Shown here piece by piece: positions 1 to 64,000 of a DNA stretch of 64,000 bases. How positions within the stretch are numbered: position 1 is the stretch's first letter; the number at the start of each line of letters is the position of its first letter. A program made the position numbers and the translations under genes. Below the pieces are notes generated by a model, which was given only the letters and a program-made list of their open reading frames with translations, made no database searches and was not told the origin of the DNA. The DNA is from Phnomibacter ginsenosidimutans (GTDB taxonomy: Bacteria > Bacteroidota > Bacteroidia > Chitinophagales > Chitinophagaceae), in assembly GCF_009740285.1 (NCBI RefSeq), contig NZ_CP046566.1:1542501-1606500 (forward strand), read 5' to 3'.

Positions 1-1452
1 TTCATCATGCTGGGAGGACTTGGCCTCATGCACATTGCCGACGACCTTACTGTGTTCAAAGCATTGAACCCTTATTACGCCATTAAGTTGTTGGTGGTGT
101 ATCCCAAAGGATTTTGGATTCTGGGTGCTGTGTTTTTGTGTACTACTGGTGCCGAAGCATTGTACAGCGACCTTGGCCACTGTGGTAAAAACAACATCCG
201 CGTATCGTGGGTGATGGTGAAAACCGCCCTTATCATCAACTACCTTGGGCAGGGCGCATGGTTGCTGTCGCATTACAACGGTCGCGTATTTCCCACAGAA
301 CTCAGTAACCCCTTTTACGCCATTATGCCACAGGGTTTTCTGGTGTTCGGCATCATCATTGCTACAGCTGCGGCCATCATAGCCAGCCAGGCTTTAATAT
401 CGGGTTCATTTACTCTTATCAGCGAAGCTATCCGGCTTAACCTTTGGCCCAAGCACAAAATTGATTACCCCACCGAGCAACGTGGACAATTGTTTATTAC
501 AGCAACCAATTTTCTGTTGTTTATAGGTTGCGTTTCCATGGTATTGATTTTTAAGAAGAGCACCAACATGGAAGCTGCATATGGTTTGGCCATTACCATT
601 TGTATGATGGCCACCACCATTTTGTTTGCCAACTATTTGGTGTTGAAGCGGGTAAAGCAACCATTGATATATCTCTTTTTGGTTACCTATTTCGCCATTG
701 AAGGATCATTCTTATTTGCCAACCTCGATAAGTTTCCACATGGTGGTTATGTAACACTCATTGTTGGTGGCGGACTTTTCCTCGTGATGTACGTATGGTA
801 CAGGGCCCGCAAAATCAAAAACCGCTATGTAGAATTTGTGCGGTTGGAAAACTACATTCCGCAAATACAAGAGTTGAGCAATGATAAGAGTGTGCCCAAG
901 TATGCCACGCATCTTATTTACCTCACCAGTGCCAATAACCCCAAAGAAATTGAGCACAAAATCATTTACTCCATTCTCAACCGCAAGCCCAAGCGGGCCG
1001 ATATTTACTGGTTTGTACACGTAGATACACTGGATGATCCGTACACCTGCGAGTACCAGGTGGATCATATCATTCCGAATGATATTATCCGGGTAGAATT
1101 CCGGTTGGGTTTCCGTATGGAACCTCGCATCAACATGCTTTTCCGTAAGGTGATAGAAGACCTGGTAGAAAACAAAGAAGTAAACATTACGAGCCGCTAC
1201 GAAAGTTTGGAACGCAACAATGTGGTGGGCGACTTCCAGTTTATCGTAATGGAAAAATACCTGAGTGCCGATAACCAATTACCATTCTTGGAAAGTCTGG
1301 TCATGAAAACCTATTTCGCCATCAAAGACATAAGCCTGAGTGAAGAAAAAGGTTTTGGCCTCGATACCAGCTATGTACAAATTGAAAAGTTTCCGCTCAT
1401 TGTATCGCCGGCACCCAATCTCAATTTGAAACGCATCAACACCGAAGATTAA
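1..1452 (+). CDS. kup: Kup-family potassium uptake permease, C-terminal part (5' end outside window)
   Basis: Inner-membrane K+ uptake transporter of the KUP/HAK/KT family, thought to work as a K+/H+ symporter. The frame is open to base 1, so the N-terminal part (roughly 150 residues judged by family length near 630-650) lies upstream. Visible family signatures are a stretch resembling FLCTTGAEALYSDLGH followed by NYLGQGAWLL, then several hydrophobic segments. The last ~180 residues form the hydrophilic cytoplasmic domain typical of Kup. The rhodanese gene follows after 7 bases, so the two are probably cotranscribed. No break is seen. Confidence 0.93.
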   Translation, partial: FIMLGGLGLMHIADDLTVFKALNPYYAIKLLVVYPKGFWILGAVFLCTTGAEALYSDLGHCGKNNIRVSWVMVKTALIINYLGQGAWLLSHYNGRVFPTELSNPFYAIMPQGFLVFGIIIATAAAIIASQALISGSFTLISEAIRLNLWPKHKIDYPTEQRGQLFITATNFLLFIGCVSMVLIFKKSTNMEAAYGLAITICMMATTILFANYLVLKRVKQPLIYLFLVTYFAIEGSFLFANLDKFPHGGYVTLIVGGGLFLVMYVWYRARKIKNRYVEFVRLENYIPQIQELSNDKSVPKYATHLIYLTSANNPKEIEHKIIYSILNRKPKRADIYWFVHVDTLDDPYTCEYQVDHIIPNDIIRVEFRLGFRMEPRINMLFRKVIEDLVENKEVNITSRYESLERNNVVGDFQFIVMEKYLSADNQLPFLESLVMKTYFAIKDISLSEEKGFGLDTSYVQIEKFPLIVSPAPNLNLKRINTED

Positions 1453-1459
1453 TTTTTGC

Positions 1460-1765
1460 ATGCAGCAACTATCTCCAACGGAGCTGTGGCAATGGGTGCA
1501 GGAGCAACGGCCTTTTACCTTGCTGGATGTACGTGAAGAAGACGAACGCCAGCTCGACCATATTGGCGGCGAATGGATACCCATGGATGAAGTGCTGAAG
1601 CGGCATACAGAATTGCCGACAGATCAGCCATTGGTATTGTATTGCCGCAAAGGTGTTCGGAGTGCCATTGTTATTCAACGCTTACAAGAAAAGTACGGCA
1701 TGCACAACCTGTACAATCTTGCTGGAGGCATTACACAAATAAGGCAGTTGGGTTTGCCCTTGTAA
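1460..1765 (+). CDS. Rhodanese-like domain protein
   Basis: Single-domain rhodanese of 101 residues. The active-site loop is visible as YCRKGVRS with the candidate catalytic Cys at residue 62, preceded by the LLDVREEDE segment usual at the domain start. Such proteins carry persulfide sulfur on the Cys; the substrate here cannot be inferred. It has no signal peptide, so it should be cytoplasmic. It starts 7 bases after the Kup stop, and an AT-rich TAATTTTTG stretch lies directly before the ATG, so a leaderless internal promoter is possible but unproven. Confidence 0.88.
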   Translation: MQQLSPTELWQWVQEQRPFTLLDVREEDERQLDHIGGEWIPMDEVLKRHTELPTDQPLVLYCRKGVRSAIVIQRLQEKYGMHNLYNLAGGITQIRQLGLPL

Positions 1766-1843
1766 AAAGCCTATTTTTAAAGCTCCTCGTCATTTCAACG
1801 CATTGCATTGGAGCTGTTGTTATCTATATCGGGCTGGTGGATT

Positions 1844-2611
1844 ATGGGCATCATGTATGTGGTGCTGGCTGCAATTGTATACCTGGTGCAGGAGCGGTTT
1901 ATTTTCAAACCTGAAAAGCTGCCGGCCGATTTTGCCTACAAATACGATGCACCGTTTCGGGAACTGAATTTTGAACCCGAACAGGGCGTCACTATCAACG
2001 GACTTCACTTTTATGTACCCAAGCCCAAGGGGCTCATCTTGTATTTTCATGGCAATAGCCGCAGCATCAAAGGCTGGGGCAAATATGCCCGTGATTTCTA
2101 CCGGTATCAATACGATGTGGTGCTGGTAGACTACCGTGGTTTTGGCAAAAGCACCGGCAAACGCAGTGAAAGAAAAATGCTGGCCGATATGCAGTTTGTG
2201 TACGAAACGTTGGCGGTGAATTATCCAGAAGATCACCTGATTGTATACGGGCGAAGCATGGGCAGTGGCTTTGCCGCCAAAATAGCCAGCGACAACAAAC
2301 CCCGTTATCTCATTTTAGATGCACCTTATTACAGTTTCAGAAAAGTGGCCGAACGACTCATGCCCATTTTGCCACACCGCTGGCTGCTGCGTTTTCACCT
2401 GCGTACCGATTTGTGGATTACACAGGTGCAATGCCACACTTACATTTTGCACGGCACCAAAGACCGGCTCATTCCCATTGCACAAAGCGAATCGCTGCAG
2501 CAACTCAATCCGAAACGCATCACCCTGATTCGCATAGAAGGTGGCGGGCACAACAATCTGCCGGCATTTCCCAGCTATCACAATTTCATCCGCGATATAC
2601 TCCTGTACTAA
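1844..2611 (+). CDS. Membrane-anchored alpha/beta hydrolase (first of a tandem pair)
   Basis: Serine hydrolase of the alpha/beta fold, related to BEM46/ABHD13-type proteins; the substrate is unknown. An N-terminal hydrophobic segment probably anchors it in the membrane. Counted from ATG 1844, the oxyanion HGN is near residue 69, the nucleophile elbow GRSMGSG has its Ser near 138, the acid lies in HGTKDRLIP and the base His in GGGHNN. A TTG start at 1808 would add 12 residues. The next gene is a paralogue of almost the same length 15 bases downstream, which suggests local duplication and cotranscription. Confidence 0.85.
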   Translation: MGIMYVVLAAIVYLVQERFIFKPEKLPADFAYKYDAPFRELNFEPEQGVTINGLHFYVPKPKGLILYFHGNSRSIKGWGKYARDFYRYQYDVVLVDYRGFGKSTGKRSERKMLADMQFVYETLAVNYPEDHLIVYGRSMGSGFAAKIASDNKPRYLILDAPYYSFRKVAERLMPILPHRWLLRFHLRTDLWITQVQCHTYILHGTKDRLIPIAQSESLQQLNPKRITLIRIEGGGHNNLPAFPSYHNFIRDILLY

Positions 2612-2626
2612 GTTTATTTTGCAGCC

Positions 2627-3430
2627 GTGAAAGGCATTTTTAAATATGTATTGCTGGCCTACCTGGTATTGGGTGGCTTGTATTATTTCTACCAACAGTC
2701 GTTGTATTTCCATCCTAAAAAACTGGATGCACAACACCGCTTTGCATTTGCGGCAGCGCAGCCACACAGCACGGTACAAATCCCCTTCGATTCGGCTACG
2801 GTGGTTGATGTGGTGAAATTTTTACCCGCCGATGCGCAGCCAAAAGGCGTGGTCTTGTTTTTTCATGGCAACCGGTACAATGTAGAACACTACGCCCGAT
2901 ATGCGCCGTACTTCACCAGTTTGGGGTACGAATGCTGGATGCCAGATTATCCGGGTTTTGGCCGCTCCACCGGCGAAACGAATGTGCCCATGCTGAAAGA
3001 ACTGAGTATACAAATGCACAAAATGGCCTTGGGAAAATATGCTGCAGATTCTATTGTGCTCTACGGCAAATCGTTGGGCAGTGGCATTGCAGCTTACTTG
3101 GCTACCAAACGGGATTGCAAACTGCTGATGCTCGAAACGCCGTATGCATCGTTGTCTGCATTGACGCAGGAATTTTTATTCATGTATCCTGTGCCCATGC
3201 TGTTGCAAGACGATTTGAATACCGATGTCTATCTCGAAAACATAACCGCACCCATTATGCTTTGGCATGGCACGCATGATGAACTCATTCCCATGACGGA
3301 AGCTGCTACACTTTTTCCAAAGCTCAAACCCAACGATATTTTTTTCATGATACCCGGCGCCAACCACAATGATATTGCAGCTTCACCGTTGTATAAGCAC
3401 AGCATTGATAGTGCGTTGCGTATTCGTTAA
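2627..3430 (+). CDS. Membrane-anchored alpha/beta hydrolase (second of a tandem pair)
   Basis: Paralogue of the preceding gene, 267 residues from a GTG start. An N-terminal transmembrane segment (about residues 5-22) is followed by LYFHPKKL, matching FIFKPEKL in the neighbour. The oxyanion HGN is at residues 80-82, the nucleophile elbow GKSLGSG has Ser149, the acid is in HGTHDELIP and the His in GANHND, so the catalytic triad looks complete. The natural substrate is not evident. The GTG is chosen because it directly precedes the hydrophobic anchor; TATTTTG lies just before it and may be a leaderless promoter element. Confidence 0.86.
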   Translation: MKGIFKYVLLAYLVLGGLYYFYQQSLYFHPKKLDAQHRFAFAAAQPHSTVQIPFDSATVVDVVKFLPADAQPKGVVLFFHGNRYNVEHYARYAPYFTSLGYECWMPDYPGFGRSTGETNVPMLKELSIQMHKMALGKYAADSIVLYGKSLGSGIAAYLATKRDCKLLMLETPYASLSALTQEFLFMYPVPMLLQDDLNTDVYLENITAPIMLWHGTHDELIPMTEAATLFPKLKPNDIFFMIPGANHNDIAASPLYKHSIDSALRIR

Positions 3431-3479
3431 TTCACAGCAGCGTTCTTTTTTTTAAGTCAAGAAAACAGACCTTCAATTC

Positions 3480-4925
3480 ATGTTTCGCAGGATAATGATG
3501 ATGGCCCTTTTGGCCACTTTTTCTATAGCATTTGTACAGGCACAAGATGTGGTAGCACCGCCGCCACCCGATACTACTACCAAAAATGCAGTGCTCATCA
3601 ATACGCTGCCGCAAAGCGAAATCGACATTCCCATTCGCATGGATTTGCGGCCTATTTTTCAGTTTGCCAATCAGTTTATTGATACACTATATACCTCGCC
3701 CAACTATCCCAACGATTGGGTAATGGATGGCTGCAGTGTGCGGTACCAGTACCGGTTTGTGCGTGGCCCTATGCAGTTCAAAGCCGTCAACAATGTATTG
3801 TACGTTAGCTTCAGTGGCTATTATGGTGTAAGAGGTAGTACAAGGGTGTGCACCAGTATTGGCAACTCACCATGGACGCCGGCTTGCAGCTGTGGCTTTG
3901 GCAGTGAAAAGCCTCGCCGCATTGATGCCGGGTTTGTGATTCAGCTGAAAGTATTGCCCGACTTCCGTTTGGGCATGGTAGTCAATCGCATCAATCCAAC
4001 GGCCGTTGATAAATGCGAAGTTTGCTTTTTTGGTAAAGACATTACGCAAACCGTAGCCGATCAGCTAAAGGCAGAACTCGATTTGTCCATCAAAGGTTTT
4101 GCCAAACAAATGGAGCAGTTCAGCCTGAAGCCTTATATGAAAATTGCCTGGGATAGTTTGCAGGCACCGTATGGTTTGCCAGGCTTTGGCTACCTAAGTG
4201 TACAGCCTTCTGCCATCCGCATCAGCCAAATTCAGTTGGTGCGAGATTCAATGTTTGTAAGTGTGGGCCTGAGTGCAAGGCCTGAGTTGAAAGCCGCACC
4301 AGATATGGCTAAGAAGCCATTGCCTAATCTTTCAGATTTTAAACAGCGTAGTGGATTCCGGTTGTTCATTGCGCAAAACTTACATTACGATTCGCTGAGC
4401 ACATTGATGAATGCCAATCTTTCCGGAAAAGAATTTACCGCAGGCAAGGGCTTGTTTAAAAAAACGGTGCGAATTGATTCTGTTCGGATGCAGGGCGGTG
4501 GGCGAAAAATGTTTTTGAAAGTGTATGTTTCCAAAGCAGCCAAAGGCGTTTTCTTTTTGGAAGGCATACCCAAGTGGGACATGTTGAAGCAGGAGCTGTA
4601 CATGGACTCACTCGATTACCATATTGAATCGAAACAATGGTTGGTAAAATCAGCCAGCTATTTGCTGGATGGTACCATCACCCATAAACTGAAAGAATAT
4701 TCCCGCTTCAACTTTACAGAAAAGATGACGGAGATGACCACGGCCATTGCGGAGCAAATGAACCGCGATGTTTACCCGGGCATTCAGAGCAAAGGTTACG
4801 TGAACCGATTTGTGCTGGAAAAAATTGAAGCCGCTGCTAATGGTCTTTTTATACAAGGGGCGGCAGAAGGCAAACTGTGGCTAGATATTGAAGCGCAGCA
4901 ATTGCTCAGGCAGTTTCTGAAGTAG
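3480..4925 (+). CDS. DUF4403 family exported protein
   Basis: Exported protein of 481 residues. An N-terminal signal peptide ends near AFVQAQ (residues 1-21), followed by a Pro/Thr-rich linker and the segment SEIDIPIRMDLRP typical of DUF4403 proteins, which are predicted to be built of repeated lipid-binding-like (BPI/TULIP-type) beta-sheet domains. The molecular function is not established. The last 20 bases overlap the end of the convergent GtrA gene. The frame is intact. Confidence 0.82.
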   Translation: MFRRIMMMALLATFSIAFVQAQDVVAPPPPDTTTKNAVLINTLPQSEIDIPIRMDLRPIFQFANQFIDTLYTSPNYPNDWVMDGCSVRYQYRFVRGPMQFKAVNNVLYVSFSGYYGVRGSTRVCTSIGNSPWTPACSCGFGSEKPRRIDAGFVIQLKVLPDFRLGMVVNRINPTAVDKCEVCFFGKDITQTVADQLKAELDLSIKGFAKQMEQFSLKPYMKIAWDSLQAPYGLPGFGYLSVQPSAIRISQIQLVRDSMFVSVGLSARPELKAAPDMAKKPLPNLSDFKQRSGFRLFIAQNLHYDSLSTLMNANLSGKEFTAGKGLFKKTVRIDSVRMQGGGRKMFLKVYVSKAAKGVFFLEGIPKWDMLKQELYMDSLDYHIESKQWLVKSASYLLDGTITHKLKEYSRFNFTEKMTEMTTAIAEQMNRDVYPGIQSKGYVNRFVLEKIEAAANGLFIQGAAEGKLWLDIEAQQLLRQFLK

Positions 4926-5406
4926 CGGGCTGTTTGCTTTTGCGAAACGCAAAATGCTTTTGTAGCAGGTAGCTGAAAATAACCACAATCACGGTATTGA
5001 TAATCTGAGCCAGCGTTGGATAAAATGCCAGCCAATCTACCATCACCGTCAGGTTGATGTAGTTGAGCAGCAGGCTCACCATATTGGTAACAAAATAGCG
5101 AAAGAGCTGGTGCCTGCCCCGCATGGTACTGCCGCTGAACACCACCGTTTTGGCGAGGTAAAAACCTGTAGGAAAAGAAAATAAAAACGAGGCTACCATG
5201 GCTGCTTTGTGCGACTTGAGCACTACCAGCAACAGGTCTACGGGTTGTTTGTCAAACACATAGTTTTCGCAAACAAAAAAGATAAGCAACCCCAGCAGTG
5301 TATTGCCACCACCACAGGCCGCATAATAAAAGGTTTGCCGCGGCATGAAGCGTTTAAACAGCGGATAAAACCAGTCGAGTATCAGAATGATGAACCTTGC
5401 CAGCAT
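4906..5406 (-). CDS. GtrA family membrane protein
   Basis: Small integral membrane protein of about 166 residues with four hydrophobic segments, matching the GtrA/DPMS family (motifs YYAACGGGNTLLG near the start and FSYLLQKHFAFR at the end). Family members are thought to help move polyprenyl-linked sugars across the inner membrane for surface polysaccharide decoration; here that role is inferred only from the family. ATG 5406 is preferred over a TTG at 5418. It converges on the DUF4403 gene with a 20-base overlap. Confidence 0.86.
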   Translation of the reverse strand: MLARFIILILDWFYPLFKRFMPRQTFYYAACGGGNTLLGLLIFFVCENYVFDKQPVDLLLVVLKSHKAAMVASFLFSFPTGFYLAKTVVFSGSTMRGRHQLFRYFVTNMVSLLLNYINLTVMVDWLAFYPTLAQIINTVIVVIFSYLLQKHFAFRKSKQPATSETA

Positions 5407-5499
5407 AAGCGGGGCCAAAGGTAGCCGGATTGCAATACATTTGCAGCCCCAAATCGGCAGCCCGCAAATGGCTGCTGCCGGGCAGAAAAATCAGCTACC

Positions 5500-7401
5500 A
5501 TGCAAATTGCTCAATACATTAAAGAACTGGCCGCCAAAGCGCTGGCCGCACTGTACGATATTCAGGCCGATGCTTCGCAGGTAACCCTCAACGAAACCAA
5601 GCCTGAGTTTGAAGGCGATTACACCATTGTGTTGTTTCAATATGTAAAGCAGGCTCGCAAATCGCCCGAAGCCATGGGTCAGGAAGTGGGTGCATGGATG
5701 CTGGCCAACAGCGAAGGCAACCTTACTGCTTTCAACGTCATCAAAGGTTTTCTGAACCTGAGCGTTGCCGAGGCTTATTGGATTCAATTTTTGGAAAATC
5801 ATTATCAGTCAGACTACGGCCGCCATGCCAGCAATGGAAAAAAAGTGATGGTGGAATACTCTTCGCCCAATACCAACAAGCCGCTGCACCTGGGTCATTT
5901 GCGCAACAACTTTTTAGGCTGGAGTATTGCGGAGCTCTACCAATGGAATGGCTACGATGTTCGCAAAACCTGTATTGTAAATGATCGTGGCGTTCACATT
6001 TGCAAAAGCATGCTGGCCTGGCAAAAGTTTGGCAATGGCGCCACCCCCGAAAGCACGGGCATGAAAGGCGACCATTTGGTGGGCGATTTTTATGTACAGT
6101 TTGAAAATGCCTTGCGCAAAGAAGCCGCACCACTGCAAGAGCAGCTGCTGGCAGGCGAAACAATTGCTACACTGGATGAAGCTACTGCTGCCAAGGCAAC
6201 GCTGCTCCATCAAAAATTACAGGATGCCAATTTACCTGCCGAAAAGAAGGCCGAGATAACTGACGAACTGAAAGACATTGCCCGTAACGCAACCACATTG
6301 ATGCAAGAGGTTCGGCAAATGCTGCTGAAATGGGAGCAGGGCGATGCAGCAACTGTAAACATCTGGCGCATGATGAATGGCTGGGTATATGCTGGTTTTG
6401 ATACGACTTACAAACGCATCGGTAGCGATTTTCAAACCATTTACTACGAAAGCGAAACCTACCTACTGGGCAAGCAGTATGTAGATGAAGGTTTGGAGAA
6501 AGGCGTGTTTTACAAAAAGGAAGACGGCAGTGTTTGGATTGACCTGACGGCTGAAGGTCTTGATGAAAAACTGGTATTGCGGAAAGATGGCACCAGCGTG
6601 TACATTACGCAAGACATTGGCCTTGCCAAACGCAAGTACGAAGACTACCCGATGGAGCAAAGCATTTATGTGATTGGCGATGAGCAAAACTATCACATGC
6701 ATGTATTGCAGCTGATTTGTAAAAAGCTGGGCATGCCTTTTGCCGATGGCATACATCACCTGAGCTACGGCATGGTTGATTTGCCCACCGGCCGCATGAA
6801 AAGCCGCGAAGGCACTGTGGTAGACGCCGATGACCTCTGCGATGAAATGGAAAAAGTAGCCGCCGCCAAAACCGAAGAACTCGGCAAAGTGGAAGGTTTT
6901 ACGCAAGCAGAATTACAGCAATTGTATCATACCCTTGGCTTGGGCGCATTGAAGTTTTTCCTGCTGCGGGTAGATCCTAAAAAACGCATGGTATTTAACC
7001 CTGAAGAGTCTATCGACTTTCATGGTTTCACCGGTCCGTTTGTGCAATATACATTTGCCCGTATCCAAAGTATTTTACGCAAAACCAATTGGGTACAGCC
7101 CACTGCCGCTACCAAATTTTCAGCCAGCAGTTTGCAGCCCTTGGAAAAGCAATTGATTGTACTACTGGAGCAATTTCCGCAAACGCTCAAAGCTGCCTGC
7201 GATGAAATGAATCCTTCGCTGGTGGCCAACTATGCTTTCAATCTGGCCAGTTTGTACAATTCATTTTACGCAAAGCATTCTATTGTAAATGCTGAGTCGG
7301 ATGAAGCCCGTCAGTTGCGGTTGCATATTTGTGCACTCACAGCTCATGTCATTCAAAACAGCATGCAGGTATTGGGTATTGCTGTGCCGGCCCGCATGTA
7401 A
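5500..7401 (+). CDS. argS: Arginyl-tRNA synthetase
   Basis: Class I aminoacyl-tRNA synthetase charging tRNA-Arg in the cytoplasm. The N-terminal Add1-like domain spans about residues 1-110. The HIGH-type signature SSPNTNKPLHLGH is near residues 121-133, and a degenerate KMSKS-like GRMKSREGT follows in the second half. The C-terminal ~130 residues match the helical DALR anticodon-binding domain. At 633 residues it is somewhat longer than many bacterial ArgS because of an insertion rich in Ala, Lys and Glu around residues 200-280. It is transcribed divergently from GtrA. Confidence 0.96.
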   Translation: MQIAQYIKELAAKALAALYDIQADASQVTLNETKPEFEGDYTIVLFQYVKQARKSPEAMGQEVGAWMLANSEGNLTAFNVIKGFLNLSVAEAYWIQFLENHYQSDYGRHASNGKKVMVEYSSPNTNKPLHLGHLRNNFLGWSIAELYQWNGYDVRKTCIVNDRGVHICKSMLAWQKFGNGATPESTGMKGDHLVGDFYVQFENALRKEAAPLQEQLLAGETIATLDEATAAKATLLHQKLQDANLPAEKKAEITDELKDIARNATTLMQEVRQMLLKWEQGDAATVNIWRMMNGWVYAGFDTTYKRIGSDFQTIYYESETYLLGKQYVDEGLEKGVFYKKEDGSVWIDLTAEGLDEKLVLRKDGTSVYITQDIGLAKRKYEDYPMEQSIYVIGDEQNYHMHVLQLICKKLGMPFADGIHHLSYGMVDLPTGRMKSREGTVVDADDLCDEMEKVAAAKTEELGKVEGFTQAELQQLYHTLGLGALKFFLLRVDPKKRMVFNPEESIDFHGFTGPFVQYTFARIQSILRKTNWVQPTAATKFSASSLQPLEKQLIVLLEQFPQTLKAACDEMNPSLVANYAFNLASLYNSFYAKHSIVNAESDEARQLRLHICALTAHVIQNSMQVLGIAVPARM

Positions 7402-7530
7402 TCATTGATATCGGCCGTTCATCCAAACGTTGCTATTAAAAGATTCTTTTAACAGTAACGAAGGTTTTAGTCATATACTTTAGTCGGCGCAAAGGCGTTT
7501 TTACAGCGCCCTTGCACCAACACACCAACT

Positions 7531-10299
7531 ATGATAAAAGCCAAACTGCTGCTGGCATTGTTATTCTTTGCCTTTTCTGCTGTAGCCCAAAATATTGAAC
7601 TAACCGGTACGGTTAGCGATACTTCCGAAAACAAACAGCTCTCAAAAGCCACCATTGCCTTGCTCAGGGCAAAAGATTCTGTGCTGCTGAAATTTGTACG
7701 CTCCACGCCCGACGGCAAATTTCGTTTGCCCGTGCCGGCACAGGGCAAGTACATTTTGCTCATCAGTTATCCTGGCTATGCCGACTATGCCGATTTTGTA
7801 GACCTGCAATCATCGCAGGATTTGGGTCTTGTAAACATGATAACGAAGGCTGTATTGCTGCAAACCGTTGTGGTACGTGGCAGTGCCGTTCGCATGAAAG
7901 GCGATACCCTAGCTTTTGTGGCCGATAGCTTTAAAACAAGGGAAGGAGCCACGGTGGAAGATTTGCTGAAACGCTTGCCCGGCCTGAGTGTCAACCAGAA
8001 AGGTGAGATAACGGCACAAGGTCAAAAAGTGCAGAAGGTATTGGTGGATGGAGATGAGTTTTTTGGTGATGACCCAACACTGGCCACCCGCAATTTGCAG
8101 GCGTTGGCAGTAAAAGAAGTGCAGGTGTTTGACAAAAAAAGTGATCAGGCAACATTCACTGGCGTGGATGATGGGCAAACGCAAAAGACCATCAACCTGA
8201 AACTGAAAGACGAATTCAAGAAAGGCTATTTTGGAAAAGTAAAACTGGCGGGTGGTTTGCCCAACCGATGGGAAAACCAGGCCATGCTCAATGCTTTTAA
8301 AGACAAACGAAAGTTGAGTGTGTATGGCATTATGGCCAACACTAACAACAACTCGTTGGGCTGGAGCGAAGAGAGCCAGTTTGGTGGCAATATGAGTACA
8401 CAAACGCAAGTAGGTGATGATGGCAGTGTAATGATGTGGAGCAGTGGCGATGAATTTGGCGGCACGGGCGGTTACTATGGCGAAGGCTTGCCCAGCAGCT
8501 GGACGCTTGGTACTAGCTATGCCAACAAGTGGAATGAAAACCGAAGCAATGTAACCGGCGCATACAGGTATCAAAAAATTAAAACAGTTGCCAACTCCTA
8601 CAATACCACACAAAACATTTTGCCCGACACGCAATTCTTCAATAACCAGCGGGCACAAAACGAAGCCAGTCGTTGGCGGCATAAAGGCCTCATCCGTTCG
8701 GAGTTGTTTATCGATAGCATGCAATCCATCACGTTCGACTTGAATGGCAGCTATGGCGAAAGCAGCAACTACAGCCGCACATTTAGCGAAGCACTCACGG
8801 GCAAGCAGTTGCCGGTGAATAAAAGTGATCGTACTACACAAGGTGCTGGTACGCAGGCACAGTTCAACGGAACAGCATTGTACAAGCTCAAGTTTAAAAA
8901 GAAGGGCAGAACCTTCTCTGCCAATTTGGGCAATCAGTACAGCGACAATAACTCCGATGGATTGCTGCTAACCTACAACGAGTTTTACAATGCATCGGGC
9001 TTGTATAGCAAAGACACTATTGATCAGAAAAAACTCAATACCACCCGTTCTAATGCGGTGAATGCAAGATTGGCTTACTCAGAGCCCATTGGTAAAAAAG
9101 GTATTCTTGAAATCAATTATGGCATTAACCAAAGTGTGAGCAATCAGCAGCGGTTGAGCTATAATAAACTGGCTGGTAAATACGATGATTTGGATAGTGT
9201 GTTTTCTAACGACTTTAAATTTAAGACGATTACAAACCGTACTGGTGCCGGCTATCGTTACAGCGGCAAGCTCTTTCAGTTTGGTTTCGGTGGCGATGTC
9301 GCTTTTACCGATTGGCGTCAGGATGATCGGTTCAGAGATACTACCCGTCATTACAACTTCACCAACTTCTTTCCCCGTGCTGAAGCATCTTACAAGTTGG
9401 GTCAGTACAGCCGTGTTCGCTTGTCGTACAATGGTAGCACACAGGCACCATCGGCCAACCAGTTGCAACCTGTAGCTGACAACAATGATCCGCTCAACAT
9501 TCAAATTGGTAACCCCAACTTACTGCAGTCATTCAATCATCGCTTTTCTCTCAACTACAACTTCTGGAAAGTACTGTCCAATACGGGCATGTGGATGGGA
9601 GCGTGGTTCAATCCTACCAGCAATGCCTTTAGTACAAAAGATGTAGTGGATGCATTTGGCAAACGCACTTCGCAAACGGTGAATGTGAACGGCAACTACA
9701 GTTTTGGTGCTTACATGGGTTATAACTTCAAAATTAAAAAGCCCGATATTCAAGTTGATTTGAGCTTCGACCCGAGCATCAACCGCTTTACCAATTTTGT
9801 AAACGGCATCGAAAACCGCACCAACTCTACAGCTTTAGAATTTGGGTATAACCTGCGTAAATCTAAAGACGATAAATACGACCTGAGTTTCAATCAGCGC
9901 TTCACCTACAACAGTAGCAAAAGCTCTATTCGTCCTGATATCAATACCACCTACTGGACCGGTGTTGTAGGTATGTCGGCCAATATTGATTTGCCTGCGA
10001 AAATTGTATTCAATACCGACTTTGATTACAACTGGCGTCAGCGTACATCGGTGTTCGATCAAAACAACAATGCCTTTATCTGGAATGCTTCTATTGAGAA
10101 AAAGATTTTCAAGAAGAAGGATGTAAAGATGGGCTTTAGCGTAAGAGACCTGCTGAATCAAAACATCGGTTTCAGAAGAAACATCAGCTCCAACTTTGTG
10201 TCAGAAAGAACCTACGATGTCATTCGTCGCTACTGGATGGTTACGTTTAGCTGGTCGTTTAACAAAGGCCCGCAAAAAGCGGAAGAAGACAACTGGTAA
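7531..10299 (+). CDS. Outer-membrane beta-barrel protein with carboxypeptidase-like and plug domains (TonB-receptor-like)
   Basis: Outer-membrane protein of 922 residues. A signal peptide ends near AVAQN (about residue 20). A carboxypeptidase-regulatory-like beta domain follows (about 22-105), then a plug-like region (about 110-220) with VEDLLKRLPGLSV and VLVDGDEFFGDD. The remaining ~700 residues are Tyr/Asn-rich alternating strands of the 'outer membrane protein beta-barrel' family. Such proteins import or export ligands across the outer membrane; the ligand is unknown. A GLPGLI gene follows 33 bases downstream, a common pairing in Bacteroidota. Confidence 0.88.
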   Translation: MIKAKLLLALLFFAFSAVAQNIELTGTVSDTSENKQLSKATIALLRAKDSVLLKFVRSTPDGKFRLPVPAQGKYILLISYPGYADYADFVDLQSSQDLGLVNMITKAVLLQTVVVRGSAVRMKGDTLAFVADSFKTREGATVEDLLKRLPGLSVNQKGEITAQGQKVQKVLVDGDEFFGDDPTLATRNLQALAVKEVQVFDKKSDQATFTGVDDGQTQKTINLKLKDEFKKGYFGKVKLAGGLPNRWENQAMLNAFKDKRKLSVYGIMANTNNNSLGWSEESQFGGNMSTQTQVGDDGSVMMWSSGDEFGGTGGYYGEGLPSSWTLGTSYANKWNENRSNVTGAYRYQKIKTVANSYNTTQNILPDTQFFNNQRAQNEASRWRHKGLIRSELFIDSMQSITFDLNGSYGESSNYSRTFSEALTGKQLPVNKSDRTTQGAGTQAQFNGTALYKLKFKKKGRTFSANLGNQYSDNNSDGLLLTYNEFYNASGLYSKDTIDQKKLNTTRSNAVNARLAYSEPIGKKGILEINYGINQSVSNQQRLSYNKLAGKYDDLDSVFSNDFKFKTITNRTGAGYRYSGKLFQFGFGGDVAFTDWRQDDRFRDTTRHYNFTNFFPRAEASYKLGQYSRVRLSYNGSTQAPSANQLQPVADNNDPLNIQIGNPNLLQSFNHRFSLNYNFWKVLSNTGMWMGAWFNPTSNAFSTKDVVDAFGKRTSQTVNVNGNYSFGAYMGYNFKIKKPDIQVDLSFDPSINRFTNFVNGIENRTNSTALEFGYNLRKSKDDKYDLSFNQRFTYNSSKSSIRPDINTTYWTGVVGMSANIDLPAKIVFNTDFDYNWRQRTSVFDQNNNAFIWNASIEKKIFKKKDVKMGFSVRDLLNQNIGFRRNISSNFVSERTYDVIRRYWMVTFSWSFNKGPQKAEEDNW

Positions 10300-10332
10300 T
10301 CGAATTCTTCATTCACACAATCAACATTCTAT

Positions 10333-11094
10333 ATGCTTACTACAACTGCTATAAAACACAGCTTGCTCACTGTAATGCTCAGCTGCATGCTGCTGCCGGC
10401 ATTGGCACAAACCCGTTTTTTGTCGACCGGCAAAATTGAGTTTGAGAAAAAAACAAACATGCACAAGTGGATTGAAGACAATGCATGGACCCGTGAACTG
10501 AAGGACCGACTTCCACCATTTCGGGTACAGTATTACGACCTGATGTTTGACAGTGCACAGACCTATTATAAAATGGGCCGGGAAGTAGCCGATGACAAGT
10601 GGAAAAACTTTTGGGGATCGAGTACCGGGGAGGAAGATGTGGTAATGCACAACCTGCTGGCCATGCAATCAACCGCCTACAAGCAAGTATTTGAAAAAAA
10701 GTTTTTGGTGCAGGATAGTGCCTTGAATATCGAATGGCGCATCACCGACGAAACCCGCACCATCGCTGGTTTTGATTGCCGAAAAGCTGTAGGTAAGTTT
10801 TTCGATTCCTTGTATGTAGTTGCATTTTATACTGACCAGATAGCAGTGCCGGGTGGCCCGGAATTGTACAATGGTTTGCCCGGTATGATTTTAGGTTTGG
10901 CTTTTCCTCGTTACTACATTACCTGGTTTGCTACGAAAGTAGAATTAGTAGAGCCGAAGATGAACGAGCTGAAAATTCCTTCCGGAAAAACCACCAAGGT
11001 TAACCGGAAAGAACTGATGGATCAGGTGCGGAAAGTATTCGAATGGGGCACAGAAGAAGAAAGACAGCGAGGGTTTTGGAATACGGTTTTGTAA
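10333..11094 (+). CDS. GLPGLI family exported protein
   Basis: Exported protein of 253 residues with a signal peptide ending near LPALAQ (about residue 25). The family hallmark appears as NGLPGMILGL around residue 180, with TIAGFDCRKA before it. GLPGLI proteins are of unknown function and are often encoded next to outer-membrane beta-barrel receptors, as here (33 bases downstream of the receptor). The pair is probably one operon closed by the hairpin terminator at 11114-11146. Confidence 0.88.
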   Translation: MLTTTAIKHSLLTVMLSCMLLPALAQTRFLSTGKIEFEKKTNMHKWIEDNAWTRELKDRLPPFRVQYYDLMFDSAQTYYKMGREVADDKWKNFWGSSTGEEDVVMHNLLAMQSTAYKQVFEKKFLVQDSALNIEWRITDETRTIAGFDCRKAVGKFFDSLYVVAFYTDQIAVPGGPELYNGLPGMILGLAFPRYYITWFATKVELVEPKMNELKIPSGKTTKVNRKELMDQVRKVFEWGTEEERQRGFWNTVL

Positions 11095-11113
11095 ACATTC
11101 TTGTTTATTAGTA

Positions 11114-11146
11114 AAAAAGGGAACGATACTCAATCGTTCCCTTTTT
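11114..11146. terminator. Bidirectional intrinsic terminator
   Basis: A perfect 14-bp stem (AAAAAGGGAACGAT and its complement) with loop ACTCA and A/T tracts on both sides. It lies between the convergent GLPGLI gene and the amylase gene and can serve both. Confidence 0.9.
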
Positions 11147-11165
11147 ATATGCTACTTAATAGGCG

Positions 11166-13046
11166 TTATTTGAGTTGCATCACCCACATTGTTTGTGCAG
11201 GAATGCGCCATTCGCCTTGCAATACGGCGTTGCTGCCGGTTATCACGTTCGTGGCTTGCTGATAATTGTTTGTGACTTCAGCGAAGCGGTTTAGCGCAAT
11301 CGTTTTGTCTTGTTGATTTTGGTTGATGATACACATCACCGTTTCATTGCCATGCTTGCGGAAGTACACATACACGCCATCCTGTGGTAAGAAGTCGGTA
11401 GTGGTTCCCACAGTCAATGCCTTTGATTGCTTGCGGAAATTGGCCAGTTTTTTTACATACTCGTAAGCGGCATTTTCAGCAGCGTTTCTTCCACTCGCTA
11501 CAAATTTATTCTGCGCATCACCTGCAAAGCCACCAGGAAAATCGTTGCGTTTTTTGCCATCGCCCTGCACATCATCGTTCTTCATTTGTATTTCAGTACC
11601 GAAATACAGCTGCGGAATACCACGCTGTGTAAGCAGCAGGCCAATGCCCATGTAATACTTTTTTTCATCGCCACCAATCATGGTCATAAAACGGTCTACG
11701 TCGTGGTTGTCGAGAAAAATGCAATTCAGTTTGGGATCCTGATACAACACATCCTGACTCAGCGTCATCATTAATTTGTTCAGTCCTTCTGTCCAGCCAA
11801 ATGGTTGGTTGATGGCACTCAGCATGGCGCTTTGCATGGGGAAATCGGTGGTGCCAGGCAGGTTGTGTTTAAAAGGCACCTGCATGTTGTTTTTGGTAAA
11901 GTAGGCACTGCCCGGAACAGAGTTGGCCCAAGCTTCGCCAAAAATGCTGAGGGTCGGAAATTCTTTCAGCAGCGCTGCATTCACATTGTTCATGAATTGC
12001 TCATCGCAGTACTTGTAGGTATCTACCCGCCAGCCATCGAGCATAAATTCTTCGGTGCTCCAAATGGCATTTTGAATCATGAAATTGGCCATGTAAGGAT
12101 TCCGCAAATTGATGTCGGGTAAGTGTGGTGTAAACCAACCTTCCAGCATTACTTTTTTATCGGCTTGGCTGGTATAAGCACCAAACAAGGCTTCTTCACG
12201 GTGGTTGCTGCCCGTGTATGCAGGCCAGTTGTTGAACATGTCGGCAAACGGCTTGTCCTTAAACAGGAAGTGTTCGTCACCCACATGATTGTACACGGCA
12301 TCCTGAATAATTTTCATGCCTTGTGCATGAGCAGTACGCACCAGTTTTTTATAGGCATCTGCACCGCCGTAGCGTTTGTCGATGGCATAGTGGTTGGTAA
12401 TCCAATAGCCATGATAACCACTAATGGCACCGGCGGGCTCCTGCTTCCAGGGCATGTCGTTTTCTGTTACAGGGCACATCCAAATGGATGTAACGCCCAT
12501 GTCTTTCAGATAACCAATATTGTTGATGACACCCTGAATATCGCCACCATGATGCGCCGATGGATTGCTGCGGTCGCAAATGGTATCCTTGTATCCGGGG
12601 ATGCGGTCGTTGCTGGCATCGCCATTGGCAAAACGATCGGGCATAATGAGGTACACCAAATCTTGTGAGGTGACGCCATGGGCAAAATCTTTTCCTGCTT
12701 TGCCGGTTCTGGCTTTCAGGGTAAAGGGGATCGTTTGTGTTTTGCCTGCACTGTTTACTTTAAAATTCAGCACACCGGGCTTGGCAGTAGCCGCTATGCT
12801 GATGTCAACCACCAGATAGTTGGGGCTTTCGGTACGGGTTACTTTTTTTATGGTAACGCCCGGGTATTGAAGCTGTACCGTAGCTGCTGTTTTGTTAATG
12901 CCTTCCTGATGCACCAACAGTTGCACCTGATTCCATTTCATGCCCGTCCACCAGTGTGTAGGGTATAGCTGTGCTTTTTGTGCAAAGGCTTGCCATGAGA
13001 GCAACAGCAACACACACAGCAGACTCGTTATCTTTTTCACGTTCAT
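11166..13046 (-). CDS. Exported GH13 alpha-amylase / neopullulanase-like (SusA-type)
   Basis: Periplasmic or surface glycoside hydrolase family 13 enzyme, 626 residues, probably cleaving maltodextrins or cyclodextrins. A signal peptide ends near WQAFAQ (about residue 22). An N-terminal cyclomaltodextrinase-type beta domain (about 25-115) is followed by the catalytic barrel: DAVYNH, then GWRVDTYKY (nucleophile Asp), FGEAW (acid/base Glu) and LDNHDVDRF (transition-state Asp). A C-terminal beta domain follows. It lies 19 bases downstream of the maltose-type MFS gene, so hydrolysis and uptake are probably cotranscribed. Confidence 0.92.
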   Translation of the reverse strand: MNVKKITSLLCVLLLLSWQAFAQKAQLYPTHWWTGMKWNQVQLLVHQEGINKTAATVQLQYPGVTIKKVTRTESPNYLVVDISIAATAKPGVLNFKVNSAGKTQTIPFTLKARTGKAGKDFAHGVTSQDLVYLIMPDRFANGDASNDRIPGYKDTICDRSNPSAHHGGDIQGVINNIGYLKDMGVTSIWMCPVTENDMPWKQEPAGAISGYHGYWITNHYAIDKRYGGADAYKKLVRTAHAQGMKIIQDAVYNHVGDEHFLFKDKPFADMFNNWPAYTGSNHREEALFGAYTSQADKKVMLEGWFTPHLPDINLRNPYMANFMIQNAIWSTEEFMLDGWRVDTYKYCDEQFMNNVNAALLKEFPTLSIFGEAWANSVPGSAYFTKNNMQVPFKHNLPGTTDFPMQSAMLSAINQPFGWTEGLNKLMMTLSQDVLYQDPKLNCIFLDNHDVDRFMTMIGGDEKKYYMGIGLLLTQRGIPQLYFGTEIQMKNDDVQGDGKKRNDFPGGFAGDAQNKFVASGRNAAENAAYEYVKKLANFRKQSKALTVGTTTDFLPQDGVYVYFRKHGNETVMCIINQNQQDKTIALNRFAEVTNNYQQATNVITGSNAVLQGEWRIPAQTMWVMQLK

Positions 13047-13065
13047 TGTATAAGCGTTCGGTTAA

Positions 13066-14415
13066 TTAATCTTTTGCTTTGATAACTACTCTTGCCATAA
13101 TGCCTGCAATGAGCATGGAGGCTCCTGCAAGGCCGATAACGTAGATGGCATTGCCGCCTAAAGCGGTTAATGCCAATCCGCCAATGAGCCCAGCTACAAT
13201 TTGCGGAATGGTAATAGTGGCGTTGAAAATGCCCATGTACACACCCGTTTGCTTGGGAGGCAATGAAGAGGAAAGAATAGCATACGGCATGGCAAGGATG
13301 GCTGCCCATGAAATGCCTACACCAATCATGGATGCAAACAACACATACTTATTGCTGATGAACATCATTGATACCAAACCAATGCCACCGGCCAGCAATG
13401 AAAGGGCATAGGTATTGCGACGGCCAAACTTATCGGCCAAAGGAGTAAGCACCAAAGAGAACAGTGCTGCAAATACACTGTAAGCTGCGAAAATCACACC
13501 TGTCCAGTTGCCTGCTTCGTTGAAGGCAGCACTCTTCGCATCAGTAGTGCCCCATATGCTTTGGGCAATGCCGTTGGTAGTGTACACCCACATTAAAAAC
13601 AATGCAAACCATGAGAAGAACTGCGTTACAGCGAGTTGCATCATGGTAGGCGGAATGTTTTTCAGCAGTTGAAGGAAACTTACTTTTTCTGCCTGGTCTG
13701 CTTCAGAAATGTTGTTGTATTTGGCATACTCTGCAGGTGGATATTCTTTTGTACGCAGCGATGTCCAAAGAACAGTTAGTAGCAATGCAGCGCCACCAAA
13801 GTAGAATGACCAGATAACGGTGGGGGCCACTTTTTCTCCTTCGCCCGGCTCATTGGCCACGCCAAGGCTGGTAAGTATAAATGGAAGTAGCGAACCCACC
13901 ACTGCACCAAAATTGATGAGGAAGCTCTGAATGGCATAACCGCGGTTGCGTTGCTTATCGGGCACCATGTCACTCACCAATGCCCGGAAGGGTTGCATGG
14001 TTACGTTGAAAGAAGTATCCATCAACAAGAGCATCGTTGCACCAAAAATGAGGGGTGCCAACAACGAAGCAAAATTTTCAGAATTCGGCATGAAAAACAT
14101 GGCTGCGGCCGATACAATGGCTCCGCCTAAAATGAATGGAATACGACGGCCGAGGCGGGTCCATGTTTTATCGCTGGAAAGACCAACGATGGGTTGCACT
14201 ATCAACCCGGCTACCGGCGCTGCCAGCCAAAACAAACTCAAATGATGCGGGTCGGCACCAATGGCAGACAAGATACGGCTGGTGTTGGCGTTCTGCAAGG
14301 AGTAGCCAATTTGCACACCTAAAAAACCAAAGCTGATGTTCCAAATGCTCCAAAAATTGAGCATGGGTTTGAGGCTCGACGAGCCCGACGAAGAAGAAGC
14401 GACAGGAGCTGCCAT
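13066..14415 (-). CDS. MFS transporter, SLC45/maltose-type
   Basis: Inner-membrane major facilitator protein of about 450 residues with 12 hydrophobic segments. The N-terminal motif GFLGVQIGYSLQNANTSRI and the loop SDKTWTRLGRRIPFI resemble bacterial maltose/sucrose transporters of the GPH/SLC45 branch. Its position between the glycogen synthesis genes and the amylase supports uptake of maltose or maltodextrin, by inference. ATG 14415 gives MAAPVASSSS; an upstream start at 14469 would add an unlikely hydrophilic extension reaching toward the glgC terminator. Confidence 0.88.
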   Translation of the reverse strand: MAAPVASSSSGSSSLKPMLNFWSIWNISFGFLGVQIGYSLQNANTSRILSAIGADPHHLSLFWLAAPVAGLIVQPIVGLSSDKTWTRLGRRIPFILGGAIVSAAAMFFMPNSENFASLLAPLIFGATMLLLMDTSFNVTMQPFRALVSDMVPDKQRNRGYAIQSFLINFGAVVGSLLPFILTSLGVANEPGEGEKVAPTVIWSFYFGGAALLLTVLWTSLRTKEYPPAEYAKYNNISEADQAEKVSFLQLLKNIPPTMMQLAVTQFFSWFALFLMWVYTTNGIAQSIWGTTDAKSAAFNEAGNWTGVIFAAYSVFAALFSLVLTPLADKFGRRNTYALSLLAGGIGLVSMMFISNKYVLFASMIGVGISWAAILAMPYAILSSSLPPKQTGVYMGIFNATITIPQIVAGLIGGLALTALGGNAIYVIGLAGASMLIAGIMARVVIKAKD

Positions 14416-14510
14416 ATGCAATCGTTGTTTAAAATGAATGTACCTAAAAGCGGCTACGCAATGTAGCATTTTTTTGCTAGTGTGTATTTCTTACACTAAC
14501 TATTTATCCC

Positions 14511-14545
14511 ATAAAAAAAGACCTGTCCGTCAGGTCTTTTTTTAT
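14511..14545. terminator. Bidirectional intrinsic terminator after glgC
   Basis: A perfect 15-bp stem (ATAAAAAAAGACCTG) with loop TCCGT and A/T tracts at both sides. It separates glgC from the downstream transporter and amylase genes on the minus strand. Confidence 0.9.
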
Positions 14546-14564
14546 GTATGCTGTTTGGATATTG

Positions 14565-15839
14565 TCAGAGCTGAAATCCGTTTGGAATGACGGCGTTTTT
14601 CTTCAGCACTACAATACCGTCTTTTACGGTGTATAGGGCATGGTCTGCGGCTTCGAGGTGGCTGCCGCCAATGATTTTTACATCATTACCGATGCGGCAG
14701 TTTTTATCGATGATGCAGTTTTTGATGTAGCACCGTTCGCCCACACCAATATTGGGATGGCCTTTGACTTTTGAAGATTCAATTTCCTGCAGGGTTTCAA
14801 AGTAATCGGCTCCCATCATGTAGCAGCTTACAATGGTAGTGCCATGGCCAATGCGGCTGCGAATACCAATTACACTGTTTTCGATGCGGCTGGCATTGAT
14901 AATACTGGCTTCGGCTATGATGGTTTTTTCCAGCGTAGTGCCGCTGATTTTTGCCGGAGGCAACATGCGGGCACGTGTGTACACAATGTTTTTCTTGTCG
15001 TACAGGTTAAACGGTGGAATATCATCTGTCAAGGCCAGGTTGGCTTCGAAGAAAGAATAGATGTTACCAATGTCGGTCCAGTAGCCATCGTATTGATAAG
15101 ACAATACCTTGTATTTCTCAATCGAATTCGGCATGATTTCTTTACCAAAATCAGTTGATTTTTCATACTCTTCCAACAGCAAATCGTACAAAAGTTTGCG
15201 GTTGAAAATGTAGATGCCCATGGACGCAAGGTAGTTGCGGCCCTGCGCTTTCATAGCTTCGCCGGTATCGCTTACCCAATCTTGCAATACGTCTTTTTTC
15301 GGCTTTTCAATGAAGGAAGTGATTTCGCTGTTTTCATTCACTTTCATGATGCCAAACTCTGGCGCATCTCTTTCGCCAACGGGTATGGTGGCAATAGAAA
15401 TTTCAGCGCCTGATTGGGCATGTTTATCAATCATTTCCTGAAAGTCCATCTGATACAATTGGTCGCCACTTAAAATGAGCACGTAGTCAGATTCGTGCTG
15501 CTGAATGTGGCGCAGGCTTTGGCGTACCGCATCGGCAGTGCCCTGAAACCAGCCCGGGTTGTCGGGCGTTTGTTCGGCAGCAAGAATGTCTACAAAGCCG
15601 CTGCTGAACTGGCTGAACTGATAAGTGTTTTTGATGTGTTTGTTGAGCGACGCACTGTTGAACTGAGTAAGTACCCATATGCGGTTGATGCTGCTGTTGA
15701 TACAATTGCTGATGGGAATATCTACCAGTCGGTATTTGCCGGCAATGGGTACTGCGGGCTTGCTTCTGGTAGCAGTAAGTGGGTAAAGCCGGGTTCCTGC
15801 ACCTCCTCCTAAAATAACTGCAACCGTTGATTTTGCCAT
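14565..15839 (-). CDS. glgC: Glucose-1-phosphate adenylyltransferase
   Basis: Makes ADP-glucose from ATP and glucose-1-phosphate, the committed step of bacterial glycogen synthesis. About 425 residues, the usual length. The nucleotidyltransferase signature VILGGGAGTRLYPLT with KPAVPIAGKYRL is at the N-terminus, and a left-handed beta-helix of hexapeptide repeats occupies the last ~130 residues. ATG 15839 (MAKSTVAVILGGG) is preferred over an in-frame ATG at 15881. It follows glgA by 48 bases on the same strand and ends at a strong terminator. Confidence 0.95.
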   Translation of the reverse strand: MAKSTVAVILGGGAGTRLYPLTATRSKPAVPIAGKYRLVDIPISNCINSSINRIWVLTQFNSASLNKHIKNTYQFSQFSSGFVDILAAEQTPDNPGWFQGTADAVRQSLRHIQQHESDYVLILSGDQLYQMDFQEMIDKHAQSGAEISIATIPVGERDAPEFGIMKVNENSEITSFIEKPKKDVLQDWVSDTGEAMKAQGRNYLASMGIYIFNRKLLYDLLLEEYEKSTDFGKEIMPNSIEKYKVLSYQYDGYWTDIGNIYSFFEANLALTDDIPPFNLYDKKNIVYTRARMLPPAKISGTTLEKTIIAEASIINASRIENSVIGIRSRIGHGTTIVSCYMMGADYFETLQEIESSKVKGHPNIGVGERCYIKNCIIDKNCRIGNDVKIIGGSHLEAADHALYTVKDGIVVLKKNAVIPNGFQL

Positions 15840-15887
15840 GATAATGTGTTTATAAGGTGAGTATTGATGTTTATTTTTCAAGTGGGG

Positions 15888-17307
15888 TTATGCTTTGTAA
15901 AGATCGATGTATGCTGCTGCACTTTTTGTCCAGCTGTTGTTGATGGCCATCATTTTTTGGCGGGCAGCCAATAATATGTCGGGCTTTTCGAAGTACCATC
16001 CTGCAGCCCGATGAATGGCATGTTTTAAATCGCCAACAGATGGATGTTCAAATACCAAACCGTAACCGGCAAAGTTGGGGGCACCAATATCTGTTACGGT
16101 ATCACGAAGGCCGCCGGTATTGCGTACCATGGGCACGGTACCGTAGCGTAGCGCATACATTTGGTTGAGGCCACAAGGTTCTACCCGGCTGGGCATTAAT
16201 AGAAAATCGGCGGCAGCGTACAGTTGGTGGGCCAGCTTTTCATTGTAGCCAATGTAGCAGCTCATTTGGTCGGGAATGAGCTCTTGCAAACCCTGTAATT
16301 CGTATTCAATTTTAGGGTCGCCACTGCCCAATACAATAAAGTTGAGCTGGCCATTGAATGCTGCTTGCTGCTTCGCCTATGGCCGATGGCAAAATTTCTG
16401 CCGCTTTTTCGCCCACTAACCGGCCAATAAAAATGAACAATGGCTTTTGGGCATCGAGGCCAAAATGCTGGCAAACAGATTTCTTGTTCAGTTCTTTCCC
16501 TTCTGTTACATCTGCAATGCCATAATTGTAGGGCAGTAGCGGATCGGTTTCCGGGTCCCACACTTCGGTGTCAATACCATTGAGTATACCTGAGCATTTG
16601 CCTTTTTCGTATTCAAACAAATCTTCCAACCCATTGGCCTGAAAACGCAATTCTTCCATGTAGCTCTGGCTCACGGTGGTTACTTTATCGGCACACTTCA
16701 CGGCCGCTGCCAACGGATTAATGCTGTCTTGCCATTCGAGCATACCGCTTTTCCAATTGTCGAAGCTGGGCAGGTAATGACTTTTGTTCCAACCCATCCA
16801 GCCCTGGTATTGCGCATTGTGTATGGTGAAAACCGTTTTGATGGTACGCAAAGACTGATAGGCATAGCAATACTTCATCATGAAGGGGATAAGCCCAGCA
16901 TGATGATCGTGTACATGTACTACATCGGGGCGGTGCTCCCAGGTAGCCAGCCAATGCACCACGGCTATTTGAAATGCGGTGAAGCGTTCGGTATCATCAT
17001 CGTACCCATATACTTTTTCGCGGTCGAGCAATCCGTTGATGTCGAGCAGGTACAAATCAAAACCCAGCTCATTGGTTTTTTCTTTGATGACGGCGTAGCG
17101 AAACCAGGTATTGCCCAGGTAGGTGCCGCTTTCGTGTACCAGCTCCCACTCGTGGTTGTATAAATATTTGCTGCGGTACATGGGCATTACCACTTTGGCT
17201 AAATGGCCCAGTTGTGTTTGGTATTTGGGCAACGCACCCACAACATCGCCGAGGCCGCCAGCTTTGGCAACAGGGTAACACTCGGCGCTTACATGCAATA
17301 TTTCCAT
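15888..17307 (-). CDS. glgA: Glycogen synthase, reading frame broken by one base
   Basis: ADP-glucose-dependent glycogen synthase (GT5). The N-terminal part starts MEILHVSAECYPVAKAGGLGD, shown here only through KAGGLGD as the substrate-binding motif, and runs to FIFIGRLVGEKAAEILP. The C-terminal part carries GSGDPKIEYEL and MPSRVEPCGLNQ with the GT-B nucleotide-binding Glu. The two halves are in different frames. The join is at 16363-16371 (GCTTGCTGC on the plus strand); dropping one T/A gives a continuous EAAAAFNGQLNFIVLGSGD. The gene is otherwise full length (~470 residues). Start ATG 17307. It forms an operon with glgC. Confidence 0.9.
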
Positions 17308-17481
17308 CAGGTTGCAATTGAATGAATGCAGCAATTATGCACTGCAAAAACCAGTTATGACAAGCGCATACTTGGCCCGACAATTTAGGCTAAGATTGCC
17401 ATAGGATAGCCCATCTTAAAAAATTTTTCTGCGTTCCAAAAGCGGTTACTTTTACGCCTATTCTATTTTAATCGATGCCTT

Positions 17482-18966
17482 ATGAATCAGTCAGCTAATA
17501 CAACTAAAACAGCGGCTTTAGTAACACTTGTTTCCGTCTTTTTTTTCTGGGGATTTGTTGCAGCCAGTAATGACATTTTAATACCTGTTTTTAAAGAGAA
17601 ATTAAATCTTTCTCAAGGCCAGTCACAGTTGGTCGCTGTAGCCTTTTATGTTGCTTACACAGTTGGGTCTATCATTTACATGTTATTGAGTAGGTTATCT
17701 GGAGGGGATATTCTTAATCGAGTTGGCTACAAAAACGGGATTGCTATAGGCTTGATTATTTCAGCTATTGGAACATTACTTTTTTACCCGGCGGCAAACA
17801 GTGTTTCTTTCAACCTGTTTCTGACTGGGTTGTTTATTGTTGGTTTAGGGTTTTCGTTACAGCAAACAGCTGCCAATCCACTTGCAATCGTAATAGGTGA
17901 CCCAAGAAAAGGAGCACAACGATTAAGCATGGCGGGGGGAATTAATAATTTAGGAACTACCATAGGCCCATTAATTGTGAGTTTTGCCATTTTTGGTGCT
18001 GTAAGCAATGAATCCACTGGAATTGCAGATATTAATGCAGTTAAAACTCCTTATTTGATACTAGGAGTTGCATTTGTTTTAGTTGCTTTAATATTTAAAT
18101 ATTCATCCCTTCCCAATAAAATTAATCTGGAAGATGATGCACATCAACCCTTAAATGCTGATGGTACCACTGCGGTTCACAGATCAAGTGCACTGAAATA
18201 TCCTCAACTTGTTTTAGGTATGATTGGCATTTTTGTTTACGTAGGCGTAGAAGTCGCTACAGCTGCTAACTTACCAGAGTTCATGAAGCAATACATTAAA
18301 TTGGAAGATGGTAGCCCAATTCCAACAAGCTCTATTGCACCTTATGTTTCCTTGTATTGGGCTAGCTTGATGATGGGACGCTGGACAGCAGCGGTCGGTG
18401 CTTTTAATGTATCTGAAAGTACCCGGAAGATTTTAAATTTTGTCATGCCCTATTTGGCATTTGGAGTCTTTTTACTTGTAAACATCATTGCTGGTCATTC
18501 TATTCAGCCATTCCTTCCTTATGCTGGTATTATTCTGATTATGATAATTGGTGATATTATGAGTAAAGGAAACCCTGCAAGACAATTGCTCATATTTAGT
18601 TCTATGGGTATTGCTGCTCTCTTAGTTGGGATGCTCACAAATGGGTTAGTTAGTGTGTATGCATTCACAAGTGTGGGGTTGTTCTGTTCAACTTTGTGGC
18701 CTTGTATTTTTACTCTTGCTATTGCTGGTTTAGGTCGCTATACGAATGAAGGGTCTAGCTTTTTGATTATGATGATTATGGGTGGAGGTATAATTAGTTA
18801 TTTCCAAGGTTATCTCGCAGCAGACAATTTATTAGGAATCCATTGGAGTTACATCGTTGGCGTTGCATGTTTTGTTTATCTAGCGTATTATGCCATAAAA
18901 GCCAAAAGCATACTTAAAGGGCAGGGCATTGATTATGACAGGTTAGAGTCAGCTGGCGGCCATTAA
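17482..18966 (+). CDS. FHS-family sugar MFS transporter (glucose/galactose/fucose-type)
   Basis: Inner-membrane permease of 494 residues, with an N-terminal SVFFFWGFVAASNDILIP segment and LQQTAANPL matching the FucP/GluP branch of the major facilitator superfamily, so H+-coupled hexose uptake is likely. The ROK kinase gene begins 46 bases downstream, so import and phosphorylation are coupled. The base composition is odd: TTA leucine codons, AAT/ATT and AT-rich third positions dominate, unlike the GC-richer codons in argS, glgC or glk beside it. This suggests more recent acquisition. It diverges from glgA. Confidence 0.9.
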   Translation: MNQSANTTKTAALVTLVSVFFFWGFVAASNDILIPVFKEKLNLSQGQSQLVAVAFYVAYTVGSIIYMLLSRLSGGDILNRVGYKNGIAIGLIISAIGTLLFYPAANSVSFNLFLTGLFIVGLGFSLQQTAANPLAIVIGDPRKGAQRLSMAGGINNLGTTIGPLIVSFAIFGAVSNESTGIADINAVKTPYLILGVAFVLVALIFKYSSLPNKINLEDDAHQPLNADGTTAVHRSSALKYPQLVLGMIGIFVYVGVEVATAANLPEFMKQYIKLEDGSPIPTSSIAPYVSLYWASLMMGRWTAAVGAFNVSESTRKILNFVMPYLAFGVFLLVNIIAGHSIQPFLPYAGIILIMIIGDIMSKGNPARQLLIFSSMGIAALLVGMLTNGLVSVYAFTSVGLFCSTLWPCIFTLAIAGLGRYTNEGSSFLIMMIMGGGIISYFQGYLAADNLLGIHWSYIVGVACFVYLAYYAIKAKSILKGQGIDYDRLESAGGH

Positions 18967-19012
18967 AAATCGATAAACAGTATTAGAATTGAACTTTTGA
19001 ATTTTTGAGTGA

Positions 19013-20012
19013 ATGAAAGAAGGAATTGAATCAAATTCTGTGATTGACAAGTCTCAGCAATATGCCATCGGCATTGATATAGGTGGCACCAATACCAAAT
19101 TCGGCCTGGTAGATACACGTGGCGATATTTATTACCGTGGTGCCATCAGCACCAAAAAACACAAGTCGGTCGATAAGTTTATTGATGCTTTGTACGAAGC
19201 CATTTTACCCGCTATTGAGTCGGTAGGTGGTGTGTCGGAAATAAAAGGCATAGGAGTGGGAGCACCCAACGGCAACTATTACAAAGGAACCGTAGAGTAC
19301 GCACCAAACCTGCCGTGGAAAGGGGTTATCCCCTTGGCGGAAATGATTGCTGAAAGATTTAGCCTGAGTGCCAGCCTTACCAATGATGCCAACGCTTGCT
19401 GCGGTGGGCGAAATGATGTACGGTGCTGCCAGGGGCATGAAAGATTTCATCATGATTACGTTGGGTACTGGTGTGGGCAGCGGCATTGTCGCCAATGGAC
19501 AGTTGATTTATGGTCACGATGGTTTTGCCGGCGAACTGGGCCATACCATCATTATACCAGACGGACGATTGCATTGGGGCACTGGTGCTCATGGTTCGCT
19601 GGAAGCCTATGCATCAGCTACCGGCATTCGCCTTACTGCTCTCGAACTGTTGGAAAAACACCATAATAAAACCTCGTTGCTCCGCAATGTGCCGGTAGAA
19701 GAATTGGAAAGCTATCACGTGCACGAATGTGCTTTGCAGGGCGATGAAATTGCCATTGAGGTATTCGAATATACCGGCAAAGTGCTCGGTATGGCACTGG
19801 CCAATTTTGTGATGTTCTCTTCACCTGAAGCCATCGTGTTGTTTGGCGGACCAACCAAATCGGGCGACCTTATTATGAAGCCGGTACGCAAGTACATGGA
19901 AGAAAATCTGCTGCCCATTTTCCGCAATAAAGTAAAGCTCATCTTCAGCCTGCTGAAAGAAAGCGATGCGGCTATTTTGGGAGCCAGTGCACTGGTTTGG
20001 GAAAAGAAATAA
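19013..20012 (+). CDS. ROK-family glucokinase, reading frame broken by one base
   Basis: Cytoplasmic sugar kinase of the ROK family, probably phosphorylating glucose delivered by the upstream FHS transporter. The N-terminal frame shows the phosphate-binding GIDIGGTNTKFGLVD (residues ~18-32) and reads to LTNDANA. The C-terminal frame continues with AAVGEMMYGAARG, LGTGVGSGIV and GELGHTII. The shift is at 19394-19402, where the plus strand reads GCTTGCTGC; removing one T gives DANAAAVGEMMYG. The CxCGxxGC zinc motif typical of many ROK proteins is not seen; LHWGTGAHGSLE stands in its place. Full length is about 332 residues. Confidence 0.88.
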
Positions 20013-20030
20013 ACCGGAAGTTTTTACAAG

Positions 20031-20069
20031 AAAGCGGGGCTATTCATACTCTATGAATGCCCCGCTTTT
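20031..20069 (+). terminator. Intrinsic terminator after the glucokinase gene
   Basis: Stem AAAGCGGGGC plus ATTCAT (one bulged T) pairs with ATGAAT plus GCCCCGCTTT around the loop ACTCT, followed by T residues. It closes the transporter/kinase operon and may also serve the convergent DUF4382 gene. Confidence 0.8.
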
Positions 20070-20093
20070 ATTAGAAAGGGTTGTCCGTTATCG

Positions 20094-20636
20094 TTATTTC
20101 ACTACTAAGTGGGGTACCAGGTGGTACTGATGAACATCCACTTCTTTTACTGAAAGGGCAGCGTCAAAATCAATGGTGATAGAATCACGAGGAATGGCCA
20201 TTTGCTTTACCACGTTTATTTTAAAACCCAATTCGGCACCAGGCTCCAGGCTCATAGGGTAAAGTTGTCCGTCGAACTTTACACTGTTGTTTTTACCCAA
20301 TACAAAGCGCATTTCTTTGATGTGTGCACCAGGTACACCGCCTACAGCCAACAGGGTAGTGCGACCATTGGTATATTGAAGAAGGTTGTAAATACCTTCG
20401 TTTACGTCCAGCCACACCCAATCTTCACTGTTGCCGGGGTTATTGCTGCCTGCTGGCTCCACTGTACCCTGGTATTTCACTTTTACACCTTGAATATCTA
20501 CGTTCACCTCATCTGCAGGAATAGAATTATCCGTGAGGTACACGTATAATTTCGAGTCCTGATTGCCGTCGAACTTCTGACATCCGACAAAAAATAATGC
20601 AGCCATGAGGGCTGCAAGGGGTATTATATTTTTCAT
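20094..20636 (-). CDS. DUF4382 domain lipoprotein
   Basis: Probable lipoprotein of 180 residues: the lipobox FFVGC gives a mature Cys near residue 19. The remainder matches DUF4382, with an early YVYLTDNSIPADEVNVDI segment and repeated beta-strand motifs (VKVKYQG, WVWLDV). The function of the family is unknown; it is probably anchored in the outer or inner membrane facing the periplasm or surface. It is transcribed alone between the glucokinase and glycosidase genes. Confidence 0.8.
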   Translation of the reverse strand: MKNIIPLAALMAALFFVGCQKFDGNQDSKLYVYLTDNSIPADEVNVDIQGVKVKYQGTVEPAGSNNPGNSEDWVWLDVNEGIYNLLQYTNGRTTLLAVGGVPGAHIKEMRFVLGKNNSVKFDGQLYPMSLEPGAELGFKINVVKQMAIPRDSITIDFDAALSVKEVDVHQYHLVPHLVVK

Positions 20637-20759
20637 ATCCGGAGGATATTTAATGTTGGGACAATGAATTTAATGTTTTAACCTTAAACTCACAAGTATT
20701 ATCCCAAATTCTATGCCAAAGTTCCTCCGGAAGTCTTTTTTATACAATAGTCAAAGCCA

Positions 20760-21719
20760 CTAAAGGCTTGTAGTTGTAACCACAAATACGGCAGGCACAG
20801 GCCGCTGGCCTTCTTTGTCAGATGGTTTAATGGTGGGTTTTCCGTTGATGAGCAGACAACTGCTACCACCACCATCGAGGTTAAGGCCTTCTATACAACC
20901 CATTTGTTTCAGCATCTGGCCCAATTGCTCCAGCGTAGCGCCTTCGGCAATGCCGGGGTTGCGGCCTTCTACAGCCAGCACTATGAGTTTGCCGTCAGCA
21001 GTGTAGCCCATGGCTGTGCGGGGGTGTTTGTCTTGCAGGCCGGTTACAAACATGCGTTCTTCTTTGTTGTACACTTTTACCTCGCCGGCTTCCAATACCA
21101 CCGGGCCACCACCCACGGCGGTTTGCATTTTCCACTTTACAGGTTTTGGCAAGCTGGGGTTGGCGGATATGAGATCTTGTAAATCAGGATCTGCATGGCT
21201 GCCAGTACCCGTGCTGGGCTTGCTCCAGACATAGGCGTATTGAAGCGCAGTATCGGTATAGGTCCAGGCTACATCTGCCTTTCGTTTTTTACTGATGCCA
21301 ATGGCACTCCGGGTTACATAAAAAAAACGGGTACTGTCTTTGCCCTGTTTTACCGAAGGTGTATTGTAAGCTTTCAACTGTCCATGGCTAACCACCATAT
21401 TCAGGTTGGCATTGTTGGCAAAAGAAAAGAAGGTACAGTTTGTTACTACCAGTGGCGACGCATGCTGTTCGAAGTATTGGGTTGGCGTAAAACGTTTGCC
21501 GTTTCCTGTAAGGGCATCAAATGAAAGCTGTTTGTTTTTCAGTGGTAGTTCGATGTAATACGCAATGTTGGGTTTGCCAGCCAATGCCGTATTGGTGCGG
21601 TATACATGTACGCCTTTGGGCAATGGCCCGAAAGCTGAATCTACATTTTGCCAGGTGAGTTGTGCATTTGCAAAAAGGGTAGTGCTGAGCAGTACCGCAA
21701 GAACCATTAATTGCTTCAT
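20760..21719 (-). CDS. Exported phosphodiester glycosidase family protein (NAGPA/DUF2233-like)
   Basis: Exported protein of 319 residues with a signal peptide ending near LFANAQ (about residue 19). The C-terminal half carries GLNLDGGGSSCLLING, the hallmark of the NAGPA/DUF2233 phosphodiester glycosidase family, plus RTAMGYTADGKLIVLAVEGR upstream. Related enzymes hydrolyse sugar-phosphodiester bonds. The physiological substrate is unknown; a cell-envelope or exopolysaccharide target is a guess. It lies just downstream of lipA but after a hairpin terminator, so it is probably transcribed separately. Confidence 0.86.
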   Translation of the reverse strand: MKQLMVLAVLLSTTLFANAQLTWQNVDSAFGPLPKGVHVYRTNTALAGKPNIAYYIELPLKNKQLSFDALTGNGKRFTPTQYFEQHASPLVVTNCTFFSFANNANLNMVVSHGQLKAYNTPSVKQGKDSTRFFYVTRSAIGISKKRKADVAWTYTDTALQYAYVWSKPSTGTGSHADPDLQDLISANPSLPKPVKWKMQTAVGGGPVVLEAGEVKVYNKEERMFVTGLQDKHPRTAMGYTADGKLIVLAVEGRNPGIAEGATLEQLGQMLKQMGCIEGLNLDGGGSSCLLINGKPTIKPSDKEGQRPVPAVFVVTTTSL

Positions 21720-21723
21720 GGCC

Positions 21724-21753
21724 TAAAAATAGCAAAGCACCCATTGCGGGTGC
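21724..21753 (-). terminator. Intrinsic terminator downstream of lipA
   Basis: On the minus strand a GCACCC / GGGTGC stem with loop GCAAT is followed by TTTGCTATTTTT. It lies just after the lipA stop and before the glycosidase gene. Confidence 0.65.
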
Positions 21754-21781
21754 CTGCTGTATCATTAATGATTTTATTTAT

Positions 21782-22712
21782 TTACGCAGTAGCGGTCACG
21801 GCGGTTTTTTCCTGCATCCAGGCATTGCGGCCATAGCCGGCAATCACGTGGTTTTCGCTGTGGTAGCTTGCTGCGTACCAATGGGCCGCTTTCTACATAG
21901 TCGAAGCCCAGTTCGTAGCCAAACTCACGAAGCATGGCAAACTCATCGGGGTGTACAAAACGATCTACGGGCAGGTGGCGGCTGGTAGGTTGCAGGTATT
22001 GGCCAATGGTGATGACGTCTACATTCACATTGCGCAGGTCTTCCATGGTTTGCTTCACTTCATCCATGCTTTCGCCGAGGCCGAGCATTATGCCGCTCTT
22101 GGTACGGATGCCGGCCTGTTTGAGTGTACGCAGCACTTCCATGCTACGCCAGTACTTGGCCTGAATGCGCACCTGGCGGGTAAGGCGTTCTACCGTTTCA
22201 ATGTTGTGGCTAATCACTTCGGGTGCCGCTTCGGCTACCCGCAAAATGTTTTCTGTTTCTCCTTTAAAATCGGGAATCAGTGTTTCCAGTGTGGTTTCCG
22301 GATTGAGTGTTTTCACCGCCTTAATGGTATTGTACCAGATAATGCTGCCACCGTCTGCAATTTCATCACGGTCTACTGATGTAATTACTGCATGCTTCAC
22401 TTTCATGAGGTGAATGGCTTCGGCTACACGCTGCGGTTCGTCCCAATCTACGGGGTCGGGGCGGCCTGTAGCTACGGCACAAAAGCCACAGCTGCGGGTA
22501 CAGGTATTTCCCAAAATCATAAATGTGGCGGTGCCTGCACCCCAGCATTCGCCCATGTTGGGGCAATTGCCGCTTTCGCAAATGGTATGCAGTTTATGAT
22601 TGTCTACCAATCCTCTCACATGCCTGTAACTCTCGCCAATGGGCAGTTTTACACGCAGCCACGATGGTTTCTTTATCTTCTCTACAGATTGATCCTGTGT
22701 AATACAACTCAT
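21782..22712 (-). CDS. lipA: Lipoyl synthase, reading frame broken near the C-terminus
   Basis: Radical-SAM enzyme inserting two sulfurs into protein-bound octanoyl groups. The auxiliary-cluster motif [12 protein letters not shown] is near residues 44-55 and the radical-SAM motif CTRSCGFC near 72-79. The raw frame runs off after GPLVRSK. At 21866-21874 the plus strand reads GCTTGCTGC; dropping one base restores [19 protein letters not shown] and a stop at 21782. The Ser of that RSSYH motif is known to ligate the auxiliary 4Fe-4S cluster, so the uncorrected frame would lack an essential ligand. About 310 residues when corrected. Confidence 0.94.
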
Positions 22713-22762
22713 AATTTGTGCAAGGTAATAGTTGCTGAATAAACAGCATCCTGTGCAAAAGG

Positions 22763-23605
22763 TTATTTGCGCCGGCCAAATTCAACAGCGATGTACAAAT
22801 TGGCAAAAAAACGTTTGGCGGTATTGTCTACCATGATGGGCATTTTCTGCGCATAAAATTCTGCATTTACACCGCATTCAATGGCGCTGATGAGTTCATT
22901 GTAGCGGCCATAGTCGAAGCGTAAACCGGCTTTTGCAAAAACACCCGGGCGAAACTTCAACTCACTAAAACCTTTGAAAAAACCAGCACTGGCACCCATT
23001 ACCCGGTCATCCATAAAAAGGGTGTCGGTATAGCTGTTGTTGTCCTGCCATTTAATGGTAAGAACTTCGTTTTTCCGCGCATCAAATTTTTCTATATAGT
23101 AAGGTTTCAAAAAGCTTAATGCTAAACCTCCACCATACAATGCCGAAACAGCGACGCCATTTTTAGTACCCTTACCACCAATTAAAAATTGCTGGCCTAC
23201 GCCAAACTTGGTTTGTAAAAAAACATTTTGCTTGCCGTAGATATAAGGTCTGCTGAGGGCAAATCCCAATGCAATGTCTTCATTACCCAACTTGAATTCG
23301 TTGTTGGCTTTGCGAATGCCCACTTCAGCCAGAAACCAATTCGACTTATAGTTGGTTTTCATTTTGGCCCGCTGGTAGTAAGCACCCCAGCCATCGCTGT
23401 ACAAGCGGCCACCCATTACCCATTCTTTGTTGTACACAATAGCGCCTTCTTCTTCAGCCTTGCGTATTTGGTTGATTTTTTCCCTGCGGGCTTGTTTCTC
23501 TTCCGACTTGGATTTTTTCGGAGTGGCTTCCTGTGCTGATGCAGAAACCAGTACCAGTGTAAGCAAGCAGGTGAGGGTAGCAGGAAGCAAAGTTGACATG
23601 CGCAT
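22763..23605 (-). CDS. Exported protein, probable outer-membrane beta-barrel
   Basis: No family recognised with confidence. The 280 residues begin with a signal peptide ending near VSASAQ (about residue 25), followed by a strongly charged Lys/Glu segment (about 28-52). The rest has alternating hydrophobic strands with many Gly, Tyr and Phe residues ([30 protein letters not shown]) and ends in an aromatic/hydrophobic strand AVEFGRRK. That layout fits a small outer-membrane barrel. It lies upstream of lipA on the same strand with a 50-base gap. Confidence 0.65.
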
Positions 23606-23650
23606 GGAATAATGTTGTTGGTAACAGTAAATTTAGCCCAAAAATAAGGT

Positions 23651-24058
23651 ATGACCGCATCGTTAATTTACAATGGAGCGTTAAGGTGCACAGCTGTGCA
23701 TAATCAGAGTGGATCAGGTATAGAAACCGATGCACCAACGGATAACAGGGGAAAGGGTGAAAGGTTTTCGCCCACTGATTTAACGGCTACTTCGCTGGGC
23801 CTTTGCCTCATTACGACTATGGCCATCAAGGCTACTGATATGGGCATAGAGCTGGCAGGCGCTACCGTAGACGTACAAAAACACATGAGTAAAGAACCAC
23901 CTCGACGCATTGTAAAAATTGAAGTGTGGGTAAAACTGCCGGCACTAGAGATTACTGATAAAGACCGACAGATACTGGAAGCTGCTGGTAATGCCTGCCC
24001 GGTGGCCCGTAGCCTGCACCCCGATCTGGAGCAGGTGATTAGCTACCAGTGGGGCTAA
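23651..24058 (+). CDS. OsmC family protein
   Basis: OsmC/Ohr-type thiol peroxidase family protein of 135 residues, probably cytoplasmic. The two redox Cys expected of the family are visible in SLGLCLITTMA (about residue 57) and NACPVARSLHP (about residue 118). The conserved PTDLTATSLG precedes the first. Such proteins reduce organic hydroperoxides; whether this one is an OsmC, Ohr or YhfA type cannot be decided. Its last 20 bases overlap the end of the convergent DUF2851 gene. Confidence 0.87.
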   Translation: MTASLIYNGALRCTAVHNQSGSGIETDAPTDNRGKGERFSPTDLTATSLGLCLITTMAIKATDMGIELAGATVDVQKHMSKEPPRRIVKIEVWVKLPALEITDKDRQILEAAGNACPVARSLHPDLEQVISYQWG

Positions 24059-25322
24059 GGGCTTCGCTGCGCAATAAGCGATTGCCCACGGCACACTCCA
24101 GGCAGCGTCGGGCATCGCAGTACTGCTTGCGCAGTTGCAGCAATGCCTGCGAAGTATAGGCATTTTCTATAGTTACGTTCATGGCTGCAAAAGCGGTCAT
24201 GAACGTATTTTTTTCTGCAGCAGTGGCTTGCAAAAAACGCAACGCCTTTTCGCTTTGTGCAGGTTGTTGCAATGCTTTGCCATAAGCATACAACAGGGGT
24301 GCAATGGCATTGATGACAACGCTGTCAAGGGCTTGCTTTCCCAATGTTTTAGGTTGCGCTTCACTTTCCTGATCGGGCTTGAAATGCGTTTGCCAGTAGT
24401 CGTTGGCTGTTACATCAAACAACTGGTGAATTTGTTTGAGTTCATTTGCTTCCAGCAGTTGCGAAAACAAATGGCTGCTCCGATGAATAAGCATAGCCAG
24501 CTGTGCCAATCGAATGGTAGGAAAATTGACCGGCCGCATTCTTAAAAAGGAGGGCGGCTGTTGAATGACCCGCAGCTGATATTTCTGTTGCAAAAACTGG
24601 TACTCTTTGTACAGCATTTGTGCATACTTATCGGTCATGTGTTTATGCAACAAACCTGCCTGCCCTAAAAGCAACGCTTCCAGTTGGTGAATCTGGTTTT
24701 TGTGCTTCGCTAAAATGTTTACAGAAATAGATGACGCCATTTGTTCAAAGCTTTCGCCATTGACAGCACCACCCATGGCCCGGCTGATCATGCGCCAGCA
24801 CACTTCTTCCCAATGCTGTTGTGTTTGCTGAATGTGTTTGGCAACGCGGTTTGTTTTTTCCTGCAATCTTTCTGCCAGCAACCTATCGAGCCAGTTTTGC
24901 CAAATGAGGGAGGGGACTGCAGCCGCTTGTGTGCCACAAGGAATGGCTTGCTGGCTACTCATCCAGCTGCTGTACTGTTGTAGCATCATGCCCGAAATGC
25001 GATGGCGCAATTCCAATACAGGAACCTCAGTTGGCCAGTCGGGCACATCATGTTCGTACACCACATGCAAAATGATTTTGGCATAACGGTCATCGTGTTG
25101 ATGCCCGTGCTTGTACCAGTCGCTGGTGTGCAGGTGCATCTCTACCGCACCCGCCCAAATGGTTCCATCAATATTGATTCTGGCATTTTGAAAATCGGCC
25201 CCCTGATGGGTATTCCATTCACCGGGGTGAATCACTTCTATAGGATAATGTAATGTAGTTTGCAGTTGTTGCGCATTGTAGTAGCGAAACTGCCAGATGA
25301 ATTGTAGCAAACGTTCGTTCAT
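24039..25322 (-). CDS. DUF2851 family protein
   Basis: Protein of 427 residues without a signal peptide. The N-terminus (MNERLLQFIWQ) and the block HPGEWNTHQGADFQNA with GAVEMHLHTSDW match DUF2851, a family of unknown function common in Bacteroidota. The HxxDW-type and acidic residues in that block resemble a nuclease-like core, but this is only an impression. The C-terminus carries several Cys (YCDARRCLECAVGN) that could bind metal. It is the last gene of the run kdsC-like, ubiA-like, maf, DUF2851 on the minus strand. Confidence 0.85.
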   Translation of the reverse strand: MNERLLQFIWQFRYYNAQQLQTTLHYPIEVIHPGEWNTHQGADFQNARINIDGTIWAGAVEMHLHTSDWYKHGHQHDDRYAKIILHVVYEHDVPDWPTEVPVLELRHRISGMMLQQYSSWMSSQQAIPCGTQAAAVPSLIWQNWLDRLLAERLQEKTNRVAKHIQQTQQHWEEVCWRMISRAMGGAVNGESFEQMASSISVNILAKHKNQIHQLEALLLGQAGLLHKHMTDKYAQMLYKEYQFLQQKYQLRVIQQPPSFLRMRPVNFPTIRLAQLAMLIHRSSHLFSQLLEANELKQIHQLFDVTANDYWQTHFKPDQESEAQPKTLGKQALDSVVINAIAPLLYAYGKALQQPAQSEKALRFLQATAAEKNTFMTAFAAMNVTIENAYTSQALLQLRKQYCDARRCLECAVGNRLLRSEALSPTGS

Positions 25323-25369
25323 AGCGGGTATAGGGTGTGTCTCCGCTAATGTACATAAACCTGACGAGG

Positions 25370-25972
25370 TTACAATTCCTTTAGCAGCTGTAAAACACGA
25401 CTCACCGGAAGCCCCATTACGTTGTAAAAATCACCCTGAATACTTTTAATGCCTGTTACACCAATCCACTCTTGAATGGCATAGGCTCCGGCTTTGTCGT
25501 AGGGTTCGTATTTGTCTACGTAGTATTCTATTTGCTGTTGTGTAAGCTCATGAAAAGTAACGGAGGTGATGTCTGCAAAGGAAAATGTGTCAGTAGCAGT
25601 GAGTAGGGTAACACCTGTTATCACCTTGTGTGTTTGCCCAGACAACTGAAGTAAAAACTGTACCGCTTCTTCGCGGTTGGCGGGTTTGCCAATGATGCGG
25701 TCATTGAGCACCACAATGGTGTCGGCAGCCAGTATGGGCAAATGCGTACTATTTTCTGTTCGGCCTTCTGCCCAACGGGTAAGTTCTTGTTTTACCGCTA
25801 AGGCTTTTTCACGTGCTATGGCTACGGGTACTGCTACAATAGGCAGCGCCGGGTCTACAATTTCATCGGTGTGTTTTACAATCACTTCAAAATCTACTTC
25901 AGCCCATTCGAGCAGCATTTTTCTGCGGGGCGATTGGCTGGCCAAGATGATGCGGGGCAGTGAACTTCTCAT
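25370..25972 (-). CDS. maf: Maf-like nucleoside triphosphate pyrophosphatase
   Basis: Cytoplasmic pyrophosphatase of about 200 residues that removes non-canonical or pyrimidine nucleotides (dTTP/UTP type in the YhdE branch). Signatures: LASQSPRRKMLLEW at the N-terminus, ILAADTIVV with the catalytic Asp near residue 82, GKPANREEAVQFL, and GAYAIQEWIG. The length and motif order are typical. It starts 4 bases after the stop of the UbiA-like gene, so the two are cotranscribed. Confidence 0.93.
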   Translation of the reverse strand: MRSSLPRIILASQSPRRKMLLEWAEVDFEVIVKHTDEIVDPALPIVAVPVAIAREKALAVKQELTRWAEGRTENSTHLPILAADTIVVLNDRIIGKPANREEAVQFLLQLSGQTHKVITGVTLLTATDTFSFADITSVTFHELTQQQIEYYVDKYEPYDKAGAYAIQEWIGVTGIKSIQGDFYNVMGLPVSRVLQLLKEL

Positions 25973-25976
25973 AAAC

Positions 25977-26930
25977 TTATCGGGTATACAACATAAAGAA
26001 AACCATAGAGCAAATACCAGCTAGCATTATCCATTTGAGCCAGCTGCTTACCTGAGCAAACTGTATTGTAGTAGTGGCTTTAAACAAATGCTTGAATAGT
26101 AATATTAGCGGTATAGTAACTGTTACCAGCAAATACAACGATGCATACCACCATTGAAAAATGAGTACATAGGTTTGCATCACTATCAGCATTACTACGA
26201 GGATAGCCAGCCAGGTACCGGCAAATACTTTTGAAGCATTTACACCATACACAATGGGTAGTGTTTTGCATTGTGCCCGACGGTCGCCTTCTATGTCTTC
26301 CATGTCTTTTACCACTTCACGAATGAGTGAAATGATGAACGCAAAAGCGGCATACAACACCCCAATGCGGGTTAGCCTTGCTACTGAAGCTTGTGTGTCG
26401 GCTGCGGTGATGATGCTGTTCCACCAGCCGGGTAATTCAGCCACCAACATGATAAGGATAACCCATGCTGTAAGTAGCGAAATGAGTACGTTGCCGATAA
26501 TCATTTTCCGCTTGTAGGTGGTAGAATACACCCACAGCAGCACTACACAAAGTATGTTGCCGATGGCAATAAGCGGATTGTGCAATTTGTAGCCAACATA
26601 TACACTCAGCAATACGCCGATGCCAGAAAAAACAAGGTGCCAAAATATAGCCATGCGCCTGGTAATGATGCGGTCTACCACCATGCGGTCGGGCTTGTTT
26701 ACCTGATCAATATTGATGTCGAAATAATCGTTGATGATATAGCCTGCGCCAGCTATGAGCACACTGGCTGCTACGATGAGCCAAAACAAATGCTGCTGCA
26801 AATGCAATGGAAAAGCATGGCTGTTGGCAGCAGGTAAAACAATGAAGTAGTGAAAGAGGATTTGTGTAATAGCGATAAACACCAGATTAGGCCAGCGGAG
26901 CAATCGGAAAAAATGACCTAATAGTTGCAT
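25977..26930 (-). CDS. UbiA-family prenyltransferase
   Basis: Integral membrane prenyltransferase of 317 residues with about nine hydrophobic segments. The first Asp-rich motif is NDYFDINIDQVNKPDR (about residues 67-82) and the second is EVVKDMEDIEGDR (about residues 208-220), which bind Mg-diphosphate. The context (kdsC-like gene upstream, maf downstream) does not fix the substrate. It resembles the geranylgeranylglycerol-phosphate / 4-hydroxybenzoate type commonly called in Bacteroidota, but menaquinone or heme-related roles would use other paralogues. Confidence 0.88.
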   Translation of the reverse strand: MQLLGHFFRLLRWPNLVFIAITQILFHYFIVLPAANSHAFPLHLQQHLFWLIVAASVLIAGAGYIINDYFDINIDQVNKPDRMVVDRIITRRMAIFWHLVFSGIGVLLSVYVGYKLHNPLIAIGNILCVVLLWVYSTTYKRKMIIGNVLISLLTAWVILIMLVAELPGWWNSIITAADTQASVARLTRIGVLYAAFAFIISLIREVVKDMEDIEGDRRAQCKTLPIVYGVNASKVFAGTWLAILVVMLIVMQTYVLIFQWWYASLYLLVTVTIPLILLFKHLFKATTTIQFAQVSSWLKWIMLAGICSMVFFMLYTR

Positions 26931-26972
26931 GTTGTAAAAATATCGAGGGCAGGGGAGCAGGCAAAATTATTT

Positions 26973-27495
26973 CTACCGGCTCTGCACCTGCGTGGTATGC
27001 ACCCAATCGCCATTGAGTTTGAGCACTTTTTCTATCACATCTCTGGCGGCTCCGGCACCACCAACCTGTGGACTGATGTACAGACTAACCTGTTGTATTT
27101 CGCTGCAGGCATCGGCAGGGCAGCAGGGTAATACTACTGATTGCATCACATCCAAATCAGGTATGTCATCGCCCATAAAAAGCGTTTGCGACAAGCTGTA
27201 TTGATGCTTGCTGCAAAAAGTCTTGAAGTACCTGCTTTTTATCGTGCACCTGCATGTACACATGACGGATGCCCAATTTGTGCAGCCGCTCTTTTACCAA
27301 ATCAGATTGGCCACCACTAATGATGATGACTTCATAGCCTTTCTTCACCGCCAGTTGCAAAGCGTAGCCGTCTTTGATGTTCATGCGGCGTACCATTTCA
27401 CCCTCGGGCATCAGGTACAATGTGCCGTCCGTCAGCACTCCGTCTACATCAAAGGCAAACACTTTTATGTTGGGAAAAAGGCTTAGTACGTTCAT
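26973..27495 (-). CDS. KdsC-like HAD phosphatase (KDO-8-phosphate phosphatase family), frame broken by one base
   Basis: HAD-superfamily phosphatase of the KdsC type, releasing phosphate from 3-deoxy-manno-octulosonate-8-phosphate for lipopolysaccharide synthesis. Motif I is FDVDGVLTDG (about residues 15-24), motif II is in IIISGGQSD, and motif IV is FMGDDIPDLDVM. The first two are in one frame and the last in another. The join is at 27206-27214, where the plus strand reads GCTTGCTGC; dropping one base gives QDFLQQHQYSLSQTLFMGDD. Corrected length is about 174 residues, normal for KdsC. First gene of the kdsC-ubiA-maf-DUF2851 run. Confidence 0.88.
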
Positions 27496-27583
27496 CGGTA
27501 AGTTGATAGATGGTGGATGATAGTTGGTAGTAAAGATGGCAGAAAATCAGCCATCAGGCATCCTACATCAGCCATCCGAAATC

Positions 27584-27820
27584 CTATTTCTGGTTGTCTC
27601 TCCACTCGTACACCCAGCTGCTCTGAATCATTTCCAGATGGCCTTCGTTACTTTCTTCACGGGTACCCACAAAGCCAGGAATTTGCAACACCCACTCCAG
27701 TAAATCAGTAAAGCGGATGCGGTAAATTTTGCCTTCGTTGAACTCATCGCCAAACTTTTCATACAGTTTAATGGCAATGTCTTCGTAGTCGTTCCAGTGA
27801 ATAGGCGGTTCGTAGCTCAT
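27584..27820 (-). CDS. iscX: IscX-like Fe-S cluster assembly protein
   Basis: Small acidic protein of 78 residues matching IscX (YfhJ): WNDYEDIAIKLYEKFGD at the N-terminus, then IRFTDLLEWVLQIPGF and ASN-like SNEGHLEMIQSSWV at the end. IscX binds iron and modulates cysteine desulfurase activity in ISC assembly. No other isc gene is present; the only related neighbour is the 2Fe-2S ferredoxin 110 bases upstream on the same strand, as in the fdx-iscX order of proteobacterial isc operons. Confidence 0.88.
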   Translation of the reverse strand: MSYEPPIHWNDYEDIAIKLYEKFGDEFNEGKIYRIRFTDLLEWVLQIPGFVGTREESNEGHLEMIQSSWVYEWRDNQK

Positions 27821-27825
27821 ATAAG

Positions 27826-27861
27826 AATTTGAAAATTTGAAAATGGATAATTTGAAAATGA
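27826..27861. repeat. Short direct repeats of TTTGAAAAT type
   Basis: Three nearly identical 8-10-mers (TTTGAAAAT / TTTGAAAATG) lie in tandem between iscX and the ferredoxin gene, with an inverted relative (ATTTTCAAATT) about 40 bases on. They look like simple AT-rich intergenic repeats. Confidence 0.6.
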
Positions 27862-27931
27862 AACATCAATACAAAAACCTTCACTGTATTGCATTAGCAC
27901 ATTTTCAAATTAACTAATTAGCTAATTGTGG

Positions 27932-28267
27932 TTACTCTCCCAAAAACTGTGATTGGTCAGGCACGGTTACTTCAATGGTACCGCTGCCGGCTTCCAGCAC
28001 ACACTGGCAACCCAGGCGGCTGTTGAGGCGGGGGCTCACTGCACGGTCAATAAAGTCTTCTTCACGGTCGGTAATTTCCGGCAGGTAGTCTTCCCCTTTT
28101 TCAATGTATACATGGCAAGTGCTGCAGGCACATACGCCGCCGCAGTTGTGGTGCAGTTCGATGTCGTTTTTCAGGGCAATTTCCAAAATGGAATCACCGG
28201 CTTCTATTTTGGTCAGTGTTACAGGGTCGAGGCCTTTTTCTTCAAACTTGAAATGAATGGTATACAT
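27932..28267 (-). CDS. 2Fe-2S ferredoxin, adrenodoxin/Isc type
   Basis: Small electron carrier of about 111 residues. The cluster ligands are visible as CGGVCACSTC (Cys-x5-Cys-x2-Cys, about residues 41-50) and a final Cys in RLGCQC (about residue 87). This pattern matches vertebrate-type ferredoxins of ISC assembly rather than plant type. ATG 28267 (MYTIHFKFEEKG) is chosen over a longer frame reaching 28372, whose extra residues are unlike ferredoxin. It is followed by iscX on the same strand, which supports a role in Fe-S cluster assembly. Confidence 0.92.
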   Translation of the reverse strand: MYTIHFKFEEKGLDPVTLTKIEAGDSILEIALKNDIELHHNCGGVCACSTCHVYIEKGEDYLPEITDREEDFIDRAVSPRLNSRLGCQCVLEAGSGTIEVTVPDQSQFLGE

Positions 28268-28391
28268 AATGATTGGTTCGTTTCGTATTGGGGCGGCAAA
28301 AATAAGGGTTGCCGTTTCGCTTCGCCTGCATATAACCTGCAAATCCTGATTTGGTTGGGGTGCAGGGCGCAAAAAATTCCGTTTCTCAACA

Positions 28392-29165
28392 TCAGGGCTT
28401 GTGCTGCATCCAGTGGCTCACCTGCTGAGAGAGGAATTGATACATGGCGGCCATGTTCGCATCCTGAGTTTGCAGCAGCGCCAAATGTTTGGCAATCGTG
28501 CCACTATCATTTCTGGCGGCAGGGCCGGTTTGCCATTGTTTCGGGTCATTGTTGGTAAGGCGGTTTACGGTTTCCTGCATCAGTGGTTGCAGCAGTTCAA
28601 ACGGTACTTGCTGCGCTGCGCAAATGTTGTACGCCTGTCCATACATGAGGTTAGTAAAGTTGTTGGCAAAAATGGCGGCCATGTGCAGCCACTGGCGTTG
28701 CACATCGTTGGCATGGCCCGTAATGGGGCTGAGGCTGCGGGCTATATCATCGAGCAACGCCAAATCGTCGGGCGTGGCAGCATCGGTGAGCAGTGGCACG
28801 GGGGCGGTGGGCGGCGCTTCTTTCCGCAGGCTTTGCAGCGGATACAAAATGCCATAGTTGGGCGATACAGTTGCCAGCACCTGCATGCTTACCGAACCTG
28901 CCGTGTGTACCAGCAGGCCTTTCAGCTTGGGCAGCTGTGCCAGCACTTCGGGTATGGCCGTGTCAGAAACGGCTATAATATATAATGGTACATGTTGCCG
29001 GATGGCCGAAAAATCCGTGCTGCCCTCAGCTCCATATTTATCGGCCAACTGCTTCACGGCTGCTGCATTTCGCCCCAGCACTTGTACCAACTGATGCCCG
29101 GCTTGCTGCAACATGCCGGCCAGCACCGCAGCCACATTGCCTGTTCCTATCAATACTATTTCCAT
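28392..29165 (-). CDS. Rossmann-like and DUF2520 domain protein
   Basis: NAD(P)-binding protein of about 258 residues. The dinucleotide fold is at the start (VLIGTGNVAAVLAG), with YIIAVSDTAIPEVL after it, and the C-terminal half is the helical DUF2520 domain. It resembles ProC/6-phosphogluconate dehydrogenase folds, but no substrate is established. ATG 29165 (or 29168) is preferred; a longer frame to 29300 overlaps the promoter and start of the divergent hydrolase. Confidence 0.88.
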   Translation of the reverse strand: MEIVLIGTGNVAAVLAGMLQQAGHQLVQVLGRNAAAVKQLADKYGAEGSTDFSAIRQHVPLYIIAVSDTAIPEVLAQLPKLKGLLVHTAGSVSMQVLATVSPNYGILYPLQSLRKEAPPTAPVPLLTDAATPDDLALLDDIARSLSPITGHANDVQRQWLHMAAIFANNFTNLMYGQAYNICAAQQVPFELLQPLMQETVNRLTNNDPKQWQTGPAARNDSGTIAKHLALLQTQDANMAAMYQFLSQQVSHWMQHKP

Positions 29166-29222
29166 CATTTCAAAGTAAAGCAATTCAGAGTACTGTTTCT
29201 TTGCGCAAAGCTTCAGCGGGAT

Positions 29223-30089
29223 ATGGCAACACAACGTGGGATGACGGCAGCGCAAAAACTGGTGGTGGAATATTACAAGGCCAAGCTCAACCTGATGCAT
29301 GTGCTCAATGCCAGATGGGCAGCCGCTTCAGCCATCGATTTGTTTCAAAAACCGTATGCCCGGCCCCGCCGTAAAGACCCGCCCATTTGGAAAGAAGCCA
29401 AGCGGCTGCGGCTCAACTCGGGTGAGCATCAACTGGCCGGCTATCATTGGTTGCCCAAAGAGCCCAACGGGCAAAAACTGCTCATCGTGCATGGCTTTGC
29501 CGGCAGCTGCAAATCGTTTGAAAAATACATTTACCCCTCTTTGAAAAAAGGCTACGAAGTGCTGGCCTACGATGCTCCGGGACATGGCAAAAGCAATGGC
29601 AGCCGGCTCAACCTCATCATTTACAAATGGGTGCTCGAAGATATAATTCGCCATCACCAAGGGTTTGATGCTTACCTGGCCCACAGCCTTGGCGGCATGA
29701 GCCTGATGCTGGCGCTGGATGCCCTCGGCCACAAGCAGCAAAACAAAATTGCACTGGTGGCGCCGCTGGTAGAAGTGCGGTCGGCTACGCAAAACTTCAG
29801 CCGCTTTTTGCAATTGCCTGCCAACCTGCAAGCCCTGTTTGTGGAGGAACTGGAAAAGCGGGCCGGTCACAAAATGGATTGGTTTTCGCTGCCCCGCCTG
29901 CTGCGGGAGCATCAGGGGCAGGTGCTGTGGGTTCACGACCGGTTGGATGATACCACGCCCTTTGATGATGTGGAGCCTGCCATTCCGCATTTGCCCGGTC
30001 ATGTGGAACTGATGGTGACAGAAGGGTTGGGCCACAGCCGCATTTACCGCGACAATAAAGTGCGGAAACGCATCCTCGAATGCTGGTAA
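29223..30089 (+). CDS. Alpha/beta hydrolase
   Basis: Cytoplasmic alpha/beta-fold hydrolase of 289 residues. The oxyanion region is IVHGFAGSC, the nucleophile elbow is AHSLGGMS (Ser about residue 157), the acid lies in VHDRLDDTTPF and the catalytic His in EGLGHSRIYRD. No signal peptide is seen. The substrate is unknown; an esterase or thioesterase is possible. ATG 29223 is chosen because the upstream frame lies inside the divergent DUF2520 gene. The 57-base divergent gap must hold both promoters. Confidence 0.87.
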   Translation: MATQRGMTAAQKLVVEYYKAKLNLMHVLNARWAAASAIDLFQKPYARPRRKDPPIWKEAKRLRLNSGEHQLAGYHWLPKEPNGQKLLIVHGFAGSCKSFEKYIYPSLKKGYEVLAYDAPGHGKSNGSRLNLIIYKWVLEDIIRHHQGFDAYLAHSLGGMSLMLALDALGHKQQNKIALVAPLVEVRSATQNFSRFLQLPANLQALFVEELEKRAGHKMDWFSLPRLLREHQGQVLWVHDRLDDTTPFDDVEPAIPHLPGHVELMVTEGLGHSRIYRDNKVRKRILECW

Positions 30090-30232
30090 ACTGCTCCGGT
30101 TTTGTAAGCTGCTCACAACCGCAGGACGTTGTTTTTTACAAACTATCCTAATATTGCCGTGGAAAACGCTGGTTCACCCCCGGTATTTTTCCACCCATTA
30201 ACATAGAACTTACTCCCCGCTATTCGCACATC

Positions 30233-32807
30233 ATGGCAAAAAACTTACTCATTGTAGAAAGCCCGGCCAAGGCCAAAACCATCGAAAAATTTCTGGGCAA
30301 AGACTTTCAGGTAAAGAGTTGCTACGGCCACATCCGCGACCTGGAAAAGGACGACATGGGCATTGATATTGACCATGGTTTTCAACCACGGTACGTAGTG
30401 CCGGATGAAAAACAAAAAGTGGTGAGTGAACTCCGCAAACTGGCAAAATCTTCTGAGGAAGTTTGGTTGGCAAGCGATGAGGACCGTGAAGGAGAAAGCA
30501 TCAGCTGGCACTTGTGCGAAGTGCTCGATTTGGATCCTGCCACCACCAAGCGGATTGTGTTTCATGAAATCACCAAGCCCGCCATTCAAAAAGCGGTGGC
30601 CAACCCTCGTACGGTAAACATGAATCTGGTAAACGCCCAGCAGGCCCGCCGGGTGCTCGACCGCATTGTGGGTTTTGAAATCAGCCCGGTGTTGTGGCGC
30701 AAAATTGGCCGCCAGGGTGGCCTGAGTGCCGGCCGTGTGCAAAGCGTTGCAGTAAAACTGATTGTAGATAAGGAAAGAGAAATCAACACGTTTAAGGCGG
30801 AGAGTGCTTTTGTAGTAAAAGCACATTTCACCGGCAAAGACCTCAATGGCAAAGACGTGAGTTTCTCTGCAGAAGGTGGTCGTTTTGCCAACGGCCAACT
30901 TGCGGAGCAATTTTTAAACAGTTGCCTCGGTGCTGCTTATAAAGTAAAAGATATTGTAGTGAAGCCTGGTAAACGTACACCGGCTGCACCTTTTACCACT
31001 TCCACTTTGCAACAGGAAGCAAGCCGCAAGCTGGGCTACGGTGTGGCCAAAACCATGCTCATTGCCCAAAAGTTGTACGAAGCGGGTCACATTACCTACA
31101 TGCGTACCGATAGTGTGAACCTGAGTGATACGGCTCTCGGCGCCATTGGCAATACCATCGAAAACAACTATGGCAAAAGGTATTTGCAAATACGCAAGTA
31201 CAAAAACAAAAACGAAAGTGCACAAGAGGCACACGAAGCCATTCGCCCCACGTACATGGAGCATTCCAGCATTGATGATGCAGAAGGTGCCCGCCTGTAC
31301 GACCTGATTTGGAAACGGACCATCGCTTCGCAAATGGCCGATGCCGAACTGGAAAAAACAACGGCTAAAATTGGCATCAGCACCAATGGCGAAGAACTGT
31401 CTGCCAGTGGTGAAGTCATTAAGTTCGATGGCTTTTTGAAAGTATATCTGGAAGGCTCCGATGAAGAAGACGAGCAAGAAGATGGCCGTCTGCCTAACCT
31501 GAGTGTGGGCCAGTCTGTTGACTTGCTGGAAATGACGGCTGCTGAAAAATATTCACGCCCAACAGCCCGCTATACAGAAGCGTCGCTGGTAAAGAAACTG
31601 GAAGAACTCGGCATTGGCCGTCCTTCTACGTATGCACCAACCATTTCTACCATCCTCAAGCGTGGCTATGTGGTAAAAGAAGACCGCGAAGGGCAGCAAC
31701 GCAGCGTAGTTATTTGGAAATTGAAAGCTGATAAGGTTTCTTCCGCTACGCAAATGGAAAACTATGGTGCTGAAAAAGCCAAGCTGTTTCCAACGGATCT
31801 TGGATTTGTGGTAACCGACTTTTTGAACAAGCATTTTGAAAATGTGATGGACTATTCTTTTACCGCCAGGGTAGAAGGAGAGTTTGATAAAGTAGCCGAA
31901 GGCAAGCAGCAGTGGAACAGCATGGTGCGCAACTTTTACGATCCTTTTCATAAGGAAGTAGAAGAAACCATGGAGCATGCCGACCGTGCCACAGGGGGAG
32001 CGTCATTTGGGCGAACACCCCGAAAGCCGCAAGCCCGTCTTTGCCCGCATGGGCCGCTTTGGCGCCATGATACAAATTGGCAGTGTGGATGATGAAGAAA
32101 AGCCATTGTTTGCCAGCCTTCGCCCCGGCCAAAGTATTGAAACCATTACCCTCGAAGAGGCATTGGATTTGTTCCGTTTGCCCTTCACATTGGGCGAATT
32201 TGACGGCAAAGAAGTGAGTGTCGGCATTGGTCGTTTTGGTCCGTATGTAAAACACGGGGATGCTTTCATCAGCCTGCCCAAAGGAGAAGATCCGCTGGCG
32301 GTGGATATGGCCCGTGCACAAGCTTTGATAGCCGAAAAGGTTCAGGCAGATGCACCAATCGCTACGTATCAGGGACAACCCGTGACGAAGGGTAAAGGTC
32401 GCTTTGGCCCGTTCATCAAATGGGGCGATTTGTACATCAACGTACCACGTCGCTACAACTTTGATGCGCTGACGCAGAAGGATTGCGATGAGCTCATTGC
32501 CGCCAAGGTGGAGAAAGAATCGAACCGCTATATACAGCAATGGCCGGAGCTGAAAATCAGTATTGAAAATGGTCGTTGGGGTCCGTACATCCGTTTCGGC
32601 AAGAAGATGCTGAAACTGGGTAAGCCTGGCAAAAGCAAGTATACCCAAGAAGAAGCCGCTGTGATTGATTTAGAAGAAGTGAAGTCAATCATTGTAGCGC
32701 AGGTGCCCGACGCATTTGAGAAAAAAGCCACCGCAAAAAAAGCGGCACCAAAAAAGGCAGCCGCCAAGAAAGCGGCACCAAAAAAGGCCGTGGTCAAAAA
32801 GAAATAA
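30233..32807 (+). CDS. topA: DNA topoisomerase I, reading frame broken by one base
   Basis: Type IA topoisomerase relaxing negative supercoils. The Toprim start is LIVESPAKAKTIEKFLG, SDEDREGESI follows, and the active-site Tyr is in ITYMRTDSVNLS. The first frame reads to about 31993 and the second carries the C-terminal DNA-binding repeats (RFGPYVKHGDAFISLP, RFGPFIKWGDLYINVP, RWGPYIRFGKKML). The shift is a G run at 31994-31998: four Gs instead of five give ADRATGERHLGEHPESR. The protein ends in a Lys/Ala tail typical of Bacteroidota TopA. Corrected length is about 857 residues. Confidence 0.94.
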
Positions 32808-32907
32808 ACTCCTTCAAAATGGAGTGGAGAAGCATGGCGAAAGCCATGCTTTTTTTATACCTGCTGCAGGGTATTGGTTGCATGCTCATCTGCCCGACAT
32901 TTATGGT

Positions 32908-33655
32908 ATGAACACTTCGACAGATGCTGCAGCACCCATAGCGGTTTTCAATAGCCGGGCTTTTCGCTGGCCTTTTTGGCTCTGTATTATCTTGATGATG
33001 CAAGCAGGTATGGGGGCTATGTTTATTCCCATTTTGCTTGGCGCTCCTGTATGGGTAAGCGTTGCAGTATTGATGGGAGTAATCCTGTTGATGATGGGCT
33101 TGTTGGCTGGGAATTGTACGTACACCTTACATGATGGTGGCATCACGCAAGAAATCCGGTCTTTTTCTTTAATGCCTGTGTTGAAGCGAACGGTAAGGCA
33201 TTTCAGCTGGTCGCAAATTTTGTATTATAAAGCGGGCACGGACATGACAAAGTCGCTGGAGCAATACAACTATCTATACATTTCAGTTTCGCCTTTTCCC
33301 TACCAACTGCGCCTATCCGACCACCAGTGGGATAAGCAGGCTTTTCTTCAATTTGCGGAAGCTTTTGCTACACAAATAGAAATACGTAAGCAGCAGACGC
33401 CCTCTTCATCAAAGCCATCCACTGCAGCTTGTGTCCACTTCAGATATAATGCAGCAATCATCTTTTCGCCGGAGGTCTTTTTACGAAAAGCCGATAGCCC
33501 ACATTTTATTTTGGATACTGATCATTGGCAGTGCGGTACTGGCCTGGTGGATGTGGGCTTATGGTCTGGCACAACAGCGTCATTGGTACCGGTTTGGTGC
33601 CATTATTGTGCCCGGCCTAAGCTATATGGCCTACCGGTTATATCGGAAAAAATAA
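32908..33655 (+). CDS. Membrane protein with PH-like middle domain, probable frameshift
   Basis: No named family recognised. Two N-terminal hydrophobic segments (about residues 23-42 and 48-66) are followed by a soluble region with a bacterial PH-like pattern (YTLHDGGITQEI, WSQILYYKAG). A second frame carries two more hydrophobic segments (AHILFWILIIGSAVLAWW and AIIVPGLSYMAY). Removing one T at 33429-33430 (GCAGCTTGTG) joins them as STAAVSTSDIMQQSSF. The uncorrected frame ends in Cys/His-rich residues without membrane segments and looks out of frame. Start ATG 32908 lies 100 bases after topA; the hairpin at 33717 closes the unit. Confidence 0.65.
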
Positions 33656-33716
33656 TCATTGATGACAGGCATAACAGTACTGTGTGGTAATATATAACAC
33701 CACAATACAAGTATCA

Positions 33717-33769
33717 CATACAAAAAATGCCACCACTAGCATAGTGGCAGCATTTCGTTGTATGTTTTT
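33717..33769 (+). terminator. Intrinsic terminator with a long interrupted stem
   Basis: Nested arms CATACAA/TTGTATG, AAATGC/GCATTT and CCACTA/TAGTGG form one long hairpin with a GCA loop and are followed by TTTTTATA. It ends the topA / membrane-protein unit. Confidence 0.75.
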
Positions 33770-33811
33770 ATATGAAAACGCCGTGGCTTGTTGCAGCCGC
33801 TGGCGGAGCCT

Positions 33812-34105
33812 TTAGTCAATCAAGATGAGGCTGTTGCTTCCGCCAAAGGCGTTGGCTACCTGCTCGTCAGCTTCTGGTTCGTTCAACCACTCCTGCGCAT
33901 TTACAAGATATTTGAATTCGTGCTTTGAGTTTTTGGGCAGGGTTACTTCAGTGGCAAATGAACCATCCTTTTTCTTTTTCATGTCAACTGTGGTTTCCCA
34001 GTCGCCATTGAGGCCCAAAACCGCTACAGTTTCAGCATTTTCAGGGCTGATGGTGAACTTTACTTTGGCGTAATCTTTTGTCTTGAAGTAAGTCTTTTGT
34101 ACCAT
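33812..34105 (-). CDS. Free-standing isoamylase-type early set domain (CBM48/AMPK-like glycogen-binding) protein
   Basis: Single-domain protein of 97 residues. The fold signature is VKFTISPENAETVAVLGLNGDWE, then KHEFKYLVNAQEWLNEPEAD, as in CBM48 or AMPK-beta glycogen-binding modules. There is no catalytic domain, so it probably binds alpha-glucan or serves as an adaptor. ATG 34105 gives MVQKTYFKTK; a longer frame to 34189 is unlikely. It is transcribed alone. A link to the glycogen genes 15-20 kb away is inference only. Confidence 0.84.
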   Translation of the reverse strand: MVQKTYFKTKDYAKVKFTISPENAETVAVLGLNGDWETTVDMKKKKDGSFATEVTLPKNSKHEFKYLVNAQEWLNEPEADEQVANAFGGSNSLILID

Positions 34106-34288
34106 GTGTTTTTGTTTAGTGAACAATAGTGAGTACGGTTTTAATACCGCTTTGTAGTAGGGGTAACCCATCAGGGTAGTGGTGTGCACTACAGGGCTGT
34201 GGATAAGTACGACAAGGCTTTTGGAGAATGTTCAATCTTGTTCAACTTTTCTCAAACATTATCTATACTCGCTGCAGCAACATTGAAA

Positions 34289-35563
34289 TTATGCCCTTGC
34301 TGCCATCGTTTGCAGTGCATTGATGAACACATCCAACTCAGTAGTTGTGGTATAAATATTGGGGGTAATTCTACAGCCATGCACGTTGGCGCCATCAATG
34401 GCTACCGTATAAATCTTGAATTCTTTGAGCAGCGTTTCAGCCAGTTTTGCAGGATGTATACCAGCGATACCAACGTTGGCAATGGCACAGCTACGTTGTG
34501 GATCCTCTGGCGTGTTGAGGATGATGTTAGGCAGTTTCCTCACCTTCGAGGTCCAGTATTGCTGCAGAAATCTAAGGCGGGCTTCTTTTCGGGCAGGGCC
34601 CAGTTGCTGGTAAAAATCAATAGCATCGGAAATGGTTAAATCGGTGGCCACAGGATGAGTGCCAATATGATTGAGCCTGCTAATATCTCCAGATGGTTTT
34701 GGGCCTTCTGCCAGCAATGGCCAAACGCTATCAATGCGGTCTTTTTTTACATACAGCAAACCGGCACCTAATGGAACGCTCAGCCATTTGTGCAAACTGG
34801 CACCGTAATAGTCGCAGTGCAAATCAGGTATATTGAATTGGATATGCGCAAATGCATGGGCTCCATCTACTAATACCTGAACCCCTTTGCTGTGGGCCAT
34901 GTCCGCAATTTTTCTTACAGGCAATATTTGTCCGGTAATATTAATCATATGGCATACCATCAAGAGCTTTGTTTTGGGTGTGATGGCATTGGCATACAGC
35001 TGCACAATTTCATCATCGCTGGCCGGATGATTGGGCACCGATAGCCGCTTACAAACTACCCCATATCGCTTACTGATTTGTGCAAACATGTCGAGCATAG
35101 CTCCATAGTCCTGCTCGGCCATGATGGCTTCATCCCCCGCTTGCCAGTTGAGACCGGCAATAATCATGTCGAGGCTCTCTGTGGTATTTCGGGTGATGAT
35201 CAGTTCCTCAGGACTGCAGCCGGCAACAGTAGCCAGTTTTGCAGCTGCTTTCTGCTTGTTTTCCCACTGCACGGTGCGCATGTAGTAGGCGCCTTGCAGG
35301 TTTACGTCCCGAATGTGTTGCTGATATTTTTGTAGAATTTCCTGGGGTTGAATACAGTAATAACCGTTTTCCAGATTGATGTACTCGGGCTTGAGCATGT
35401 AACCAGCCCGGATTCCTTCCCAAAAAGATTCATCGGCGGCCAGTTCTGTTGCTGACTTGCCTTCATGCAATTGTATCCAATTGGCCATCGATTGTCCAAA
35501 AGCAGTGGTACCTGCACCTAGCAGGCTCAGTTTTTTGAGAAAGGATCTTTTGTTCATAGCCAT
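34289..35563 (-). CDS. PLP-dependent aminotransferase class V-fold enzyme with Tat-like leader
   Basis: Fold-type I PLP enzyme of 424 residues, related to isopenicillin-N epimerase / cysteine desulfurase-like proteins. The PLP region shows VLVDGAHAFAHI with the cofactor Asp, and GASLHKWLSVPLGAGLLYV with the Schiff-base Lys. The N-terminus NKRSFLKKLSLLGAGTTAFG resembles a twin-arginine leader with KR instead of RR, which suggests export to the periplasm. The substrate is unknown. A second Met at 35557 is an alternative start. It is monocistronic and divergent from DUF2807. Confidence 0.86.
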   Translation of the reverse strand: MAMNKRSFLKKLSLLGAGTTAFGQSMANWIQLHEGKSATELAADESFWEGIRAGYMLKPEYINLENGYYCIQPQEILQKYQQHIRDVNLQGAYYMRTVQWENKQKAAAKLATVAGCSPEELIITRNTTESLDMIIAGLNWQAGDEAIMAEQDYGAMLDMFAQISKRYGVVCKRLSVPNHPASDDEIVQLYANAITPKTKLLMVCHMINITGQILPVRKIADMAHSKGVQVLVDGAHAFAHIQFNIPDLHCDYYGASLHKWLSVPLGAGLLYVKKDRIDSVWPLLAEGPKPSGDISRLNHIGTHPVATDLTISDAIDFYQQLGPARKEARLRFLQQYWTSKVRKLPNIILNTPEDPQRSCAIANVGIAGIHPAKLAETLLKEFKIYTVAIDGANVHGCRITPNIYTTTTELDVFINALQTMAARA

Positions 35564-35721
35564 GAATATAAAAAGCCTCTTTTTTTCTGCCTTGATTTAG
35601 ACAGAATTGTTTAAATATTTTTCATGGGGTGAGTTTCTGGTATTGTAACAAAATGTAAGACAAGTGCGTATCAGGATGCGGGAAGGTTTCCCATTACATT
35701 TTCACACCAAAAAATCAACAG

Positions 35722-36372
35722 ATGAAACAACTTATCGCCTATTTCTTGCTGCTTATTTCCATTCCGGCGGCAGCCCAAACCTTTGTGGATACCCAAGCAA
35801 AAAAGCGGAATGTATCGCCCTTTCATGCCATAGAAGCTAGTTCAGGCATTGAAGTAGTGATTGCTCAGGGGCAGGAAATCGGATTGGCCGTTAGTGCCAG
35901 CTCAGATGAAGTAGATAAGCGGGTTATCACCCAGGTTGTAGATGGAGTTTTGAAGATTGGTGTCGAAAACGATTGGAAATTTTGGAAAATGACCAAGACC
36001 TGGCGCATTAAAGTGTATGTGAGCTACACATCGCTTACCGATCTTAAAGCCAGTAGCGGTGCCAGCATAAAAGGTCAGTTTGAAGGCAACAGTCTTACTT
36101 GTAAGCAAAATAGTGGTGGTACAATTGCCATTTCAGGCCATGCCGAAAAGTTGGAAATTGAAGCGAATAGTGGTGGAATTTTCAAAGGGTATGATTTTAC
36201 AGCTAATTTTCTGCAAGCCAACGTGAATAGTGGTGGCGGGGCACAGGTAACTGTAAAAAAGGAAATAACCGCTAAGGCCAATAGTGGTGGTTTTGTGACC
36301 TATAAAGGCGATGCCATTATTCGCAGTATTGATGTAAACAGCGGGGGCTCTGTAAGAAAATCTACCAAGTAG
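35722..36372 (+). CDS. DUF2807 (head GIN domain) exported protein
   Basis: Exported protein of 216 residues: signal peptide to about residue 18 (IPAAAQ), then a DUF2807 beta-solenoid-like domain starting VSPFHAIEASSGIEVVI. The core is marked by regularly spaced NSGG tetrads (KQNSGG, EANSGG, NVNSGG, KANSGG, DVNSGG) about 17-22 residues apart, consistent with coils of a right-handed beta-helix. It was earlier annotated as putative auto-transporter adhesin; the function is unproven. It is followed by its own terminator at 36393. Confidence 0.88.
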   Translation: MKQLIAYFLLLISIPAAAQTFVDTQAKKRNVSPFHAIEASSGIEVVIAQGQEIGLAVSASSDEVDKRVITQVVDGVLKIGVENDWKFWKMTKTWRIKVYVSYTSLTDLKASSGASIKGQFEGNSLTCKQNSGGTIAISGHAEKLEIEANSGGIFKGYDFTANFLQANVNSGGGAQVTVKKEITAKANSGGFVTYKGDAIIRSIDVNSGGSVRKSTK

Positions 36373-36392
36373 AACAGAAAATTTGTCAATGG

Positions 36393-36420
36393 AAACCGTT
36401 TCGTAAGAGGCGGTTTTTTT
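36393..36420 (+). terminator. Intrinsic terminator after DUF2807
   Basis: Stem AAACCGTTTC / GAGGCGGTTT (including two T-G pairs) with the tetraloop GTAA and a T tract to 36420. Confidence 0.82.
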
Positions 36421-36445
36421 ATGCCGGAACATGAGGTATACCCTT

Positions 36446-36506
36446 AAAAAGAATGAGCCCCCCAGTAGAGACTGGAGGACTCTTCAAAACCCTAAACCCT
36501 TAAACT
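36446..36506 (-). ncRNA. Putative small RNA, copy 1 of a tandem family
   Basis: Minus-strand unit. The inferred 5' end is the A at 36506, preceded by a -7 box TATCTTTA (36511-36518). The conserved 5' segment AGTTTAAGGGTTTAGGGT is followed by the 6-nt spacer TTTGAA, a 12-position stem with loop CTCT (36455-36482) and a TTTTT tract (36446-36450). Two stem positions pair only as G-U in minus-strand RNA and would be C/A mismatches on the plus strand, which fixes the strand. No ORF lies downstream: the next gene converges. The CRP-like site of copies 2 and 3 is missing. Confidence 0.55.
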
Positions 36507-36510
36507 GATA

Positions 36511-36518
36511 TAAAGATA
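36511..36518 (-). promoter_or_regulatory. Bacteroidota-type -7 box of sRNA copy 1
   Basis: TATCTTTA on the minus strand, close to the TAnnTTTG consensus, 4 nt before the inferred start. A weak -33-like TTTC lies about 20 nt upstream (GTTTCAAC). Confidence 0.45.
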
Positions 36519-36689
36519 GGGGGAATGTGAATAAGTTGAAACACTTTGAAAAAAAACTTTTCAAAACATCTATCGATGGTTTTATTTCTTTGAATGAATT
36601 GTAGCCAAACTGTTGAAATATTGACGGTTTTTAGACAAAACTATTAGAAATAGGTTCTTGTTTAGCCATTAAAATTTCGTGGATATTAT

Positions 36690-36748
36690 AAAAACGAACC
36701 CCCTCGGTGGAGACCGAGGGGGTTATTAATACCCTAAACCCTTAAACT
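36690..36748 (-). ncRNA. Putative small RNA, copy 2 of a tandem family
   Basis: The same architecture as copy 1, 242 bases upstream of it on the minus strand. Inferred start A at 36748; conserved AGTTTAAGGGTTTAGGGT; spacer ATTAAT; a perfect 12-bp stem (AACCCCCTCGGT and its complement) with loop CTCC at 36697-36724; then CGTTTTTATAA. Stem sequence differs from copies 1 and 3 while pairing is kept. A CRP-like palindrome is centred about 41.5 nt before the inferred start and no -33 element is seen, which suggests activator-dependent transcription. Confidence 0.62.
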
Positions 36749-36752
36749 GATG

Positions 36753-36760
36753 TAAAACTA
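36753..36760 (-). promoter_or_regulatory. Bacteroidota-type -7 box of sRNA copy 2
   Basis: TAGTTTTA on the minus strand, at the same distance (4 nt) from the conserved segment as in copies 1 and 3. No TTTG is seen near -33. Confidence 0.45.
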
Positions 36761-36780
36761 CGTCAGGCATTCAGGAGTGG

Positions 36781-36798
36781 TTATGACGTAAGTCACAA
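36781..36798 (-). promoter_or_regulatory. CRP/FNR-like operator upstream of sRNA copy 2
   Basis: The minus strand reads TTGTGACTTACGTCATAA, an interrupted palindrome that fits the CRP pattern TGTGA-N6-TCACA with one mismatch. It lies 23 bases from the -7 box as measured from its TGAC core, which places its centre near -41.5, the class II activator position. Confidence 0.5.
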
Positions 36799-36927
36799 TT
36801 GTGGTGGTATTTGATGCGACTTTTCAACAATTTGTCGTAATAGTTCTACGAATCAACACATTCTTGTAGTGTAGTAATCAATTAGAGCCAATGGCTCAAG
36901 GGGCAGAATTGAAATTGGGTAAGTGAC

Positions 36928-36987
36928 AAAAAAGCGAAACCCCCGGTGAAGACCGGGGGAATCATTAATACCCTAAACCCTTAAACT
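36928..36987 (-). ncRNA. Putative small RNA, copy 3 of a tandem family
   Basis: First unit in transcription order, 239 bases upstream of copy 2. Inferred start A at 36987; conserved AGTTTAAGGGTTTAGGGT; spacer ATTAAT; a stem of 8 perfect pairs (CCCCCGGT/ACCGGGGG) extended by two mismatches and two more pairs, loop CTTC, at 36936-36963; then TTTCGCTTTTTT. It has a -7 box CATCTTTG and a CRP-like palindrome at exactly the same spacing as in copy 2. The predicted transcript is about 60 nt. Confidence 0.62.
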
Positions 36988-36991
36988 GATA

Positions 36992-36999
36992 CAAAGATG
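36992..36999 (-). promoter_or_regulatory. Bacteroidota-type -7 box of sRNA copy 3
   Basis: CATCTTTG on the minus strand, one mismatch from TAnnTTTG, 4 nt before the inferred start. No -33 element is evident. Confidence 0.45.
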
Positions 37000-37019
37000 C
37001 TACGGGTTTTGGCACTATG

Positions 37020-37037
37020 CAGTGAGTTGCGTCACCA
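37020..37037 (-). promoter_or_regulatory. CRP/FNR-like operator upstream of sRNA copy 3
   Basis: The minus strand reads TGGTGACGCAACTCACTG, with GGTGA-N6-TCACT half-sites. The 23-base gap between its TGAC core and the -7 box equals that in copy 2 to the base although the gap sequence differs. Confidence 0.48.
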
Positions 37038-37202
37038 TTTTTGGAGCAGTATAAACGTCGTGATGACAATTAAATGACTGATTTTGTAGGCGATATACTA
37101 CAAGTGAATCGCTGATGTAGAATATGTACTGCTATTAGTGAAACGGAGATTAGGTTAAATGCTTGATTTTAAACTGCTAAGCCTTCTGCAAACGGTTGCA
37201 GG

Positions 37203-37899
37203 CTAAATCGCACTGTTTGCGGTAGTGTTTTGAAGTGCATGTCTGCTTTTGCGGTAAGGATACCAATGCATTTGCTGAATATCCCAGAGTTCTATGGCAT
37301 CAATACCGGCTTTCAGCTTGTAATCAAACTTGGGATTTTGCATGGCTATGTAGCCGGGATAGAAATATTCTTTGCCTTGTTGTTTTGCCAGCCGTACACT
37401 CTCCAGGTACAAATACAAACCGGGGCTGTATTTACGATAGTTGGGATGAAAGAAAGTGAGGATACCTGCATTTGATAAAACGCCTTCATCAAAATAACTA
37501 ACTCCAATTAATTCGTTCCCATCATACAAAGTCCACGTTTTTGTAGGAAAAAAGTTGGCTGACTGCTCGATCCAGCAAATAGGATTTGACGTTATTGCTT
37601 ACTTCAAAATCGATGGATTGCCTGTATAACCGGTAGAGGTATTCAATTTCATCATCCAGCCGAAAAGGCGATACACGAAGGTTAAACCGGGCATTGCGTT
37701 TTTGCAATTGCAGATGTGTTCCAGAGGGCTGCCATTTGCTTAAGACTATGCGGGCCCACAAAGCTTCATACACTTCTGTTTCCGATAAATAGATATAAGG
37801 TGTTGTAAATACAGACTGCGACATTCTGTACCAACCCAGTTCGAGTAGTCCGTCCATAAAGGCGGGATCAAGCGGTTGTTGTAGCGGAATGTAATACAT
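37203..37899 (-). CDS. Arginyl-tRNA-protein transferase (ATE/Bpt)-like protein, frame broken by one base
   Basis: Two frames join into one protein of about 231 residues. The C-terminal part resembles the GNAT-like ATE_C domain: LIGVSYFDEG, SPGLYLYLESVRLAKQQGK, EYFYPGYIA and KFDYKLKAG. Members transfer Arg or Leu from tRNA to protein N-termini (N-degron pathway); activity here is unproven and the N-terminal Cys cluster of true ATE is not seen. The join is an A run at 37548-37553: five instead of six gives SQLFPTKTWTLYDGNE. ATG 37899 lies 15 bases after the MATE gene's 3' end, so the two are probably cotranscribed. Confidence 0.75.
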
Positions 37900-37914
37900 G
37901 CAGGAACGTAATTG

Positions 37915-39245
37915 TCAGACAACTTTCTTTGAAACCATTCGCAAAAATCGGCGGTTCAAAAATAGCGCAGCCATGCTTAAGCCCACTACAAAACCCCACC
38001 AAATACCACTGGCTCCCCAACCTTGTTCAAATGCGAGCCAATAGCCAACCGGAATGCCGATGACCCAATAGGCTACTGCCACCAGTATAGTTGGCACTTT
38101 TACATCCTTAATACCCCGGCAAAGGCCGGCACCAATAGCTTGCAGGCTATCACTTACCTGAAATAAAGCCGCTACCAATAACAGTTGCGCCGACAGCGTT
38201 ACAACCGCCGCTTCTGAGTTGAATAAATAGGGTAATTGATAGCGGAACAAGATGAACAACAAACCCGTGACCACGCCATAAATTAAACCGCCAGCGATGG
38301 TGCTTACGCCAATGCGTTTGAGCCTTGGTACATCATTACTGCCATACGCATGTGCCGTGCGGATGCTGCTGCCCATGCTAAGGCCCAGCACTGCCATAAA
38401 CGTTGTGCTGGCACAGTTCAGTGCAATTTGGTGCGCCGCTTGTGCCGTGGCACCAAGCCAACCAACCATGATGCCGCTCACACTAAAGGCACCTGCTTCC
38501 ATTACCAACTGCAGGCCACTGGGAATGCCAATGTGTAGCAGTTCAGCAATACGTTTGCGTTGTATTTTCCAAGCTTCTTTTTTACAGCAACATATTTGGT
38601 AAATGCCTTGCTGTTGAAAATGATGTACAACATCACAATAGCCTCCACTACACGGGTAAGCAGTGTGCCTACCCCGGCACCCAACAGTTCCATGCGGGGC
38701 AGGCCGAGGTTGCCAAAAATGAACAGCCAGTTGAGCAGCGCATTCAAGGGCAAACTCATGAATGATAGAAACATGCCGATGCGGGTCATTTCCAGCGCAT
38801 CGCTAAATTGTTTCATGCTCAGGAAAAAAGTCATGGGCACCAGGCTCCAAATCATCACCTTGAAATAGGGTGCTGCTAGGGCGACTACTTCGGGTTCCTG
38901 GCCCATGTGCCAAAGCAGTGGCGAGGCAATGGTACAAATACTGGCTATGATGATGCTGACCAACGTGCTGAGAAAAACGCCGTTGTATAAAAAGCTGCTG
39001 GCTGCCACTGTATCGTTTTGCCCACGTGCAATACTGACCAACGCTGTGATGGCAATGGTCATGCCGATGCATATAACCTGCGGAATACCGATGGCATTGA
39101 TAACAAAGCTGCTGGCGGCCAACTGCTTGTAACTGATAGAACCCACCATGGCACTATCGATGAGGCCGAGACCTACCTGTGCCACATTGCTTACAATGAG
39201 CGGAATGGATAACCGTAGCGTTTGTTTGAATTCCCGAACCAACAT
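37915..39245 (-). CDS. MATE-family multidrug/Na+ efflux transporter, frame broken by one base
   Basis: Inner-membrane antiporter of the MATE (NorM) family, about 445 residues with 12 hydrophobic segments when joined. The N-terminal frame has LSIPLIVSNVAQVGLGLIDSAMVG, the family signature in helix 1. The C-terminal frame has VMEAGAFSVSGIMVGWLG, the same fold in the second half. They join at a T run (plus strand 38578-38583): one more T gives AVKKEAWKIQRKRIAELLHIGIP. ATG 39245 is chosen; a longer frame to 39275 adds nothing family-like. The natural substrate is unknown. Confidence 0.9.
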
Positions 39246-39502
39246 GACACAATTGAAAATGACCGAAGCCCGCAAAGATGGGGATAATTATGGACCACAG
39301 ACTACCGACCACCGACAACAGCTGGTAGTAATTTTTTTTGAAAAAATGATGAAAAAGCAACCAGTGGCTACAAATATTCGGACTTTCTATCTTTCTGTCA
39401 TTTCAACTCTCCCAATCTCTCCAAAGGAGAGGAGACAAAGAGTATGGCGGTTGACTTTGGTCGTCTGTCTACAGACTCCGGACTTTTCCGACTTCCCGAC
39501 TA

Positions 39503-39991
39503 TTATGGTAGTTCTTCAAAAATGCCGGTTTGCCGGTTCTTCCATACATTATTCCAATTGAACCATCGGCCATTCATAGCTACATACACGCCTTTGGGTA
39601 AGGTTTGTACAAAGGCCATGGCACTACCGAGGTTAAACAATCCATCGCTGGAGCCAAACTTGTACGGGATCATAGCACCAGTAATAACGATGGTTTTATT
39701 AATGTTTTTGCCAGCCAGTACAGCGGCGGTTTCTACCATCGTATCGGTGCCGTGGGTAATGATGATGCGGTTGTGTTCGCAACGAATGCACTGCTCGGCA
39801 ATCAGTTCACGGTCGGTAGGGGTCATTTGCAGGCTGTCTATCATCATCAGGGTGCGGATGTCTACATTCAGCTTGCTGCGGCCCAGCTTCAGCATTTCGG
39901 GCAGGTGTGTTTCTTTAAAAAACAACTGACCTGTAATCTCATCGTATTCTTTGTCGAAAGTGCCGCCTGTGATGAATATCCTGATTGCCAT
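39503..39991 (-). CDS. Small L-asparaginase-domain protein
   Basis: Cytoplasmic protein of 162 residues that matches only the N-terminal domain of type I/II asparaginases: ITGGTFDKEYDE with the first catalytic Thr, and IITHGTDTMVETA with the second catalytic Thr-Asp pair, then VITGAMIPYKFGSSDG. Standard asparaginases are 320-350 residues, so this is half-length. Short forms of this kind look like a distinct family and the frame here is clean, so it is not called truncated. Activity on Asn is uncertain. Confidence 0.85.
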   Translation of the reverse strand: MAIRIFITGGTFDKEYDEITGQLFFKETHLPEMLKLGRSKLNVDIRTLMMIDSLQMTPTDRELIAEQCIRCEHNRIIITHGTDTMVETAAVLAGKNINKTIVITGAMIPYKFGSSDGLFNLGSAMAFVQTLPKGVYVAMNGRWFNWNNVWKNRQTGIFEELP

Positions 39992-40189
39992 GTGTTTGGT
40001 TTGATGCTGTAAAAATAATTGGCATGGTCAGCAATCAACAACAGGTTGTATGCAGTAGCAGCGGGCTGTTGCACACAGTACCCCTCATTTGAATAAATGA
40101 TTGAAAGAATTCCACCATACTGAAACATCAGCTAAACAGCCTTTACCATCTGCCCACAAAAAATAGCATATCACAAATGCCTTGCAGCA

Positions 40190-41464
40190 TCATGCTTTTG
40201 CCAGCACGGGCTTGTGTTGCATTGGCTTTATTTGCCAGCAAAACCATGCCACCACAACAGTTGATACAATGCAATAGGCAATGAGCACCGGTATGGTCCA
40301 GCTTTGCCAACTGCCCATGCCAAACCAATCGCCGGTGTAGATAATCCAGCCAATGGCCAGCGCATTTTTCAACGCTTCCCACAGCACTGCATTTTTATTT
40401 TGATCCATCAGCTCTGTGTAAGCATATACACTTAAAAAAATGAAAGCACCGTACACAAACATGTTGGGCGCACCAATGGCAGCAATATTGCCAAAGAAAA
40501 AACTGATGATGCACAACATAAATGTTAGCTGTACCCAACTCCATGCCGGCAGCCATGCATGATGCGGTGGCTGGTATTTTTCAAAGTGGTACACATCCTC
40601 AATTTTAAACACTGGATATTGTTGCTCCACATCTTGTGGACGCCAGCCAGTAGGCATAAACCAGATGCGCAATTTATCCCACCAATTGCGGGTGCGCCAC
40701 GCATCTTTCATGAGCAGCCACAAATGTTGAAAGTTGATTTTGATAGGATTCCAGGTGGCTGCCGGGCGGGTGATGCCGTACACAGGAGGCACATCATCCA
40801 GCTCTTCTTGAAAAGTACCAAACCATTTGTCCCACCAGATAAAAATGGCGGCTAAATTTTTATCGAGATACTCTGGATTGATGGCATGATGTACCCGGTG
40901 GTGGCTGGGGGTTACCAATACTTTTTCTACCCAACCCATTTTACCAATATGGCGTGTATGGTACCAAAACTGGGCAAACAAATGCAAGGGGGCAATCACA
41001 GCCAATACTTCGGTGGGCACACCGAGCAGCGCCGCTGGTAATAGCAAAAACGCAAAGAAGTTCACAAACACCGAAATGCTTTGCCGCAGGGCACAAGCCA
41101 GATTAAATTCTTCGCTGCTGTGGTGAATGATGTGGTGGTTCCAGAGGATGTTGATTTTGTGATTCCAGCGATGCACCCAATATGCCTGAAAATCGATGAC
41201 GATAAAACCAATGATGTACGTAAGCACATGATTACTGATGTGAAAGATGGCCACATGCTTCACCAGATAAGCGTAGGTAAGAATGCCAACACTCAGCCCC
41301 AGTACGTCTTTGGTTACATTGGTAATGCCCGAGCTGAGGCTCGAAATCATATCCATATTGTTGACCGTATCAAAGCCTTTGCGCCAGCCGTACCATTTTT
41401 CAAACAATACCAATACCAAAAAAGCAGGCATCGCAATCAGCAATACTTTACCATAGGTTTCCAT
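40190..41464 (-). CDS. Sterol desaturase / fatty acid hydroxylase family protein (AGMO-like)
   Basis: Integral membrane di-iron oxygenase of 424 residues. The histidine clusters appear in the expected order: HRWNH, then HHIIHHSSEEFN, then HRVHHAINPEYLDKN, within about residues 98-220, and are flanked by hydrophobic segments. The C-terminal ~130 residues carry four more membrane segments, as in alkylglycerol monooxygenase (TMEM195) relatives. The substrate (sterol, fatty acid or ether lipid) cannot be told. It lies downstream of the M61 peptidase gene after a terminator. Confidence 0.88.
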   Translation of the reverse strand: METYGKVLLIAMPAFLVLVLFEKWYGWRKGFDTVNNMDMISSLSSGITNVTKDVLGLSVGILTYAYLVKHVAIFHISNHVLTYIIGFIVIDFQAYWVHRWNHKINILWNHHIIHHSSEEFNLACALRQSISVFVNFFAFLLLPAALLGVPTEVLAVIAPLHLFAQFWYHTRHIGKMGWVEKVLVTPSHHRVHHAINPEYLDKNLAAIFIWWDKWFGTFQEELDDVPPVYGITRPAATWNPIKINFQHLWLLMKDAWRTRNWWDKLRIWFMPTGWRPQDVEQQYPVFKIEDVYHFEKYQPPHHAWLPAWSWVQLTFMLCIISFFFGNIAAIGAPNMFVYGAFIFLSVYAYTELMDQNKNAVLWEALKNALAIGWIIYTGDWFGMGSWQSWTIPVLIAYCIVSTVVVAWFCWQIKPMQHKPVLAKA

Positions 41465-41485
41465 ACAAGCAAGTCTTTCGTAGCT

Positions 41486-41516
41486 ATAAAAATAGGCGAA
41501 TGTGAATTCGCCTATT
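41486..41516 (-). terminator. Intrinsic terminator after the M61 peptidase gene
   Basis: On the minus strand an 11-bp stem AATAGGCGAAT / ATTCGCCTATT closes a 4-nt loop and is followed by TTTTATAG. Confidence 0.75.
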
Positions 41517-41535
41517 GCATTTGTTACAGTTATTC

Positions 41536-43347
41536 CTATTGATTGGCTTTGCTACCCAACCATTCGCTGCGAAAAGTTTTGCTGGCAGCATTTGCGGTTG
41601 GATTTTCGGACAGTTGCCACTCCGGATTTTCTGCCAATACCAAAGTGGTATGCATATCACGACCCCGGTGGCGATAGTGCATTGTCAATGAATCGCCGGG
41701 CTTTTTGCTTTGCAGCAATTGCACCCAATGGCTCATTTGTTTCATTGGTACATCATCGGCGCTGATGAGCTCATCGCCTGCATCCAAACCAGCATCATAC
41801 AGTGGTGTGCCCCGTAAGGTGGGTGATGCAATCAGCAGTTTGCCCTCTTGCTCTCTGAGTTGGTTGCCGGCCCAGGCCTTGCCGGATTCTTTCAATTGCA
41901 GTTGCCAGCCAGCCGCTTTTACCAACGAAGCATAATCAACAAGTTTGGTACCGGCCACATACTGCGCAAAAAACTGTTGCGCAAAGGTTGCATCCTTGGT
42001 AAGCGTGGCCAGTGCTTTTTCCAAATCGGCCATGCTGTAAGGTTTTTCTGGTTGGCCATGTGTCTGCCACAGCAGTTGCATGTATGCATCCAATGAAGTG
42101 TTGAACCGGCTGCGTAATGTGAGATCCAATGCGAGGGCAGTTGCAGCTCCAGTTACATAGTAGCTGCTGAATGTATTGTTGAAATTGGTTTTATCAATGG
42201 CCGTTCCTGCATCTGTAAACACAGCATACTCACTGTTTTGTATCACCGAATGATATTTGCCGCCGGGTCTGTTTTGTTTGGTATTGATGAGGCTGTTCAT
42301 GCTTTGCAGCCAATCTTTTTCTTGCATCAATCCGCTGCGTACTTCGAGCAATTCACCATAGTACTGCGTAAAGCCTTCTGCTAACCACAAGCCATCACTC
42401 ATGTTGCTTTTTTCAAAATTGAAAGGCTCCAACGTTGCAGGTCGAATGCGTTCTACATTCCAGGCATGAAAGAACTCATGTGAAAATGTACCCAGTGCAA
42501 ATTGAATGTTATCGCCACGTGTGGGCATCGAAATCATGGTGGAGTTACGATGTTCCATGCCATCGCCTTGGGCCCAAGGATGCATGCTGGCTAAAAACGT
42601 GTAGGTGCCATTGTCAAACCTTGGATAGGCGCCAAACACAGCGCCGGCTTCTGTTACAATTTTTTTCACTGATGTAGTAAATGCATCAATGGCGGCATCG
42701 CTGGCATCGGTATCAAATGCAATGCGAATGGTTTGTGCAGGTTGGTTGCCAATGGACTGCTGCCAGCTGCGGTAGCGAATGGCTCCAGCCTTGGTAGGTG
42801 CATCCATAAAGTACTGCAGGTGGGGCGCAGTAAAAGTGTAACGGTCTTTGGTGGGATGCAGTTGTGTCGCTACTGTCCAGTTGCTGTCGGGTAGTACAAA
42901 GCGAATGCTGATGGGTGCTTGTTCCAATCCTTTTACCCACATAAAACTGGCAGGCATGTTCAGGTGCAAACCTGTTGGGTCAACCGATGCATAGGTGCCA
43001 TCGGCATGGTTGGCAAACAAAGTGTAGTTCAATGTTACGGTGCCATTGTGTTTTTCAACCACGTATACATCTGCATCGGTTTTAATGCAAGGGAGTGGTT
43101 GTCCTTTTTCATTGCTGGCAAATACGTTGTACACGTTTTTTCCAAACTCATGGGTGGCATAGCGGCCCGGCGAGGAGCGGCTCATACGAAAAGTGAGTGG
43201 CTGTGCCGGCGCATGGGTAACGGTCAATTCAATGTTGGCTTCGTGATGCGCTGCATTGGGCATGCTCACCACATAATCCAATTGCTGCGCTTGGGCTACA
43301 AATAGCTGCAACAGACAAACGAGCAGCATGAAGTAAAGTTTTTTCAT
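41536..43347 (-). CDS. Exported M61-family metallopeptidase with PDZ domain
   Basis: Exported peptidase of about 603 residues related to glycyl aminopeptidase. A signal peptide ends near LFVAQAQ (about residue 20). An N-terminal beta domain covers ~25-190. The zinc site is FSHEFFHAWN (HExxH, about residues 293-297), followed by LWLAEGFTQYYGEL that supplies the third ligand Glu. A C-terminal PDZ domain (GTPLYDAGLDAGDELISADD) is near residues 505-590. ATG 43347 is used; the frame runs upstream to 43410 without signal character. It diverges from the deaminase gene. Confidence 0.92.
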   Translation of the reverse strand: MKKLYFMLLVCLLQLFVAQAQQLDYVVSMPNAAHHEANIELTVTHAPAQPLTFRMSRSSPGRYATHEFGKNVYNVFASNEKGQPLPCIKTDADVYVVEKHNGTVTLNYTLFANHADGTYASVDPTGLHLNMPASFMWVKGLEQAPISIRFVLPDSNWTVATQLHPTKDRYTFTAPHLQYFMDAPTKAGAIRYRSWQQSIGNQPAQTIRIAFDTDASDAAIDAFTTSVKKIVTEAGAVFGAYPRFDNGTYTFLASMHPWAQGDGMEHRNSTMISMPTRGDNIQFALGTFSHEFFHAWNVERIRPATLEPFNFEKSNMSDGLWLAEGFTQYYGELLEVRSGLMQEKDWLQSMNSLINTKQNRPGGKYHSVIQNSEYAVFTDAGTAIDKTNFNNTFSSYYVTGAATALALDLTLRSRFNTSLDAYMQLLWQTHGQPEKPYSMADLEKALATLTKDATFAQQFFAQYVAGTKLVDYASLVKAAGWQLQLKESGKAWAGNQLREQEGKLLIASPTLRGTPLYDAGLDAGDELISADDVPMKQMSHWVQLLQSKKPGDSLTMHYRHRGRDMHTTLVLAENPEWQLSENPTANAASKTFRSEWLGSKANQ

Positions 43348-43443
43348 AGTAAAAGGAAAAAGCAAATATGTGGTTTTGTAGGCACACCACGGCCTTCGGC
43401 ACAGCAGCATGATGTGAAGACGGCAATTGTATTAATTTGTGGT

Positions 43444-43923
43444 ATGATTACAGATCGGGAAAAGCATTTCATGCAACTGGCAATTGAAGAAAGTACGTTG
43501 GGATTACATGCAGGTCATGGTGGGCCATTTGGCTGCATCATAGTAAAAGGCGATGAAGTGATAGCCCGTGCTCACAACGAAGTGCTCTGCAGCAACGACC
43601 CCACGGCCCATGCCGAAGTGGTGGCCATTCGCAAGGCTTGTGCAGCGCTGGCTAGCTTTCAGTTGGATGGTTGTGAAATGTATTGCAGCTGCGAACCTTG
43701 CCCCATGTGCCTCGGTGCCATTTACTGGGCCCGGCCCGATAAAGTGTATTATGCCAATGAGCCGGCAGATGCTGCTGCAGTTGGCTTCGACGATCAGTTC
43801 ATTTACGACGAAATCAATTTGCCCAAAGCAGAGCGGCGTATTCCGTTTATTGCGCTGCGGGTGCCCAATCAGGACATTGCGTTTAAAACATGGCAGCAAA
43901 TGGAGAACAAACATTTGTACTAA
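43444..43923 (+). CDS. Guanine deaminase-like cytidine/deoxycytidylate-fold nucleoside deaminase
   Basis: Cytoplasmic zinc deaminase of 159 residues. The zinc site is HAEVVAI (His and catalytic Glu, about residue 53) and PCPMCLGAIYW (two Cys, about 83-86). The C-terminal segment DAAAVGFDDQFIYDE is like that of small guanine deaminases (GuaD) rather than TadA, so guanine to xanthine conversion is the best guess. ATG 43444 is chosen over an upstream start at 43414. The adenosine deaminase gene 1.4 kb downstream on the same strand makes a purine-salvage context plausible. Confidence 0.88.
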   Translation: MITDREKHFMQLAIEESTLGLHAGHGGPFGCIIVKGDEVIARAHNEVLCSNDPTAHAEVVAIRKACAALASFQLDGCEMYCSCEPCPMCLGAIYWARPDKVYYANEPADAAAVGFDDQFIYDEINLPKAERRIPFIALRVPNQDIAFKTWQQMENKHLY

Positions 43924-44004
43924 CCCGGAGGCATTTGTTTATACACAATTCATACGGTTGCGTTGGCCGTTGTGCTAATCCCTTTTTACTTCGCAACCTA
44001 TTGT

Positions 44005-45240
44005 ATGCTGGCAAAAATTGTACATAGCTATCGACAGTCATTTACCGGACTGGCCAAAGAAACCTGGCTGCTGAGCTTGGTCATGATGATTAACCGTGCC
44101 GGTACCATGGCGGTGCCGTTCATGAGCATGTACGTTACCCAAAGCATGCACCGCAGCCTGGCCGATGCCGGTCTTATCATTACCTTATTTGGAGTGGGTT
44201 CGGTGTTGGGTGCCTCAGCAGGTGGTTTTATGGTCGATAAAATCGGCTTTCGGCCGGTACAAATTTTTACCAGTATTGTGAGTGGGCTGTTGTTTATCGG
44301 CTTTGCATTTGTGCAAGACTATTCGCAGTTGTGTTTGCTCACGGTGGTGCTCAGTTTTGTAGCCGAAGCATTTCGCCCCGCCAACTTTACAGCCATTGCA
44401 GCCTATAGCAAACCAGAAAATATTACCCGTTCATATTCGCTCAACCGGTTGGCCATCAACATTGGTTGGGCCAGCGGCGCTTCGCTTGGCGGATTGATTG
44501 CTGCGTATGATTATCACTGGTTGTTTTTTGTAGATGGCGGTAGCAATATTGTAGCGGGTTTGCTCATTGTGCTGTTGTTGCCGTCGGCCAAAAAAAGGGC
44601 GGCCACACAACCACAAGAAGCGTCGCCAGCTGTGGTAAAAAAGCCCTGGCAGGATGCATTCTTCATTCGCTTTATTTTACTCACGGCATTGTTTAATACC
44701 TGTTTCTTTCTGGTGTTTAGGTTGGTGCCGGTGTATTGGAAAGAAAGCTGGCATCTGGGTGAATCGATGATAGGCGTGGTGCTGGGAATGAACGGAGTAA
44801 TTATTGCTTTGTTTGAAATGCTGTTGGTAAATCGTTGGGAGGGCAAGCGTCAACCCATGCAATACATTGTAATGGGCTGCATGGCCAACGCTGTAGGCTT
44901 TGGCATTTTGCTGTTGCCCAATATTACTCCACTGGTACTGGCACTCGCCTGCATGACGCTGATGACATTGGGCGAAATGCTGGCCATGCCTTTTATGAAT
45001 ACCCTCATCATGCAGCGCAGCAATGCCTGGAACCGTGGCCAATATGCTGCAGGCTACACCCTCAGCTGGAGTGTGGCACAGGTAGTAGGACCTGCTACTG
45101 GTGCATGGCTGGCGCAGCTTGGCGGCTACAGTTTGTTGTGGGCTGTACTCATTGTGGTGTGCATCGCTTGTGCCGTTGCTTTTTCTTGGTTAAAAAAACG
45201 TCAGCATCAATACGAACAATATGCCGGAGTTTTCAAGTGA
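44005..45240 (+). CDS. MFS transporter
   Basis: Inner-membrane major facilitator protein of about 411 residues with 12 hydrophobic segments. The conserved loop 2 reads GGFMVDKIGFRPVQI, and the N-terminal SLVMMINRAGTMAVPFMSMY resembles drug-efflux type (DHA1/YcaD-like) members. The substrate is unknown; its place between two purine deaminase genes is suggestive only. ATG 44005 is chosen over a TTG at 43963. Its final 20 bases overlap the start of a 39-codon ORF in another frame. Confidence 0.87.
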   Translation: MLAKIVHSYRQSFTGLAKETWLLSLVMMINRAGTMAVPFMSMYVTQSMHRSLADAGLIITLFGVGSVLGASAGGFMVDKIGFRPVQIFTSIVSGLLFIGFAFVQDYSQLCLLTVVLSFVAEAFRPANFTAIAAYSKPENITRSYSLNRLAINIGWASGASLGGLIAAYDYHWLFFVDGGSNIVAGLLIVLLLPSAKKRAATQPQEASPAVVKKPWQDAFFIRFILLTALFNTCFFLVFRLVPVYWKESWHLGESMIGVVLGMNGVIIALFEMLLVNRWEGKRQPMQYIVMGCMANAVGFGILLLPNITPLVLALACMTLMTLGEMLAMPFMNTLIMQRSNAWNRGQYAAGYTLSWSVAQVVGPATGAWLAQLGGYSLLWAVLIVVCIACAVAFSWLKKRQHQYEQYAGVFK

Positions 45241-45340
45241 TGAAGAATTGCGTCGTTTTCAATGGCGAAAAAAACTGCTGCTCTTTGGTAGCATTTTTCT
45301 GGTAGGCCTATTGTCGATTTTCTTTTTTGCATCTTGTTGA
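45221..45340 (+). CDS. 39-residue putative small membrane protein
   Basis: The ATG lies inside the last codons of the MFS gene (20-base overlap, different frame), so translation may be coupled. The product starts MPEFSSDEELRRFQWRKKLL, then one hydrophobic span LLFGSIFLVGLLSIFFFASC ending the protein with a Cys. The acidic head, basic Arg/Lys stop and single span fit a small inner-membrane protein with the N-terminus in the cytoplasm. The adenosine deaminase gene begins 19 bases after its stop. No family recognised. Confidence 0.6.
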   Translation: MPEFSSDEELRRFQWRKKLLLFGSIFLVGLLSIFFFASC

Positions 45341-45359
45341 ATGTTCAAAGCCTCTACAC

Positions 45360-46355
45360 ATGAATATTGCTTCTCTTCCTAAAGTAGAATTGCATTTACA
45401 CCTCGACTGCTCATTGAGCTATGAAGTGGTGCAACAACTCAATCCGGCCATTACTTATGAAGACTATCGGGCTTCGTTTGTTGCACCTGCCAAGTGTACT
45501 GATCTGGCCGATTACATCACCCGGGCCATCAAAGGCTTTGAACTGATGCAAACCAAAGAGCAACTGCGGTTGGTGACACTGGATTTGTTTAAACAACTGC
45601 AGGCAGACAATGTGTGGTATGCCGAAATTCGTTTTGCACCATTGCTGCACACCATGGGCGGACTAACGCCTGTTGAAGTGGTGCAAGCGGTAGCTGATGC
45701 GGCAGAAGAAGGAGTCGCTACTTACGGTGTTGAAGCCAACATCATTTGTGCTACACTACGCCATTACAACGAAGCACAAAGCATGGAGACAGTGCAGCTG
45801 GTGGAGCAATTCAAGGGCACAAGAATTGTGGCTTTTGATATTGCCGCCGATGAAGCAGGTTTCCCGATTGATGCCCATATCAAAGCCTTTGCCTATGCCA
45901 AAGAAAAAGGCATACCCTGCACGGCCCATGCCGGTGAAGCCCGTGGGGCCGACAGCATGTGGGAAACCTTGCAGCATTTTCATCCAACCCGCATTGGGCA
46001 TGGCGTACGCTGTATTGAAGACCCAAAACTGATGCAATATTTACGGGACCAAGACATTCACCTCGAGGTTTGTCCTACTAGCAACATCCAAGTAAATGTG
46101 TTTGATGTGATAGAGAATCATCCTGCCAACCGCATTTATGATGCGGGCATCAGCATGAGCATTAATACCGATGCCCGTACCATTTCTGATACTACGCTGG
46201 CAAAAGAATACGACATCTTGCAGCACTATTTTCAATGGACATTGGCACAATTCAAACGCTGCAACCTCGAAGCCATTCGTCATTCATTTGCAGCTGAAAC
46301 TGTAAAAGAAAAAATTGCAGCACAGTTGTCAGTGGCTTATGACATTGCCATGTAA
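45360..46355 (+). CDS. add: Adenosine deaminase
   Basis: Cytoplasmic metal-dependent deaminase of 331 residues converting adenosine to inosine. Visible are VELHLHLDCS with the first two metal His (about residues 11-13), TAHAGEARG with the third His and the catalytic Glu, RIGHGVRC with the active-site His, and SINTDARTIS with the metal Asp. ATG 45360 is chosen (MNIASLPKVELHLHL); a frame to 45327 would overlap the preceding small ORF. The nearby guanine deaminase-like gene supports purine salvage. Confidence 0.92.
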   Translation: MNIASLPKVELHLHLDCSLSYEVVQQLNPAITYEDYRASFVAPAKCTDLADYITRAIKGFELMQTKEQLRLVTLDLFKQLQADNVWYAEIRFAPLLHTMGGLTPVEVVQAVADAAEEGVATYGVEANIICATLRHYNEAQSMETVQLVEQFKGTRIVAFDIAADEAGFPIDAHIKAFAYAKEKGIPCTAHAGEARGADSMWETLQHFHPTRIGHGVRCIEDPKLMQYLRDQDIHLEVCPTSNIQVNVFDVIENHPANRIYDAGISMSINTDARTISDTTLAKEYDILQHYFQWTLAQFKRCNLEAIRHSFAAETVKEKIAAQLSVAYDIAM

Positions 46356-46393
46356 TAAGTCGGACATTCAGTTGTAAGTAGAACGGATAAATA

Positions 46394-46422
46394 AACAAAA
46401 CGCCGGAGCAATGGCCCCGGCG
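46394..46422 (-). terminator. Intrinsic terminator of the small Cys-rich protein gene
   Basis: On the minus strand CGCCGGGGC / GCTCCGGCG (one G-T pair) with loop CATT is followed by TTTTGTTTATTT. The plus strand has no T tract after the stem. Confidence 0.72.
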
Positions 46423-46449
46423 CTGTTGTATAAAAATGCAAGCCAAGCA

Positions 46450-46683
46450 TTAAGCCTTGCTGCCTTTCTTTCCTTTCTTGCCCTTGTCGCCTTTTTCGCA
46501 GCAACCCTTGGCATCTTTCTCGTCTTTACTGCATTCTTTCTTTTCGCCTTCTTTGCCTTTGCAGCAGCCTTTTTCGCATTTTTCAGCGGCGGGCTTTTCT
46601 TGTGCGGCAGGTTTTGTTTGGAAAGCAAATGCAAGAGCAGTAGTCAGCATCAATGCTGTAGCGAGGATGGTTATTTTTTTCAT
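46450..46683 (-). CDS. Small exported Lys/Glu/Cys-rich protein
   Basis: Product of 77 residues. A signal peptide ends near LAFAFQ (about residue 21). The mature part is almost wholly Lys, Glu, Gly, Ala and Cys, with CEKGCCKGKEG and GCCEKGDKG, giving two Cys-x3-Cys-Cys-like clusters and a lone Cys. It may bind metal or form disulfides; it has no recognisable fold or family. A separate Cys-rich exported protein gene lies 52 bases upstream on the same strand. It ends with its own terminator. Confidence 0.78.
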   Translation of the reverse strand: MKKITILATALMLTTALAFAFQTKPAAQEKPAAEKCEKGCCKGKEGEKKECSKDEKDAKGCCEKGDKGKKGKKGSKA

Positions 46684-46735
46684 GAGATTCTTTTTTTGAA
46701 ATGATGTAGAAACGTGTGTTGTGCGTGGTGTGTTT

Positions 46736-47092
46736 TTAGCAATCGGGAGGTTGTGTGGCTACATCAATATTGGGATTCGGACTCCATGCGAGGTAACGAC
46801 CTTGCAGGATAGTGGTGGTGCTGAAAACAGCATGGATGAGTTCGTTGTCGTCAGTTTGCCATTGCTGCAGCCAAATGCCCCACTGCGCAGTGCAGTTGGT
46901 TCTGGCGCAGCCTTCTTCGCTACAGCACAAAGGCTTTTTGCTTTGCATGGGGCAATGTTCTTCTTCCTCACTTTCACACTGCTCCATGTTGGCAGTTGCA
47001 CTCATGCTTTCTGTTTGCAGCACAATACTACCTTGCTGCAGGCTAAACCAGCCCCAGCTCAGTAACACACATATCAAAAGAAAATGGCGCAT
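46736..47092 (-). CDS. Small exported Cys-rich hypothetical protein
   Basis: Product of about 118 residues, not recognised. The N-terminal hydrophobic segment MRHFLLICVLLSWGWFSL fits a signal peptide. The mature part has an acidic block (EQCESEEEEHCPM), then LCCSEEGCARTNC, and ends in PPDC, so at least eight Cys and a His are available for metal binding. It is placed directly upstream of the Lys/Cys-rich exported protein on the same strand, and the two may act together. ATG 47092 is chosen over a start at 47110 because it abuts the hydrophobic segment. Confidence 0.65.
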   Translation of the reverse strand: MRHFLLICVLLSWGWFSLQQGSIVLQTESMSATANMEQCESEEEEHCPMQSKKPLCCSEEGCARTNCTAQWGIWLQQWQTDDNELIHAVFSTTTILQGRYLAWSPNPNIDVATQPPDC

Positions 47093-47209
47093 ACAATTAT
47101 TCACTACCAACCAAATGTAACAAACAGGGTTGTTGCCGTATTGTGAAAATGGCTAACAGCATTCATTTGTAAATGAATGGCAACTGCGGCCTGTAAACCC
47201 TGATGTTGG

Positions 47210-48385
47210 TCAGCTTTCTTGAGGTGTTCTGCGGCTACCGGCGTACAGTTCATACTCCAGCAGCCGACAGTCGATGGTGCTGTTGTAAAACTCAATGCGG
47301 CGTTTGGCTTTGAGGCCAATCTTTTTGGCCAGTTCCATATTGCCGGTAAAAATATAGCCCCAATAACCGCCACATTGCTGTTTCATAAAATCGCCGATGC
47401 GGCTGTATGTGGCTTCGAGTGCAGCTGCTTCTCCCAATCGTTCGCCGTATTCGGGGTTCATCATCATCACGCCCTTGCCATCGGCAGGCACAGGTGTTGC
47501 CGCAAAGTCACAGAGTACAAATTCAATGAGGTGAGCCACACCGGCTGCCACTGCATTTTTGCGGGCATTTTCAATGGCCTTGGGGTTGTTGTCGCTGGCT
47601 ATGATGCGTAGGCCGGGCACATCAACAATCTGTTCTTCCAGCAGGGCATCTTCCTGCAAATACACGGCATCATCGTAGCCCTGTAAGTGCATAAAGGCAA
47701 AACTGTTACGAAACAGGCCGGGCCTTCTGTTGGTAGCTATCAATGCTGCTTCAATGGCCAGTGTGCCAGAGCCACACATGGGGTTGATGAAGGGCGATTG
47801 CCGATCCCACTGCGTCGCCAAAATGGTAGCTGCTGCCAAGCCTTCGAGCATGGGTGCAAGGCCAGGAATTTTTCTATAGCCATGACGGGCCAAACTATCG
47901 CCGCTGGCATCAATGAACACCGCAGCTTCTTCATTTTTCCAAAACAAATGAATGACAGTGCCGGTGAGTGCAGCGCCACTCGAAGGCCGGTTGCCTGTCA
48001 AATTACGAATGCGGTCTACAATGGCATCTTTTACCCGCAGGTTGGCAAACATGCTGTTGTTGATGCTGGGATGTTGCACGTTGCTGGTCACCGAAAAATA
48101 ACCATTGGGCGGCAGCACTTTTTCCCACGGAAAATCTTTGAGTGCATGGTAAATATCATCGGCACTATCGGCGGTAAAACTTTTCAGTTGATACAGCACC
48201 TGGCTGGCACAACGCAGGTTGAGGTTGAGCCGGATGCATTCATTGATGCTGGCCTGCAGTTTTACACCGGTGATGAAGGTTTCTTCCACAGTAAAACCCA
48301 GTGCTTTCACTTCCTGCTCCAGGTAAGGAGCAATGCGTTTGTGACAGGTAATCGTCACCAATCCTTTTGCGGTAAAAAAGTTCAT
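47210..48385 (-). CDS. THUMP-domain class I SAM-dependent RNA methyltransferase (RlmL/YpsC-like)
   Basis: Cytoplasmic RNA guanine N2-methyltransferase-like protein of 391 residues. A THUMP RNA-binding domain covers about residues 45-150, then the SAM motif NPMCGSGTLAIEAAL and the catalytic-loop equivalent MMNPEYGERLG, where the usual NPPYG is NPEYG. Likely target is 23S rRNA (RlmL N-terminal half homologues). ATG 48385 is used: the frame continues 92 codons upstream but that part is an out-of-frame copy of the helicase C-terminus. It starts 5 bases after the corrected stop of the helicase gene, so the two form one operon. Confidence 0.9.
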   Translation of the reverse strand: MNFFTAKGLVTITCHKRIAPYLEQEVKALGFTVEETFITGVKLQASINECIRLNLNLRCASQVLYQLKSFTADSADDIYHALKDFPWEKVLPPNGYFSVTSNVQHPSINNSMFANLRVKDAIVDRIRNLTGNRPSSGAALTGTVIHLFWKNEEAAVFIDASGDSLARHGYRKIPGLAPMLEGLAAATILATQWDRQSPFINPMCGSGTLAIEAALIATNRRPGLFRNSFAFMHLQGYDDAVYLQEDALLEEQIVDVPGLRIIASDNNPKAIENARKNAVAAGVAHLIEFVLCDFAATPVPADGKGVMMMNPEYGERLGEAAALEATYSRIGDFMKQQCGGYWGYIFTGNMELAKKIGLKAKRRIEFYNSTIDCRLLEYELYAGSRRTPQES

Positions 48386-48390
48386 GCGGC

Positions 48391-49718
48391 TTATTTGGCG
48401 ATGGCAATTTTTGCTTTGATGCCTTTTATTTTTTGTTGCTGAACAAGGGTAAGGCAATGGCTGGCTTTCGACTTGCGGATGGCTACAAAAGTGTAAAAAT
48501 CTTTCACCGTTATCAGGCCAATGTCTTCCGGTTTCAGTTGGCCTTTTTGTGTCAGCAAGCCTACCACGTCTACCTTGTTTACTTTGTCTTTTTACCGGCA
48601 GCAATAAACAGCGTTGTCCATTTTGGTTTCTCCGGAATTTCTGCCGTAGCAGGCAATTCAATATGGCTGTGGGTGGTGGTTACATAGGCTGGCATTTTTT
48701 CATCGGGGCCCAGCATCATGATGACGGTGCCACTGGCATCCATACGGGCAGTGCGGCCATTGCGGTGCGTAAAGCTGGCTTCGGTATGTGGCAAATGGTA
48801 ATGCACGATGTAGCGGATATTGTCAATGTCGAGACCACGGGAAGCCAGGTCGGTTGTCACCAATACGTTTACCGTTCCATTGCTGAATTTGCACAACGCC
48901 GTTTCTCTGTCGCGTTGTTCCATTGATCCATGGTAAAACACATTGAGGATGTCTTTTTCTTTCAGCAGTTGTGCGGTACGTTCTACCGCTTCGCGGTGAT
49001 TGCAAAACACAATTGTACTGCGGTTACCCAGGTGGCAAATGAGGCGAAACAAACTGTCAATCTTGTCTTTCTCTTTGCAATGCAATACTTGCAATGCTAA
49101 TTTTTCCTGCGGCAGTTCTGCGTCATTTACAAAGTTGAGCACTTGCGGTTGCTGCATGTGTAAAAAGGCGGGCAGTGGCTCAATATTGGTGGCCGAGGCG
49201 AGTATTTTTTTGCGCAGTGCAGGCAGTTCACCCACAATGAAAGCCATGGTTTCTTCAAAGCCCAACTCTACCGATTTGTCAAACTCATCAATCACCAGTG
49301 TAGTAATGTGTTGCGTTTGCAAATTGCCGCGGCGAATGTGATCGGCTATGCGACCGGCGGTACCAATGAGCAGGGCAGGGGCTTGTTTCAAACTGTTTTC
49401 TTCTATCTCCACTTTGTGGCCACCGTAGCAGCAGGTCACTTTCAGGCCGGTGCCCATGCTCTTAAACACGGCTTCTATTTGCAGTGCCAATTCACGGGTG
49501 GGCGATAAAATAAGTGTAGTACTATTTTTAGGTGATTGCTGTAGTTGTGGCAATAGCGGCAATAAAAAAGCCAGTGTTTTACCAGAGCCGGTGTTCGACA
49601 GCAGCACCACTTCATCGTGTTGCTGGCAGGCTGCCAGACTGGCTTCCTGCATGGGGTTGAGGGCCGCAATAGACAATCGTTCGAGAATGACGGCGAGTCG
49701 ATCAGAAGAAAGTTGCAT
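48391..49718 (-). CDS. dbpA: DbpA-type DEAD-box RNA helicase, frame broken by one base
   Basis: ATP-dependent RNA helicase of about 442 residues acting on 23S rRNA in ribosome assembly. Motifs: SNTGSGKTLAF (Walker A), VIDEFDKSVE (DEFD instead of DEAD), SATN, VTTDLASRGLD and HRNGRTARM. The raw frame stops after FIAAGKKTK. With one more base in the T run at 48589-48593 it continues DKVNKVDVVGLLTQKGQL and ends KGIKAKIAIAK at 48391, which is the DbpA RNA-binding domain that recognises 23S hairpin 92. ATG 49718 is chosen over a GTG at 49751. The methyltransferase gene follows after 5 bases. Confidence 0.9.
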
Positions 49719-49789
49719 AGCCGCGAAGGTAACTGAATTGCGCCGCAGCACTGTTTTTGCTTCGGGTTGGGAGAGCGGATGTTATGCTA

Positions 49790-50092
49790 TAGCCACAGAT
49801 TCACAGATTAAAATTTGAGAATCGCTGTAAATAATCAGTGCATCTGCGGCCCCTCGTTATTTATTTAGGCCACGAATTCACAAATTAAAATGGGGATGAT
49901 TACATCAAATAATCTGTGAATCTGCGGCTCGCATTTCATTGCACCCGAGTAACGCTTTCTCACAGGCCGGGAGGCCTGCGAGAGATAATAATCCGTGCAT
50001 CTGCGGCTAAACAAAAACAAATTCCTCACCCCAAAACAATCGGCGAAAATCCGTTTTATCCGCCTTCATCCGCGTCCCATACATCCGCGTCT
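49790..50092. repeat. Gene-free stretch made of degenerate direct repeats
   Basis: The 376-base gap 49719-50094 has no ORF. It holds three copies of a motif like AATCxGTGxATCTGCGGC (near 49836, 49911 and 49990), each followed by different spacer, and then a run of ATCCGCGTC/ATCCGCCTTC-type 10-12-mers (50050-50090). A short inverted repeat AGGCCGGGAGGCCTG lies near 49965. No promoter, terminator or RNA structure beyond this is evident. Confidence 0.7.
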
Positions 50093-50094
50093 CA

Positions 50095-50712
50095 TCAATC
50101 ATGAAACCCAAGCCCGGCCAATATTTTCGGCAGACATTTTTCCATGCGGCTTCTGCGGGTAGCCGATTGTTTGGCGCTGTTGAAATGCAGCAGATAACCC
50201 CGCTGCCGGCCCGGCGTTAATGCAGCAAAAGCTTTCGCCACATCGGGCCATTCCTGCAGCAGTTGTTGCCATTCTTCCGGTACAGGTTCGGCTGTTTTTT
50301 TCAGCACGGGTTTGATGCCCGCATCCACAGCCGCCATGGCTTCAAACACATAAGCTTTTATCGTAGTAGATAATTTGGCTACCTGCGCCCCATCTGTAAA
50401 CCGCATGATGCGACCAGCCTGCACATTGTCGCCCTGTTTGGTCAGCAGTTGTGCGGTATCTTCCAGCAATGCACCATTCAAAAAACTCAGTCCGCAATAG
50501 TCTTTCAGCGCATACAGCATCAGCAGGTTTTGTTTGCCGTGCATGTAGCAGGGCACGCCCCATTTGCAGGTTTCGGTAAGGCCGCAGTCGAGCAGCAACT
50601 GGCGCAACAATTGCAACGGTTGCTGCCATGTATGCACTCTGCAATCAGGCGTGCCGCCCAATGCGCATCGGCCACAGCCTTCGGCAAAAAATACGTCTAC
50701 GTCTTTGGTCAT
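50095..50712 (-). CDS. YdeI/DUF1801 family protein
   Basis: Cytoplasmic protein of about 205 residues. The first part matches DUF1801: ETCKWGVPCYMHGKQNLLMLYALKDY shortened here to its key KWGVPCY and KDYCGLSF blocks. The C-terminal ~60 residues, with FAALTPGRQRGYLLHFNSAKQ and RRSRMEKCLPKIL, match the YdeI/OmpD-associated tail. The function is unknown in this family. The N-terminus is Cys-rich (EGCGRCALGGTPDCRV), resembling a small metal site. ATG 50712 is used. Confidence 0.8.
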   Translation of the reverse strand: MTKDVDVFFAEGCGRCALGGTPDCRVHTWQQPLQLLRQLLLDCGLTETCKWGVPCYMHGKQNLLMLYALKDYCGLSFLNGALLEDTAQLLTKQGDNVQAGRIMRFTDGAQVAKLSTTIKAYVFEAMAAVDAGIKPVLKKTAEPVPEEWQQLLQEWPDVAKAFAALTPGRQRGYLLHFNSAKQSATRRSRMEKCLPKILAGLGFHD

Positions 50713-50920
50713 GATAACGTTGATTGAATGCAAAATAATCAGTTACAGCAGGGGGCTGCAACCAATCATCATTTCTTTTACGCAAAATGTATCAGCGAAT
50801 TTTTTTGGATACCAGCAGTTGAATATCTTGGCATCGCCTGTTGCGTCGCAATCCCTTTAACTACTCGTTTTCATGGCATCTTTTTCGGCCATAATATTGC
50901 TGCTGCTGTGTATGAAACAT

Positions 50921-51571
50921 TTATTGCATTAATGCAATGCCTGCACACAGTCCTACAGTTAGCAGCAGCAAAATCCACCATTGATTTCGTTCCCAAAAGT
51001 ATTGCTGGCGGCGGCGGTTGCGGTTACTGGCAATCAGCGGTTGCAATGCCGGAGTAATATTGGCCAGCAATTGCATGCGTTGGTAAAAAGGCTGCAGCAA
51101 CGGATAATCAACCGGTGACGAACTGTTGAGCAACAATTGCCCGATGTTTTGTGCTTCTTGAGCAGCATTAAAACTGCGGAGCAAATCCAGCCGTTCATCG
51201 TCCAGCAATTGCAGCAGGCTTTGCGCCAGCTGCTGGTGGTCCATGCGAAAACGATCGAGGTCGGCTACCCGGTTGGCCAGTTCCCGTGCTTCTGCCACAA
51301 TGGTGTCGGGTGTAAGCGGCACTGGCCGGGCCATGTTTTTGCCCTGGCTTTGCAGCAGCCAGCGGTCTTGCAGGTAGGCATCTTTTTTGGCAGCATCCGT
51401 CAGGGTGTCGTAGGCTTCCTGCAGCTCCCGAAACCATGCTTCGGCGTACTTATTGCCCTGGTTTACATCGGGATGGTAGCGCAACGCCAGCCGGCGAAAA
51501 CTTTTCTTGATATCCGTTTCGGTAGCGCCAGGAGAGAGGTCGAGTATTTTGTAATAATCCTTGAGGGGCAT
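50921..51571 (-). CDS. J-domain protein with C-terminal membrane anchor
   Basis: Co-chaperone-like protein of about 216 residues. The J domain is at the N-terminus (YYKILDLSPGATETDIKKSFRRLALRYHPDVNQG), with the HPD motif near residue 32. There is no G/F-rich, zinc-finger or substrate-binding domain of DnaJ; instead a helical middle region and one hydrophobic segment at the end (WWILLLLTVGLCAGIALM). It may recruit DnaK, encoded 900 bases away on the other strand, to the membrane; that is inference. ATG 51571 is used. Confidence 0.85.
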   Translation of the reverse strand: MPLKDYYKILDLSPGATETDIKKSFRRLALRYHPDVNQGNKYAEAWFRELQEAYDTLTDAAKKDAYLQDRWLLQSQGKNMARPVPLTPDTIVAEARELANRVADLDRFRMDHQQLAQSLLQLLDDERLDLLRSFNAAQEAQNIGQLLLNSSSPVDYPLLQPFYQRMQLLANITPALQPLIASNRNRRRQQYFWERNQWWILLLLTVGLCAGIALMQ

Positions 51572-51686
51572 GCGGCGCAAAAGTAGGGTGGAGCTGGCTG
51601 AGTTGGTTGGTTTGTAGGTTGGAAAGTTGGTAGGTTAACAGGTTGAAATGCTGTAATGATGAGCCAGCATGATTAGAAGCATTATT

Positions 51687-52148
51687 TCATCGTCGTATGA
51701 ACTTTCTGATAAGGCCCAACAATAAATGGATTAGCAAGAGTACTTGTGCCAGCAATAGCAGAAAGATGAATGCAGCAAAAGCATCGGCATATTGCTCCAT
51801 GTTATTCCACGCAATGTTGCCATTTGTATTTGTTGGGTTGACTGTTGAAGAGTTTGAGACATCCAAAATCAAAGCAAGGCCTAGCAAACAGCAGGGTACA
51901 ATCGTAAGGACTAGGTGAATCCATTGCAGCAGTTTTGAGAAAAGAAGGCGGTTGGCTAGCAGGTAAACGACCCACAACATCAAACAAAAAGCTCCAAGGA
52001 TATAGCCAAGCTGTTGATGCGCTATTATGAAATATGTGTCATGCATTTGAATGTCAATGACGGAGTTTGCACTACTGAAAAATGTAGCGGTGATAACAAG
52101 CAATACAGCTGTGGCCAATAGCAAGTGGTGGGGAAGGATGCGTTTCAA
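51687..52148 (-). CDS. Small membrane protein with a cytochrome oxidase subunit I-like motif
   Basis: Four hydrophobic segments in about 153 residues. After the first one the sequence reads IDIQMHDTYFIIAHQQLGYI, closely resembling the LHDTYFVVAHFHY motif of heme-copper oxidase subunit I, which contains the helix-X heme ligands. No other oxidase features (CuB site, further helices) fit in this length, so it is not a working subunit I. The TTG at 52148 is chosen for its place just before the first hydrophobic segment; another TTG at 52271 would add 41 non-family residues. Confidence 0.6.
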   Translation of the reverse strand: MKRILPHHLLLATAVLLVITATFFSSANSVIDIQMHDTYFIIAHQQLGYILGAFCLMLWVVYLLANRLLFSKLLQWIHLVLTIVPCCLLGLALILDVSNSSTVNPTNTNGNIAWNNMEQYADAFAAFIFLLLLAQVLLLIHLLLGLIRKFIRR

Positions 52149-52441
52149 ATGGGAGAGTATTGGAAGCTGTAAAAATGGGAAATTGTTTGTGATTGGCCTG
52201 TTCTCAAATGTAAGATAGTCACCAATGAAGCACCTTCCACCTGCCAACCCGTCAACTTTCCAACCCGTCAACCTCTCTGACAGATTCTCCTTGTTTCATC
52301 CGCCTTTCCGTCCCGTTTCTGCCGTGGCAGGACTGCTTTTCTGTCATTTTTTCACCCCTGCAGGGCGTGGCATAATCATTGACAATCAGTAAGCGATGCC
52401 TCAGGCATCATCCATTTGTAAAGTCTAAATCATACATAATC

Positions 52442-54349
52442 ATGGGAAAAATTATTGGAATCGACCTGGGAACCACCAACAGTTGCGTATCTGTAATGGA
52501 AGGCAATGAGCCGGTGGTAATCGCCAACGAAGAGGGCCGTCGGACGACACCGTCTATCGTGGGCTTTCTGAAAAATGGCGAACGCAAAGTGGGCGACCCC
52601 GCCAAGCGTCAGGCCATTACCAACCCTGTTAATACCATTACCAGCGTAAAGCGCTTTATGGGCCGCCGCTTTGATGAAGTGGGCGAAGAAATCAGCCACT
52701 GGAGCTACAAAGTAGCCAAGGGCGACAACAACACGGTACGTATCGATATCGATGGCCGCCTGTACACCCCACAGGAAATCAGCGCCATGGTATTGCAGAA
52801 GATGAAGAAAACTGCCGAAGATTACCTCGGTCAGGAAGTGACTGAAGCGGTAATTACCGTGCCAGCTTACTTCAACGACGCACAGCGCCAGGCCACCAAA
52901 GAAGCCGGTGAAATTGCCGGTCTCAATGTGCGTCGTATTGTAAACGAACCTACCGCTGCCGCTTTGGCATACGGTCTCGATAAAAAACACGCCGACCAAA
53001 TGATTGCCGTGTTCGACCTCGGTGGTGGTACGTTTGATATTTCTGTACTGGAACTGGGCGACGGTGTATTCGAAGTAAAATCTACCAACGGTGATACCCA
53101 CCTCGGTGGCGACGACTTTGATAAAGTGATCATGGACTGGTTGGCCGACGAGTTCAAAGCTCAGGAAAGCATTGACCTGCGCAAAGACCCCATGGCATTG
53201 CAGCGCCTGAAAGAAGCTGCTGAAAAAGCCAAAATTGAGCTGAGCTCTTCTACCGAAACAGAAATCAACCTGCCTTACATTACTGCGGTAGACGGTGTGC
53301 CCAAGCACCTGGTGCTGAAGCTGAGCCGTGCCAAGTTTGAAGCCTTGGCCGACAACCTGTTTACCCGCATGTTTAAGCCTTGCGAGCAAGCATTGAAAGA
53401 TGCCGGCCTCAGCGCATCACAAATCAACGAAGTGATTTTGGTGGGTGGTTCTACCCGTATTCCTAAAGTACAGGAGCTGGTAGAAAAGTTCTTTGGCAAG
53501 AAACCTAACCGTGGTGTAAACCCCGATGAAGTAGTAGCCGTAGGTGCCGCTATTCAGGGTGCCGTACTCACCGGTGAAGTGAAAGATGTACTGCTGCTCG
53601 ACGTAACGCCACTGAGCCTCGGTATTGAAACACTCGGTGGTGTAATGACCACTTTGATTCCTGCCAACACCACCATTCCTACCAAGAAAAGCGAAGTGTT
53701 CAGCACGGCTGCCGATAACCAACCCGGTGTACAAATTCATGTGCTGCAGGGCGAACGTGTAAAGTCTGCCGACAACAAGAGCCTCGGTATTTTCAACCTC
53801 GATGGCATACCGCCAGCACCACGTGGTGTACCACAAATTGAAGTGACTTTTGATATCGATGCTAACGGTCTGATTCACGTAAGTGCCAAAGACAAAGGCA
53901 CTGGCAAAGAGCAGAAGATTCACATCGAAGCGGGTAGCGGCCTCAGCAAAGAGGAAATTGAAAAGATGAAGAACGAAGCCAAGGCCAACGAAGAAAGCGA
54001 CAAGGCTGAACGGGAGCGCATCGAAAAAATTAACCAGGCCGACAGCCTTATTTTCCAGACAGAAAAGCAACTGAAGGAATACGGCGACAAAGTACCTGCT
54101 GATAAGAAAGCACCTATCGAAGCTGCACTGGCTGAGCTGAAAGAAGCCCACAAGAGCCAGGACCTGGCCCGCATTGAAGCCGGTACTGCCAAGCTCAACG
54201 AAGCTTGGACAGCTGCCAGTCAGGAAATCTACAATGCCATGAACCAGCAAGGTGGTGCAGAAGCCCAACCCGGTGCTGATGCAGGTGCACAGCAGGGTGG
54301 TGCCAAAAGCGATACCGTAGAAGACGCACAGTTTGAAGAAGTGAAATAA
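52442..54349 (+). CDS. dnaK: Molecular chaperone DnaK (Hsp70)
   Basis: ATP-dependent Hsp70 chaperone of 635 residues. The ATPase domain opens with [13 protein letters not shown], with [14 protein letters not shown] and [17 protein letters not shown] further in. The substrate-binding domain begins near residue 390 ([14 protein letters not shown]). The protein ends in a Gly/Ala/Gln-rich tail and an EEV-like [10 protein letters not shown]. No dnaJ or grpE is adjacent. ATG 52442 ([13 protein letters not shown]) is used; a longer frame to 52379 is not Hsp70-like. It is followed by a strong terminator. Confidence 0.97.
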
Positions 54350-54372
54350 ATAGGCACATTGTTGCATCATAC

Positions 54373-54405
54373 AGCGGCTGTTCCGAAAGGAGCAGCCGCT
54401 TTTTT
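54373..54405 (+). terminator. Intrinsic terminator after dnaK
   Basis: A 12-bp stem AGCGGCTGTTCC / GGAGCAGCCGCT (one T-G pair) with a GAAA tetraloop and a T tract. Confidence 0.9.
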
Positions 54406-54494
54406 ATTAGAATATTTATTTATGACTGAAAAGTGATAACCTGTGATTTCCAATACAGGTAGCTGTACTTTTCCGCTGCTAAAAAAATGATGCT

Positions 54495-55811
54495 ATGCGT
54501 ACATGGATTGCTGCCTTCACCCTGTTGTTTTCGGTAACCGGTTACACACAGGTAACTCCTGATTCTGCCAAACTCGAATGGTTTCGGGATGCCAAACTCG
54601 GCATCTTCATTCACTGGGGCATTTACTCGGTAAACGGGGTAGATGAGAGCTGGAGCTTTCACAACAAACTCATTGGCTATCCTGAGTACATGGCGCAGCT
54701 GAAAGGATTTACAGCCAATAAATACAACCCCGAAGCATGGGCAGCACTCATAAAAGAAAGTGGTGCACAGTACAGCGTCATCACCACCAAGCATCATGAT
54801 GGTGTGGCTTTGTACGACAGCAAGCTGAGCACGTTAGATGTGGTAAACAGCACACCGGCTAAACGAGATGTGCTGACGCCTTTTTATCAGGCGCTGCGTA
54901 AGCAAGGCATAAAAGCAGGTGCTTATTTTTCATTGATCGACTGGAGCCGAAACGATTATCCCGGTTTTCTGAAAGACAGTAGTCGTTATAAAATAAAAGA
55001 GCAGCCAGCCCGCTGGCAACAGTTTTTACAGTTTTGCCATGGGCAAATCAATGAAGTGATGACCAACTTCAATCCTGATTTGATTTGGTTTGATGGCGAT
55101 TGGGAGCACAGTGCCGAAGAATGGAATGCCGCCAAAATCCGGCAGGATATTTTGAACAAGAATCCCAAAGCCATCGTAAATGCCCGCTTGCAAGGCTATG
55201 GTGATTATGCCACACCAGAGCAGCACATACCTGTAAGCCGCCCCAGTGGCGATGTGTGGGAGCTCTGCATGACCAGCAATAAAAACTGGGGCTACCATCC
55301 TGATGATTCCGCCTATAAAACACCGTATGAGCTCATTGCCATTTTTGCGGATGTTATCAGCAATGGCGGCAACTTGTTGTTCGACATTGGCCCCAAAGAA
55401 GATGGCTGGATTCCAGACGAACAAGTACACCTGCTGAAAGAATTGGGCAAGTGGAACAAGAAGCATGCTGCAGCCATTTTTGGTACAAGAGCAGGGTTGC
55501 CTTACGGGCATTTTTACGGGCCCAGTACTATGAGCAAAGACTCTACAACGCTTTACCTATTTATGCCTTACAATGCAGCAGGCAAAGCCGTCATCAAGGG
55601 GTTGAACAATGAGATTGCATCCATTAAAGTTGTAGGAGCCAACACCGCTTTGCCACATAAAGTAGTAGGCAAAATCAGTTGGAGCCATGTGCCTGGCATT
55701 GTATATATAGATGATATACCTGCTGCTGCAAAAGATGAGTACATGACAGTGCTCGAAGTAAAGCTGAAAAGCAAGCTGAGTTTGTACAGAGGAAAAGGAG
55801 GGTTCCAATAA
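54495..55811 (+). CDS. Exported GH29 alpha-L-fucosidase
   Basis: Glycoside hydrolase family 29 enzyme of 438 residues removing alpha-L-fucose from glycans. A signal peptide ends near VTGYTQ (about residue 18). GH29 landmarks are WFRDAKLGIFIHWGIYS near residues 29-45, TTKHHDGVALYDS near 93-105, and IWFDGDWEH with the predicted nucleophile Asp near residue 199. A C-terminal beta-sandwich domain follows after about residue 320. It is transcribed alone, between the dnaK terminator and its own terminator. Confidence 0.93.
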   Translation: MRTWIAAFTLLFSVTGYTQVTPDSAKLEWFRDAKLGIFIHWGIYSVNGVDESWSFHNKLIGYPEYMAQLKGFTANKYNPEAWAALIKESGAQYSVITTKHHDGVALYDSKLSTLDVVNSTPAKRDVLTPFYQALRKQGIKAGAYFSLIDWSRNDYPGFLKDSSRYKIKEQPARWQQFLQFCHGQINEVMTNFNPDLIWFDGDWEHSAEEWNAAKIRQDILNKNPKAIVNARLQGYGDYATPEQHIPVSRPSGDVWELCMTSNKNWGYHPDDSAYKTPYELIAIFADVISNGGNLLFDIGPKEDGWIPDEQVHLLKELGKWNKKHAAAIFGTRAGLPYGHFYGPSTMSKDSTTLYLFMPYNAAGKAVIKGLNNEIASIKVVGANTALPHKVVGKISWSHVPGIVYIDDIPAAAKDEYMTVLEVKLKSKLSLYRGKGGFQ

Positions 55812-55833
55812 TTTTTTAGTCAAAAAAATCGGT

Positions 55834-55868
55834 GATGGGCACTTATAGGTTGATAAGTGCCCATCTTT
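55834..55868 (+). terminator. Intrinsic terminator after the fucosidase gene
   Basis: A perfect 13-bp stem (GATGGGCACTTAT) around the loop AGGTTG, followed by a short TTT. Confidence 0.75.
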
Positions 55869-55968
55869 CGTATGCGAATGACAGTCGTTTTTTTTTGTGC
55901 AGATAAATATTTTGAGGTATTGGGGAATAGTTACATCTTTCGAACCTCAAACCGTAGAAAGTTTCACA

Positions 55969-56463
55969 ATGTCGTACCCTAATAAGGCATTTGAAGCATC
56001 TGTACAGTTTATTAAGAGCCTTGGAATCAACGTACATTTCAAAACCCTGGATCCGGCGCAGATTTTGCCCGGTATTAGTATTGAGCAAGGATCGATTTTC
56101 ATAGATGAGAAACAACTGCTGTTTCCTGGCGATGTGTTGCATGAAGCCGGACACATTGCAGTGGTGCCTTTGGCAGAACGGCATACGTTGAACAAAGAGA
56201 CGATTGGTAAACGCACCGATGCTCCTGCAGAAGAAATGATGGCCATTGCATGGTCATATGCTGCTTGCATTCATTTGCAGCTGCCACCTGAGTTTGTATT
56301 GCACAATGATGGCTACAAAGGCGGTGGCTCTCTCATTTGCGAAAACTTTAAAAATGGTCAATACTTTGGTGTACCCATGCTGCAGTACAGGGGCATGTGC
56401 TACGCTTCACCGAATGAAGTTCATGATGCTTACCCGGTGATGATAAATTGGACAGCGCCTTAA
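55969..56463 (+). CDS. Putative HExxH protein, first gene of an accessory cluster
   Basis: Product of 164 residues, no family recognised. An HExxH zinc-peptidase-like motif, DVLHEAGHIAVVP, is near residues 61-68. Downstream acidic residues (APAEEMMAIAWSYA) could supply a third ligand in the manner of gluzincins. There is no signal peptide, so it should be cytoplasmic. ATG 55969 is chosen over an upstream ATG at 55897. It is followed after 71 bases by the tail-collar protein gene on the same strand; the shared strand and spacing suggest a common unit. Confidence 0.65.
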   Translation: MSYPNKAFEASVQFIKSLGINVHFKTLDPAQILPGISIEQGSIFIDEKQLLFPGDVLHEAGHIAVVPLAERHTLNKETIGKRTDAPAEEMMAIAWSYAACIHLQLPPEFVLHNDGYKGGGSLICENFKNGQYFGVPMLQYRGMCYASPNEVHDAYPVMINWTAP

Positions 56464-56534
56464 TCCCACCATCTGAAAATTAAAATTATACACTTTTTTA
56501 ACCCCCCATTTTTACTTTTAAAATCCCCTTTCTT

Positions 56535-57110
56535 ATGGATGAAATGATGGCCGTAATCAAAATGTTTGCTGGTAATTTTGCCCCCCGTGGCTTTGCTTTT
56601 TGCCAGGGACAAATAATGTCTATTGCGCAAAACACAGCTCTGTTTTCACTGCTAGGAACCACATTTGGTGGCAATGGTCAAACCACTTTTGCTCTTCCTG
56701 ATTTCAGAAGTCGTGTACCTGTTGGTACAGGTCAAGGTCCAGGCCTTTCCTCTTATGTTTTGGGTCAGCAAGCAGGTGTAGAATCAGTTACACTGATAAG
56801 TACACAAATGCCTCTTCACAACCACGTAGCTACAGCAGCTGCTCCAACATTGCCAGTGTCTAACAACAACGCCAGTAGCCATGTAGCTGCGGCCGATGGT
56901 ACTTTGGTACTTGCTGCTCCGGTAGATGGAGCGGGCCTGGATGTGTATGGCTTTGTTGGTGATGCTTCACCAGCCGCTAAACTGAATGCAACCTCTGGGG
57001 CCATTACTGTAGGCACTGCTGGTGGTAGCCAACCACACACCAATATTCAGCCTTATTTGGCAATGAACTTTATCATTTGCATGGAGGGAATTTATCCTTC
57101 CAGGAACTAA
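56535..57110 (+). CDS. Phage-tail-collar-domain protein (microcystin-dependent protein/MdpB-like)
   Basis: Product of 191 residues. The N-terminal half is a tail-collar domain: IKMFAGNFAPRGFAFCQGQI, then LFSLLGTTFGGNGQTTFALPD and FRSRVPVGTGQG. The C-terminal half is low-complexity Ala/Val/Gly-rich, ending FIICMEGIYPSRN. In phages such domains occur on tail fibres, but free bacterial homologues are frequent in Bacteroidota outside prophages. No phage gene is near. Function unknown; a surface-exposed or fibre-like role is inference. It lies 33 bases before the binding-protein-like gene. Confidence 0.88.
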   Translation: MDEMMAVIKMFAGNFAPRGFAFCQGQIMSIAQNTALFSLLGTTFGGNGQTTFALPDFRSRVPVGTGQGPGLSSYVLGQQAGVESVTLISTQMPLHNHVATAAAPTLPVSNNNASSHVAAADGTLVLAAPVDGAGLDVYGFVGDASPAAKLNATSGAITVGTAGGSQPHTNIQPYLAMNFIICMEGIYPSRN

Positions 57111-57142
57111 CAATTTCAGATTTAGGATTTTACCCTGCACTA

Positions 57143-58297
57143 ATGGTTTCACCTGTTCGAATAGCATTGCTGTATCCTCAGTCGGAATTTTTTCCCAGAC
57201 TCAAGGATGAACTCCGGTTCGCCCTGAGTCTGGGTTTGCAGTTTGCCGGCTATCATCAGCCCGTTGAGTGGCAACCAGAATTTATTAATAGTGCTGATAT
57301 CAAATCAGTAGAACAAGCTATTAAAAAAGCAATCTATCATTTGGAAAGTCAATTGATAATTGTGGTAGCCAATACCAAAACAGTGGTTGAGCTGACAAGT
57401 TTGTATGAGCAATCTACACTTCCTGTAATCGTATTAAACCTTGGCGCCAACTTGCCTGCTGTTCATTGGAATAGTCCATTCCTTTTCTACAATAGCCTTC
57501 ACAGTTGGAAAGCACAATGGGCATTGGGCAAATGGGCGCAGCAACAATACGGTGGCATCTGTGCTGTAAATACAACATTGTACGAAGGTGGGTACTTGCT
57601 GCATGAAGCATTCAGGTTAGGGCTTGGTGCTGCTGGTGCCGCTTCACTTTATTTGAATGTGGCAAAAAATTTCGGTAAGCAGTTTGATACGTCCTCCCTT
57701 TTTCAGCAAATGCAACAACAAGATGTAAGTCATGTACATGCAGTGCTTTCAGGTAATGAAGGCCAACATTTTCTGGATACTTACAAACAAACACCGGCAA
57801 TAAATGAAAAGCCATTAACGGTTAATGCATTTATGGTGGATGAAACGGTAGTGCCGGCGAATGCCGCTATGCATGATGCTGTTTTTGCATCTACATGGTA
57901 TTCATCGCTTGACAATGATGCCAACCATCAATTTGTAGCACATTTCTCTGCTGCAAAAAAGAAGATGCCATCAGCATTCGGTTTGTTGGGATATGAAACT
58001 GGATTGGCTTTGGGGATTGCCTTACAAACAGCTGAGGATATTGATGGAGAAGTATTGGCTGACGCATTGAGCAACAGCCAGCCGATTGGCCCGAGAGGAG
58101 CTGTCTCTCTCTCTACATCTCCATTGCAAGCAGATATGCAAGTGCACATCCTGAAAGCAACATTCGACGAAGGTGCAAAAAGCTTGCAGCATCACAAAAT
58201 TGCAGAAGGTGAGCACATCAGCTGGCAATCAGAATGCATCGCTGCCAGTGCTGCAGCAGCAGTTGCTGGCTGGCAAAATCCTTATCTGTTTACTTAA
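57143..58297 (+). CDS. Type I periplasmic-binding-protein-fold protein without signal peptide
   Basis: Product of 384 residues. VRIALLYPQSEFFPRLKDELRFALSLG at the start resembles the first Rossmann-like lobe of LIV-type (branched-chain amino acid) binding proteins. Later segments (LIIVVANTKTVVELTS, FAGYH) and the end (RGAVSLSTSPLQADMQVHI) match the same fold, where ABC substrate-binding proteins normally sit. It lacks a signal peptide and lipobox, and no ABC permease or ATPase genes are near, so it is unlikely to serve transport. ATG 57143 is chosen over an ATG at 57077 that overlaps the preceding gene. Confidence 0.6.
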   Translation: MVSPVRIALLYPQSEFFPRLKDELRFALSLGLQFAGYHQPVEWQPEFINSADIKSVEQAIKKAIYHLESQLIIVVANTKTVVELTSLYEQSTLPVIVLNLGANLPAVHWNSPFLFYNSLHSWKAQWALGKWAQQQYGGICAVNTTLYEGGYLLHEAFRLGLGAAGAASLYLNVAKNFGKQFDTSSLFQQMQQQDVSHVHAVLSGNEGQHFLDTYKQTPAINEKPLTVNAFMVDETVVPANAAMHDAVFASTWYSSLDNDANHQFVAHFSAAKKKMPSAFGLLGYETGLALGIALQTAEDIDGEVLADALSNSQPIGPRGAVSLSTSPLQADMQVHILKATFDEGAKSLQHHKIAEGEHISWQSECIAASAAAAVAGWQNPYLFT

Positions 58298-58326
58298 TTC
58301 ACGGTTCCTTCAAAAAAACACACATT

Positions 58327-61188
58327 ATGCAACAAAAACTTTACGCACAACTATCGACGCACATCAGGCAATCGGTCAGATATTCATTGATGTCTGGAAC
58401 TGCATTGTTGTTGATGATAGGACAAGCAAAGTCCCAAACTTTTACCGAGGTAAACTCATCTACGCACAACATGCGGGCCATTAATGCCACTATTGCTGCT
58501 ACTGCCAGTTCTTTTCTCATTGGCGATTTTCAGGGCAATGATGGAGATATCGATCCGATTGGAAGAAACACTGCCAATACGGGTTTGGTTTTCTGGCGCC
58601 ACAATGGCAACAGTACTGACTGGACACAACTGACAGGAGCATCAAGTCCAGTGAATGGCATTACCTGGGGGGCAGCTTCTGCCAATAATTTCACCTTAGG
58701 CAATCTGGCAGTTCTTGATGCTGATGGCGATGGTGATTTAGATATCTACAACAGGTCGCCAAATGAATTGTATCGCAACGATGCCGGGACTTTTACAAAG
58801 GTTACTGGTGCATCTAACCCAATGGATGGTATTGCTGCATCAATTGGTAATTTCGCCAGTATTTTTATTACAGGCGATTTTGATGGCGATGGCGATTTGG
58901 ATTTTGTTGGTAGGCCTGCGACACTACCAGGAACACCTGTTTACTGGCGCAATGGCGGAGCAGGTGGTTGGACACAATTAACAGGCGGTTCCAATCCTTT
59001 CAATTCAATTTCAATAGCAACAGCGGCTGCTTTTACTGCTGGCAACCTTGCTCTTGTAGATGCAGATGGCAATGGTACCATCGATATTTACAACAAAGGC
59101 GCCAACGTAGTGTACTCAAGGAGTGGTTCTACATTCAGCCAGCTAAGTGGCGGCAGTAATCCTATGGATGCCATTGCAGCTACATTGAGCACATTTTCGT
59201 CAGCATTTCTCACAGCTGATTTTGATTCAGACGGCGATCTTGATTTGGTAGGTAGAAATACTACGAATACAGGGGCTTTGGTATACTGGCGAAAAGATGC
59301 AGGTAGTACCTGGACACAGGAAGCTAGTAGTGGCCCTTTCAATGGTATCACTATTGCTAGTTCTGCTGAATTTTCACAATTATCTATTGGCGTTTTGGAT
59401 GCAGATAAGGATGGAGATGTAGATGTGTTCAACAGTGGCAAAAATGTGCAGTATGCGCAGCAAGGCGTTGCGCCAACATTGAGCAGTACCGTGCCAACCA
59501 ACTTTGCTACATCCATTGTGCCTTCAGCCAACCTCAGCATGACATTCAGCGAGAACATTGCTTTGAGTGATGGGGTTACAGGTTCGGGAAATGTGACCGG
59601 CTCTGGAGATATCACAGTGAAACGTTTGTCGGATAATACTGTAGTGGCCCGCATTTTGGTGACCAGCCATGCCAGTCAACTGAGCATTTCCGGTGCTACT
59701 CTCACTATTAATCCAACCAGCGATTTGCCAGCTGGTACACAATTGTATGTAGAAGTGGGAAGTGATGCCATTAAGTCTGCATCATCAGGATTGGTTTATG
59801 CAGGTATTAATCAAAACAACGTATTCCAATTTACGACATTAGCTACACCGGTAGTTACCACAAACCCATCAAACGCTACCGAGTGTTCGGGCTTTGGTGT
59901 TAGTTACAACGCAGCAGGTACGGGTGTTACCAGCTATCAGTGGCAGGAATCTACTACAGTTGGTTTTGCTTCGCCCACCAATCTTACCAATAGCGGTGTA
60001 TACAGTGGTGCTACTTCTGCTACTTTGAGCATCTCTAATGTTGCGGGTTTGAATGGTCGTTATTACCGTTGTGTGTTGACCAATGCAGCTGGCTCTACCA
60101 ATACAAACGCAGCGACGCTTACAGTTGGTTCAACCACCTTGCCCTCTACAGATCTTACCTATGCGCAAAGTGTAAGTACCAATAAATTCCAAAATACGAG
60201 CTGCGAATTGTTGGGCAATATTGTGCCGAAAGTAGTAGGTGCCGGTACGCCGGTGTCAGGTTCTGTTTCCATCAAAACCTGGATTAAAGCTTCGGCTACC
60301 AGCTATCGTGGTGTTACTTACGCAAGGCGTATTTATGAAATTACGCCGGCAAGTAACCCTTCTACTTCTTCTGGTACTGTAACGTTGTACTTTACGCAAG
60401 CTGATTTCGACAACTTTAATGCTGTACCCAATGGCTTGGATTTGCCCACCGGCCCTTCAGACAATACCGGCAAAGCCAATCTGCGTATTTCTAAGCTCAC
60501 AGGTAGCAGTAGCGATAACAGTGGTAACCCAAATACTTACCCAGGTACGGGCACCGTTATCAATCCGGATGATGTCAATATTGTTTGGAATACCACTCTG
60601 AATCTGTGGCAGGTTACTTTCGATGTAGAAGGCTTCAGTAGTTTCTTTGTGCAAACAAGCAGTTTGTTGTTGCCGGTGAAATTGGTTTCTTTCACTGCAT
60701 CTGCAACCGCAAATGCTGCTGTTGAATTGCAATGGAAAGTAGCCGGACAGGAAAACATGCGTAGCTATCAGGTACAGCGTAGCAATGGTAATGGTGCATT
60801 TGCGCAGGTAGCTGCGGTACCGGCAACTGCAGCAGCTTCTGCTAGCTTCAGTTATACCGATGCAGTGGTGCCAGGCCTTTGGTATTACCGCTTGCAAATG
60901 GTAGATGCAGATGGTAGCTTTACGTATAGTCCTGTGGTAGTAATCGATAACAGGTTGGCTAAGGCTGCCGTATCAGTGTACCCGAACCCAGCCAAGGATA
61001 AGGTGCTGATTACTGTACAAAACGCTTCGGCACAATTGTCGGCCCGACTGATTGATGCGCAGGGTAAAGTTGTATCTGCATTTGTAATGCGCAGCAATAC
61101 ACATGAGCTCAATATGCAATCGCTGTCAGCTGGTTTGTATCAATTGGTACTGTCCGATGGCCGTAGTTTCAAACTGGTAAAAGAATAA
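58327..61188 (+). CDS. Large exported VCBS-repeat / Ig-like protein with T9SS sorting domain
   Basis: Surface or secreted protein of 953 residues. A signal-like segment ends near residue 37 (GQAKSQ). Three repeats of about 117 residues (63 to ~400) each hold two DxDxDGD-type calcium loops (DADGDGDLD, DFDGDGDLD, DADKDGDVD), as in FG-GAP/VCBS beta-propellers. A SbsA-like Ig domain (~400-510), an Ig-like domain (~515-600) and a Ser-rich linker follow. The C-terminal ~75 residues (VSVYPNPAKDKVLI ... LSDGRSFKLVKE) are a type A sorting domain for type IX secretion. ATG 58327 is used. Confidence 0.88.
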   Translation: MQQKLYAQLSTHIRQSVRYSLMSGTALLLMIGQAKSQTFTEVNSSTHNMRAINATIAATASSFLIGDFQGNDGDIDPIGRNTANTGLVFWRHNGNSTDWTQLTGASSPVNGITWGAASANNFTLGNLAVLDADGDGDLDIYNRSPNELYRNDAGTFTKVTGASNPMDGIAASIGNFASIFITGDFDGDGDLDFVGRPATLPGTPVYWRNGGAGGWTQLTGGSNPFNSISIATAAAFTAGNLALVDADGNGTIDIYNKGANVVYSRSGSTFSQLSGGSNPMDAIAATLSTFSSAFLTADFDSDGDLDLVGRNTTNTGALVYWRKDAGSTWTQEASSGPFNGITIASSAEFSQLSIGVLDADKDGDVDVFNSGKNVQYAQQGVAPTLSSTVPTNFATSIVPSANLSMTFSENIALSDGVTGSGNVTGSGDITVKRLSDNTVVARILVTSHASQLSISGATLTINPTSDLPAGTQLYVEVGSDAIKSASSGLVYAGINQNNVFQFTTLATPVVTTNPSNATECSGFGVSYNAAGTGVTSYQWQESTTVGFASPTNLTNSGVYSGATSATLSISNVAGLNGRYYRCVLTNAAGSTNTNAATLTVGSTTLPSTDLTYAQSVSTNKFQNTSCELLGNIVPKVVGAGTPVSGSVSIKTWIKASATSYRGVTYARRIYEITPASNPSTSSGTVTLYFTQADFDNFNAVPNGLDLPTGPSDNTGKANLRISKLTGSSSDNSGNPNTYPGTGTVINPDDVNIVWNTTLNLWQVTFDVEGFSSFFVQTSSLLLPVKLVSFTASATANAAVELQWKVAGQENMRSYQVQRSNGNGAFAQVAAVPATAAASASFSYTDAVVPGLWYYRLQMVDADGSFTYSPVVVIDNRLAKAAVSVYPNPAKDKVLITVQNASAQLSARLIDAQGKVVSAFVMRSNTHELNMQSLSAGLYQLVLSDGRSFKLVKE

Positions 61189-61216
61189 TTTGAACCGCTT
61201 AAAACGTGATGAGATT

Positions 61217-61681
61217 ATGATGGAACGTAAACAGTTCTTACTCAATATGGTGAAGCTAATGCCAGCGATGGCATTAGCTCCATCAGTTGTTTTCGCAAGA
61301 GATAATGAAGCTGCACTGAAATGTGAGCAAGTGCTTTTGGGCAAGGCTCAGCCAGTTGTGCTTCAGGCAAAGGGAAAGACCCAGCACATTCAACAGGCCG
61401 TTTCAGTAAGCTACCGAAACAATATGTTTTGGATTACAGATATCTGGGGCAAGCAATATAGCACTAGCAATTTGCTGATTCATGCAGATGAATTTGAGAT
61501 TTCACCGGCGCTGAATGAAGTAATGTTGAATGTAGCTGGTGTAAAAACCAGCCTGCATTTGGAAACCAGTAAAAAGGCGAATCATCCGCAATTGCGTTGT
61601 TTCAGTGCTGCCAAGCTCACCACTGACATGATGCAACGATGGATGGCTACACCCAAGCCAACTCTGGTGGCTATTTCTTAA
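61217..61681 (+). CDS. Exported hypothetical protein downstream of the T9SS cargo
   Basis: Product of about 155 residues, no family recognised. The N-terminus ERKQFLLNMVKLMPAMALAPSVVFA resembles a signal peptide with a Tat-like Arg-Lys start but no twin Arg. The mature part has alternating strands (QAVSVSYRNNMFWITDIWGKQYS) and two Cys. It begins 28 bases after the stop of the large T9SS protein and ends before a terminator, so it is probably cotranscribed with it. ATG 61217 or 61220 is preferred over a TTG at 61190. Confidence 0.65.
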   Translation: MMERKQFLLNMVKLMPAMALAPSVVFARDNEAALKCEQVLLGKAQPVVLQAKGKTQHIQQAVSVSYRNNMFWITDIWGKQYSTSNLLIHADEFEISPALNEVMLNVAGVKTSLHLETSKKANHPQLRCFSAAKLTTDMMQRWMATPKPTLVAIS

Positions 61682-61700
61682 GGCGACATCCTTTTGTAAC

Positions 61701-61733
61701 AAAAAGACCTGCACGTTTTGTGCAGGTCTTTTT
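61701..61733. terminator. Bidirectional intrinsic terminator
   Basis: A perfect 14-bp stem AAAAAGACCTGCAC with loop GTTTT and its complement. It ends the accessory cluster on the plus strand and the patatin gene on the minus strand. Confidence 0.9.
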
Positions 61734-61749
61734 TACTTGAAGGAATATA

Positions 61750-62796
61750 CTATGCATAAGCGATTAGCTTGCTCACAATCTCCTCAATCAACGCATCATG
61801 TTTGGCCACATAATGCAGCCCTGCTTCATGCAGGTTTTTCAGGTTCTCGTCCGATACATCATCCATTTCGCTGCTGGCATCCTGCAGGGCCGGCTCCAGG
61901 CGGTAGTAGTCCTGCTCATCTTCTTCCGAAAGGGTGTTGAACATTTTCTGTAAATGATAATGAACTGTTTCGCTATTGCCACTCATCATGATGTCGATAA
62001 CGATGGGTAGCCAGGCAATCAGTCCGGCGTTTTTGATTTTGTCGTAATGGTAGGGGGTCTTCACTGTTCCCGTTCCTACAGAAATAATCAGCATGTCTTT
62101 GGCGGATGGAAAGTCGGGTTTGTGTGCTGCCACTTCTTTACTAAACCGTATGGTGCGGGCCTCGCTGTAAGCTGCCAATGCCGGATTGTTTACAAACACG
62201 CCGCCGTCTACCAATGTGTAATCAGCGCCTTGTTCTGAAGAAATTTTGGCCGGCTCAAAATAAGTGGGGGCTGCTGAGGTAGCCCGGCACACATCTTTCA
62301 GTTTGTAGTTGTAAATCTTTTTGCCACCCCTGGCATCTACACTATTAAAAAAATGGGCCCGCCGGTTGCGTATGTCGTAAGCGGTAATGAGGCAGGGGCG
62401 AAGCAGGTCGTCGAGTTCGGTGTCGCCAAAATATTCTGCCAGCAATTTTTCGATGTGCTTGCTCGGGTACATTTCATTAAACACCACATAGAGCTTGGCC
62501 ACTTTCGACAAAAACTCCATTTGGAAAATGTCTTTGCCATTGTTGAGGTACAATTCAAGGGCGTCTTTTGCGGCAAACTTTGGCCGGTTATTGGCGCCGG
62601 GGCAGAGGTAAATGCTGGTGAGAATACCTCCCGTACTGGTGCCTGCCACCAAATCTACAAAGTCGGCAATGCGGGCATCGGGGTTGTTGGTGCGCTGTTG
62701 CAGCCGGTTTTCAATTTCAACCATAATGGTGGCCGGGATAATGCCCCTGATACCACCGCCATCCAACGAAAGAATCCGAATTTTTGTGCGGGCCAT
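61750..62796 (-). CDS. Patatin-like phospholipase
   Basis: Cytoplasmic lipid acyl hydrolase of about 348 residues. Patatin motifs are complete: LSLDGGGIRGIIP (oxyanion), GTSTGGILT (nucleophile Ser, about residue 58) and VDGGVFVNNP (catalytic Asp, about residue 197). It has no signal peptide. Homologues can act as phospholipase A1/A2 or as toxin-like effectors (for example CapV in CBASS), but no cyclase, sensor or partner lies next to it. ATG 62796 is used. It is followed upstream by the CrtA-like gene on the same strand. Confidence 0.88.
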   Translation of the reverse strand: MARTKIRILSLDGGGIRGIIPATIMVEIENRLQQRTNNPDARIADFVDLVAGTSTGGILTSIYLCPGANNRPKFAAKDALELYLNNGKDIFQMEFLSKVAKLYVVFNEMYPSKHIEKLLAEYFGDTELDDLLRPCLITAYDIRNRRAHFFNSVDARGGKKIYNYKLKDVCRATSAAPTYFEPAKISSEQGADYTLVDGGVFVNNPALAAYSEARTIRFSKEVAAHKPDFPSAKDMLIISVGTGTVKTPYHYDKIKNAGLIAWLPIVIDIMMSGNSETVHYHLQKMFNTLSEEDEQDYYRLEPALQDASSEMDDVSDENLKNLHEAGLHYVAKHDALIEEIVSKLIAYA

Positions 62797-62848
62797 AGTG
62801 TGTTTGTTTTCAGGTAAAATACACACTTGCCGCCGGGCATGCAATACC

Positions 62849-63592
62849 CTATTGGGCGGATAAATGATTGGCTGCCTGCCCCAGTTGATGTTCTATAGCG
62901 GGCAATTCCCAGGTGCGAATGATGCGGAACCGGACAAACATTTCTTCGCTGTACCACTTTTCGGCGTAGGTTTTTTTAATCACTTCGCGGTGTTCATGCA
63001 TTTGGTAGGCAAATGCCTGCATGGCTTGCTTGCTCTCCCAAATGCTGAAAGTAGCCTGCTTTATGAACGGTACTTCGCCAATGCCGTAGCTGGTAATAAA
63101 GCCTGGGGCTCCTGCCATTTGCTGTGCTACCTGATCTACATGTTTCCAAAAAGCTTTGGCCTTGCTCAGCCGTATGGTGGCTCTCGTCATGACGGCTATC
63201 GGGCCTTCCCAATCGCCGGCTTTCCGCTCCAAAGAGCCAAATACTTCGCGGCCATTCCAAAGGCCATGGCCTTCTTTGGGTTCCAGTAAAAGAGCCTGCA
63301 CCTTACCGTTCCATAATGAAATGAGATCACTAATAATATCTCCCAAACACCTTCGCTGAAGTTTCTCCAGACTTATAGTTTCCTGTCTGTCAGCAATCCA
63401 TGATTCAGGAATCACCACCATAATGCTCCATTGTTTCCAATCGGGTACAATGTCAAAAGTGCCGTTTCTGCCACTGCCCATCAGTCGCCAAAAGGAAATT
63501 TTCTTGTTGAGCCAGAGCGGTAGCCGGAACAATGCCATGGAAAATAAGCCAGGAGAAGCACTCCTGTAGCGGATGATAAAAAGCACCGCCAC
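62849..63592 (-). CDS. Spheroidene monooxygenase (CrtA)-like protein
   Basis: Product of about 248 residues. The second half matches the CrtA/DUF3291-type dimeric alpha+beta-barrel pattern: MTRATIRLSKAKAFWKHV, GFITSYGIGEVPFIKQATFSIWES, EHREVIKKTYAEKWYSEEMFVRF. CrtA is a heme-dependent carotenoid oxygenase, but no carotenoid gene is near, so the activity is unassigned. GTG 63592 is chosen because it opens the hydrophobic VAVLFIIRY segment and lies 16 bases after the FkbM stop; a TTG at 63634 would overlap that gene. Confidence 0.7.
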   Translation of the reverse strand: MAVLFIIRYRSASPGLFSMALFRLPLWLNKKISFWRLMGSGRNGTFDIVPDWKQWSIMVVIPESWIADRQETISLEKLQRRCLGDIISDLISLWNGKVQALLLEPKEGHGLWNGREVFGSLERKAGDWEGPIAVMTRATIRLSKAKAFWKHVDQVAQQMAGAPGFITSYGIGEVPFIKQATFSIWESKQAMQAFAYQMHEHREVIKKTYAEKWYSEEMFVRFRIIRTWELPAIEHQLGQAANHLSAQ

Positions 63593-63608
63593 GAGAGGTT
63601 CCTGTTGC

Positions 63609-64000
63609 TTATGACCGTTGGATGAGTTTTTCAATAGATGAGATTTTACCGGCAGGAATACAAATCATGTCGCCGATGAGCTGCTGCTGCGCATCTGGAT
63701 AGGGAACCAGTTTGTCCTGCTGGACATAGAACAGCTGGTAGCCCATTTCGTTGAACATACGGTGCAAAATGAGTTTGTTCTCTCCGTCGGTTTCTACCTG
63801 AACAATAGGCTGATGGCTTTCAATCACAGAACGCATGGCGGGCAACACAGGTACTTCATAGCCTTCGATATCACATTTTAAGTAATGAATATCAGCGAGT
63901 TGTCCGAATAGTTTAGCAGGATGTTTGAGCTCCACTTCAAATATTTCTGGCGCTACCTGCTTCTCCGATTCGGTCAACACTTTCATAAGGCCATGGCGGT
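63609..64000 (-). CDS. FkbM family methyltransferase, C-terminal part (5' end outside window)
   Basis: The frame is open to the end of the window, so only the C-terminal ~130 residues are seen. The block LKCDIEGYEVPVLPAMRSVIES with the SAM-fold Asp-Glu-Gly-x-Glu-x-x-Val/Leu signature is typical of FkbM methyltransferases, which O-methylate sugars or polyketides, often in surface polysaccharide synthesis. The CrtA-like gene follows at about 16 bases, so they probably form an operon whose start lies beyond this window. Confidence 0.87.
   Translation of the reverse strand, partial: RHGLMKVLTESEKQVAPEIFEVELKHPAKLFGQLADIHYLKCDIEGYEVPVLPAMRSVIESHQPIVQVETDGENKLILHRMFNEMGYQLFYVQQDKLVPYPDAQQQLIGDMICIPAGKISSIEKLIQRS

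Follow-up and report, generated by a model that had tools for sequence, protein, structure and literature searches.

The gene-free interval between a DUF2807 gene and an ATE-like gene in the window (the whole 64,000-nucleotide stretch of DNA that we analyzed, from the chromosome of Phnomibacter ginsenosidimutans) raises the question of what three similar units on its minus strand encode and what the block of sequence that they share might do. The initial annotation had read them as stand-alone sRNAs of ~60 nt, each with a -7 box, an 18-nt block, and a stem of identical layout. The block, AGTTTAAGGGTTTAGGGT, does occur without mismatch three times on the minus strand (Table 1), and a search allowing up to 3 mismatches returned 3 matches in 64 kb against 0.02 expected, a count reached in 0 of 100 shuffles of the window. 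A repeat search recovered one family of three 71-nt copies, spaced 242 and 239 nt apart and with 70% and 79% identity to the reference copy. The units share a common order of block, 6-nt spacer, 12-position arms, 4-nt loop, and T tract, with 4 nt between the -7-like box and the block in all three. The -7 box and the uniform stem held up in units 2 and 3, which carry TAnnTTTA and have stems with 12 of 12 positions paired and, on folding, 12 pairs including G-U, respectively, but only in part for unit 1, where the box reads CATCTTTG and was missed by the motif scan and where folding leaves two U-U mismatches in the stem. No ATG-opened frame is present in any of the three units, and stops fall in or directly behind the block in all frames.

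Table 1. Positions of the predicted sRNA units, their upstream boxes, and the neighboring gene within the window
Feature	Position	Strand	Details
Unit 1, predicted sRNA	36928..36991	-	Block 36970-36987; arms 36952-36963 and 36936-36947; T tract 36928-36933
-7-like box of unit 1, CATCTTTG	36992..36999	-	From sequence; first base off TAnnTTTG
Unit 2, predicted sRNA	36690..36752	-	Block 36731-36748; arms 36713-36724 and 36697-36708; T tract 36690-36694
-7-like box of unit 2, TAGTTTTA	36753..36760	-	From sequence
Unit 3, predicted sRNA	36446..36510	-	Block 36489-36506; arms 36471-36482 and 36455-36466; T tract 36446-36450
-7-like box of unit 3, TATCTTTA	36511..36518	-	From sequence
DUF2807 gene	35722..36372	+	PF10988, E=3.1e-28; converges on the array

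The units precede no gene, as had been claimed, the next gene downstream (DUF2807) being convergent, and the sequences between them are indeed unrelated within the array. These spacers also fail to align with two relatives (L038 and L040) that have a two-unit array at the same locus, adjoining a DUF2807 orthologue identified by tblastn; alignment is limited to unit-sized pieces and the flank on the DUF2807 side, with unit 1 and its -7 region 96% identical, and L038 also keeps the gene on the other side. Unit 2 is missing from the two-unit arrays of genomes G002 and G006. The ATE-like and MATE-like genes of the window (37203-37899 and 37915-39275) each consist of two overlapping frames, both parts of which form one frame in L038; these splits are probably long-read assembly indels or real frameshifts.

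A search of the whole genome for the block, with up to 3 mismatches allowed, gave 8 places: the three units, a fourth sRNA at 926644 (L004), and four others. A match with up to 1 mismatch is present in 16 of 196 relatives' genomes (own included), which include 9 of the 10 from the genus, and reversing the pattern as a control produced 7 hits in total across the 196 genomes. Covariance models were built from 14 copies (R1, which retrieved unit 1, one of its own seeds) and from 45 copies (R2), with L013 and L015 excluded from alignment A2 as misaligned and L014, L054, and L060 withheld from the search behind alignment A4. Covariation reached 0.614 in the 14-copy MAFFT alignment (0.202 in shuffles) and 0.870 (0.200 in shuffles) in the 45-copy alignment, which was fitted to the model and has pair counts biased that way; in both cases 0 of 500 shuffles attained the observed value. 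The block is nearly constant among the R1 and R2 copies, in part because they were found through it, and the hairpin has been remade through paired changes.

The covariance-model search proposed at the outset, run with R2, placed the family, hereafter type A, in 82 of 294 Chitinophagaceae genomes at E≤1e-6, some of these being weak matches to types B or D described below, and in 61 of 294 with a listed match of at least 50 bits. The figure of 237 of 294 genomes from R1 at E≤0.01 was rejected as a family count, since plain terminators and other families are among the weak hits. Six type A copies were identified in the window's genome (R2, E≤1e-6), making the family multicopy there as FopS is in its hosts; two of the six are a divergent tandem pair (2706315 and 2706601), and copies of this kind stand three in a row in each of G006 and G002. 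One retained copy, L010 in G064, has a one-mismatch block coinciding with the leader of an opposite-strand gene that resembles a REP-associated transposase by eye and whose ATG lies 4 nt past the site; the site is a target, or else an sRNA that overlaps a gene start.

Elsewhere in the window's genome, hits to the hairpin half of the unit included several hairpins that resemble terminators, have a similar loop, and lack the block (by eye). Since the hairpin occurs block-free as a terminator, the RNA can be regarded as the block plus a clade-typical terminator, with the block as the specific part. Genome G116 contains dispersed repeats with AGTTTAAGGGTTTAAGGT beside GC-rich imperfect palindromes (L011, L024, L030, L033, and L034). 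Such block-like repeats, together with the likeness of the hairpin to plain terminators, speak for dispersed repeat DNA or terminators yielding no regulatory RNA, but this is the least credible of the readings we considered, given the paired hairpin changes beside a constant block, the promoter motifs at set distances, the retention of units across species while spacers fail to align, and a reversed pattern that produced only its few chance hits.

The genomic context and upstream sequences of the copies bear on whether the units are genes in their own right. Among 56 type A copies that have sufficient flank and contain a TTTT run, some of them mutually orthologous, 55 are intergenic, i.e., overlap no frame of at least 100 aa; the block is therefore not confined to coding genes elsewhere, an outcome that had been named as contrary to the sRNA interpretation. 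The downstream gene converges in 44 of the 55 intergenic copies and does not in 11. The -7 consensus is TAnnTTTG, and the sigma54 consensus is TGGCAYR-N4-TTGC, located ~26 nt before the 5' end. A strict sigma54-like motif was present in 23 of 62 nonidentical type A copies (0.3 in shuffles; maximum, 1), and TAnnTTT[GA] was present in 26 (8.1 in shuffles; maximum, 12). Measured from TTTAAGGG, the sigma54-like motif lies at -28 in the genus form and mostly at -30 to -33 in the family form, in which the T run before AAGGG is longer. When position limits were applied to the 62 copies, 23 were sigma54-like, 25 were -7-like, 6 had both, and 20 had neither; the window units have no sigma54-like motif, and the genome's fourth copy (926644; L004/L190) has one. 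The distances of both motif classes would place the 5' end at the block, in keeping with the earlier placement of the block at the RNA 5' end.

These promoter motifs immediately before the block, along with the convergent downstream gene in most copies, make it highly unlikely that the units are leaders, attenuators, or 3'-UTR pieces of adjacent genes, even though the array does lie downstream of a same-strand gene (37203-37899). Covarying hairpins and intergenic copies that mostly face a converging gene argue instead for the stand-alone ~60-nt sRNAs originally predicted. As read from sequence, the family combines a conserved block with a covarying hairpin, has its promoter motifs at set distances, lies between genes, and includes many paralogues.

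Searches at gathering score against Rfam gave no match in the window and only tRNAs among 16 related loci. A Streptococcus sRNA match at L084 (41.5 bits against a cut-off of 48; E=0.0011) runs over upstream DNA and was therefore rejected as chance. In a phylum-wide draw, 8 of 395 genomes had a match at E≤1e-5, of which 5 are themselves Chitinophagaceae, including three (G030, G043, and G038) of type D; of the three hits outside Chitinophagaceae, L101 and L103 have no block, and in L102 a stretch bears a loose similarity to it. In Marinobacter, 11 records (e.g., L035, L041, L043, L044, and L047) have the exact 19-mer CAGTTTAAGGGTTTAGGGT within conserved surroundings, and no terminator-like hairpin was seen by eye in the five contexts inspected; these matches are probably unrelated. 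We conclude that type A is a real family of predicted sRNAs, a variant of the FopS kind that is absent from Rfam 15 and from the literature searched (open-access papers only).

Weaker R1 hits revealed other blocks in the same layout. The type B block, GGTTTAGGGTTTAGGGGTTAAA, was found in 43 of 294 genomes with one copy each, and the type C block, CATAGGATAAGGTTTAATGGTT, was found in 101 of 294 with a maximum of 9 copies, the window's genome having a single one-mismatch occurrence; reversed controls for both blocks gave no hit among the matches listed. The 61 type A and 43 type B genomes do not overlap (0 shared, with 8.9 expected disregarding phylogeny), and type C also occurs in 40 of the 43 B genomes and 3 of the 61 A genomes (by eye). 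Type D (L099, L100, and L104) resembles FopS, with scores to the FopS model of 31.4 bits (L276) and 37.5 bits (L104) that are under the cut-off of 56; L100 gave no match to this model up to E=5. The FopS consensus in Rfam starts with GUGUUUUUCAUgGUAUUAGAUUUAAGGUUAA and has a terminator at its end. Because UUUUUCAU is antisense to AUGAAAAA, the FopS, C, and D seeds read like the antisense of a leader together with its start codon, a part that is missing from type A.

Some of these blocks are also present on viral contigs. Exact blocks were found on 12 IMG/VR contigs (A on 2, B on 2, and C on 8), with hairpins visible by eye behind them, and on 4 of the 12 (L229, L230, L234, and L236; types B and C) the block has a tRNA gene as a neighbor at ~130 nt or less. 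Proteins of four contigs were compared with PHROGs. The type A contig L228 is clearly a prophage, with hits for 6 of 10 proteins tested to baseplate, tail, tail-fibre, and integrase families; L227 had 1 hit among 5, an integrase, L231 had 0 of 2, and L236 had 1 of 3, which is not phage specific. The array region (36373-37202) had no blastn match in GenBank phages and plasmids. A phage copy of FopS has been reported (PMC11697453), and the prophage copy found here suggests that phages use the same seed. We tentatively propose, with some reserve, that Bacteroidota may possess a superfamily of minimal sRNAs, each a 5' seed plus a terminator, of which FopS is one branch and in which types A to D stand in for one another or occur together depending on the clade, with C-poor seeds antisense to start-codon leaders, different sigma factors, and prophage-borne members.

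What the type A block might pair with was examined through near-complements. With up to 3 mismatches allowed, a 16-nt complement of the block is found at 30 places in the window's genome, 5 of these being sRNAs; among the other 25, three abut an ATG (offset 0 to 1) and two more lie 12 to 14 nt off, and the ATG-abutting place at 88891 is also within a longer possible frame. The reversed control gave 38 places, and among the 30 examined, three coincided with or preceded an ATG that is internal to a longer frame and two were 17 to 19 nt from an ATG with no longer frame around it. The candidate sites abutting an ATG are near-complements at 692831, 693394, and 2184241, none of them at a susC gene. 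Site 693394 precedes a gene for an exported-looking protein of 166 aa and 692831 precedes the next gene, of at least 500 aa, neither product having a Pfam hit; the 692831 site is identical in G002 and G006, the sole others with the 166-aa gene among the 10 genus genomes searched. The leader of the 166-aa gene (L224 to L226) has kept, in three species, a long hairpin that looks perfect, with ACCCTA in the loop; it lies where the sequence is poor in G and repeats AACCC/TTAAAC words.

Duplex energies at 692831, 693394, and 2184241 (-22.8, -20.9, and -21.0 kcal/mol) are below those of all 338 sampled start regions, although these three sites were preselected for complementarity. The 693394 site is weaker in the G002 orthologue (-16.3), with 8 of the 338 sampled starts as good or better. 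Across the 338 sampled genes, seed pairing was not enriched at start regions by duplex energy or by ungapped match, and a generic anti-leader role was thus left unsupported; large genes in the sample, including putative outer-membrane receptors (by eye), showed no standout pairing. Candidate sites are few and lie in G-poor, repeat-like leaders. Given the absent general enrichment and the preselected sites, start-codon pairing by the type A block is therefore our best inference and not a result.

The absent enrichment also speaks for another reading, in which the units are sRNAs whose block is a protein-binding site, either a sponge for an RRM protein or a GGGUUUAGGG tract that dimerizes as a G-quadruplex. 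Two RRM_1 matches over the cut-off are encoded in the window's genome, two GGG runs are present in nearly all copies, and RbpB binds single-stranded parts of FopS (PMC11697453). We nonetheless regard this alternative as unlikely, as one G run is altered in some copies (AAAGG, in the second copies of L082 and L088), near-complements are located at start codons, and FopS, of the same layout, has been shown experimentally to repress at start codons through pairing, mainly on susC mRNAs (PMC11697453).

On balance, the units are probably separate sRNA genes of a multicopy Chitinophagaceae family whose block acts as an antisense seed that blocks initiation. Each gene would yield an RNA of ~60 nt whose 5' block (UUUAAGGGUUUAGGG with its edges) is single stranded and free of C and leads into an intrinsic terminator of the ordinary kind. 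The block would pair with leaders immediately upstream of start codons in a few mRNAs and block initiation in a FopS-like manner, with an RRM protein perhaps tuning the pairing. The paralogues are seemingly read from different promoters, either sigma54-like or of the -7 type found in the window, so that one seed could be raised under several conditions. Post-transcriptional control is little charted in Bacteroidota beyond gut genera, and for this family a model is now available along with copy numbers, classes of promoter, and candidate targets. If the proposed superfamily is real, it would constitute a start-codon-antisense network common to the phylum; a link from FopS to other Bacteroidota branches is suggested, and the question arises why the seed of a host's sRNAs should be present on its prophage.

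Several known systems invite comparison. The Qrr sRNAs of Vibrio are multicopy, as type A is, and their sigma54-driven expression and pairing with mRNA leaders would have counterparts in the sigma54-like copies and the proposed seed of type A, but they are longer, Hfq dependent, and from another phylum. GibS of Bacteroides thetaiotaomicron, likened here by its description, has the R1 seed common to FopS and represses at translation initiation regions, but unlike type A it is a single sRNA with two seeds (PMC11697453). FopS (RF04319) is from Bacteroidaceae rather than Chitinophagaceae, and type A differs from it in being without the UUUUUCAUG part, in its block, and in its additional sigma54-like promoters; the FopS model, with a gathering score of 56 bits, gave no match to 36373-37202 up to E=10. 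The two families nevertheless share a core, UUUAAGG-UU-A, taken from the Rfam consensus, and FopS is like type A in its length of ~65 to 70 nt, its several paralogues with independent promoters, and its conserved single-stranded 5' seed followed by a terminator (PMC11697453).
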